From Clostridiaceae bacterium (lineage in GTDB: Bacteria > Bacillota > Clostridia > Acetivibrionales > DUMC01): DNA of 38,072 bases. The stretch spans positions 1 through 38,072 of the forward strand of contig DUMC01000162.1 of the NCBI GenBank assembly GCA_012840075.1. The letters are read 5' to 3'. Positions within the stretch are counted from its first letter, which is position 1, and every line of letters begins with the position of its first letter. A program made the position numbers and the translations under genes. A model generated the notes under the pieces. The model made no database searches. It had not been told where the DNA came from and worked only from the letters and a program-made list of their open reading frames with translations. Shown piece after piece: positions 1-38,072 of this stretch.

Positions 1-96
1 AACAAAAACGGTTTACATAATACAGCTGTAAATCTTGGAAACCCTGTACCAACAACCTTTAGGACAATATTAGGTTTTCAATGTGCCGATATATGA

Positions 97-1092
97 AACT
101 TTCAAATTATTTGCGTAAGTCCTGTTATTAATTTAGAATGGTCAGAAGGTATTTTGAATAAAGCCGGGATAGAAATAGAAAAGGGACTGCTTTCAAAAGC
201 AGTCCCTTCCGGTGAAATAGTCGGTGAACTCAATCCTTCACTTGCTGAAGAGTTTGGACTGGCTAAAGGAGTTTTTATAGTAACAGGGGGTCATGACCAA
301 ACCTGTGCGGCATTAGGGGCAGGAATTGTTAAAGAAAACTTAGCGGTTGATTCTCATGGGACAGCGGAAGTACTGTCTACTGCTTTCAACAAGCCTATGT
401 TGAATGATTTTATGTATAATGGATATTATCCATGTTATTGTTATGTAAAAAAGGATATGTATTTCACTTTTTCTCTTAATCATGTAGGAGGCTTATTATT
501 TAGATGGTATAGAGACAACCTTGGATATCAGGAAGTAGTGGAAGCTGAAAAACTGGGAGTGAGTGCATATCAATTGATGGAGCAAAAAGCACCTAAAGGA
601 CCTTCATCTGTGTTGATTTTACCTCATTTTAACGGAAGCGGAACTCCATGGTGTGATCTTGATTCTAAAGGAGCTATACTCGGCCTTACAATGTCTACTA
701 CACGGCATGATATAGTAAAGGGCATACTTGATTCTTTAGCTTATGAACTCAGGATAAATGTTGAAGCCATGAGGAAAGCAGGAATAAAAGTTGATGAATT
801 AATAGCTGTAGGCGGAGGTGCAAGATCTCCAATATGGCTCCAGATAAAGGCAGATGTGATTGGCTGCAGAGTATCAACCTTAAAAGTGCGTGAAGCAGCT
901 TGCCTTGGAGCAGCTATTCTTGCAGGAACTGCTGTTGGTGCTTATGCTTCCGTGGATGAAGCAGTTGAGAGGACGGTAAAAATAAAAGATATATATGAAC
1001 CGGATGAAAAATTAGTTGCGTTATATAATGAAAAGTATAATATTTATAAGGATATTTATGATACAATTAAAGGGATTAGTAGAAGGTTGTAG
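97..1092 (+). pseudogene. FGGY-family carbohydrate kinase, 5'-truncated remnant
   Basis: FGGY kinases phosphorylate sugars in the cytoplasm. The open frame starts just after a TGA at 94-96 and has no credible start codon or ribosome binding site; TTG at 154 is only the first possible initiator. It joins the family in mid-protein at LEWSEGILNKAGI, the middle of the N-terminal FGGY domain. The catalytic-base region GGHDQTCAALGAG is present, as are the C-terminal nucleotide-binding motifs AVGGGARSPIWLQ and REAACLGAAILAG. About 330 residues remain against roughly 500 for the family, so the N-terminal sugar- and phosphate-binding part is missing. Bases 100-136 read in other frames give family-like scraps broken by stops, which suggests decay rather than only a window edge. 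The substrate is unknown. I am fairly sure it is inactive, but the window starts close by. Confidence 0.75.
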
Positions 1093-1150
1093 TTGTGCGT
1101 TTATACGTGTTTAATAATGTTGTTAATAGAAGAAGGGAGAGTGCAGCACC

Positions 1151-2749
1151 ATGAAATTCCAAATTTTTACCGAAAACGATTGGGTTTATCCTGATACTCA
1201 GATAACGGATCCCTCTGATAGTGTATATTTGGAAACGGCGAGAAATGCAAATATTAGTTTTCAAGTTTTAACAGACATTCAAGTTGAAGAAGGGACATCT
1301 GTTACATTTGATTGGAGCGGAGAAAAAGAGGGAGAGTTTGAGCTTATACCTTATCAGTTAATGCCGGCAAGAGTGGAGGAAAACAGTGGTGCGGAGATAT
1401 TTACAACTTTGGATTATGACAGCGTGAAAAATTTTGTAACACGACAAGCCCCATTTTATGTATATGATGTAACCAGAGATATTGATGACGGTACGTTAAA
1501 GAAAGGGAGAGCAGCTTTTTATTTTAGAATAAAAGTATCTGGTGATATCGATCCCGGTATTTACGAATCCGTATTAAGAATCAGCATAAATGGCAATAAA
1601 GGAAAAATACATGAAGGCAGGATAAATATAAAAATCAAGGTATGGAAAGCAACTGTGCCGTCTCTTGATAGTTGTAAATTTAACATGGTTAACTGGTTAT
1701 TTTTAGATACAATACAAAAGGTTCACAAATTGGAATATGATAGTGAAGAGTTCTGGAAAACTGTCGCATTTTACATGGATAATCAGTTGGATATGCGCAG
1801 CAATCATTTGATGCTTTCAAGAGGCCAACCGATTTTGGATGAGAATGGTCGTGTTGTAGATTTTGATTTTAGTGAAATGATTAAGCTGGGTAAAATGGCA
1901 GTTGCTAAAGGTTATAAATATATTTACGGAGGATTTGTAGCACGGTGGAAGAAGTGGGATGAGAGTGAAATATATCTTCTCTGGGACAGAGACATTGAGT
2001 GCACTAGCCAGGAAGCTTATAGGCAACTAAAAATTTACTTTACAAAGCTATGGAATATAGTTGAAGAAAACGGTTGGAAAGATAAATATATGCAGTGTCT
2101 TGTAGATGAACCTAATTTCCCCAACAGTGAGCATTACAGAATCTTGGCGGGTATATGTCGAAAATGCATGCCGGGCGTGATAATAAATGATCCGGTAGAG
2201 TCCACTGAATTAGGCGGTGCTGTAGATATATGGGTAGTTAAACAAACCTTGTATGAAAAATATATGAAAGAATATAAAGCTCTGCAAGAAATTGGGGAAG
2301 AAATTTGGATCTATACCTGTGGCTTCCCGGCAGGTAAAACAATGAACCGGGTTATTGATTTATCCTTGATGGCGAGCAGGCTGCCCATGTGGATGTGCTT
2401 TAAATATAATGCACCGGGTTTTTTACATTGGGGTTACAATGCTTATAATGAGGATCCTTTTGAATATACTTGTTATTACAGAGGTGATCCTAAAAGATTA
2501 TTACCACCCGGAAATGCCCATATTGTGTATCCAGGCGGAGATAAACCTTGGTACAGTATACGAGGGCACCTGCAAAGGTCAGGAGCGGAAGATTACGAAC
2601 TGTTATATCAATTAGGTCAGCATGATAGATCCAGGGCTGATAAAATAGTTTCCATGGTATGTAATTCATTTGATGATTATACTACATCTATTGATGTTTT
2701 CAATGCAGCCAGGCATGAATTATTAAAATCTCTAAATGAAGTTTTATAG
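1151..2749 (+). CDS. GH123-like (DUF4091) glycoside hydrolase, probable beta-N-acetylgalactosaminidase type
   Basis: 532 residues, no signal peptide or membrane segment, so probably cytoplasmic. A beta-rich N-terminal region (about 1-165) precedes a DUF4091/GH123-type catalytic region. CLVDEPNFPNSEHY carries the Asp-Glu pair (D319, E320). In GH123 such a pair performs substrate-assisted catalysis, with Asp orienting the 2-acetamido group and Glu as acid/base. The C-terminal part has the family signature FLHWGYNAYNEDPF followed by HIVYPGGDKPWYSIRG and SGAEDYELLYQLG. Start ATG at 1151 follows AGAAGGGAGA at 1131-1140. It lies 58 bases after the FGGY kinase remnant and upstream of a GH20-like gene. 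GH123 enzymes known so far release beta-linked GalNAc; the exact linkage here is not visible. Family assignment is good, specificity is inference. Confidence 0.8.
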   Translation: MKFQIFTENDWVYPDTQITDPSDSVYLETARNANISFQVLTDIQVEEGTSVTFDWSGEKEGEFELIPYQLMPARVEENSGAEIFTTLDYDSVKNFVTRQAPFYVYDVTRDIDDGTLKKGRAAFYFRIKVSGDIDPGIYESVLRISINGNKGKIHEGRINIKIKVWKATVPSLDSCKFNMVNWLFLDTIQKVHKLEYDSEEFWKTVAFYMDNQLDMRSNHLMLSRGQPILDENGRVVDFDFSEMIKLGKMAVAKGYKYIYGGFVARWKKWDESEIYLLWDRDIECTSQEAYRQLKIYFTKLWNIVEENGWKDKYMQCLVDEPNFPNSEHYRILAGICRKCMPGVIINDPVESTELGGAVDIWVVKQTLYEKYMKEYKALQEIGEEIWIYTCGFPAGKTMNRVIDLSLMASRLPMWMCFKYNAPGFLHWGYNAYNEDPFEYTCYYRGDPKRLLPPGNAHIVYPGGDKPWYSIRGHLQRSGAEDYELLYQLGQHDRSRADKIVSMVCNSFDDYTTSIDVFNAARHELLKSLNEVL

Positions 2750-3225
2750 AGTAAAAATTTATGGTGTTTGAATTAAATGGAGGGTTATTTTGCTTCATTC
2801 TTGTGAAGAAAGGAAGCCGTTCCATTTACTCTTTTGCAATGTGTTTCATTGTGTTTTGATTTACTAATTTTAAGATTAGCTTTACCGTAAACGGTTTATA
2901 CTATAATGTTGATAATATGTAAAAACTTATATAGAATAGAGATATACATAAAATTGCCATTTTATAAAGTTAAAAGTCTTTATCATGATATTCTCCTACA
3001 TAAAGTATATAAAGGGGGTTTCTTATAAAAGACACGCTTTGTTTTAGGAATGTTGTAATTCTTAATTATAAAGATTAATTTCTGCGTTAATTATTTACAG
3101 GATATATTACCAGAGATTTTAATCTGATTATTGACCACTGAAATAGTTGATCAACCGGAAATGCAGTTTTGTAAAAACCTTTTGGTAGAAAACTTTATAA
3201 ATCATGTATGGAGGTAGAGAATAAA
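2750..3225. other. 476-bp intergenic region with a possible promoter/operator
   Basis: No gene is visible. The region is AT-rich and holds TTTACC (2881-2886) and TATAAT (2902-2907) with a short 15-bp spacer; the operator-like AAACGGTTTA lies between them. A promoter here would leave a leader of about 310 bases before the GH20-like gene. The last bases carry GGAGG at 3210-3214, the ribosome binding site of the next gene. Confidence 0.4.
2886..2899. promoter_or_regulatory. LacI-family/cre-like operator
   Basis: CGTAAACGGTTTAT is a near-palindrome around CG. It matches the catabolite-repression consensus TGWAANCGNTNWCA at most inner positions but not at the outer ones. It sits between possible -35 and -10 boxes, a typical place for a LacI-type repressor. 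The same core AAACGGTTTA occurs at 6-15 at the left edge of the window. AT-rich DNA produces such matches by chance, so this is tentative. Confidence 0.3.
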
Positions 3226-4830
3226 ATGATTACTAATAAAATATCAGATAAACATAAAAGAGTTATACCTTTACCTAAAAAGGCAGATTTTGACGGCAGG
3301 TTTGTAAAATTAGATAATAGTTGGTTATTTGACATCAGTAAAGCTTGTTTGACAGATGAAATGGGATCAAAAAAGAAAACAGGTTGTAAAAATAACGGTA
3401 TTACAAATATTGTGGCTAAGTGGGCCAAGAAGTTTGGATTATCCGATACATATTGCAATTCTTATTCAAAATTAAATATACCGTGTTTAAAGAAAATTGA
3501 ATTGTATATTGAAACTAATTTAGGAAAGGAAGAATATAAAATTAATTTAGATAATGAACTAATAAAAATATCGGCAGGTTCTGAAAAAGCTATTGAGTAT
3601 GCTTTACAGACCTTATGGCAGATTTCACCCGAAGGTAAATTTCCGACAGGAGTTATAGAAGATAAGCCTTCATTAAAAATAAGAGGATTTCATATTAATT
3701 TTGACAGCTTTCGTCAGATGGATATTGAAGAGGCTTTAAATGTAATGGAAACTGCTGCAGAACTTAAGTTAAACACTATATTACTCGAATACGGCAATAG
3801 ATTTCCTTATGAAAAACATAGCAGGATAGCTGTTAACACTACTTTAAAAAAGGAAGATATCAAAAGAATAAATGATAAAGCTAAAGAATTAGGAATAGAT
3901 GTAATACCTTTGCAGCAGACAATAGGTCACCTTGAATATGTACTTGAGCATGAATATTATAAATCCCTTAGAGAAAATAATGAATCTATAAGCCAGATAT
4001 GTCCCCTTAATCCTGATTCTTTAACATTAATAAAAGAATTGCTGGAGGAAATGATAGAAGCGCATCCCGAAATTAAGTATATACATCTTGGCGGGGATGA
4101 AGCCAGAAGTTTAGGCAAATGCCCTGCTTGTAGGGAAAAGGCTGAAAAATTAGGAGTAAGCAGGTTATACATAGATCATATGAATTTACTATGTGATTTT
4201 GTTATATCAAAAGGATTAACTCCCATAGTATGGGATGATATGCTGTGCTCCCATCCTGAAGCACTCGACTTGCTTAATAAACAAATTGTAATTATGTACT
4301 GGGACTATTGGACAGTAAGCAAATCAAGCCCGTATTTTATTGCAAGGTATGACAGAAACGGAAAACCGGTTACGGTATGCGATATTGGCTGGGAGAAAGA
4401 GTGGAAACACGAGCTGACAGATCTTGAGAGGTCTATTATAAACACGTTTGCGAAAAAGGTATCTTTGAGGGAGAGCTTAACCGAGAAATTTATGGACTTA
4501 TACGGCCCGTACCTTGGAAGTGAGTTTCCAAAGAGGATAAAAGGTTATCCGTATCTCGAGTTTTATCAAGATAAAGGTTTTAAGGTAATAGGGGCACCTA
4601 CCAGCTTAGGTAACGGTGACGATTACAATACTTTACCTAATTATTGGAGATTTATACCTAACATAAGAACAGTAGCTGAAAGATGTATAGAAGCCGGTGC
4701 TGAAGGTATGATTACAACAGCTTGGTATAATTATCATCCTGTTATGTTTCATATGGGCATTGGCGCAACAGCTCAATTTGCATGGGGTGTAAATAGTGAG
4801 TCTTGGGGTGTATGTAATGATTTTAAGTAA
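3226..4830 (+). CDS. GH20-like beta-N-acetylhexosaminidase
   Basis: 534 residues, cytoplasmic by lack of a signal peptide. GH20 enzymes remove terminal beta-linked GlcNAc or GalNAc by substrate-assisted catalysis. Residues about 85-150 resemble the GH20 accessory domain (KISAGSEKAIEYALQTLWQI). The TIM barrel begins at KIRGFHINFDSFR, and HLGGDEARSLGKCPAC at 287-302 carries the signature HxGGDE with D291 and E292 as the catalytic pair. Later conserved pieces are TPIVWDDML and MITTAWYNYH. An ATG at 3208 is in frame, but GGAGG at 3210-3214 would lie inside it; the ATG at 3226 has the correct spacing, so I chose that. A terminator follows at 4876. Specificity among GlcNAc, GalNAc or other hexosaminides is not resolved. 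Confidence 0.82.
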   Translation: MITNKISDKHKRVIPLPKKADFDGRFVKLDNSWLFDISKACLTDEMGSKKKTGCKNNGITNIVAKWAKKFGLSDTYCNSYSKLNIPCLKKIELYIETNLGKEEYKINLDNELIKISAGSEKAIEYALQTLWQISPEGKFPTGVIEDKPSLKIRGFHINFDSFRQMDIEEALNVMETAAELKLNTILLEYGNRFPYEKHSRIAVNTTLKKEDIKRINDKAKELGIDVIPLQQTIGHLEYVLEHEYYKSLRENNESISQICPLNPDSLTLIKELLEEMIEAHPEIKYIHLGGDEARSLGKCPACREKAEKLGVSRLYIDHMNLLCDFVISKGLTPIVWDDMLCSHPEALDLLNKQIVIMYWDYWTVSKSSPYFIARYDRNGKPVTVCDIGWEKEWKHELTDLERSIINTFAKKVSLRESLTEKFMDLYGPYLGSEFPKRIKGYPYLEFYQDKGFKVIGAPTSLGNGDDYNTLPNYWRFIPNIRTVAERCIEAGAEGMITTAWYNYHPVMFHMGIGATAQFAWGVNSESWGVCNDFK

Positions 4831-4875
4831 GAGCCAAAAAAATGGTTTTGGACGAAATGCAGATTAAATATTTTA

Positions 4876-4917
4876 AATAACCACTTTGAATATATCAGCA
4901 AAGTGGTTATTTTTATT
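4876..4917 (+). terminator. Rho-independent terminator after the GH20-like gene
   Basis: A perfect 13-bp stem (AATAACCACTTTG at 4876-4888 with CAAAGTGGTTATT at 4899-4911), a 10-base loop and a following T-rich tract. It separates the GH20-like gene from the glycosylasparaginase gene, so the latter needs its own promoter. Confidence 0.85.
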
Positions 4918-4953
4918 TGAGATAATTACTTCAAATTGTTAATTAATTAACGT

Positions 4954-4981
4954 TTGAAAAGTGTCTTCTTTGAGCTATAAT
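4954..4981 (+). promoter_or_regulatory. Sigma-A type promoter of the glycosylasparaginase gene
   Basis: TTGAAA at 4954-4959 and TATAAT at 4976-4981, 16-bp spacer, placed between the upstream terminator and the ATG at 5050. The predicted leader is about 60 bases. Confidence 0.65.
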
Positions 4982-5049
4982 AGAGTCATAATAAGCTTAG
5001 ATTTTTGATTTTTTATGTGATGAAGTAAGAACAAATACAAGGAGGGACT

Positions 5050-5961
5050 ATGAATATGACTTGGTCAGTTATAGCTACATGGAAATTTTCAATAGATGGT
5101 GTAAAAGCAGCCGGCAAACTGATTGAAGACGGCGGAAAATCCCTTGATGCAGTAGAACTGGTAGCAAGGTATGTTGAGGATGATCCTTCAGTTGATTCAG
5201 TAGGTTATGGAGGTATTCCCAATATTGAAGGAGAAGTGGAACTTGATGCAGCCATTATGAATGGTGAAGATCTTTCAATAGGCGTTGTTATGGGAGTAAA
5301 AGGTTATAAAAACCCAATCAGTATAGCCCGCAAAGTTCTTACCGATTCTCCTCACAATATTCTCATAGGACAGGGAGCCGAGGAGTTTGCAGCAAGAATT
5401 GGTTTTGAAAAAGCGATTCTCCTTACAGACGAAAGCATAAAGAAATGGCTCGAGAGAAAAAAACAATTAGCAACAAGCAGTAAAGAAAATAAAGGTTGCA
5501 ATAAAGAGAATTGCGATATATATGGACATGATACAGTAGGCATTGTTGCCCTTGATATATTTAAAAATATGGCCTGTGCTACTTCAACCAGTGGTATTGC
5601 CATGAAACAAAGGGGCAGGGTAGGAGACAGTCCATTAGTGGGATCCGGCTTTTATGTTGATAATTACATAGGTGGGGCTGCAGCTACCGGCCTAGGAGAA
5701 GATATTATGAAAGGATGCATTTGTTTTTATGCCGTACAATTAATGGGTGAAGGATACAGCCCTCAGGAAGCTGCAGAACTTGCTGTAAAGAAAATACATT
5801 ACAGGCTTTTCGAAAAAAACGGTAAAGTGGGAAACATTGCCATTGTTTGTGCAGACAATAAAGGTAATTTCGGAGGAGCAGCAAATCACGAAGGGTTTGA
5901 GTATGCAGCAGCTTCAGATAAGACTTTACCGGCGATATATAAAGTGAAATCCGTTGTTTGA
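5050..5961 (+). CDS. Glycosylasparaginase (N4-(beta-N-acetylglucosaminyl)-L-asparaginase)
   Basis: An Ntn-hydrolase of the aspartylglucosaminidase family, which splits the GlcNAc-Asn bond left after degradation of N-linked glycoproteins. The 303-residue precursor contains GHDTVGIVALD at 159-169. The family matures by self-cleavage between Asp161 and Thr162, making Thr162 the N-terminal nucleophile of the beta subunit. Substrate-binding motifs GRVGDSPLVGSG and AATGLGED follow in the expected order. There is no signal peptide, so it should act on imported glycoasparagine in the cytoplasm. GGAGGG at 5041-5046 supports ATG 5050. It has its own promoter. The insert before the cleavage site (SSKENKGCNKENC) is hydrophilic and probably a processed loop. 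The main alternative is an isoaspartyl peptidase/type III asparaginase, but the HDTVG context favours glycosylasparaginase. Confidence 0.9.
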   Translation: MNMTWSVIATWKFSIDGVKAAGKLIEDGGKSLDAVELVARYVEDDPSVDSVGYGGIPNIEGEVELDAAIMNGEDLSIGVVMGVKGYKNPISIARKVLTDSPHNILIGQGAEEFAARIGFEKAILLTDESIKKWLERKKQLATSSKENKGCNKENCDIYGHDTVGIVALDIFKNMACATSTSGIAMKQRGRVGDSPLVGSGFYVDNYIGGAAATGLGEDIMKGCICFYAVQLMGEGYSPQEAAELAVKKIHYRLFEKNGKVGNIAIVCADNKGNFGGAANHEGFEYAAASDKTLPAIYKVKSVV

Positions 5962-6050
5962 ATACTTACGAGGATGTTTAAATATTCGTAAAAGAGTTGT
6001 TTTTTAATAATAAATTTTTTTAATATTTAATTAAATCATTTATTTTTAAT

Positions 6051-6079
6051 TTGTTATAACTTAATTTTGTTATTATATT
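6051..6079 (+). promoter_or_regulatory. Possible sigma-A promoter of the PHP gene
   Basis: TTGTTA at 6051-6056 and TATATT at 6074-6079 with a 17-bp spacer in the very AT-rich 5962-6171 gap. Base composition makes weak matches common. Confidence 0.35.
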
Positions 6080-6171
6080 CGTGAATAATAATAAAATTTA
6101 GCTTACAGTTTAAAAGAAATGGCTAAATATATATAAAATATATTATAATTTACATTAGAAAGGACTTGGAT

Positions 6172-6846
6172 ATGAATAAATATAAATATGACATTCACGT
6201 GCATACATCTGAAACAAGCCGTTGCGGCAAGATTGAGGCAACTGAAGTTGTGAGGTTATATAAGGAAGCAGGATATTCAGGAATTGTAATAACAGACCAT
6301 TATTATAAAGATTATTTTGATGCAATCGCATCCGGTGACTGGAGAGTAAAAATTGAAACATACCTTAAAGGATATAAAAAAGCATTGGAAGAAGGTAATA
6401 ATGTTGGTTTAACCGTACTTCCGGGTATGGAAATAAGGTTTAATGACTATCCTAATGATTATCTGGTATACGGGATAGATGAGCAGTTTTTAATAGATAA
6501 CCCTGAGTTGTATAACTTGACTCTACCTGAATTTAAAAACCTTATATCAGATAAAAACATATTGATTTTTCAAGCCCATCCTTTTAGAAAGGGTCAGACT
6601 ATTGAGTACCCTGAATTGTTGGATGGTGTTGAGGTTTATAACGGAAACCCGAGACATGATTCACAAAATGGTGTAGCATATAAATTTGCTAAAGAAAATA
6701 ATTTAAAATTAATATCAGGTTCTGATTTTCATCAACTTCCGGATTTGGCAAGAGGCGGAATAATCGTTGATAAAAAAATAACAACAATAGGTGAATTGGT
6801 TGAAGTATTGAGAAAAAACGATACAGTTGAATTGATTTGGACTTAA
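6172..6846 (+). CDS. PHP-domain metal-dependent phosphoesterase
   Basis: 224 residues, soluble. PHP proteins bind two or three metal ions and hydrolyse phosphoesters such as histidinol phosphate, nucleotides or short oligonucleotides. The expected ligands are visible in order: DIHVHT (H9, H11), TDH (D42, H43), GMEIRF (E87), QAHPFR (H136) and GSDFHQ (D185, H187). It is shorter than the HisJ/YtvP histidinol phosphatases and lacks a partner domain, so the substrate is open. A TTG at 6166 is in frame, but AGAAAGGA at 6157-6164 is correctly spaced for ATG 6172. It ends 79 bases before the two-component operon, with no visible terminator between, so co-transcription is possible. Confidence 0.75.
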   Translation: MNKYKYDIHVHTSETSRCGKIEATEVVRLYKEAGYSGIVITDHYYKDYFDAIASGDWRVKIETYLKGYKKALEEGNNVGLTVLPGMEIRFNDYPNDYLVYGIDEQFLIDNPELYNLTLPEFKNLISDKNILIFQAHPFRKGQTIEYPELLDGVEVYNGNPRHDSQNGVAYKFAKENNLKLISGSDFHQLPDLARGGIIVDKKITTIGELVEVLRKNDTVELIWT

Positions 6847-6925
6847 ATAAAATATAAAACAAAGTATAAAGTAACTAAGTTGTACAAAGTAATAGGATAA
6901 AAGTGCGGGAGGATGAGATACCTAC

Positions 6926-7612
6926 ATGAGCGAAAAAACAAAGGTTCTTGTAATTGATGATGATGTCAATATTTGCGAAGTAATAAGGCTTTATATGGAA
7001 AAGGAAGGTTTCCAGGTACATTCGGTGTATAACGGTAAAAAAGCGATTGAAGAGTTTAGCCAATTAGCTCCTAATATTGTAATTCTTGATATAATGCTAC
7101 CCGGAGCTGACGGATGGCAAGTTTGCCGTGAAATAAGAAAGGTAAGCAACATTCCTATTATTATGCTCACGGCTAAAGGTGAAACCTTCGACAAAGTTTT
7201 AGGACTGGAACTTGGTGCGGATGATTATATAGTAAAACCTTTTGAACCGAAAGAACTGGTTGCAAGGGTCAAAGCAGTTTTAAGGAGGTATGAAAGAAGG
7301 GATCTTGATACGGAGGAAGTGGTCTTTCCAAATCTTGTTATAAATAAATCAACCTATACTGTAAAAATTAACGGTAAAGAAATGGAACTTCCTCCGAAGG
7401 AACTGGAACTTTTATTTTTCCTGGCATCAAATCCAAACAAGGTTTTTACGAGAGAGCAACTTCTTGAGCATGTATGGGGATTTGATTTTTACGGAGATTC
7501 AAGAACCGTAGATGTTCATATAAAAAGGCTCAGGGAAAAGCTGAATACCCCAAACGCTTCTTGGCAGCTCAAGACTGTATGGGGGGTAGGCTACAAGTTT
7601 GAGGTGAAATAA
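6926..7612 (+). CDS. OmpR/PhoB-family response regulator
   Basis: 228 residues. The receiver domain (about 5-120) has the acidic pocket IDDD near residue 10, phospho-acceptor D55 in VILDIMLPG, the switch Thr in MLTAKG and Lys in IVKPFEP. The C-terminal winged helix (about 130-228) has the recognition-helix region SRTVDVHIKRLREKL. It should bind DNA as a dimer after phosphorylation by the kinase encoded immediately downstream. Stop and next start share a base (TAATG at 7610-7614), so the two are translationally coupled. Start ATG 6926 has GGGAGG at 6907-6912. The htrA-type gene downstream is a probable target, by analogy with CssRS; that is inference. Confidence 0.92.
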   Translation: MSEKTKVLVIDDDVNICEVIRLYMEKEGFQVHSVYNGKKAIEEFSQLAPNIVILDIMLPGADGWQVCREIRKVSNIPIIMLTAKGETFDKVLGLELGADDYIVKPFEPKELVARVKAVLRRYERRDLDTEEVVFPNLVINKSTYTVKINGKEMELPPKELELLFFLASNPNKVFTREQLLEHVWGFDFYGDSRTVDVHIKRLREKLNTPNASWQLKTVWGVGYKFEVK

Positions 7613-9114
7613 TGTTCAAATCCTTGTTTTCAAAACTAGTTGCGATGTTTATAGCAACAATTATTTTCAGCTTTTCCATAGCCGGCATTACCTTGTACTA
7701 CACCCTAGGCGTATATGTTTCTGAGGAAAAAGTAAGGAATTTGGATTTAAGTGGTGAGGAAATAAGTAAGTATTTGGGAATATACCTTGATAATTTAGGC
7801 AATCCAATAGCTCAAGTCATGCTTGAGTATGTTATGGATTCATACCGACAAAATACCGGTGCTTATATCTGGATAACAAATCAGAAAGGAATAATAGTAT
7901 TTTCAAGTCCGAATGTAAGGCTTATTGATAAGCGTGTTGTTAATAACCTAAAATTTGAACAGGGATACTATGGCCTTCCTGATGAACGGCAATATAAGAA
8001 TGTATTTTTAGGTATTGATCCGGTTATAGAAAAAGGTGATTTTTACGGGCTTTTCAAGGAAACGGGCTGGTCTTGGTTGGTAGTGCAAAAACCTTTTAAA
8101 TACAAAGATACGGGTGGTGATGAACAGGTTGTAGCAGCCATATATTTGATTACACCTATTTCCGAGGTGCATAAGACAAGAAGTACGGTATACAGGTTCT
8201 TTTTGATTTCTATAATAGTTTCAATATTAGTTTCAACATCCCTGGTATACTTTTTCTCAAGAAAAATTACGAAACCGTTGAAAGAAATAAGAGATGCAGC
8301 AAAGGTCATATCTGAAGGAGAGTTTGATAAAAGATTGAATATCAATTCCAAGGATGAGATCGGTGAACTGGCAAAGAGTTTTAATCAAATGGCTGCTGAT
8401 TTGGAAAGATTGGAGGAAATGAGGAGGGGCTTTATTGCTAATGTATCTCATGAGCTGAGAACACCTATGACTTCGATAAAAGGATTTATTGAAGGAATAT
8501 TGGATGATGTAATACCCCAAGAAAAGCATAAGGAATATCTTGAAATTGTGCGGAATGAAATAGCCAGGCTCAACAGGCTTGTAAATGACTTGTTGGACCT
8601 TGCAAAAATGGAATCGGGAGAACTTCAGTTAGTTTATACAAATTTTAATATAAATGAATTAATACGACGCTGTATTATTAAACTTGAAAGCATTATAACC
8701 GAAAAAGGTCTTGAAGTTATTGCAAATTTTGATGAGGATACGCTTGTTACTGCTGATATTGATGCTATTGAAAGAGTGTTGATTAATTTAATACACAACG
8801 CTGTTAAATTCACCCCTTCCGGAGGTATTATCGGGGTAAATACTGAAATTGATAATAACAATGATAAAGTTATTATTTCAATAGCTGACACAGGCATAGG
8901 CATTTCAAAAGAAGATTTAGACAGAATTTGGGAGCGTTTTTATAAAGTTGATAAGTCAAGAAGCCTCGATACTCTCGGTACAGGACTGGGTTTATCCATA
9001 GTCAAAAATATTGTAATGGAACATGGGGAAAAAATCTGGGTAGAAAGCGAAGTAGGAAAAGGCACCACTTTTTATTTTACACTCAAAAAAGCCAAAAATG
9101 CCTATAAAAATTAA
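7612..9114 (+). CDS. Membrane sensor histidine kinase
   Basis: 500 residues. Membrane segment at about 9-31, an extracytoplasmic sensor domain of about 160 residues (33-190), a second membrane segment at about 194-215, HAMP at 216-268, then HisKA with phospho-acceptor H280 in FIANVSHELRTPM. The ATPase domain has an N-box (LINLIHNAVKFTP), G1 (DTGIGI) and G2 (GTGLGLSIV). It autophosphorylates and passes phosphate to the regulator encoded just upstream, which its ATG overlaps by one base. The architecture resembles secretion-stress kinases such as CssS, and the next gene is an HtrA protease, but the sensor domain gives no direct clue to the signal. Confidence 0.92.
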   Translation: MFKSLFSKLVAMFIATIIFSFSIAGITLYYTLGVYVSEEKVRNLDLSGEEISKYLGIYLDNLGNPIAQVMLEYVMDSYRQNTGAYIWITNQKGIIVFSSPNVRLIDKRVVNNLKFEQGYYGLPDERQYKNVFLGIDPVIEKGDFYGLFKETGWSWLVVQKPFKYKDTGGDEQVVAAIYLITPISEVHKTRSTVYRFFLISIIVSILVSTSLVYFFSRKITKPLKEIRDAAKVISEGEFDKRLNINSKDEIGELAKSFNQMAADLERLEEMRRGFIANVSHELRTPMTSIKGFIEGILDDVIPQEKHKEYLEIVRNEIARLNRLVNDLLDLAKMESGELQLVYTNFNINELIRRCIIKLESIITEKGLEVIANFDEDTLVTADIDAIERVLINLIHNAVKFTPSGGIIGVNTEIDNNNDKVIISIADTGIGISKEDLDRIWERFYKVDKSRSLDTLGTGLGLSIVKNIVMEHGEKIWVESEVGKGTTFYFTLKKAKNAYKN

Positions 9115-9315
9115 CACTTTATTCATATTTAATTAAAAAAAAACGGCTAATATATAAGTACAAAATGAATTTGATTTATTTTGTTTAAAGAATTATTTTA
9201 TTTTAAATAGCATGTTTGGCATTAATTGACATATATAATAAATGTTGAACATATACTTACATTTAATCCGAAATTATATAGAATAAAGGGTTAATTTGAA
9301 AAGGAGGTAAGGGGC
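9115..9315. other. 201-bp gap before the htrA-type gene
   Basis: AT-rich with no terminator recognised. It contains TTGACA (9226-9231), TATAAT (9234-9239) and TATACT (9252-9257), but no pair has 16-18 bp spacing; TTGACA to TATACT is 20 bp. A regulated, activator-dependent promoter of the protease gene is possible. Confidence 0.35.
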
Positions 9316-10791
9316 ATGATATTTGATGAAAACAATAACTACAGACTAAACAAGGATGATATTAATAACCTGAATAACAGCGCCAAAGAGTACACTAACA
9401 TTTACAACAGCAGCTATTCCAGCAACTGGAGCAGCAATAGTTACAGAAGTGAAGATAGTGCAAGTAACGATAGCAGAACCAATTTTTACAAGAGTCTTAA
9501 TGCCGGAAGTGCATACAACAGTGGTAGCAATAACTATAAAGGATCAACTGTTTACTATAGCGAGAGTTATAGCAAGAAAAACAAGAAAAGTAAGAAAGGA
9601 TTTAACCTGTTCCAATTAATCCTTGTAGCAGTTTTGAGCTCCATTCTCGGAGGAGGAGTAGTTTTTGCAGCTTTCCAATTTCTTGCACCTGTAATACAAC
9701 CTGAATTCAGTAGTACTTTTAATAAGGTAACCGGGCAAAATGTTTCTGCAACCGGTGGAACTAATACGGCAACTACTTATAAGATTGAAATTGAAAAGAG
9801 CGATTCCCCTATTGTATGGATAGCTAAGAAAGTAAGCCCTTCTATTGTAGGAATAAAAGTGAGTGCCAGAGTACAGAGCTTCTTTTTCGGTGAACAAAAT
9901 GCAGAAGGAGAAGGTTCCGGAATAATAATAAGAGAAGACGGTTATATTTTGACAAATTACCATGTGATTCAGAATGCATATGATGCAAATACTAATAAAG
10001 TAGCTAAAAATGCAACCATAGAAGTTTATTTGTGGGATCAGAAGGATAAGCCATATAAAGCTGAGATTGTCGGTGTAGACTGGAAGACGGATCTGGCAGT
10101 AATAAAAATTGAAGGTAAGGGTTTCCCGGCTGCTGAACTTGGAGATTCAGACAAACTGGAAGTGGGCGAATTAGCTGTTGCAATAGGTAACCCCGGCGGA
10201 CTCGAGTATATGGGATCCGTAACTGCAGGAATAATAAGCGGCCTTGATAGGACCGTTCAAACAGAAAGCGGGTATGAGTTTAAACTAATACAAACCGATG
10301 CGGCCATAAATCCAGGAAATAGCGGTGGAGCCCTTGTTAATTCAGAAGGAAAGGTAATCGGAGTAAACAGCATAAAAATTGTAGCCACAGGTTTTGAAGG
10401 TATAGGATTTGCTATACCGATAAATACGGCAAGAGAAATTTTTGAAGACTTAATAGAACATAGATACGTTACCGGAAGACCTTTAATAGGAATCCAAGCT
10501 AATCCTAACTTTAACTCTAGAATTGCAAGAGCTAACGGAGTTCCAGACGGTGTTCTTGTTGCTTCAGTAGTTCCGTTCAGCGGAGCATATAATGCCGGAA
10601 TCAAAGAAGGAGATATTATTACAAAATGCCAGGGGCAACCTGTAACAACTCTTGATGAACTGAATAAGATAAAGGACCAATATAAACCGGGCGATGTCCT
10701 TGAAATGGAAATATACAGGCACAGCGAGCGCAAAACATTTACAGTACAAGTCGTATTAAGCGAAGACAAACCAACTTTTGATGAAGAATGA
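9316..10791 (+). CDS. htrA: HtrA/DegP-like membrane-anchored serine protease
   Basis: 491 residues. It degrades or refolds damaged exported proteins outside the membrane. The first ~90 residues are a cytoplasmic low-complexity stretch rich in Ser, Asn and Tyr, ending in KKNKKSKKG, followed by a membrane anchor at about 97-121. The trypsin-like domain has the catalytic triad H216 (LTNYHVIQN), D259 (DWKTDLAVI) and S336 (PGNSGGAL). One PDZ domain occupies about 395-485 (DGVLVASVVPFSGAYNAGIKEGDII). AAGGAGGTAAGG at 9300-9311 supports ATG 9316. It follows a two-component system, matching the CssRS-HtrA arrangement of Bacillus and suggesting induction by secretion or envelope stress. The repeat cluster directly after the stop may end transcription. 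Confidence 0.92.
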   Translation: MIFDENNNYRLNKDDINNLNNSAKEYTNIYNSSYSSNWSSNSYRSEDSASNDSRTNFYKSLNAGSAYNSGSNNYKGSTVYYSESYSKKNKKSKKGFNLFQLILVAVLSSILGGGVVFAAFQFLAPVIQPEFSSTFNKVTGQNVSATGGTNTATTYKIEIEKSDSPIVWIAKKVSPSIVGIKVSARVQSFFFGEQNAEGEGSGIIIREDGYILTNYHVIQNAYDANTNKVAKNATIEVYLWDQKDKPYKAEIVGVDWKTDLAVIKIEGKGFPAAELGDSDKLEVGELAVAIGNPGGLEYMGSVTAGIISGLDRTVQTESGYEFKLIQTDAAINPGNSGGALVNSEGKVIGVNSIKIVATGFEGIGFAIPINTAREIFEDLIEHRYVTGRPLIGIQANPNFNSRIARANGVPDGVLVASVVPFSGAYNAGIKEGDIITKCQGQPVTTLDELNKIKDQYKPGDVLEMEIYRHSERKTFTVQVVLSEDKPTFDEE

Positions 10792-10797
10792 AACAAG

Positions 10798-10867
10798 GGA
10801 ACTTAGACAGGGGGACGGTTCTCCTGTCTTTTGGAACTTAGACAGGGGGACGGTTCTCCTGTCTTTT
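10798..10867. repeat. Two exact 35-bp tandem hairpin repeats
   Basis: 10798-10832 and 10833-10867 are identical. Each begins GGAACTTAGACAGG, has the core GGGGACGGTTCTC and closes with CCTGTCTTTT. GACAGG pairs with CCTGTC, so each unit is a small hairpin followed by TTTT. The GACGGTTCTC family is common as dispersed repeats in clostridial genomes. It lies right after the htrA stop and may act as a transcript end. Confidence 0.85.
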
Positions 10868-10944
10868 GAGACAAGGGGACGGTTCTCTTGTCTTGCTCTT
10901 GTTTCAAGATAAGAGCTGAGACAAGAGAACCGTCCCCTTGTCTT
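10868..10944. repeat. Long inverted pair of the same repeat family
   Basis: 10868-10893 carries GACAAG, the GGGGACGGTTCTC core and CTTGTC. 10918-10944 carries its reverse complement over 25 bp. The intervening bases contain GCTCTT and AAGAGC, so the whole forms one extended hairpin of over 30 bp. In these copies the closing arms read GACAAG/CTTGTC instead of GACAGG/CCTGTC, a paired change that keeps the small stem. A partial ACCCTTGTCTTACA remnant follows. Confidence 0.85.
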
Positions 10945-10982
10945 ACACCCTTGTCTTACAAATGATGAAAAGGTGGTTTTAG

Positions 10983-11615
10983 ATGGCAAACAAAGAAGAA
11001 ATAACCAAGATATTGGACATATTGGATAAAACATATCCTAATGCTCATTGTGAATTAAATTTCAGAACACCTTTCCAGTTGTTGGTTTCAACAATTTTAA
11101 GTGCTCAGTCAACTGACAATACAGTGAATAAGGTAACAGAGAAACTATTTGCGAAATATCCGACTCTAAACGATTTTTTGCATCTTACCGAGAAAGAATT
11201 GGAAAAGGAAATAAAAGAAGTTGGTCTGTATAAGAATAAAGCAAAAAATATTCTCGGCATGTGCAGGGAGCTTGCTGCACGTTTTAACGGACAGGTTCCT
11301 CAAAACAGGGATGACCTTATGTCACTTCCGGGTGTAGGAAGAAAAACGGCTAATGTCGTATTAAGCAATGCTTTTGGTATACCTGCCTTTGCAGTTGATA
11401 CCCACGTGTTCCGTGTATCTAACAGAATAGGTCTTGCTAACAGTAATAATGTTGAAAAAACAGAAGAACAGTTAATGGAGGTTATACCTAAAGATAAATG
11501 GATAAAAGCTCATCACTGGCTCATATGGCATGGAAGAAGAATATGCCATGCCAGAAAACCCAAATGCCATGAATGTCCTATAAAGATGTACTGTAATATG
11601 GGAAAGAAGATGTAG
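10983..11615 (+). CDS. nth: Endonuclease III
   Basis: 210 residues, the usual length. A DNA glycosylase/AP lyase that removes oxidised pyrimidines in base-excision repair. The helix-hairpin-helix LPGVGRKTANVVLSNAFG (about 115-132) holds catalytic K121, and D139 lies in AVDTHVFRVSNR. The C-terminal C-x6-C-x2-C-x5-C set in CHARKPKCHECPIKMYC binds a [4Fe-4S] cluster. A weak site AAAAGGTGG precedes ATG 10983. Its 3' end overlaps the convergent minus-strand gene by 38 bases. Confidence 0.95.
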   Translation: MANKEEITKILDILDKTYPNAHCELNFRTPFQLLVSTILSAQSTDNTVNKVTEKLFAKYPTLNDFLHLTEKELEKEIKEVGLYKNKAKNILGMCRELAARFNGQVPQNRDDLMSLPGVGRKTANVVLSNAFGIPAFAVDTHVFRVSNRIGLANSNNVEKTEEQLMEVIPKDKWIKAHHWLIWHGRRICHARKPKCHECPIKMYCNMGKKM

Positions 11616-12324
11616 GGGAAGTTTTATTCTTTCTTTCCCTAACTTCAAATGATTTCACCATTTTCCAAAATGTGTTTTCATCTGCTTTAGACCATTGGGC
11701 TTCAGGAGCAAACATGCTAACCCTATAAATCCTTCCTTCTTTCTCAAAAAAATACTCTAAAGCTTTGTAAGTATTGTTATCATTACTGTAAATGACATAG
11801 TCCCATAAATATCCATCTTTATCATCGACTTTTACCTGAGCGGATTTAAAACTTTTAAATTCCAAATTGCTGGTTTCTTTTGAATTGTTTAGAAAATCAT
11901 TGAGAGAATAAGGAATCTCCCATACTTGTACCAATCCGTGAATAACATTTTGATTATCGCTAAAATCAATATGATAGAGAATTTCACTGCCCGGAAATTC
12001 TTTTTCGATGACAGAAAATGCAGAAGGATATTTAAAAGAGAATTTTCCTTTAAGGGAAGTATATGTAGAAAACTTTTGCCTTTCAGGTTGAGAGATGTTT
12101 GAACTCACAGTGATAGCATCATCAACCCGGTCATTTATAAAAATATTATGTATTTCTAGATGTGAAGGGCAGGAGAAGGAAAATAAATTCCCAATCGAAA
12201 GATTAAACATAAATATGTTCTGAAATATAACACCTGCGCTGAAATATATAGTCGCCCATAACAGTACCATGACTAATGAAGATATTACCTTTTTCTTTAT
12301 ATCCTTAAAAATAATAACAATCAT
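11578..12324 (-). CDS. PsbP-like membrane-anchored protein
   Basis: 248 residues from the chosen start. One membrane segment (about 8-31, ISSLVMVLLWATIYFSAGVI) is followed by an extracytoplasmic domain. The part from YTSLKGKFSFKYPSAF to FWKMVKSFEV has the layout of the PsbP/Mog1-like alpha-beta fold found in many clostridial proteins of unknown role. The frame extends to ATG 12357, but no ribosome binding site precedes it, whereas GAAGGCGG stands just upstream of ATG 12324. The gene converges on nth, and its last 38 bases lie within nth. No catalytic residue is recognised, so no function is claimed. Confidence 0.6.
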   Translation of the reverse strand: MIVIIFKDIKKKVISSLVMVLLWATIYFSAGVIFQNIFMFNLSIGNLFSFSCPSHLEIHNIFINDRVDDAITVSSNISQPERQKFSTYTSLKGKFSFKYPSAFSVIEKEFPGSEILYHIDFSDNQNVIHGLVQVWEIPYSLNDFLNNSKETSNLEFKSFKSAQVKVDDKDGYLWDYVIYSNDNNTYKALEYFFEKEGRIYRVSMFAPEAQWSKADENTFWKMVKSFEVRERKNKTSPTSSFPYYSTSL

Positions 12325-12569
12325 ATTGATAACCGCCTTCTTGATATATTTTTTCATTCATAAATATATTCAAATATTAATATAAAATTCCGGGAAATTA
12401 ATTATAAAAAAATCAAGAACTTAATCACCCAGTCATAAGTAATTAAGTAATCATATAAATTAAAAATTAATTCAATCCCATATTAAAATCTAAAAAAATA
12501 ATCACACATAAATATGATTTGAATATATTAATACTGAATATAAAAACTATAATGAACGGAGTGTTTCAT

Positions 12570-12641
12570 ATGAGAATTGTGGTATTGCGCATGCCAAGAT
12601 TTTTAAGCAGTGTACTTAAAAGAGTATTAGGAATAAAGTAA
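12570..12641 (+). CDS. spoVM: Stage V sporulation protein M (SpoVM-like) micropeptide
   Basis: A 23-residue peptide. It has the SpoVM pattern: start MRIVVLRMPRFL against MKFYTIKLPKFL in B. subtilis, then a short amphipathic basic helix SSVLKRVLGIK. SpoVM inserts shallowly in the convex forespore membrane and recruits SpoIVA to organise spore coat and cortex. ACGGAG at 12556-12561 gives a good ribosome binding site 8 bases before the ATG. Context is strong support: rpmB lies convergently just downstream, as in B. subtilis. A sporulation sigma-E promoter is expected, but I could not place one confidently. The Bacillus peptide is 26 residues, so this one is slightly short at the C-terminus. Confidence 0.8.
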   Translation: MRIVVLRMPRFLSSVLKRVLGIK

Positions 12642-12735
12642 ATAAAATAATAAAAAATAAAAAATAAAAAATAATAAAAAAGTAAACAATAAACATATAT
12701 AAAATAAAAAAATAAACATAAGTAAACATATCTCA
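12642..12735. repeat. Low-complexity A-rich tract
   Basis: Irregular repetition of AATAAA/ATAAAAA units and later AAACATA units between spoVM and the shared terminator. No coding potential is seen. Confidence 0.7.
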
Positions 12736-12736
12736 T

Positions 12737-12778
12737 ACAAAATAAAAAAAGTGTGTTGACACACTTTTTTTATTTTGT
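12737..12778. terminator. Bidirectional terminator between spoVM and rpmB
   Basis: A perfect 19-bp inverted repeat, 12737-12755 with 12760-12778, with a TTGA loop. The GTGTG/CACAC centre is flanked by A-tracts on the left and T-tracts on the right, so it works as an intrinsic terminator for both converging transcripts. Confidence 0.9.
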
Positions 12779-12818
12779 CATATTCTCGCCGGTTGCACAG
12801 CTCTTGTAAATTTGCTGC

Positions 12819-13007
12819 TTACATAGCTCTTGTAACCTTGTTTGAACGTAAGCATCTTGTGCAAACATATATTGACTTCGGCGTACCGTCAACTATTGCT
12901 TTTATCTTTCTAATGTTAGGTTTCCAAGTTCTTGGTGTTCTTCTCACTGAGTGACTCACATTATTTCCGAATACTGTTCCCTTTTCACATACGTAACATC
13001 TTGCCAT
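12819..13007 (-). CDS. rpmB: 50S ribosomal protein L28
   Basis: 62 residues, typical bacterial L28 length. It starts MARCYVCEKGTVFGNNVSHS and has the conserved R-T-x-R-x-W-x-P-N segment (RTPRTWKPNIRK). Two Cys pairs (CYVC near the start, CTRC near the end) mark the zinc-binding form. On the minus strand AAAGGAGG lies shortly before the ATG. Convergence with spoVM across one shared terminator is a conserved Firmicutes arrangement. Confidence 0.96.
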   Translation of the reverse strand: MARCYVCEKGTVFGNNVSHSVRRTPRTWKPNIRKIKAIVDGTPKSIYVCTRCLRSNKVTRAM

Positions 13008-13131
13008 TTCTATACTGCACCTCCTTTAAGATGGAGAAATATATTTTATATTCTCTTAAATAAAATTTGTCTAATTTTTTAGTTTTTCATTTTTCCTTTT
13101 TCATCTTTTTTGCGTTAGTCAAACAAATAAT

Positions 13132-13161
13132 ATTTTAACACAGACAATTATAAATAATCAA
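13132..13161 (-). promoter_or_regulatory. Possible rpmB promoter
   Basis: On the minus strand TTGATT (plus positions 13156-13161) and TAAAAT (13132-13137) are 18 bp apart, about 125 bases upstream of the rpmB ATG. The region is AT-rich, so this is moderate evidence. Confidence 0.4.
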
Positions 13162-13482
13162 GTTTTTTAGATTTTTTTTTACATACTTAAACATTGCATG
13201 TAATTTTTTACCTTCTAAATTATTGAAATAATGAGATTTTTTATTTATAATTAAATTCGTGGCAAAAAATTGGACATACGGAAGGATAACATAACAATAA
13301 TGTGTTTTTCGGATTTTATTTATTGTATTTTTTATATTTTATATCCACCTACTTTATAGCATTGCAAATATTAAATTTAAAAAAGATCATCCCCTGTCAT
13401 TTCATGAATAAAAAAAGATAAAATCAGTAGGTAGGAGGATACGGAAGAAGAATACGCAAGATCATTTTTGGGGGGAATGAAA
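13162..13482. other. Intergenic region between rpmB and the YesN gene
   Basis: About 320 bases of AT-rich DNA between divergent genes. I see no gene, RNA or clear inverted repeat. The only defined element is GGGGGGA at 13470-13476, the ribosome binding site of the next gene. Confidence 0.5.
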
Positions 13483-15081
13483 ATGTATGATCTGATAATT
13501 ATTGATGATGAGAACATCATAAGAAAAGGGCTTGAAGAGCTAATTGACTGGAAAAGTATTGGTTTTCGCATTGTTGCAACATTTGAGGATGGGAAGGAAG
13601 CCATAGAATTTCTGAAAAATCATCATGTAGATGTAGTGCTGACAGATATCAGGATGGCTGAGGTTTCCGGTCTTGATGTGGCAAAGTATGTACATGACCA
13701 TAAGCCTGGCACAAAAACCGTCATCATCAGTGGATATAAAGAATTCGAATATGCAAAAAAGGCAATTGATTACGGAGTAGAGTATTTTCTTTTAAAACCT
13801 ACAAAATTTAATGAGTTTTACCATACTTTCAGTGAGTTAAAAAAAAAGCTTGACCAAGAAGTTGAAAAGGAACAAGCTGCACGAAGAGAAAAGGAAAAAT
13901 ATCTTGAGATGCTCCCTCTCCTGCAAGATCAGTTCTTTACAGACTTAATAATGGGTGCTTTAAAAGAAATAGCAGAAATACAGAAAAGGATTGAGCTAAT
14001 AGGATTACCTGTCGATATTTATTCCAATCCGTGTTGTGTCATAAATGTACATATTCCCGATTTTGAACAGTATATAGAAGAAAAATGGATGTATGGAAAA
14101 AACGGTTTAAATAATGCACTCATGAATTTTTTCAGGGAAGAAAACTATCCGATCAGGTATTTTTGTATCAACCGTTCCTGCGGAAAATGGAAATTATTTG
14201 CAATTTGCATGATTCCATTGACTATAAGCGAATTGGAAGCATATGTACAAAGAAGTTTAAACGATATAAGTAATTCAATACACAAAATTCTTGGTTTACA
14301 AGTAAAATTAAGTGTAAAAAAATATTTTAGCAGCATTGTGGAAGTATCACGTTGTGATGGGCTACCTGTAATGTTATCCGGTGATGAATATAATATAAAG
14401 GACAGTTCATATATGAATCCAGAAATTAGCGAATCACTGCTGGACGAATATAAACTGATTGTATCAAATATAAATGAAGGAAATATGGAACAGGTAAATA
14501 ACTTATTTGAAAGAGTAATGAAGAAGTTAAAGCCGTATCCTCTAAACATAGTGAAGCAGTTTATAATAAAGCTTTTTACCGATCTTATGGAACACCTTCG
14601 TATAGCAGATGAAAATATGAAAGATGAACTATTACAACAAGTGGAATATAATTCTATTATGGCAATGGGTAGTTTTAACGATATCCATAAATATTGCAAA
14701 AAGTGCCTTATGGAGTTAGTAAGGATTAGCAACCGAAACATTGATGTATCTATTGCCAAGCTTATCGATAACGCAAAAAAGTATATAATGTCAAATTATC
14801 AGAGGGATTTAACATTAGATGAAGTAGCGGATAAGGTTTATTTAAACCCGGTGTACTTCAGCCGGGTATTTAAACAGGTTACAGGTGAGAACTTCATTGA
14901 CTTTCTTACGGACATAAGGATGAAAAAAGCTATGGAACTCATCCGTGAAGGTAAGCATAAAATCCAGGATATCAGCAAGATGGTAGGATATAGCAACAGC
15001 AAGTATTTTTCCAGAGTGTTTAAGCAATATACCGGTTGTACTCCTCGGGAATACCAAAGAAGTCTCAGTTATAAGGGATAA
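13483..15081 (+). CDS. YesN-type response regulator with AraC DNA-binding domain
   Basis: 532 residues. The receiver domain (1-120) has IDDEN, phospho-acceptor D55 in VLTDIRM and Lys in FLLKPTKF. A long central region of unknown fold (about 125-425) is followed by two AraC-type helix-turn-helix motifs (DLTLDEVADKVYLNPVYFSR and KIQDISKMVGYSNSKYFSRV) ending in the CTPREYQRS signature. Such regulators pair with a YesM-type kinase and control nearby LplABC-type sugar transporters. In-frame TTG 13468 and ATG 13477 exist, but GGGGGGA at 13470-13476 is correctly placed for ATG 13483. The kinase gene that should follow is only a fragment, so this regulator may have lost its signal input. Confidence 0.9.
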   Translation: MYDLIIIDDENIIRKGLEELIDWKSIGFRIVATFEDGKEAIEFLKNHHVDVVLTDIRMAEVSGLDVAKYVHDHKPGTKTVIISGYKEFEYAKKAIDYGVEYFLLKPTKFNEFYHTFSELKKKLDQEVEKEQAARREKEKYLEMLPLLQDQFFTDLIMGALKEIAEIQKRIELIGLPVDIYSNPCCVINVHIPDFEQYIEEKWMYGKNGLNNALMNFFREENYPIRYFCINRSCGKWKLFAICMIPLTISELEAYVQRSLNDISNSIHKILGLQVKLSVKKYFSSIVEVSRCDGLPVMLSGDEYNIKDSSYMNPEISESLLDEYKLIVSNINEGNMEQVNNLFERVMKKLKPYPLNIVKQFIIKLFTDLMEHLRIADENMKDELLQQVEYNSIMAMGSFNDIHKYCKKCLMELVRISNRNIDVSIAKLIDNAKKYIMSNYQRDLTLDEVADKVYLNPVYFSRVFKQVTGENFIDFLTDIRMKKAMELIREGKHKIQDISKMVGYSNSKYFSRVFKQYTGCTPREYQRSLSYKG

Positions 15082-15118
15082 TAAACGACAACTAACTATA
15101 AGGATTAATAAACGACAA
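15070..15118. repeat. 22-bp imperfect direct duplication at the yesN-type stop codon
   Basis: TATAAGGGATAATAAACGAC at 15070 recurs as TATAAGGATTAATAAACGAC at 15097, both followed by AA. The first copy contains the TAA stop of the regulator gene. It looks like a small local duplication in the leader of the kinase fragment. Confidence 0.6.
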
Positions 15119-15158
15119 GTTGGGATTGACAATTTGGGCTTTTTAAGGAGGACATTTT

Positions 15159-15452
15159 ATGAATAAAAACAAGTTATGGTATTATATAAAAAGCAATAAG
15201 TTTAACAGCCTTTTTGTAAGAAACCTCGTTCTAATGCTTTTACTTGTTAACATACCTATTTCAATTACATATATTTCTTTTTATAACACTCTTTACAAGA
15301 TGATAGAAAAGTACATATCGGATATTAATATAAACTCTTTGTATAGAATTGCGGATCTTACTGAAGCGATGCTGAAAGATGTAGACACGATGGCTGTAAA
15401 ACTGTCGCTGGATACTGATGTGGAATTATTCATGATTAATAACATGATTTAA
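15159..15452 (+). pseudogene. YesM-type sensor kinase, N-terminal fragment only
   Basis: 97 residues remain of a protein normally near 600. They hold the basic N-terminus, one membrane helix ([18 protein letters not shown]) and the start of an extracytoplasmic sensor domain ([20 protein letters not shown]), as in YesM-type kinases. The frame then stops at 15450-15452 and a permease gene begins 22 bases later. The rest of the sensor, HAMP, kinase domains and the LplB permease expected in this gene order are absent, consistent with one internal deletion. AAGGAGGAC precedes the ATG, so the fragment can still be translated. An N-terminal AraC-type membrane regulator fragment is a less likely alternative. 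Confidence 0.75.
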
Positions 15453-15474
15453 TCATCGGAGGAGGTTTCACAAT

Positions 15475-16380
15475 TTGAGTTTATCCAGGTCCAGAATAAT
15501 AAATTACAGGTTTTTTATCCATTTATTGTTTTTAGTAGTTTGTATTATATTCTTTATCATTCCGTTCGCTCTGGTAATTATGGTTTCTTTTACAGATGAA
15601 GACGTTATTAAAGAGTTTGGATATCAATTATTCCCTAAAAAGCTTTCCCTGGAGGCATATAGATATGTTTTTAACAGCCCGAGAAAAATGATTAATGCTT
15701 ATTTAGTAACAGCAGCACAAGCCTTTTTGTGTACTTTTCTTTCCGTATTGTTGATGGCATTATGTGCTTATCCTTTATCACGAAGAAATTTTATATTTAA
15801 AAAGCATCTTACCGTTTTTCTGTTGATTACTATGCTTTTCGGCGGAGGATTAGTACCATCTTATATCCTCAATACACAGTATCTGAAATTGGGAAACACC
15901 TTTTGGATTTATATTCTGCCTCACTTAGCCAGTGCTTTTCATATCATCGTTTTTAGAACTTATTTTCAAGGTCTTCCTGAAACCATGTTAGAGTCAGCTA
16001 AATTGGACGGTGCAAGTGAGTTAAGACTATTTTGGCAAATGATACTTCCGCTTTCAACACCTGTTTTAGCAACAATTTCCTTTTTAGTTGTATTGGACCG
16101 TTGGAATGATTGGTTTACTTCACTGATCTACATAAGAAATCAAGATCTTTATACCTTGCAATATCTTCTTCAAAGAATATTGAATGATATGGAATTTATT
16201 AAGAAGATGGCTGCTGAGACTACCGGATATGAAGAATTACAAGTTATGTTAGATAGTATTCCCGGTGAAGCCATGAGATTTGCTTTGGCAATTGTAGCTG
16301 CGGGTCCTATGATGGTGGTATTTCCGCTATTTCAGAAATATTTCGTCAGCGGTCTTACGATAGGAGCTATGAAAGGTTAA
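15475..16380 (+). CDS. ABC sugar transporter permease, LplC/YtcP type
   Basis: 301 residues, about six membrane helices. It should pair with an LplB-type permease and a shared ATPase to import oligosaccharides delivered by a binding lipoprotein. The EAA loop that contacts the ATPase is present (ETMLESAKLDGASELRLFWQ followed by MILPLSTP). The C-terminus QKYFVSGLTIGAMKG is diagnostic of the LplC subgroup. It starts at TTG 15475 with GGAGGAGG at 15458-15465; no better ATG exists. The LplB partner normally encoded just upstream is missing, so the transporter would need one from elsewhere. The predicted binding protein follows after 275 bases. Confidence 0.88.
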   Translation: MSLSRSRIINYRFFIHLLFLVVCIIFFIIPFALVIMVSFTDEDVIKEFGYQLFPKKLSLEAYRYVFNSPRKMINAYLVTAAQAFLCTFLSVLLMALCAYPLSRRNFIFKKHLTVFLLITMLFGGGLVPSYILNTQYLKLGNTFWIYILPHLASAFHIIVFRTYFQGLPETMLESAKLDGASELRLFWQMILPLSTPVLATISFLVVLDRWNDWFTSLIYIRNQDLYTLQYLLQRILNDMEFIKKMAAETTGYEELQVMLDSIPGEAMRFALAIVAAGPMMVVFPLFQKYFVSGLTIGAMKG

Positions 16381-16655
16381 CCTCTCATATTGCACCCTAA
16401 TTTTGTATCCTTGTTGTTGTCTTTTTCATTACCTTTGCCGTCTTTTATTACTTTTGGCATTAATAAGTATCCTTCACGAAAGCAGGAATTGAATTAATAA
16501 GAATAAGGAAACGATTTTATTCAATTTTATACAATTTTATTTAACGGGAAGTTACAAGACCATCACTTCTTTATTTCACAGGGGGAGTAACTTTGCTATA
16601 TGGCTGACAATGCTGATTTTATATTAAAATATATATAAAAGGAGAATATATTAAA
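16381..16655. other. Gap between permease and binding-protein genes
   Basis: 275 bases without a recognised gene. 16400-16470 reads in two frames as short hydrophobic stretches (for example VVVFFITFAVFYYFWH before a stop) without a start, possibly a scrap of a membrane protein. AAAAGGAG just before 16656 is the ribosome binding site of the lipoprotein gene. Confidence 0.4.
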
Positions 16656-18311
16656 ATGAAAAAGTTAAGAAAAACTTTATGTGCTTTAATTGCCGTTTTG
16701 ATGTCGGCTGCATTATTCTTAACTGCATGTAGTACAAAGGTAGAGGTTTCTCAAAAAAACTCAAATTCAGCATCAGATACACAAGTAATGGAACCAAAGA
16801 TGCCGGAACCTGTTACACTACGGTATGTGACAATCGGACCGTCAAAGTCCAAGGATTATGATAAGGTTATTGAGGAATTCAACAAGAAGCTTGCTGAGGT
16901 ACTACCAAATACTACTGTAGAAATAGAACCTATAGCAAATTCCGAATACAAGCAGAAATGGGATCTAATGATGGCAGCAGGAGAAGAAATTGATATTGCC
17001 TGGACCGGGTACTTGGTTCCTTTGGCAGATGAAGTTGCGAAGGGATCTTATATGGCTTTGGATGAATTGTATAACATGTATGGCACAGATATTAAGAAGG
17101 AAGTTCCGGAATGGTTCATCGATATGGGAAGGTGCAAAGGGAAATTGTACTGTATGCCGACTTATAAAGATACGGTAGAGCTTAAAATGGGAATGTATAC
17201 TCCTCATGAATATTTTGAAAAATACTGGGATATGTCATGGAGTAAAGTATTCCTTGAACCAAATACCACTTACCGTCAAGGAACCAAGGAAATGTATGAC
17301 GTTTTTGAAGAATATATGAGAAGACTGAAGGAAGCAGGTAAATTGCAGTCCGGGTTTAGCCAGTGGGTATGGCTCATTAATTCCGGTATAAGATTGACAG
17401 GTACAGATGACCCATCAATGATACGGCTGCCGCTTAGAGGACAGAAATGGGATTTGACCGTAAGAAATTACTACGAATTACCGGAAGTAAAGCTAATGTA
17501 TGAAACAATGGCGGACTGGTATAAAAAAGGGTATATTCGTAAAGACATTTTAAGTTTGGAGAACCCAAGAGCATATGAAAACATTACTTCCGGCTAAGAA
17601 GGCTATATAGCATGGTTCCACCAATATAGCGATGATAAGAATCCTAATTCCGACTACAGAGTTATTGTTGACAGCAAAGGTATTAATCCACCTTTGGCGC
17701 AGGTAAAACTTGAGCAAGACTATTACATAAGCAGGCTTGATGCTTCTTCTGCACTTGCAATACCCAGGACAAGTAAAAACCCTGAAAGAGCAATGCAATA
17801 CATTAATGTTATGAATTCCTCCAAAGGAAAAGAAGTTTACCGCTTACTGGTATACGGAATTGAGGACGTTAATTATAGAAAACTGGCAGAAAACAGAATT
17901 GAATTGCTGCCCGGCGATGATCCGAAAAACCCGAATTATGTTGGTTTCACAAACTGGGCTGTCGGCAATCTCTATAATGCTTATGTAGTCGGTAAATCCG
18001 CATCTGACAATGCAATATCCTATTTATTTGAAGAACAGAATGCTAAAGCTATCGTTTCTCCTCTGATCGGTTTAAAACCGGATATTTCATCATTTACAAC
18101 GGAACTTACGCAGATAAGAGCGATAGTGAACGAATACCACAAAACGCTTTTAAGCGGGGCGTTGGGAGATGATTGGGAAGAAAAATATGAGGAATTCCTT
18201 GCAAAGCTGAAAGCTGCAGGAGTTGATAAGGTTAATGAAGAATTACAGAAGCAGGTTGATGAATTTATCAAGTCAAAGGGCTTAGACAAGAATAATATAA
18301 TAGCACAGTAA
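16656..18311 (+). pseudogene. Sugar-binding lipoprotein (LplA/YtcQ type), interrupted by an in-frame TAA
   Basis: Extracellular solute-binding protein of an oligosaccharide ABC importer. It begins with a lipoprotein signal (MKKLRKTLCALIAVL, lipobox LTAC, lipidated C25) and continues through the first lobe (VTLRYVTIGPSKSKDYDKVI). At codon 314 a TAA (17595-17597) breaks the frame after ENITSG. The same frame continues at once with EGYIAWFHQY and runs 238 codons to a normal C-terminus (KSKGLDKNNIIAQ). Both parts make one protein of about 551 residues, the usual length, so a single-base change to TAA is the simplest explanation. The upstream part alone lacks much of the second lobe. It pairs with the LplC-type permease upstream; a terminator follows. 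Confidence 0.88.
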
Positions 18312-18365
18312 TCTTATCGCAAACCTGCAAATAGTAAAAAGTAAATTATTGGATGATCGGTTTTG

Positions 18366-18420
18366 AAAACAAAGCGGCTAAGTGTTTAAAGAGTAATCTT
18401 TTACTTAACCGCTTTGTTTT
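18366..18420 (+). terminator. Rho-independent terminator after the binding-protein gene
   Basis: AAAGCGGCTAAGT (18371-18383) pairs with ACTTAACCGCTTT (18403-18415) with one mismatch; outer AAAAC/GTTTT extends the stem. A T-run closes the right side. It ends the transporter transcript before the second GH123-like gene. Confidence 0.8.
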
Positions 18421-18442
18421 ATAAATAAGAAGGAGGATAAGT

Positions 18443-20188
18443 GTGAATTTTAAATTTGGGCTTGAAAACGAAAGCTATAAATATTCTTATAACAAAGAAC
18501 CTCGTTTTGAAAACAATTGTTTAACGCTGAGTGCTGCTAAAAGAGACTGGGCGGCATTTCAGGTGCTTATCAAGGGAAAAGAGGATTTTTCTCTATCCGT
18601 AGGTAATAATGCTTTCTTTTCACATAGGGGAAATATAACAAGTTTGCGCATTGAAGTGTGTGTTAAGGGATTTTCTGAAACTTCTATTTCGATGAATCAT
18701 ATAGGTTTGATTAAAGATGATGATGGGGTGGAAAAAGCTGATCTTCTTTTGAACCAGGAAACAGTACATGTGAAAGCCGGCAAGGTACAATCGGTCTGGG
18801 TTGAAATAAGAGTACCGGCAAACAAAAAAGCCGGTAAATATGAAGGGCAAGTAAAAATTTATAGCCACAGAATGTTTGAAGAAGAGAAACTTATAGAAAT
18901 ACTGAGTTTCGAGCTTTTTGTGAAAGAGGTGATTTTACCGAAACCTAGGAAATATCAGTTTTACCTTGACCTCTGGCAGCATGTATCAAATATTGCTCGA
19001 AAACACGAGGTACGGCTTTGGAGTAATGAGCATTTTAGGGTGCTCAAAGAATATGTGAAATCTCTGGCTAATCTAGGTCAAAAGGCAATCACTGTTATTG
19101 TATCGGAGATCCCATGGTCCGGGCAAAGATGCTATAAAAACACGCAATATCCTTCCGATTTGTTCGAATATAGTATGGTAAGAGTATTTAAAAATCAGGA
19201 TGGCTCATTTGAGTACGATTTTTCAATAGTTGAAAAATATATATCTCTATGCGCAAAAAATGGCATATTTTCGGAAATTGAAGTTTTTGGACTGACCAAT
19301 ATATGGTCCTTCCCGGAAGATGGATACGGGAAGGTAGCACAGGATTTTCCGGATGCCATAAGGATACGTTATCTGGATAGAAAAGACGGATGTTACAAGT
19401 ACATGACTTCCGGTGATGATATCAAAAGCTATATTAAAGCTCTTGAAAAGTTCTTTATAGATAAGGGTTTAATACATAAGGTAAGGATCATTGCAGATGA
19501 ACCTGCAGATGCGGAACACTATAGGGAAGTAATGGGAATTCTCAAAAGTGTTGCACCTTCTTTCAAATATAAGACGGCTATTAATCATGCTGAATTTATC
19601 GGAGAATTTAAAGACAGTATTAATGATTTTGTTCCTGGCTTGGATTGTGTTTGTTATCAGTGGAATTTACTTGAGAAAATGAGAGGAAGCATTAAAGGAC
19701 GGTTGATGTGGTACGTTTGCTGTGCTCCTAAATTTCCTAATACATTTATTTCATCACACCTGCTTGAGTGCAGGTTGATTGGCATATTGACCGCTTTTAT
19801 AAAGTTTGACGGTTTCCTGCGGTGGAGTTATACAGTTTGGCCGGAAGATCCAAGAAAACAGATATCTTTTAACTATCCTGCTTGGCCGGCCGGAGATACC
19901 AATTTTGTCTATCCGGCGAATAACGGCAAGCCCTTGCTTACACTGAGATATAAAAATTTAAAACGAGGGATAGAGGATTTTGAGTTGATTTGGATGCTGC
20001 GGGAAAAAACAAATAATTCTGATGAAATACTACAGAAATATTGGAGCTATGTACTTCGAACAGAAACGATAAAAGAATTTGATCCAAATGAACAAAAGAA
20101 ACCGGAAGATTTGTACAGTTTGCGATATGAGGACTATTCAAAGTTTAAGAATGCTGTTTTAGATGAACTGGAGAAATTAAGCGGATAA
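18443..20188 (+). CDS. Second GH123-like (DUF4091) glycoside hydrolase
   Basis: 581 residues, no signal peptide. It shares layout with the protein at 1151 but is clearly diverged. A beta-rich N-terminal part (to about 165, with RDWAAFQVLIKG) leads into a barrel-like catalytic part. RIIADEPADAEHYREVMG carries the Asp-Glu pair D352-E353, expected to act on the N-acetyl group of the substrate. The C-terminal signature is FLRWSYTVWPEDP, then FVYPANNGKPLLTLRY and GIEDFELIWML. Start GTG 18443 follows AAGGAGG at 18429-18435; there is no competing ATG. It lies between the broken transporter and xylB. A beta-N-acetylgalactosaminidase-type activity is inferred from the family; substrate details are unknown. 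Confidence 0.78.
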   Translation: MNFKFGLENESYKYSYNKEPRFENNCLTLSAAKRDWAAFQVLIKGKEDFSLSVGNNAFFSHRGNITSLRIEVCVKGFSETSISMNHIGLIKDDDGVEKADLLLNQETVHVKAGKVQSVWVEIRVPANKKAGKYEGQVKIYSHRMFEEEKLIEILSFELFVKEVILPKPRKYQFYLDLWQHVSNIARKHEVRLWSNEHFRVLKEYVKSLANLGQKAITVIVSEIPWSGQRCYKNTQYPSDLFEYSMVRVFKNQDGSFEYDFSIVEKYISLCAKNGIFSEIEVFGLTNIWSFPEDGYGKVAQDFPDAIRIRYLDRKDGCYKYMTSGDDIKSYIKALEKFFIDKGLIHKVRIIADEPADAEHYREVMGILKSVAPSFKYKTAINHAEFIGEFKDSINDFVPGLDCVCYQWNLLEKMRGSIKGRLMWYVCCAPKFPNTFISSHLLECRLIGILTAFIKFDGFLRWSYTVWPEDPRKQISFNYPAWPAGDTNFVYPANNGKPLLTLRYKNLKRGIEDFELIWMLREKTNNSDEILQKYWSYVLRTETIKEFDPNEQKKPEDLYSLRYEDYSKFKNAVLDELEKLSG

Positions 20189-20252
20189 AAATAAAAAGAG
20201 ACGTTCTTTTCCCTTCTATTTCAGACATGTTACAGTCAGTAAATAATATTTG

Positions 20253-20283
20253 TTGTAAACTTTAAAAAGAAAAATGGTATAAT
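20253..20283 (+). promoter_or_regulatory. Possible xylB promoter
   Basis: TTGTAA (20253-20258) and TATAAT (20278-20283) with a long 19-bp spacer; a second TATAAT stands at 20303-20308. One of these probably serves xylB, whose ATG is at 20388. Confidence 0.4.
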
Positions 20284-20387
20284 TAAACTATGGTAATTAT
20301 CGTATAATTTAAGAGTTCCATAACCTTAGGTGTTATGGCCTATATTTGCGACAGCCAGATAATTATGTGATTGTTAGGAGGGGAATT

Positions 20388-21920
20388 ATGTCTTTTTTGC
20401 TTGGCATTGATGTAGGAACATCAGGTACAAAAACCGTGCTATTTGATGAGAACGGTAATGTGTTAGCCAGTGCACTGGGGGAATATCCGCTTTATCAACC
20501 CGAAAACGGATGGGCTGAGCAGGATCCCGAAGATTGGTGGAAAGCTGTGTGCAATACCATAGCTGAAGTTATTAAAAAAAGCGGGGTTAAAGCTGAAAAC
20601 ATAAAGGGTGTAGGATTATCCGGGCAGATGCATGGTGCCGTGCTCTTGGACAAAAACAACCAGGTTTTGAGAAGAGCCATTATATGGTGTGACCAGCGGA
20701 GCTATAGAGAATGCGAGCAGATAACGGAACTTGTCGGAAAAGATAAGTTGATAGAAATAACCGCTAATCCGGCATTAACCGGCTTTACGGCTTCAAAGGT
20801 CATGTGGGTTAAAAATAATCAACCGGAAATGTACGAAAAAATAAACAAAATACTACTGCCAAAGGATTACATAAGGTTTAAACTAACCGGTGAATTTGCC
20901 ACGGAAGTTTCCGATGCAAGTGGCATGCAGTATCTTGATATTCCAAAGAGAAAATGGAGCGATTATGTATTAGAAAAGTTAGAAGTAAGAAAAGAGTGGC
21001 TTGGAACAGTATACGAATCACAAGAAATCACCGGTGTAATTAGCAAACAAGCATCTGAGTTGACAGGTCTTAAGGAAGGAACACCTGTAGTAGGCGGAGG
21101 AGGAGACCAAGCTGCCGGAGCAATAGGAAACGGCATTGTGAGCAAAGGCATAATATCTTCTACAATAGGTACATCCGGAGTCGTGTTTGCTTTTTCCGAT
21201 AAAGTTATTATAGATCCTCTTGGAAGAGTTCATACTTTCTGTCACGCTGTGCCGGGTGCTTGGCACGTTATGGGTGTTACCCAGGGGGCAGGCCTTTCCC
21301 TGAAATGGTTCCGGGATAATTTTTGCATAGAAGAAAAACGTACTGCAGAGTTAATGCAAATAGATCCTTATGTTCTCATGGACCAGGAAGCAGAAAAGGT
21401 TGAGCCGGGTTGTGAAGGGCTTATCTATCTTCCTTATCTCATGGGTGAACGAACTCCTCATCTTGATCCTTATGCAAGAGGTGTATTTTTTGGCCTTTCT
21501 GCAAAACATGAAAAGCCTCACATGATACGGGCTATAATGGAAGGTGTTGTGTTTAGTCTTAGAGATTGTTTGGAGATAATTAAGGAAATGGGAATAGAAG
21601 TCAATGAAGTGAGAGCTTCCGGTGGCGGAGGAAAGAGCAAATTATGGAGACAAATGCAAGCTGATGTTTTCGGAACCGGTGTATATACGGTTACTTCCAG
21701 CGAAGGACCTGCTTTGGGTGTTGCTCTTTTAGCCGGTGTCGGTGCAGGTGTGTATAAAGACATACAAGAAGCGTGCAACCTGTGTGTGAAGCATAAAAGC
21801 AAACAGGAAGCAAATAAGGAGTTATATCATAAATATAATAGCTATTATGAATTGTATAGGAATCTTTATACTGCACTAAAGCAAAGTTTCAGAGAGTTGG
21901 ATAAGGTACAAAAAGTATAA
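20388..21920 (+). CDS. xylB: Xylulokinase
   Basis: 510 residues, full family length. Phosphorylates D-xylulose to xylulose 5-phosphate for the pentose phosphate pathway. The N-terminal domain opens FLLGIDVGTSGTKTVLFD (phosphate-binding) and has SGQMHG at 78-83, typical of xylulokinases. GGGGDQAAGAIGNG holds the catalytic base D240, and ASGGGGKSKLWRQMQADVFG is the C-terminal nucleotide-binding motif. The frame extends upstream to 20346, but AGGAGGGG at 20377-20384 fixes ATG 20388. No xylose isomerase gene is nearby. It is intact, unlike the FGGY remnant at the left edge, and the two are not close copies. Confidence 0.9.
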   Translation: MSFLLGIDVGTSGTKTVLFDENGNVLASALGEYPLYQPENGWAEQDPEDWWKAVCNTIAEVIKKSGVKAENIKGVGLSGQMHGAVLLDKNNQVLRRAIIWCDQRSYRECEQITELVGKDKLIEITANPALTGFTASKVMWVKNNQPEMYEKINKILLPKDYIRFKLTGEFATEVSDASGMQYLDIPKRKWSDYVLEKLEVRKEWLGTVYESQEITGVISKQASELTGLKEGTPVVGGGGDQAAGAIGNGIVSKGIISSTIGTSGVVFAFSDKVIIDPLGRVHTFCHAVPGAWHVMGVTQGAGLSLKWFRDNFCIEEKRTAELMQIDPYVLMDQEAEKVEPGCEGLIYLPYLMGERTPHLDPYARGVFFGLSAKHEKPHMIRAIMEGVVFSLRDCLEIIKEMGIEVNEVRASGGGGKSKLWRQMQADVFGTGVYTVTSSEGPALGVALLAGVGAGVYKDIQEACNLCVKHKSKQEANKELYHKYNSYYELYRNLYTALKQSFRELDKVQKV

Positions 21921-22034
21921 TGGAAGTATAAAGGGAATATTCTTTCATTAACATCATCCCCGATTCTTGCATATAATGTATCAGCTTAAAATTCGTCTAG
22001 ATGCTAAATTTGCAAGATGAAGGGATGATGGTAT

Positions 22035-22679
22035 ATGGATATTATTCAAAATCCTGTGTATATAGTCACCCAAAGGATGGTATCACCAAATGGTGAAATG
22101 GTAGTTGACTATCCGGTTATAGTTAGCATGCCCAATCAAGCCGTGCAATATAGAATAAACAGGGCTATTTTAAATTTAGTTAATAAATTGCATAATGAAC
22201 AGATAAGAAGATTGATTGAACAGGGATACAAGGATATCTCAAGATTATCCGTACAGGGATGGTATGAAATAAAAACAAACGAAAGAGGAGTATTAAGCTT
22301 GTCAATAGGGAATTATACTTTTGCTTATCCTTCCGCTCACGGCTTAACAATCATTAAATCATTGACATTTGATGTTAATACCGGAAAAATATATGAGCTT
22401 AAAGATTTGTTCAAACCCGGCAGCGATTATGTAAAGAAATTGTCTGCAGCTGTTAATGAGCAGATAAAACAGAGAGAAATTCCCTTATTGAGCCCATTTA
22501 AAGGAATAAAACCTGATCAAGATTACTACATAGCTGATAAAGTATTAGTTTTATACTTTCAGCTATATGAACTTGCTCCTTATTCTTACGGCTTTCCGCA
22601 ATTCCCGATATCGGTTTACAGTATCAGCGACATTATTACTGAAGACGGACCTCTTGGAAGGATGATGGCCAATATATAG
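22035..22679 (+). CDS. DUF4163/DUF3298 domain protein (PdaC/RsiV-like)
   Basis: 214 residues. The N-terminal half (about 1-110) fits DUF4163, and ISVYSISDI with the preceding FDVNTGKIYELKDLFKPG fits DUF3298. These paired domains occur in the peptidoglycan deacetylase PdaC and the anti-sigma factor RsiV, where they face the cell wall and may bind it or lysozyme. Unusually, no signal peptide or membrane helix is visible, and the protein starts directly MDIIQNPVYIVTQRM. AAGGGATGATGG precedes ATG 22035. A terminator at 22731 follows. No catalytic domain is attached, so its role is unclear; it could be a cytoplasmic relative or a protein that lost its export signal. Confidence 0.7.
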   Translation: MDIIQNPVYIVTQRMVSPNGEMVVDYPVIVSMPNQAVQYRINRAILNLVNKLHNEQIRRLIEQGYKDISRLSVQGWYEIKTNERGVLSLSIGNYTFAYPSAHGLTIIKSLTFDVNTGKIYELKDLFKPGSDYVKKLSAAVNEQIKQREIPLLSPFKGIKPDQDYYIADKVLVLYFQLYELAPYSYGFPQFPISVYSISDIITEDGPLGRMMANI

Positions 22680-22730
22680 ATAATAAAATTTCACATTAAC
22701 TTTTATACTTTATACAATGAATTATTGTTT

Positions 22731-22759
22731 ATTCCGGCTGATAGCTGGAATATTTTTTT
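22731..22759 (+). terminator. Rho-independent terminator
   Basis: ATTCCGGC (22731-22738) pairs with GCTGGAAT (22744-22751), one G-T wobble, loop TGATA, then seven T. It ends the DUF4163/3298 gene. The permease remnant begins 3 bases after it, with no room for that gene's own start or promoter. Confidence 0.85.
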
Positions 22760-22761
22760 AA

Positions 22762-23511
22762 TCTTGGGTTGGATTAGATCATTTTAAATATTTTCTAACT
22801 GACCGTAAGTTTTGGGAGGTTATGCGAAATACCATCATAATTAATCTTTATGATATCGCATTTGGTTTTACAGCTCCAATATTATTTGCACTGTTAGCAA
22901 ATGAGATTGCAAATAAATATTTCAAGCGAATAATGCAGACAATATCATATCTTCCTCATTTTTTGTCGTGGATAGTTGTTTCAGGAATATTTTACCAAAT
23001 CCTATCTCCAGTTTCGGGTATTGTGAATGAAGTGTTGAAAGTATTTGGAGTTGAACCCATATTTTTCATGACAGAAGTACGTTTTTTCAGATCAATTGTA
23101 GTAGTAGCTGAAATATGGAAAAATGTAGGATGGTCTGCTATACTATACTTTTCTGTTATATCAGGCATTGATACTCAATTGTATGATGCTGCAATGATTG
23201 ATGGTGCTGGCAAATTTAGACAAGCTATTCATATAACGCTTCCCAGCATGCTACCTATGATTACACTTTTATTGCTATTGAGAATTTCAAATATATTTAC
23301 AATAGGCTTTGAAAGAATATTTCTTATGCAAAATCCGCTTGTATACAAAGTTTCAGATGTTATAAGTACATATGTATATAGGTTGGGACTTGAACAGGCA
23401 CAGTACAGCCTGACAACTGCAATTGGTTTGACACAAAGCCTTCTGGGGTTTGTGCTTCTGATATCAGCAAATAAGATTTCACAGAAATTATCAGGATTAG
23501 GACTATATTAA
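22762..23511 (+). pseudogene. ABC sugar transporter permease, LplB type, 5'-truncated
   Basis: Inner-membrane permease partner of LplC-type proteins. Family-like coding sequence begins at 22765 (WVGLDHFKYFLTDRKFWEV) directly after a terminator and a TAA at 22759-22761, and continues in frame through RNTIIINLYDIAFGF. The first in-frame ATG, 22822, is internal to the conserved sequence. The first 50-70 residues, including the first membrane helix, are missing. The rest looks sound: EAA loop TQLYDAAMIDGAGKFRQAIH then ITLPSMLP, and a normal C-terminus. GGGAGG does stand before ATG 22822, so a shortened 229-residue form could be made. It precedes an LplC-type gene by 17 bases. Likely non-functional, the result of a deletion or rearrangement whose breakpoint lies near 22760. 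Confidence 0.8.
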
Positions 23512-23528
23512 AGAAGGGAGGGATAAGT

Positions 23529-24413
23529 ATTAGAACCGCTTATAAATCTAAATCCAGAATAATATTTGAAATATTCAATTATACTTTATTTACACTTTTT
23601 TGTCTGTCTATTATTTTACCTTTTGTCAATGTAATTGCAATTTCGCTTAGTAATATGGAAGAACAGCTAAAAGCCCCTATCGGATTAATTCCGAGAGGTT
23701 TAACATTTAGTGCTTATGAAAGAATTATTTTTAATCGTCAATTTGTGCGTACTTTTTTCAATACGGTATTTTTAACGGTAGTGAAAACAGCACTTGTTAT
23801 AGTGATTTCGCTGGCAGCTGGGTATGCTCTGTCAAGCAAGTATTTAATAGGTAAAAAAATAATGATGACATATTTCTTAATTCCTATGTATTTTAGCGGT
23901 GGATTAATTCCTACTTATCTTCTTATTCAAGGTATTGGATTGAATAATTCATATGGAGCAATAATACTGCCTACTGCAGTTAATATATTCTATACAATAG
24001 TTTTTAAAAACATGATTACACAATTACCTGCAGAACTCATTGAATCAGCGGAAATAGACGGTGCCAGCCAACCTGTATTACTTTTTAAAATCATTATACC
24101 ACTAATTCTTCCAACAATAGCAGCATTTATAGTGTTTAGTTCAGTAGCATATTGGAATGAATGGTTTAGTGTAATGATATACATTCGTGATAAAGAGAAA
24201 TGGACACTTCAATATCAGCTTCGAGAAATTCTGCTATCAGCATCTTTAATGGATTCAGAAGCTGCTAAAGATATTGCAAACCCGAATCAGGTGTATTCGG
24301 AAGCATTAAAGATGGCTGCACTTATGATTACCATATTGCCTATAGTTGCAGTTTATCCGTTTGTACAGAAATATTTCATGTCAGGTGTTTTGGTTGGTGC
24401 AGTAAAAGGCTAA
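23529..24413 (+). CDS. ABC sugar transporter permease, LplC type, with ATT in place of a start codon
   Basis: Coding similarity starts well before the first in-frame ATG (23655). From 23529 the frame reads IRTAYKSKSRIIFEIFNY followed by the first membrane helix (LFTLFCLSIILPFVNVIAIS), just as in intact LplC proteins. AAGGGAGGG at 23514-23522 is ideally spaced for a start at 23529-23531, but that codon is ATT. Either ATT is used, as in rare cases such as infC, or the start has been lost. From 23529 the product is 294 residues; from 23655 it would be 252 and lack helix 1. The EAA loop (AELIESAEIDGASQPVLLFK) and C-terminus QKYFMSGVLVGAVKG are intact. It is a paralogue of the permease at 15475. 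Confidence 0.72.
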   Translation: MRTAYKSKSRIIFEIFNYTLFTLFCLSIILPFVNVIAISLSNMEEQLKAPIGLIPRGLTFSAYERIIFNRQFVRTFFNTVFLTVVKTALVIVISLAAGYALSSKYLIGKKIMMTYFLIPMYFSGGLIPTYLLIQGIGLNNSYGAIILPTAVNIFYTIVFKNMITQLPAELIESAEIDGASQPVLLFKIIIPLILPTIAAFIVFSSVAYWNEWFSVMIYIRDKEKWTLQYQLREILLSASLMDSEAAKDIANPNQVYSEALKMAALMITILPIVAVYPFVQKYFMSGVLVGAVKG

Positions 24414-24557
24414 TATTTAAATACCTTGGAAATAGTAAGACAACAGTGTAATAGATAAGAAGCGTAAACCGTCTTTTAAGCATACAAATATTTACAAATA
24501 TGTCAAAAGTATCATTCAATTCGAGTTTTACGATTTAATGATTAGGAGGTAAGATTA

Positions 24558-26219
24558 ATGAAAAAGAAGGGATATGTCTTTATAATCCTGGTTATATTAG
24601 TTTTGTCAGGTTTATTAATGACATTAATTGTTAATGCTGAAGACGGTAATTTAATAGCAAATCCGTCATTTGACGAAGGATTGGATGGATGGAAACCGTT
24701 TTCTGAAACATCATCAATTGTCTGGGACAATACAAAATATTATAGTGCTCCGGCCTCACTTAAAGTTGAGTATGTTGATGAAAGAAATGCTGCTCAATTA
24801 AGCGCACCTATTGTTTTTACAGATGAAACTGTTACAAAGCTTGAGGTAAGCTACCAGGGTTTCAGGGAAGATGCTGAAACCAATGCGCTTGTAACATTAC
24901 AGCTAGCAATTACATTCAATGATGGTACGAAAGAAACCTTTTATCCAGCGGAATTAAGACTATATCCGAATGAAGCTGGGGAATGGAAACAAAAATCTGC
25001 ATTGTATACTGCACCGGAGGGAAAAAACATAAGTGTTGTACAAGTCTATTTAATTAATAATGCAGTTAATATTGAAGGATATAATAAATCTGTGTGGTTT
25101 GATGATGTATATTTAGCTATACCGGAAGAAAATAAAAGGATTGAGATTTCGGGACTTGAACCTCTTATGGTTGAGCAAACGACACAGGCAATAGTAAAAT
25201 GTTTTGATGCAGATGGTTCATATGAAATTATAGAAGAAGGCATTACATTTTCAAGCAGTAATCCGGAAGTTGCAACAGTCGATGTTTCAGGTTGTGTTGT
25301 TGCAGTCGGAGTTGGTAAGACCATAATTCGTGCACAGTATAAACAATATTATGCAGAATATGAATTAATAGTATATGATTACGATGTTAATCTAGTTCAG
25401 AATGGCTCATTTGAAGAGAATTTAGACGGATGGGTACCGTTTAACGCTACTTCACAAAAAGAACGTGATACAGAAATGTATTACAGTGCCCCGGCTTCGA
25501 TGAAGATCCTATATACAACTGAAACCAATTCCTTTAAACAAGAACCATATCCCGAACTACCTGCAGGAGTAACCCACCTTAAAGCTGAGTATAAAGGATA
25601 CCGAGTAAATAATAACGCTACAAGAGCTATTGTTACAATGCAGCTAAAAATATTTTTCGATGATGGTACAACCACAACACATTATCCGGCTGATTTTTGG
25701 CTGTTGCCTGATGATGCGGGAAAATGGGTTCATAAATCTACTTTATATGCTGCACCTGAAGGAAAAACTATAAAGCATGTTCAAGTATTTTTATTAAATT
25801 ACTCACGAAATGCGCAAGAACAGCAGGGAGTTGTATATAATACACCTGCGTATTTTGATGATGTAAAAGTTACTATTGCAAATGTTCCCACAAGTGGTGA
25901 TGATGAAACAAAACCGTTTACAATAAACAATCCAATAATCGATAGAGAATCAGGAGGTATATCAGTCCAGGTTACTGTATCACCGAGGGCAGGTTCAAAT
26001 GGCGGTGAAGCAGTTGTAATATTCAAGCTGATGGATGGAAATACAGTTAAGAGTTTAATTGGAATAAAAGGCAATATTAAGGAAGCCAAAACATTGACAG
26101 GACAATTTTTTGGACATTCAGGCGATCAATATAGTGTTAAAGTTTATGTATGGGATAAACTTGACAATTCTTTAGATAGTACAGGTGTAAACCTTGCAGA
26201 ACCAGTAGAAATAAACTAA
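24558..26219 (+). CDS. Secreted protein with two CBM4/9-like modules and a Big_2-like domain
   Basis: 553 residues with a signal peptide (MKKKGYVFIILVILVLSG, cleavage near VNA-ED). Module A (about 30-190) starts NLIANPSFDEGLDGW and module B (about 277-445) starts NLVQNGSFEENLDGW. Both share the YYSAPAS segment and the pattern of carbohydrate-binding family 4/9-type beta-sandwiches, so they are an internal duplication. Between them FSSSNPEVATVDVSG is a bacterial Ig-like (Big_2) signature. The last ~100 residues (TINNPIIDRESGGISVQVTV) look like a further beta-sandwich. No catalytic domain or cell-wall anchor is seen. AGGAGG before ATG 24558 is a good ribosome binding site. It probably captures glycan outside the cell, perhaps with the SLH protein encoded next; that role is inference. 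Confidence 0.75.
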   Translation: MKKKGYVFIILVILVLSGLLMTLIVNAEDGNLIANPSFDEGLDGWKPFSETSSIVWDNTKYYSAPASLKVEYVDERNAAQLSAPIVFTDETVTKLEVSYQGFREDAETNALVTLQLAITFNDGTKETFYPAELRLYPNEAGEWKQKSALYTAPEGKNISVVQVYLINNAVNIEGYNKSVWFDDVYLAIPEENKRIEISGLEPLMVEQTTQAIVKCFDADGSYEIIEEGITFSSSNPEVATVDVSGCVVAVGVGKTIIRAQYKQYYAEYELIVYDYDVNLVQNGSFEENLDGWVPFNATSQKERDTEMYYSAPASMKILYTTETNSFKQEPYPELPAGVTHLKAEYKGYRVNNNATRAIVTMQLKIFFDDGTTTTHYPADFWLLPDDAGKWVHKSTLYAAPEGKTIKHVQVFLLNYSRNAQEQQGVVYNTPAYFDDVKVTIANVPTSGDDETKPFTINNPIIDRESGGISVQVTVSPRAGSNGGEAVVIFKLMDGNTVKSLIGIKGNIKEAKTLTGQFFGHSGDQYSVKVYVWDKLDNSLDSTGVNLAEPVEIN

Positions 26220-26240
26220 CGATAGGATTATGCAAAAGAG

Positions 26241-26267
26241 AATCTTACCCGGTTTCCGGGTAAGATT
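26241..26267. terminator. Strong intergenic hairpin without a T-tract
   Basis: AATCTTACCCGG (26241-26252) and CCGGGTAAGATT (26256-26267) form a perfect 12-bp stem with a TTT loop. No T-run follows, so it is not a standard intrinsic terminator. It may protect or process the mRNA and separate expression of the secreted protein from that of the SLH protein. Confidence 0.6.
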
Positions 26268-26310
26268 CAATCATGGTTAAGATCCCATCATGAAAGTGAG
26301 GATGATTGTT

Positions 26311-28539
26311 ATGAGAAAGATGCTTAGTTTTGTTATAGTACTTGCTATCTTCCTGACTGTTGTTACTATCGGTGCGAATGCAGAGGTACGTATAACACTA
26401 AGAGATATACAATCCGTGTATATAGGTGAGACGGTCACAATATCCGGAACAACCGCATTTCCTGAAATAAATATAAAAGTATTATCACCGGATAATACAA
26501 TATATGATGTTGAAACAGTAATGTGTTCCAATGGTGAGTTCTCATATATAATGGGTATATCGGACAATGCTCTGTGCGGAATATATAAAGTTATTGCCGG
26601 TGTAGGAGATGATGTAGCAGTTGGTGAGTTTGAAGTTAGACAGAAAAGCAGCGATAAAAGCAATGATGCGACACTAAGTTCTATAAAGGTTAATGGAGTG
26701 GAAATAACTGGTTTTTTACCTGAAACTAAAAACTATACTGTAACCGTTCCATATTATACTTCCGTTGTACCAGTAGTATCAGCTACAGCAACAGATAGCA
26801 ATGCAACAGTAGAAATAACACAAGCGGCAGCAATAGCACCTTACGGAACAACACCAGGATCAGAACATAAGGCAATTATTCTGGTAACTGCCGAGGATGG
26901 TGTCACAAAGAATACTTATACTGTAACATTTATAAAGGAGCGTACTCCGGATGAACAGACAGACCCAGGAGTTACAGAACCGGGTGAAACGGAAACAGAA
27001 GAACCGGGCTCCAAGGATCCGGGTCAGACAGATGAGCAGGGAGATGACCAAGAAGATGTAGAGCCAAAGGATACTACTGATAAAGAAGCCGCTGAAGAAA
27101 TAGTAAAGCTGATAGAAGGATTAGAAGATACAATTAGTGATATTTATAATACCCTGAATAAAATAAATGAACTAATTGAAGAAATAGATAATGCAGAAAT
27201 AGCCAGTGATATTGCAGAGTCCATAATTATTGGGACTGCAAGAACTACTGTCGGTTCAGACTTAAAATATAAGGGAAAGAAAGAAATAGAAAGAAAACTT
27301 ATTAAAATTTTAGAAAATGTAATTGCTAAAAAGTCCGAACATAAAATAGAAGCAAATGTAGTAGATTCGGAAGCAAGTGCAAAGATAGGTGAGGAACAAG
27401 TCAATGCCATATTGAGCAGCATGGATGAAGTAATAAAGCTAGTAGAAGAACAGAACAAAAAGCTTGAAGAACACGGCATTGAAAGTAAAATCGAGAAAAA
27501 AATAACGCTGACTATAGAAACAGATGTTGATGTATCAAGTATTATAACCAATATACCGACGGAAATATTTAACGCAGCAAAAGAAAAGGGTATTGAAAAG
27601 ATTGAAATAAAAACAGATGTAGCAAGTATAGTTATTCCTGTTAATTTTACAGAACAAATTCTACAGGCATCAAATATCATTGTAGAAGTCAAGAAAATCG
27701 GACTTAGTGATAATGAGAAGAGTAAGCTTTCCGATAGCCAGAGAGAACTATTGGAAAACCAGGAAACTATATATGATTTAAATATAGCAGCAGATGGTCA
27801 ACAAGTGCACGGATTCAATAATAAAGTCAGCGTAAGAATTGCGTATACATTGAAAGAAGGAGAAAATAAAGATTACATAACAGTCTTTTATATGTCTGAA
27901 GATGGTACGATTGAAAATATAGCAGGCAAATATGATGAAGAAACAAGTGAAATAGTGTTTAGCACAGACCACTTTAGTAAGTATGTTATTAAAAACATCA
28001 GTATAAAATTTAAGGACATACAAGAATCTTTCTGGGCAAGACAGTATATAGAATCTATGGCTTCAAAGGGTATAATAAGCGGAAAGCCTGGTGGAATTTA
28101 TGATCCGAACAGCTTGGTTACCAGAGCGGAATTTGCAAAGATGATTGTGATGGCAGCAGGATTGGTGGAAGAAGATGCAAAATGCAGTTTTGTTGATGTA
28201 TCTGAAAAACAATGGTACTACAAGTATGTTTCCTCTGCTGTAAAAGCGGGTATTATTGCTGGAAGACCTGATAATATATTTGCACCAAATGATAATATAA
28301 CAAGAGAAGAAATGGCTGTTATGATATATAGGGCTTTGGGAGAACGTCCTCCAAAGAATATCAATGAATTCCTTGAATTTAAGGACAAACAGGAGATTTC
28401 TGATTGGGCTAAAGAAGCTGTAGCTTCTGTTGTAAGATCGGAAATAATGAACGGAAAACCAGGAAATATAATGGATCCGAAGGGATATTCCACCAGAGCT
28501 GAAGCAGCTGCTGTTATTTACAGATACTTCAATAATTAA
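26311..28539 (+). CDS. Surface protein with cadherin-like beta-sandwich and three SLH domains
   Basis: 742 residues. The signal peptide ends near IGANA. An N-terminal beta region (about 25-105) is followed by a cadherin-like beta-sandwich (DATLSSIKVNGVEITGFLP to KNTYTVTFI, about 115-210) and a Pro/Glu/Gly/Thr-rich linker (about 213-255). A large central region of unknown fold is partly helical and acidic. Three C-terminal SLH domains start at about 566, 627 and 688 (for example FKDIQESFWARQYIESMASK and TRAEFAKMI). SLH domains bind pyruvylated wall polysaccharide and fix proteins to the cell surface. The frame opens at 26290, but GTGAGGA at 26296-26302 favours ATG 26311. No enzyme motif is visible; it may be a structural or glycan-holding partner of the preceding secreted protein. 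Confidence 0.85.
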   Translation: MRKMLSFVIVLAIFLTVVTIGANAEVRITLRDIQSVYIGETVTISGTTAFPEINIKVLSPDNTIYDVETVMCSNGEFSYIMGISDNALCGIYKVIAGVGDDVAVGEFEVRQKSSDKSNDATLSSIKVNGVEITGFLPETKNYTVTVPYYTSVVPVVSATATDSNATVEITQAAAIAPYGTTPGSEHKAIILVTAEDGVTKNTYTVTFIKERTPDEQTDPGVTEPGETETEEPGSKDPGQTDEQGDDQEDVEPKDTTDKEAAEEIVKLIEGLEDTISDIYNTLNKINELIEEIDNAEIASDIAESIIIGTARTTVGSDLKYKGKKEIERKLIKILENVIAKKSEHKIEANVVDSEASAKIGEEQVNAILSSMDEVIKLVEEQNKKLEEHGIESKIEKKITLTIETDVDVSSIITNIPTEIFNAAKEKGIEKIEIKTDVASIVIPVNFTEQILQASNIIVEVKKIGLSDNEKSKLSDSQRELLENQETIYDLNIAADGQQVHGFNNKVSVRIAYTLKEGENKDYITVFYMSEDGTIENIAGKYDEETSEIVFSTDHFSKYVIKNISIKFKDIQESFWARQYIESMASKGIISGKPGGIYDPNSLVTRAEFAKMIVMAAGLVEEDAKCSFVDVSEKQWYYKYVSSAVKAGIIAGRPDNIFAPNDNITREEMAVMIYRALGERPPKNINEFLEFKDKQEISDWAKEAVASVVRSEIMNGKPGNIMDPKGYSTRAEAAAVIYRYFNN

Positions 28540-28666
28540 AATTTCAAGACTAAATGAATTTAAATGATAATAAATGCCAATGCAAGAAAAATTGCTTGGT
28601 GCTTTATAACCATACATGCATCAAATAAAACAACATAATGTTATAAAAGCAGAGAGGTGTAAACTT

Positions 28667-30451
28667 ATGAGAGAAAAATTTTTACTAACAGGTTCATGGC
28701 AATTCCAGCTTGATCCTAAAGAATTAGGTGAACAACTGCAATGGATGTCTTCTGAATTTAACCGAGAGCACTGGTTATTTACTGAAGTACCAAATGCATT
28801 GGATGATTTTGGAGCTAAGGATAATCCTTTAAGAGGATATGAAGGTACAACGTGGTTTTCAAGGACTTTCTTTGTTTCAGAAACATGGAATAAAAAAGAT
28901 ATCTATTTAGTATTTGAAGGTGCCAATTACTTAACTAAAGTATGGATTAATGGTAAATTTATTGGAACTCATGAAGGTGGATATACAAGATTTTCGTTTA
29001 AAATCCCAAATGATATTATTAATTTTAAATATTCTAACTTACTAGTAGTAAAGACTGAAAACAAGTCTCTTGAAAATCGTACTCCGGGTCCTATTTTCGG
29101 ATGGTGGAACCAAGGAGGTATATATAGAGAAGTATATCTTGAAAGCCGTCCAAAGCTTCATATTAGTGATTTAACAGTACGTACGTATGTAAAAAGTGAG
29201 AATGAGGCTCGTTTTGAACTTGATGTTGAAGTTAAAAACACTACAGAAATTTCCCGCAAAAATATTGAAGTAAGTTGGAAACTTTTTGATAATGATAAAC
29301 AAATTACTGGAGCCGGAAGTACGAATATGAGTTTACTTTATGCTGACGAATCAAGAAAGATTAATTTTACAGCAGATATTAAAAATCCAAACTTATGGTG
29401 TCCTGAAAATCCTTATTTGTACAACCTTCAAGTGAAAGTTACTGATGGAGATATTACTGATACTATGCAGTTATCTGTAGGAATACGTGAGATTTCAGTT
29501 GATGGAACAAAGATATTGCTTAACGGAAAAGAGATAGTTATTAAAGGTGTTAACCGTCATGAAGATTATCCTGATTCTGGAAGAGTACATAATCTTCAAT
29601 GGCTGATTCATGATTTTAATCATCTAAAAAGTTTAGGGGTAAATTTTATCAGAAACAGTCACTATCCTAACCATCCTGAATTCTACGAAATGGCAGACAA
29701 ATATGGATTTCTTGTAATGAATGAAGTGCCGTTGTATTTTTGGGGTGAAATGGTAAGAAATACGTCCTATAAGGATATGAGTGCATTAGAGGCTGCAGAA
29801 GCTCAATTACGTGAGATGATAAATCGAGACAAAAATCATCCATGCATCATTATGTGGAGTGTAAGTAACGAAACCAGAGGTGGTAGAAAACACGTAGATG
29901 ACGGAAACCGCTATTTAATGGATTGTGCACGAAAATTGGATCCCACCAGGTTGGTAACACATGTTTCAAATCACTGGTATAAATTAGTATATGGGTATGT
30001 AGATGGTGCACTTGATGCTGATGATGTTATTTGCATAAATGAGTATTTTGGTGCATACTCTAAAAGCTTGGGAGGTGCAGCTAATACGATAGAAGACATT
30101 CCAATTTTCAAGGAGGCACTTGAAAAAGCACTGGAAGATTTAAGAAGCAGGCATCCTGATAAACCTATTATTGTAAGTGAATTTGGAGGAATAGGTATAG
30201 CTGGGTTCCGCGGAAATGCATATCCTTCTGAAGACTATCAAGCAGCGTTTGTCAAACAGCATCTTGAAGTGCTCACAAATTTTAAAAATATACGTGGGAT
30301 TGTGTATTGGGATTATACTGACTATCCTTACCATAAGAAATTTGTATTTGATTACTTTCCGGTTGGATATTATGGATTAGTTACACGTGACAGAAGGCCA
30401 AAGAAAGTATGTGATGTAATTAAAGAATACTTTAAACGTTGGAATTGTTAA
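28667..30451 (+). CDS. Glycoside hydrolase family 2 (beta-glucuronidase-related)
   Basis: 594 residues, cytoplasmic. Jelly-roll sugar-binding domain (about 5-165, with YEGTTWFSRTFF and VWINGKFIGTHEGGYTRFSF), Ig-like domain (166-275) and TIM barrel (276-594). Acid/base E402 is in MWSVSNETRGG, nucleophile E505 in IIVSEFGG. The overall sequence resembles the beta-glucuronidase branch. However, the N-x-K motif that in E. coli enzyme holds the glucuronate carboxylate, before TRDRKPK, is replaced by Gly-Tyr-Tyr in VGYYGLVTRDRRPK. Another terminal beta-sugar, such as galactose, is therefore more likely. AGAGAGGTG at 28650-28658 favours ATG 28667 over the in-frame ATG at 28616. It ends with a terminator. 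Confidence 0.88.
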   Translation: MREKFLLTGSWQFQLDPKELGEQLQWMSSEFNREHWLFTEVPNALDDFGAKDNPLRGYEGTTWFSRTFFVSETWNKKDIYLVFEGANYLTKVWINGKFIGTHEGGYTRFSFKIPNDIINFKYSNLLVVKTENKSLENRTPGPIFGWWNQGGIYREVYLESRPKLHISDLTVRTYVKSENEARFELDVEVKNTTEISRKNIEVSWKLFDNDKQITGAGSTNMSLLYADESRKINFTADIKNPNLWCPENPYLYNLQVKVTDGDITDTMQLSVGIREISVDGTKILLNGKEIVIKGVNRHEDYPDSGRVHNLQWLIHDFNHLKSLGVNFIRNSHYPNHPEFYEMADKYGFLVMNEVPLYFWGEMVRNTSYKDMSALEAAEAQLREMINRDKNHPCIIMWSVSNETRGGRKHVDDGNRYLMDCARKLDPTRLVTHVSNHWYKLVYGYVDGALDADDVICINEYFGAYSKSLGGAANTIEDIPIFKEALEKALEDLRSRHPDKPIIVSEFGGIGIAGFRGNAYPSEDYQAAFVKQHLEVLTNFKNIRGIVYWDYTDYPYHKKFVFDYFPVGYYGLVTRDRRPKKVCDVIKEYFKRWNC

Positions 30452-30515
30452 TTTTACCAAGTTAAGTGTTTTTACTTAGTTTTATTTAATAGTTTGTCTT
30501 ACAAAATGTCATGAA

Positions 30516-30608
30516 GCACTGGGGTACTTTTCTGTTTTTATAAAATATTTTAAGATAAAAATACTTATCCTAAATGTATTAAGAAAAGTAACCCCGTGCA
30601 TTTTTTTT
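30516..30608 (+). terminator. Imperfect terminator after the GH2 gene
   Basis: GCACTGGGGTACTTTTCT (30516-30533) pairs, with small bulges, to AGAAAAGTAACCCCGTGC (30582-30599), followed by A and eight T. A long AT-rich loop lies between. Confidence 0.65.
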
Positions 30609-30833
30609 AATTATACAATGTTATTAAATTTAAATCTCTTTTCTGCTTCTTTTTTCAATATAGAATAAAGCTTTTTTTTCTTTTCCAATATATTTGCCTA
30701 TGAATAGTTTCTAAAATTTAGTATAATATAAAATGATAAAGGTATTATTCATATACGGGGATGGAATGTAATAACATAAACAGCAATTCTTTTTTTGTAT
30801 TATGTAAAGGTTGTCATACCGGAGGTGTTTTTA
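30609..30833. other. Intergenic region before the Gfo/Idh gene
   Basis: AT-rich with no gene. TATAAT at 30722-30727 could be a -10 box, but no -35 box is well placed (TTGCCT at 30694 is 22 bp away). GGAGGTG at 30821-30827 serves ATG 30834. Confidence 0.4.
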
Positions 30834-32102
30834 ATGAGCATATCAGGTAGAAAAATTAAAGTAGGAGTGTTTGGAGCCAGACGTGGGATGACCATGATAA
30901 ATGTGTTGGCAAAACATCCGGATGCCGAGCTGGTAGCTATATGCGATAAAGCAGAGTATTTACATAAGAAATTTGAAAAAATGGCAAGGGAAGCAGATTT
31001 AAAAGTTACGATTTACTCGGATTTTGACAAGTTTTTCAACCATGATATGGATGCCGTGGTATTAGCTAATTATGCAAATCAACATGCACCATATGCTATA
31101 AAACTGTTGAAGTCGGGGAGGCATGTGTTAAGCGAAGTCTTACCGGTGCAAACGCTTGCGGAAGCAGTAAGCCTGGTTGAGGCAGTAGAAGAAAGCGGAA
31201 AAGTATATTCCTATGCTGAAAATTACTGCTATTTTCCGGCAACACAGGAAATGAAAAGATTATACAGGCTTGGTGAAATAGGCGAATTTATGCACGGTGA
31301 GGGAGAATATGTGCATGATTGCGAATCTATATGGCCTTTTATTACATATGGTGATAAAAATCACTGGAGAAACAACATGTATTCAACATATTATTGTACT
31401 CACAGTTTAGGACCGATAATAGCTATAACCGGTACCAGACCTGTTAAGGTTGTAGGTTTTGAAACACCAAATGTAGAGAATATGGCTGCTGTGGGATATA
31501 AAGGCGGAACTTCCGGTATGATAGTGATGCAAATGAATAACGGAGCAACTGCAAAGAGCCTTCATGGAAATTTGAAGAGAGAACCTGCTTCAATTTGGTA
31601 TTGCATATACGGTAAAAAAGGCATGATGGAAACAGATCGCTGGCATGAAGGTGTATCAAGGATTAACATATATAAAGAAGGAAATAGTTTGACCCCATAC
31701 GAAATAAGCTATCGCCCTGCACCAAGGATAAAATCTGAGCTGGCAAAAAGAACTGTAGGTCATGGAGGAAGTGATTTTTACACAGTTCATTATTTTCTCG
31801 AAAAAATCCTAGGACGTCCGGATGGAGAAGAATGTATAAATGTCTACCAGGCGCTTGATATGGGTCTTCCGGGAATATTAGCATACCGCTCAATTTGCAA
31901 TGGAAATATACCAATTGAGGTTCCTGATTTCAGAGATAAATCTGTAAGAGAAAAATACCGTAATGATAATTGGTGCACTGACCCTGAAATCGCAGGTGAA
32001 AATGTCGCTCCTTATTGTTCTTTTAGCAGCCCTGAAATTCCGGATAGCGTCTATGAGAATGTAAAAAAAGTATGGGAAAATAGTATAAAAGAAGAAGTAT
32101 AA
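30834..32102 (+). CDS. Gfo/Idh/MocA-family oxidoreductase
   Basis: 422 residues. The N-terminal Rossmann fold binds NAD(P) (KVGVFGARRGMTMINVLAKH, AELVAICDK, DAVVLANYANQHAPYA). The C-terminal alpha/beta domain (about 120-350) forms the substrate site. The usual EKP motif, whose Lys helps catalysis in many members, is replaced by E101-V-L-P in HVLSEVLPVQT, so chemistry may differ from a simple sugar dehydrogenase. Some family members instead act as NAD-dependent glycosidases (GH109). A TTG at 30795 is in frame, but GGAGGTG fixes ATG 30834. It follows the GH2 gene after a terminator and precedes a GNAT gene by 92 bases. Substrate unknown; a modified sugar released by the neighbouring hydrolases is plausible. 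Confidence 0.82.
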   Translation: MSISGRKIKVGVFGARRGMTMINVLAKHPDAELVAICDKAEYLHKKFEKMAREADLKVTIYSDFDKFFNHDMDAVVLANYANQHAPYAIKLLKSGRHVLSEVLPVQTLAEAVSLVEAVEESGKVYSYAENYCYFPATQEMKRLYRLGEIGEFMHGEGEYVHDCESIWPFITYGDKNHWRNNMYSTYYCTHSLGPIIAITGTRPVKVVGFETPNVENMAAVGYKGGTSGMIVMQMNNGATAKSLHGNLKREPASIWYCIYGKKGMMETDRWHEGVSRINIYKEGNSLTPYEISYRPAPRIKSELAKRTVGHGGSDFYTVHYFLEKILGRPDGEECINVYQALDMGLPGILAYRSICNGNIPIEVPDFRDKSVREKYRNDNWCTDPEIAGENVAPYCSFSSPEIPDSVYENVKKVWENSIKEEV

Positions 32103-32116
32103 AATAAACTAGAAAC

Positions 32117-32147
32117 TCCGGAGCAGTCTCATATCCGGGGCAGTCTC
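32117..32147. repeat. Short 14-bp tandem repeat
   Basis: TCCGGAGCAGTCTC (32117-32130) and TCCGGGGCAGTCTC (32134-32147) differ by one base and lie between the oxidoreductase and GNAT genes. No function is apparent. Confidence 0.6.
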
Positions 32148-32194
32148 TTATTTTGATATAGTTCAATATGGTTTCACTAGGATGGTGATTTTAT

Positions 32195-32737
32195 TTGGCA
32201 GAAAATCCTCAAAGAAAATTGCCTCAACTTGTGATGAAGAAAGATGATCTCACAAATCTGCCTCCTTTGGTTCTCCCAAAAGATTATTCAATAAGATGTT
32301 TCAAGCCGGGTGATGAATTTGCATGGGAGAACATTATCAAAGATGCTTTTAATTATGAAGAAGTCAGTTTTAAAAACAGTATATCGAGTAAAAAAGAATT
32401 TATTCCTGAAAGAGTGCTTTTTATTTGCCATAATGATGTTCCTGTAGGAACTGCGACTGCATGGTATGATCCTAAGTGGGGGGAAATGACTGGGTATTTG
32501 CACATGGTGGGTGTTATTAAAAAGCATACCGGTAAGGGACTAGGATTTTATGTAAGCCTTGCCGCTTTACATAGAATGGCAAGTGAAGGAAGAAAATCTG
32601 CCGTATTGGAAACCGATGATTTCAGGATTCCTGCAATTAAGACATATTTAAAGTTAGGCTTCAGCCCCCTTATTGTGCATGAAAACCAGGTAGAACGCTG
32701 GAATCTTATAATGAAACTTCTAAAAATAAAAGGTTGA
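32195..32737 (+). CDS. GNAT-family N-acetyltransferase
   Basis: 180 residues, soluble. The acetyl-CoA site is seen as LHMVGVIKKHTGKGLGFYV (102-120), with the pyrophosphate loop K-H-T-G-K-G-L-G at 110-117. The preceding beta strands (RVLFICHNDVPVGTATAWY) and the closing KTYLKLGFSPL are as expected for the fold. It starts at TTG 32195, with AGGATGGTGAT just upstream. Its stop codon lies inside the left arm of the terminator. The acceptor substrate is not predictable; proximity to N-acetylhexosamine enzymes is suggestive only. Confidence 0.82.
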   Translation: MAENPQRKLPQLVMKKDDLTNLPPLVLPKDYSIRCFKPGDEFAWENIIKDAFNYEEVSFKNSISSKKEFIPERVLFICHNDVPVGTATAWYDPKWGEMTGYLHMVGVIKKHTGKGLGFYVSLAALHRMASEGRKSAVLETDDFRIPAIKTYLKLGFSPLIVHENQVERWNLIMKLLKIKG

Positions 32738-32770
32738 ATTTAGTTGCTTGAAACTAAATTCAACCTTTTT
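32728..32770. terminator. Bidirectional terminator shared by the GNAT gene and carB
   Basis: A perfect 18-bp stem, 32728-32745 with 32752-32769, loop GCTTGA. T-rich on the right for the plus strand and, read from the minus strand, followed by TATTTTTA. The stem includes the GNAT stop codon. carB converges from the right and ends 106 bases away. Confidence 0.88.
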
Positions 32771-32875
32771 ATAACTGGATTCAATATCTTCAACATTTCG
32801 GTATTTTATTTTTACATTTACTACTTTATCCTTATTAATTTTTTATTTAATTTACAACCTCCAATTAATTTTCCA

Positions 32876-35800
32876 TTAATCCGTAATCAATTTTATATCC
32901 TTGTGATAATCCTGCAACGATTTTACATTTTCAGCTTCGAAAGATGCTTCTTTATAAGCTGCTATGCCTTTGGCGCTAGCCAGTGCTGCTGCGAGAGTTG
33001 TTATATATGGTACCTTGTATTTTATCGCTGCTTTTCTAATGTAAGAGTCATCAAACTGGCTGCGTTTTCCTAGGGGAGTGTTTATAACCAGTTGAATTTC
33101 CTTGTTCATAATTCCGTCTATTATATTTGGTCTTCCTTCATATAGCTTATTTATCACTTCAGCTTCAATACCGTGCTCTGCAAGGAATGCTTGTGTTCCT
33201 CTGGTAGCCTTTATTTTAAATCCAAGCTCTGCAAATTTCTTAGCGACTTCCAGAACGCCCGGTCGATCTTGTTCTGCCACACTTATCAAAATAGTGCCGG
33301 AAGTAGGAAGAGGACTTTGGGTTGCTTCCTGGGATTTGAAAAATGCTATTCCGAAAGATTTGGATAATCCCAGAACTTCTCCTGTGGAACGCATTTCAGG
33401 TCCCAATACAGGGTCTACTTCAGGGAACATATTAAACGGAAATACCGCTTCTTTTACACCGTAATGAGGTATTATTCTTGGTGGAATATTTAAAACTACA
33501 GGCTTAGAGTGTAATTTGCTTTGAACCATGATTTGTGTCGCTATTTTTACCATCTGAATATTACATACTTTAGAAACAATGGGTACCGTCCTTGATGCCC
33601 TAGGATTTGCTTCCAGTACATAAACTTTATCATTTGCTATCGCATATTGGACATTAATTAATCCTATAACGTTGAGTTTTTCAGCAATCATTCTTGTGTA
33701 TTCATTTATTGTATCAAGATGTTTTTTAGGGATTGTAATTGAAGGAATCACACAAGCTGAATCTCCCGAATGTATGCCTGCAAGTTCAATATGTTCCATA
33801 ACGGCAGGCACATATGCGTTAACTCCGTCACATATTGCATCTGCTTCAGCTTCTATTGCATTTTCAAGGAATTTATCTATTAAAATCGGACGCTCGGGAG
33901 TTACGTCAACTGCTGCAACTACGTACTGTTTTAACATTTCTTCATCGTATACAATTTCCATACCGCGACCGCCTAGCACATAAGACGGACGGACCATCAA
34001 CGGATATCCGATTTCATTAGCTACTGCCAATGCTTCATCAAGATTGCTTGCCATTCCCGAAGCAGGCATAGGGATATTAAGCTTATCCATAATGTGTCTG
34101 AAGTGGTCCCGGTCCTCTGCCAGGTCTATTACATCAGGCTGAGTGCCGAGTATGCATACCCCTTCTTCGGCTAGCTCTGCAGCTATATTCAAAGGAGTTT
34201 GACCTCCAAATTGTACAATTACTCCAATAGGTTTTTCCTTGTGATAGATATTTAGCACATCTTCAGTTGTCAGTGGTTCAAAATAAAGCTTGTCGGAGGT
34301 GTCGTAATCAGTTGAAACCGTTTCCGGATTGCAGTTTACAATAATTGTTTCAAGACCCATTTCCTTTATAGAAAAAGCAGCATGTACACAGCAATAGTCA
34401 AATTCTATTCCTTGACCGATGCGGTTTGGTCCTCCTCCGAGTACCATTACTTTTTGATTATTGGTTATCGGATTGTTGTCGGTTCCGTTATATGTTGAAT
34501 AGTAATATGCAGCATCATCTTCGGTACCGCTAACAGGTATAGCTTCCCATGCGCCTGTAAGACCTAATTTAATACGCTGTTTTCTGATTTCTTTTTCTGA
34601 AACACCTAAAATCTTGGCAAGATAACGATCGGAAAAACCGTCTTTCTTGGCACGTATGAGAAGGTCGTCGGGAAGAATTGACTCATATTCTTTGTTTGTA
34701 TTTATACAGTTTTCGCCATTTTGGTTTTTATCTTTCCTATATTTGAGAATTTCTTCTTCAAGCATGACCAACTCTTTCATTTGCTCTATGAACCATGCTT
34801 TAATGTTGGTCAAACGGCATATATCTTCAATACTGGCTCCTTTGCGTAAAGCTTCGTAAATTATGAATTGCCGTTCGCTGGTGGCTTCATGTAAGAGTTC
34901 CATCAGCTCATTAAGCGGCATTTCATTATAGTTTTTTGCAAATCCCAATCCATAACGCCCTATTTCCAAGGAACGTATGGCTTTTTGCAGTGCTTCCTTA
35001 TATGTCTTTCCAATGCTCATCACTTCTCCGACTGAACGCATTTGTGTTCCAAGCTTATCATAAGAACCCTTGAATTTTTCAAATGCCCATCTTGGAAATT
35101 TTACGACGACATAATCTCCTGAAGGAGTATATTTATCAAGGGTTCCGTCACGCCAATAAGGTATTTCATCAAGTGTTATTCCTACCGCCAGCATTGTAGA
35201 TATTGCAGCAATAGGAAATCCTGTGGCTTTTGAAGCCAAAGCCGATGACCTTGAAGTCCTTGGATTGATTTCAATTACAACCACTCGTCTTGTATTTGGG
35301 TCGTGAGCAAACTGGACATTTGTTCCGCCTATAACCTCTATAGCTTCAACAATTTTAAAGGCATACTCTTTCAGCCTTTCTTGTAGTTCCTGGCTTATAG
35401 TCAGCATAGGAGCTACACAAAACGAATCACCTGTATGAATTCCCAGCGGGTCAACATTCTCTATGAAACATACTACTACTTTATTGTTTTTGGCATCACG
35501 TACAACTTCCAGTTCAAGCTCTTCCCATCCAACAAGATATTCTTCTATAAGTACCTGTCCTATCATGCTTGCTGATATTCCACGGCTTACAACAGCTCTT
35601 AATTCTTCAACATTATATACTCTTCCGCCTCCTGTACCACCTAAAGTATAAGCAGGACGTACAACCAGCGGATAGCCAAGTTCTGCAGCAATTTCTTCTG
35701 CTTCTTCAATACTGTAGGCAGCCTTGCTACGCGGCATTTCAATACCGAGTTTATCCATTGTTTCTTTAAAAGCTGTTCTGTCTTCTCCTCGCTCAATGGC

Positions 35801-36163
35801 ATCCACCTTAACACCAATTACTTCCACATTATATTTATCTAGAATACCTTCTCTTGCGAGCTGCAGACATAAATTAAGACCGGATTGCCCTCCCAAATTA
35901 GGTAATAGAGCATCCGGCCTTTCTTTTTCAATTATTTTAGCTAATCTTTTTGCATTCAATGGTTCGATATATGTGGAATCCGCAATACCCGGATCAGTCA
36001 TAATAGTTGCTGGATTTGAATTTACCAATACAATTTCGTAACCTAGTTTTTTTAGTGTCTTACAAGCTTGAGTACCTGAATAATCGAATTCACAAGCTTG
36101 TCCTATTACGATAGGACCCGAACCGATAATCATGATTTTTTTAATATCTGTACGTTTTGGCAT
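32876..36163 (-). CDS. carB: Carbamoyl-phosphate synthase large subunit
   Basis: 1095 residues, slightly longer than the usual 1060-1075. It makes carbamoyl phosphate from ammonia (from the CarA glutaminase), bicarbonate and two ATP for arginine and pyrimidine synthesis. Two homologous halves: the first opens KIMIIGSGPIVIGQACEFDY, the second KVMVLGGGPNRIGQGIEFDY. Each has an ATP-grasp domain (VRPAYTLGGTGGGRVYN and MVRPSYVLGGRGMEIVYD). An oligomerisation domain lies between. The C-terminal MGS-like allosteric domain begins at TILISVAEQDRPG. Extra length comes partly from a hydrophilic insert (KNQNGENCINTNKEYES, near residue 475). On the minus strand AAGGAGAGG precedes the ATG. No carA lies on either side in this window. 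Confidence 0.97.
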   Translation of the reverse strand: MPKRTDIKKIMIIGSGPIVIGQACEFDYSGTQACKTLKKLGYEIVLVNSNPATIMTDPGIADSTYIEPLNAKRLAKIIEKERPDALLPNLGGQSGLNLCLQLAREGILDKYNVEVIGVKVDAIERGEDRTAFKETMDKLGIEMPRSKAAYSIEEAEEIAAELGYPLVVRPAYTLGGTGGGRVYNVEELRAVVSRGISASMIGQVLIEEYLVGWEELELEVVRDAKNNKVVVCFIENVDPLGIHTGDSFCVAPMLTISQELQERLKEYAFKIVEAIEVIGGTNVQFAHDPNTRRVVVIEINPRTSRSSALASKATGFPIAAISTMLAVGITLDEIPYWRDGTLDKYTPSGDYVVVKFPRWAFEKFKGSYDKLGTQMRSVGEVMSIGKTYKEALQKAIRSLEIGRYGLGFAKNYNEMPLNELMELLHEATSERQFIIYEALRKGASIEDICRLTNIKAWFIEQMKELVMLEEEILKYRKDKNQNGENCINTNKEYESILPDDLLIRAKKDGFSDRYLAKILGVSEKEIRKQRIKLGLTGAWEAIPVSGTEDDAAYYYSTYNGTDNNPITNNQKVMVLGGGPNRIGQGIEFDYCCVHAAFSIKEMGLETIIVNCNPETVSTDYDTSDKLYFEPLTTEDVLNIYHKEKPIGVIVQFGGQTPLNIAAELAEEGVCILGTQPDVIDLAEDRDHFRHIMDKLNIPMPASGMASNLDEALAVANEIGYPLMVRPSYVLGGRGMEIVYDEEMLKQYVVAAVDVTPERPILIDKFLENAIEAEADAICDGVNAYVPAVMEHIELAGIHSGDSACVIPSITIPKKHLDTINEYTRMIAEKLNVIGLINVQYAIANDKVYVLEANPRASRTVPIVSKVCNIQMVKIATQIMVQSKLHSKPVVLNIPPRIIPHYGVKEAVFPFNMFPEVDPVLGPEMRSTGEVLGLSKSFGIAFFKSQEATQSPLPTSGTILISVAEQDRPGVLEVAKKFAELGFKIKATRGTQAFLAEHGIEAEVINKLYEGRPNIIDGIMNKEIQLVINTPLGKRSQFDDSYIRKAAIKYKVPYITTLAAALASAKGIAAYKEASFEAENVKSLQDYHKDIKLITD

Positions 36164-36563
36164 AGTGAACTGTTCCTCTCCTTACTTTTATATATATACA
36201 TTTTTATATGCATTTTATATATACATGCATTTTGCGTACATATACATTCAGCTTATTTTATGTGCATTCAGCTTATTTTACCTTAAATTCAAATTATGCT
36301 ATTTATACTATACAAAAATATTTTCGGTCATTTAAAATACTTAATGAATTATTATGAATTATTATACGCTATTTTAAAAAATGATGCACATTTTTTTATA
36401 TCAATCTGTAAAAGTTTTAATTTAGTAAAGTTTTTATAGCAAAATTTAGTTAAGTTTTTAAAAATAGCAAAGCTTTCTTTTTTATAATATATTTTACTTC
36501 CGTTGTCAATAGGTGATTAAAAAATCGGTATTTTTAAATTTTCCACATACCGGAGTCCAAAAT
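36164..36563. other. Divergent intergenic region, carB side
   Basis: 400 bases of AT-rich DNA upstream of carB. It contains TATATA/TGCATT-rich stretches and a direct repeat, plus the carB ribosome binding site at 36173-36181. I could not place a convincing carB promoter or a known riboswitch. Confidence 0.4.
36245..36280. repeat. 16-bp direct repeat upstream of carB
   Basis: CATTCAGCTTATTTTA occurs at 36245-36260 and again at 36265-36280, a 20-bp period or two helical turns. It lies 80-120 bases upstream of the carB start and could be a regulator site or a slippage product. Confidence 0.6.
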
Positions 36564-36592
36564 TTGATTTTAACATAATTTAGTGCTATAAT
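36564..36592 (+). promoter_or_regulatory. Extended -10 sigma-A promoter for the ctc leader
   Basis: TTGATT (36564-36569), 17-bp spacer, then TGCTATAAT with the consensus -10 TATAAT at 36587-36592 and the TGn extension. Transcription should start near 36599, which gives a leader of about 325 bases before ctc. Confidence 0.75.
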
Positions 36593-36599
36593 TAATGAG

Positions 36600-36775
36600 T
36601 CGTTATTTTAGATAAAAAGATAAATGGTAAAAAAAATAATTTAATAGTGAATTAAGTACGCATTATAATTTACTGTTAGGCTTGCAGTGTAATCGGCACC
36701 TGTTAAATACCGGGTTCCGAGTATTGATTTAATATTCGGAGCTTGCTGTATTTGGTTAGTACGTATTTTTTTAAT
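36600..36775 (+). ncRNA. Candidate structured leader RNA or small RNA upstream of ctc
   Basis: Within the long predicted leader, 36655-36765 is less AT-rich than its surroundings and structured. 36713-36725 pairs with 36731-36743 to form a 13-bp stem (centre TCCGAGTATT/AATATTCGGA, a few G-T wobbles, loop GATTT). Other possible short pairings exist, such as TACG at the left flank with CGTA at the right. A run of seven T follows at about 36765. It matches no riboswitch family I recognise. Confidence 0.4.
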
Positions 36776-36923
36776 TTAAATTTAATTTTTGTTTAATTAT
36801 TTTATTAGCATTTATACAGTCAAAAATGTGTAAAAATTGCATAAAAAAGGCAAACTATATTTAAAATATTTTGGTATGTTTAAGTACACATAAATAAATA
36901 TATACAAAGGAGGGCTGATTTAA

Positions 36924-37565
36924 ATGCAAGAAACAGGAACTATTAATGCGGAAATAAGGGAAAGAATAAGTAGAGGTATAAACAGACGATTAAGAAGAGA
37001 TGGTTTTATACCTGCGGTAGTTTATGGAAAAGGAATAGATCCTATTCCTATTACTGTAAAAAGGACTGAACTAAAAGGGATCTTAACCAGATTCGGGAGA
37101 AGTGCAATATATAATCTTAACATAACAGGTCAGGAGCCTTGGACAGTAATTGTAAAAGAAATACAAAATCATCCTGTAACAGAGGAAATTACACATGCCG
37201 ATTTTCAGAGAATATCTCTAACTGAAAAAATTAAGATTGAAGTGCCGATTAAAATTATCGGAAGAGAACTTGTTGAAAGTAAGCGATTACTTGTAATACA
37301 ACAGTTAGATGATTTAACTGTAAGATGTTTGCCTACTGAAGTTCCTAAGTCAATTGATGTAGATGTAACTGCAATGGAAGACGGTGATGTCGTTACAGTA
37401 GCTGATCTTAAGATTCCTGAAGGTGTGGAAGTAGAAGATGATCCTGAACAAATAGTTATTTCAATAATTGAAGCTAAGGAACATGCTGTTGAAGAGGAAG
37501 GTACCGAAGAAAGTGCTGAAAGTGCCGAAACTGCTGTAGGAGAGAAAGAACAAGCAGGTAGCTAA
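36924..37565 (+). CDS. ctc: 50S ribosomal protein L25 / general stress protein Ctc
   Basis: 213 residues. Binds 5S rRNA in the large subunit; the long Ctc form is stress-related in Bacillus. The N-terminal L25 domain (about 4-92) includes RRLRRDGFIPAVVYGKG and the conserved HADFQRIS. The C-terminal TL5-type beta domain (about 95-185) includes VPIKIIGRE and GDVVTVADLKIPEGVEVEDD. An acidic Glu/Ala-rich tail of about 25 residues follows. AAAGGAGGG before ATG 36924 is strong. The extended -10 promoter at 36564 and a possible second one (TTGTTT 36789-36794, TATACA 36813-36818, 18-bp spacer) would drive it. A terminator at 37644 follows. Confidence 0.94.
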   Translation: MQETGTINAEIRERISRGINRRLRRDGFIPAVVYGKGIDPIPITVKRTELKGILTRFGRSAIYNLNITGQEPWTVIVKEIQNHPVTEEITHADFQRISLTEKIKIEVPIKIIGRELVESKRLLVIQQLDDLTVRCLPTEVPKSIDVDVTAMEDGDVVTVADLKIPEGVEVEDDPEQIVISIIEAKEHAVEEEGTEESAESAETAVGEKEQAGS

Positions 37566-37643
37566 AAGCTAAAAGTGGTGAAAATTCAGAGAAAACTTTA
37601 TTTTCAACAATTAAAGTAAAATAAGTTATTTACTATCAAGAAT

Positions 37644-37690
37644 AAGCCTCTGTATCCATCAAAAATAGTGGATTACGGAGGTTTCTATTT
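37644..37690 (+). terminator. Probable terminator after ctc
   Basis: AAGCCTCTGTATCCA (37644-37658) pairs with TGGATTACGGAGGTTT (37669-37684) with wobbles and one bulge, followed by CTATTTATC. The T-tract is short, so termination may be partial. Confidence 0.65.
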
Positions 37691-37911
37691 ATCTATTAAT
37701 AGGATTAATATTTTGACCTAATAACATTACATTACGGCTTTATTTGAAAATAACAACTTATTTGATACCGAGATTACAAGGAATTAAACAACAAACTAAT
37801 TTTAATGGATTAACAGGAAACTTTAATTATTTACTATGAGAAATGTTCTCATGATAATTTATTGATATATTTATTATTTTGATATAAATATAGCAATTTT
37901 ATAAAAACACA
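37691..37911. other. AT-rich region downstream of ctc
   Basis: No gene, RNA or clear repeat is visible in these 220 bases before the edge promoter. Confidence 0.5.
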
Positions 37912-37940
37912 TTGACACGATTGTTAAAATAATGTATACT
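37912..37940 (+). promoter_or_regulatory. Near-consensus sigma-A promoter at the right edge
   Basis: TTGACA (37912-37917), 17-bp spacer, TATACT (37935-37940). It points out of the window; transcription should begin near 37947, leaving at least 125 bases of leader before any gene. No start codon with a ribosome binding site is seen before the edge. Confidence 0.75.
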
Positions 37941-38072
37941 TAAATCGTAAAAGATAAAAGTTTTAAATATAATAGATTTTTAATATATTTGTTCGACGTA
38001 TAATAATATGTAATTATTCATGTATGATCTTCCTTAAGAGCAAGAGTAAAGAAAAAACAAAAATATTAGAGA

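Follow-up and report, generated by a model that had tools for sequence, protein, structure and literature searches.

Organization of the locus

The window, i.e. the whole 38,072-nucleotide stretch of DNA that was analysed, carries two neighbouring genes (gene 1 and gene 2) downstream of two BPD_transp_1 permeases and upstream of a GH2 protein that resembles beta-glucuronidase with a score under the equivalog cut-off, which agrees with the siting given in the first-pass annotation. The open reading frames of both genes were confirmed, and both products begin with a hydrophobic, signal-peptide-like stretch as judged by eye. Their features are as follows.

24558..26219, plus strand: gene 1, secreted protein of 553 aa (signal peptide, CBM4_9, Big_2-like, CBM4_9, X)
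24642..25121, plus strand: gene 1, first CBM4_9 module, aa 29-188 (Pfam PF02018; boundaries from self-alignment)
25242..25334, plus strand: gene 1, Big_2-like stretch, aa 229-259 (below Pfam cut-off)
25383..25877, plus strand: gene 1, second CBM4_9 module, aa 276-440 (Pfam; self-alignment)
25914..26216, plus strand: gene 1, domain X, C-terminal ~100 aa, putative docking module (profile A1)
26290..28539, plus strand: gene 2, protein of 749 aa (signal peptide, Y, Cadherin-like, acidic/Pro linker, pre-SLH, three SLH)
26392..26637, plus strand: gene 2, domain Y, aa 35-116, MG2-like beta-sandwich, putative receptor of X (profile A2)
26674..26934, plus strand: gene 2, Cadherin-like beta-sandwich domain PF12733, aa 129-215 (Pfam)
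27070..27984, plus strand: gene 2, pre-SLH module, aa 261-565, the former 'unknown central region'
28009..28140, plus strand: gene 2, SLH domain 1
28189..28320, plus strand: gene 2, SLH domain 2
28378..28512, plus strand: gene 2, SLH domain 3

Pfam analysis recognized CBM_4_9 (PF02018) in two stretches of gene 1 (38.5 bits, cut-off 25.9), which are identical to each other at 79 of 159 aligned residues (50%) in a self-alignment. The duplicated CBM4/9-like modules of the first-pass annotation were thereby confirmed, as was the Big_2-like stretch that they flank, albeit as a sub-threshold match (19.3 bits, cut-off 22.8). Glycan capture by gene 1 is predicted from CBM4_9 homology. No wall-anchor family matched gene 1 in Pfam, and no enzyme family exceeded its Pfam cut-off in either protein; the sole enzyme family seen at E ≤ 1, a gamma-butyrobetaine-hydroxylase-like N-terminal domain in gene 1, stayed under its cut-off (12.8 against 22.8 bits) and was taken as a chance match. 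The label 'non-catalytic' thus holds for the pair in the window, but not for its kind, as X is found elsewhere on GH10, GH39, GH101-like, PhoX and further enzymes. A conserved family of full-length gene 1 proteins was rejected, since no full-length relative was found across the other 57 genomes of the order that were searched, and the exact gene 1/gene 2 pair is rare for the same reason.

Gene 2, the three-SLH secreted protein of the first-pass annotation, is by its sequence an SLH wall-anchored protein, with a signal peptide (by eye) and three SLH domains (125.8 bits in Pfam), and its structure model aligned to the Sap SLH structure 3pyw with an rmsd of 2.7 over 181 columns. The Cadherin-like domain PF12733 (31.8 bits, cut-off 24.2) had previously gone unnamed, and no carbohydrate-binding family was detected in gene 2 by Pfam at E ≤ 1. 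The large central region, which had been said to match no known domain, proved to be a common pre-SLH module that is matched in 46 of 58 genomes of the order, its own included; the idea of a new sugar-binding domain as a special feature of gene 2 was rejected on this ground. Among 30 loci, the module directly precedes the SLH domains in 27 of the 29 in which it was found, with 9 aa from its end to the start of SLH1 in relatives, and in the gene 2 model it consists of helices together with alpha/beta and beta portions. The 50 matches listed in a structure search with this model were mostly SLH and macroglobulin/Ig structures. A single gene split by mutation was also rejected, as gene 1 and gene 2 lie in different frames and each has a signal-peptide-like start.

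Domains X and Y

The most informative parts of the pair are the facing terminal domains X and Y, both overlooked in the first-pass annotation. Profile A1 scored 131.8 bits on the window's X and profile A2 117.1 bits on its Y, each domain being one of the rows of its own profile. Both are among the more diverged members, with 30-39% identity to other X and 31-46% identity to other Y, respectively.

X covers residues 453-553 of the 553 residues of gene 1 (126.8 bits), and this terminal position is general: in all 49 distinct X genes with at least 30 bits, no more than 20 aa follow the domain, and in 38 of them no more than 1 aa. The regions ahead of it are GH10, GH39, GH101-like, GH141-type, PhoX, NAGPA, CBM35/CBM6, LamG or aBig_2. 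Six weak X-like matches (23-26 bits) are internal rather than C-terminal. X is part of a wider C-terminal family, X', which also occurs without a neighbouring Y (L145, L149), and for the X gene of L249 no Y could be detected, although the gene after it is SLH-like by eye. No X was found in viral contigs.

The Y protein adjoining X is nearly always SLH-anchored, and Y is followed by Big_4, Cadherin-like, a proline linker or the pre-SLH module. In a Dethiobacter MAG, two Y domains are joined to a hydrophobic C-terminal tail that replaces SLH, and in one genome three Y domains are carried on one SLH protein (locus L091), which might be likened to a small scaffoldin. Y was also seen without an adjacent detected X in G433:C12, G464 and G465, in L143 (cut by the contig end) and L144, and in G078, where it lies close to the end of GH3 and GH10 enzymes.

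Searches against PDB sequences gave one weak match for the X profile (E 0.015) and four for the Y profile (E 0.14-0.64). In a structure model of the relative L157, X is all-beta, and the Y part aligns over 84 residues to domains of TEP1r and alpha-2-macroglobulin (rmsd 1.6-1.8, Z about 12), at positions which we take to be MG2. The best-ranked structural matches of Y in this model were macroglobulin-type domains, and no cohesin or dockerin structure was present among the 50 matches listed per search. Pfam MG2 (PF01835) exceeded its cut-off in the Y proteins of L091 and L164 and lay below it in nine others (L159, L162, L165-L169 and two L158 enzymes); at E ≤ 1 it was listed neither for the window's Y nor in L160, L163 and L144. 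When X, linker and Y were modelled by AlphaFold as one read-through chain, both domains mostly reached 94-98 pLDDT, and with a noisy, unpaired alignment their arrangement received a pTM of 0.46, with no confident placement and no predicted interface.

Partnership of X and Y

X and Y are partners by position. In 42 of the 46 cases with enough flanking DNA, the X gene has a Y gene on its own strand no more than 155 bp away, and this holds in 36 of 40 when X genes outside the four genomes used to define Y are counted. In 40 of the 42 partner proteins Y starts at residue 28-54, right after the signal peptide. In the source genome, the sole X match (E ≤ 0.001) lies in a gene 70 bp from the sole Y gene. 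The order is reversed in L226, L227 and L164, where the Y gene comes before the X gene, and in L168 one Y gene is common to two X genes.

The two domains also co-occur by genome, in Clostridia and in Paenibacillus alike. Among 390 genomes of the class, from which those used to build the X and Y profiles had been left out, X was present in three, all of which have Y, and Y in ten (p 1.2e-5), seven class genomes showing weak Y matches and no X at the threshold used. Of 51 genomes of the Paenibacillus paridis group, 22 have both domains, two X only, two Y only and 25 neither (p 4e-10). In the co-occurrence check on the earlier proposal, the exact gene pair is scarce, and it is the X/Y pairing that is conserved. 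As the facing ends of gene 1 and gene 2 are a conserved partner pair, the view of the two proteins as a single surface unit finds support, by a route other than that originally taken.

Furthermore, X and Y diverge in a correlated manner. In 32 thinned pairs the correlation was 0.74 between X and Y, 0.63 between Y and the SLH region of the same protein and 0.54 between X and SLH, and the partial X-Y correlation given SLH was 0.61 (permutation p 0.0002). Since X and Y are mostly contiguous in the DNA, co-inheritance or SLH shuffling could raise the X-Y correlation. Nearest-neighbour agreement was modest, at 23 of 38 for X-Y, 15 for X-SLH and 17 for Y-SLH.

Finally, a search of the sister genome G002 found neither X nor Y, and here a CBM4_9/Big_2/heparinase-like protein is fused to pre-SLH/SLH in a single chain of 2432 aa. 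X and Y thus seem to stand in for the covalent link between cargo and anchor.

A proposed docking model and its alternatives

From these observations we infer direct contact between X and Y, and we consider it probable that X docks on Y and that gene 1 is in this way kept at the wall by gene 2. SLH domains are known to bind the secondary wall polymer. The three SLH domains of gene 2, as the anchor, would hold this polymer, and the pre-SLH module and linker would serve as a stalk, with Y facing outwards from the mature N-terminus. Gene 1 would be the cargo, with two CBM4_9 modules on a Big_2-like spine and X at its C-terminus, and binding of X to Y outside the cell would keep it on the wall as a polypeptide separate from its anchor. 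Sugar binding by the CBM modules and the identity of the captured glycan are likewise matters of inference; glycans so caught may be kept close to the system for uptake and intracellular glycosidase action that the locus encodes, and its GH123, GH20 and GH2 genes point to GalNAc- and glucuronic-acid-containing glycans as candidates.

An unlikely alternative is that X and Y never touch: as Ig-type domains with a spacer or stability role, they would be passed on together as a gene-end/gene-start cassette, and the X protein would be released or would stay in place through sugar-binding modules of its own. Such a cassette would fit the common beta-sandwich folds of both domains, the X relatives that lack Y neighbours, the usual contiguity of X and Y in the DNA and the missing interface in the one read-through model. 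However, the partnership is kept where the domains are not contiguous, as in the three loci with Y first and the one with a shared Y, the divergence of X follows that of Y better than Y follows the SLH region of its own protein, and the genomic co-occurrence is far above chance.

The version of the first-pass annotation, in which two independent surface proteins hold the same sugar and do not bind each other, appears quite improbable. The CBM4_9 modules, signal peptide, SLH anchor and sugar-use locus speak for it, but in Pfam gene 2 has no carbohydrate-binding family at E ≤ 1 and gene 1 matches no wall-anchor family, and elsewhere the X/Y pairing is not bound to one kind of cargo and extends to phosphatases. 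With 38 SLH matches in the genome and, at G000:C110, a general SLH paralogue that shares the pre-SLH module, gene 2 might even be a general wall protein that adjoins an unrelated secreted protein by accident. The position of the genome's only X match beside its only Y gene and the recurrence of the arrangement in many genomes leave this very little probability, and given the co-occurrence of X and Y it is disfavoured. Docking of X on Y is the reading that we retain.

In its general form the proposal is more tentative, and we see about as much reason to doubt it as to accept it: X and Y may be a docking code, not described before, with which SLH-bearing Bacillota (Clostridia, Dethiobacter, Aneurinibacillus and Paenibacillus) attach proteins to the wall. 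Through this split MG1-MG2-like pair, any exported enzyme or binding protein that ends in X could clip onto any SLH- or membrane-anchored Y protein, the three-Y anchor included, as a cellulosome-like surface assembly without cohesin and dockerin. No description of the pair was found in the literature searched, most subscription papers and preprints lying outside its coverage. Non-covalent clipping of enzymes onto the wall via a module on the enzyme and an SLH-borne receptor is described for cohesin and dockerin in the available text of a review and a genome survey (PMC5817068, PMC11557425). If the proposal is true, X and Y would be a second, unrelated clip pair, present also in Paenibacillus and Aneurinibacillus, which would account for the retention on the cell of exported enzymes that lack their own wall anchor, give a function to many unknown SLH genes adjoining CAZyme genes, and supply display work with a pair that is small and orthogonal. 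The docking prediction is cheap to test.

Comparison with known systems

The likeness to SusD, of which the pair had been called a Gram-positive counterpart, is at most a loose analogy, confined to the notion that glycans are held by a surface protein next to the machinery for their uptake; neither protein has a SusD family match in Pfam at E ≤ 1, and the anchor here is to the wall via SLH domains. As to the MG1-MG2 pair of alpha-2-macroglobulin and complement, X and Y align, in this order, with domains one and two of C5 and C3, but the two-domain alignments have an rmsd of about 11, so that the relative placement is unmatched; moreover, X and Y belong to two proteins rather than one chain, and no thioester protein takes part.

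Dockerins are small, helical, calcium-binding modules, whereas X is all-beta in the model of L157. In Pfam at E ≤ 1, gene 1 has no dockerin family and gene 2 no cohesin, and, unlike in cohesin-dockerin systems, the Y anchor gene usually lies directly beside one cargo gene. The plan is nevertheless alike as far as the available accounts of cellulosome attachment go, in which dockerin-bearing proteins sit on SLH anchoring scaffoldins such as SdbA (PMC5817068, PMC11557425): a secreted protein has a C-terminal module whose partner is borne by a second, SLH-anchored protein, and several receptor copies may be present on one anchor, as with the three Y domains in one genome. S1 of Paenibacillus curdlanolyticus B-6 is likewise an SLH protein, for which a role in bringing enzymes together without cohesin and dockerin has been proposed; its SLH domains are N-terminal, complex formation is reported to need S1 glycosylation, and the X/Y arrangement is absent from the available description, by which we set S1 apart (PMC6823336). 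Single-chain SLH-anchored polysaccharide-active proteins, such as that of G002 (CBM4_9, Big_2, heparinase-like, pre-SLH and SLH), share the wall anchor and modules of the window pair, which differs from them in being divided over two genes, with X and Y flanking the point of division.

Gene 1, gene 2 and their surroundings

The window is contig C145 of a 3.78 Mb draft genome, in which the pair (domains assigned with Pfam) has the following surroundings:

1151 and 18443: GH123-type genes
3208: GH20-type gene
15475, 22822 and 23655: permeases
16656 and 17694: solute-binding-protein pieces
20346: xylulokinase-type kinase
24558-26219: gene 1, secreted, two CBM4_9 modules and a weak Big_2-like stretch
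26290-28539: gene 2, three SLH domains and a Cadherin-like domain
28616: GH2 gene

The two CBM4_9 modules, the Big_2-like stretch and the three SLH domains are as the first-pass annotation had described. The CBM copies of gene 1 are identical to each other at 79 of 159 aligned residues, and no enzyme family exceeded its Pfam cut-off for gene 1 or gene 2. Judged by homology, gene 1 would bind sugar. The GH20 gene has beside it an Asparaginase_2-family gene (window 5050-5961), whose product might act on N-glycan linkages; a pair made up of a response regulator and a histidine kinase lies at window 6926-9114. Between gene 1 and gene 2, a perfect 11 bp inverted repeat with a 7-base loop was seen by eye (window 26240-26268); no T-run follows it on the + strand, and a short T-rich run is present on the − strand.

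The frame of the solute-binding-protein gene (window 16656-18311) is interrupted at codon 314 by an in-frame TAA (17595-17597) and is otherwise open as far as 18311. The permease at 22822 has a short ORF, preceded in the same frame by permease-like sequence that contains stops (window about 22640-23655), and the frame upstream of the permease at 23655 is open and has no common start. The import system beside the pair may be decayed or misassembled and, because these genes look damaged, an uptake role at the locus is uncertain.

The central region of gene 2, previously noted as matching no known domain, proved to be an ordinary module: counting its own genome, 46 of the 58 genomes of the order (23 of 30 genera) have a match, and the frames that contain it range from 115 to 9093 aa. 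It was present in 29 of 30 loci examined (two of them short fragments); in 27 of these its end lies 9 residues ahead of SLH domain 1, and a local search found none in the remaining locus, L087. A general SLH paralogue of the window's genome, in a context common to G001 and G002, has it as well. We infer that it is a pre-SLH stalk. The same module occurs in ∼900 aa SLH proteins of three loci (L043, L044 and L045) whose neighbours are common to related genomes; the one scanned, from L043, has a Big_5 domain. From their N-termini, we take these neighbours to be exopolysaccharide-type, CdaA-like and GlmM-like genes.

Definition of X and Y and their co-occurrence

A search with gene 1 revealed no full-length relative in the order; large proteins of G047, G028 and G044 matched, at their ends, the final ∼100 residues of gene 1. 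In the loci continuing past the match (L090-L093 and L095), the next gene encodes a secreted protein with a conserved ∼80-residue domain at its mature N-terminus, which is also found in gene 2. The C-terminal domain was named X (alignment A1) and the N-terminal domain Y (alignment A2). The window's genome, G000, has a single match to each, its pair being a diverged member of the set. As Y was defined beside X in four genomes, the link is tested by other genomes only.

Among the 58 genomes of the order, strong X and strong Y matches were confined to the same four, G000, G028, G044 and G047, which are the discovery genomes and for which this result is no independent test; the other genomes had no strong match of either, and weak matches were seen for X in G050 and for Y in G006 and G007. 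Across 391 genomes of the class, X was found in four, the window's genome included, and Y in 11; each of the four with X also has Y, and strong Y (E below 1e-15) occurs exactly in those four. With the window's genome left out, X was in 3 of 390 and Y in 10 (p 1.2e-5). Named genomes were scanned with A3, a broader X alignment in which G078, G164 and G207 were already represented; the 15 loci so obtained come from Clostridia MAGs, a Dethiobacter MAG, Aneurinibacillus and three Paenibacillus species. In 12 of them the X gene has a Y gene as its neighbour or, for L164, at a distance of 807 bp; in the remaining three, the contig stops no more than 370 bases from X. In the Paenibacillus paridis group (51 genomes), X and Y were each found in 24 genomes and both in 22 (p 4e-10); in the two X-only genomes, X is adjoined by a lower-scoring Y (33 and 24 bits). 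Searching from Y to X, extra Y genes at G431:C53 and G433:C25 were found to adjoin weaker X matches, and no X was detected for the Y gene at G433:C12.

On recount, 56 X matches in the loci covered gave 49 distinct X genes once L183, a duplicate of L164, and six low-scoring internal matches (23-26 bits) had been removed; weak or partial matches at G047:C51 (a 32-position fragment), G047:C11, G050:C328 and G078:C47 stood outside the count. In all 49, no more than 20 residues separate the end of X from the C-terminus, and in 38 no more than one. Too little DNA follows X in L155, L156 and L161, leaving 46 testable genes, 42 of which have a same-strand Y gene within 155 bp, 40 downstream and two upstream (L226 and L227); leaving out the four discovery genomes, the figure is 36 of 40. 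Many of the genomes are related, so that these counts are not independent events. The exceptions are L164, L168 (Y at 512, another X gene in between), L225 (Y 3.4 kb off, X lying in a fragment just after a 1114 aa frame that adjoins the Y gene) and L249 (no Y, the next gene ending in SLH-like sequence by eye). In 40 of the 42 partners the first residue of Y falls at 28-54; the other two, a GH10 enzyme of L158 (residue 1010) and an SLH protein of L226 (residue 1123), have it later.

Correlated divergence of X and Y

Distances were compared over neighbour pairs in which three SLH domains were recognised; there were 38 of these, reduced by thinning to 32. The correlation was 0.74 for X-Y, 0.63 for Y-SLH, which share a protein, and 0.54 for X-SLH. 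The partial correlation of X-Y given SLH was 0.61 (permutation p 0.0002), that of Y-SLH given X 0.41 and that of X-SLH given Y 0.14 (p 0.03). Within 25 Paenibacillus-group pairs the values were 0.79 (X-Y), 0.75 (Y-SLH) and 0.69 (X-SLH), with a partial X-Y given SLH of 0.57. Nearest neighbours in other genomes agreed in 23 of 38 cases for X-Y, 15 for X-SLH and 17 for Y-SLH, and among 33 paralogue quartets, which overlap one another, X and Y pairings agreed in 25 and X and SLH pairings in 20. Shuffling of SLH domains between genes could account for part of this pattern.

Proteins carrying X and Y

A Pfam scan covering 18 of the 49 X proteins identified GH10, GH39, GH101-like, GH141-type, CBM35/CBM6, CBM4_9, LamG, aBig_2, PhoX phosphatase and NAGPA phosphodiester glycosidase regions; for the Dethiobacter X protein, Pfam gave no match at E<=0.001. 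In Y proteins, SLH follows varied middles, namely Big_4, Cadherin-like, a proline-rich linker or the pre-SLH module. In L164/L183, from a Dethiobacter alkaliphilus MAG, a Y - Cadherin-like - Y protein has a hydrophobic C-terminal tail in place of SLH; this two-Y protein lies near a 217 aa X protein, with a separate Y-SLH protein about 5 kb upstream. G047, with six strong X matches, encodes a 1027 aa SLH protein with three Y and four Big_4 domains (L091, 3544-6627, − strand), possibly a small scaffoldin.

The sister genome G002 has CBM4_9, Big_2, heparinase-like, pre-SLH and SLH regions as one 2432 aa chain, adjoining permease-like genes and a solute-binding protein. Profile searches found neither X nor Y in G002, and thus X and Y appear where the chain is broken.

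Not every Y domain belongs to an SLH protein: G078 has Y in other proteins, and in G464 and G465 it is part of 2104 aa frames without detected SLH. X belongs to a wider family, X', which is also found without a neighbouring Y. In L158 (G078), a DUF1349-X protein is flanked by GH3 and GH10 enzymes that carry Y and then X' at their ends, possibly a chain of mutually clipped enzymes. In L153 (G050:C328), a 600 aa frame ending in X' precedes a 623 aa SLH protein with a pre-SLH module, and no Y was found in that genome. In four loci of weak-Y genomes (L112, L113, L114 and L150), the gene before the Y gene ends, by eye, in an Ig-like domain; a broad X/X' profile matched L113 (E 1.2e-7) and L114 (E 2.6e-5), was not significant for L150 and gave no listed match for L112. 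The pairing may extend beyond X and Y in their present definition.

Structure predictions and the proposed attachment

An alignment of 31 rows was used to model a read-through chain of L157 (X, intergenic stretch, signal peptide, Y). Both X and Y were predicted as beta domains, mostly at 94-98 pLDDT; the chain (pTM 0.46) showed no confident interface, its rows being unpaired, many with filler and partly out of frame. In structure searches, Y resembled domains of the macroglobulin type in thioester proteins, at a position that corresponds to MG2 (rmsd 1.6-1.8, 84 residues), and X then Y aligned, less firmly, in MG1-then-MG2 order (rmsd about 11 over both). In the gene 2 model (pTM 0.60), Y and SLH were well predicted and the pre-SLH part was folded, with model residues 89-228, the Cadherin-like domain included, under 50 pLDDT.

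The gene pair is real, and gene 1 and gene 2 are best read as a cargo and its wall anchor joined by X and Y. That the two proteins form one functional unit is very probable; direct docking of X onto Y is moderately probable. In its way of working the pair is likened to dockerin-cohesin attachment, of which, by the tests made, it is not a family member.
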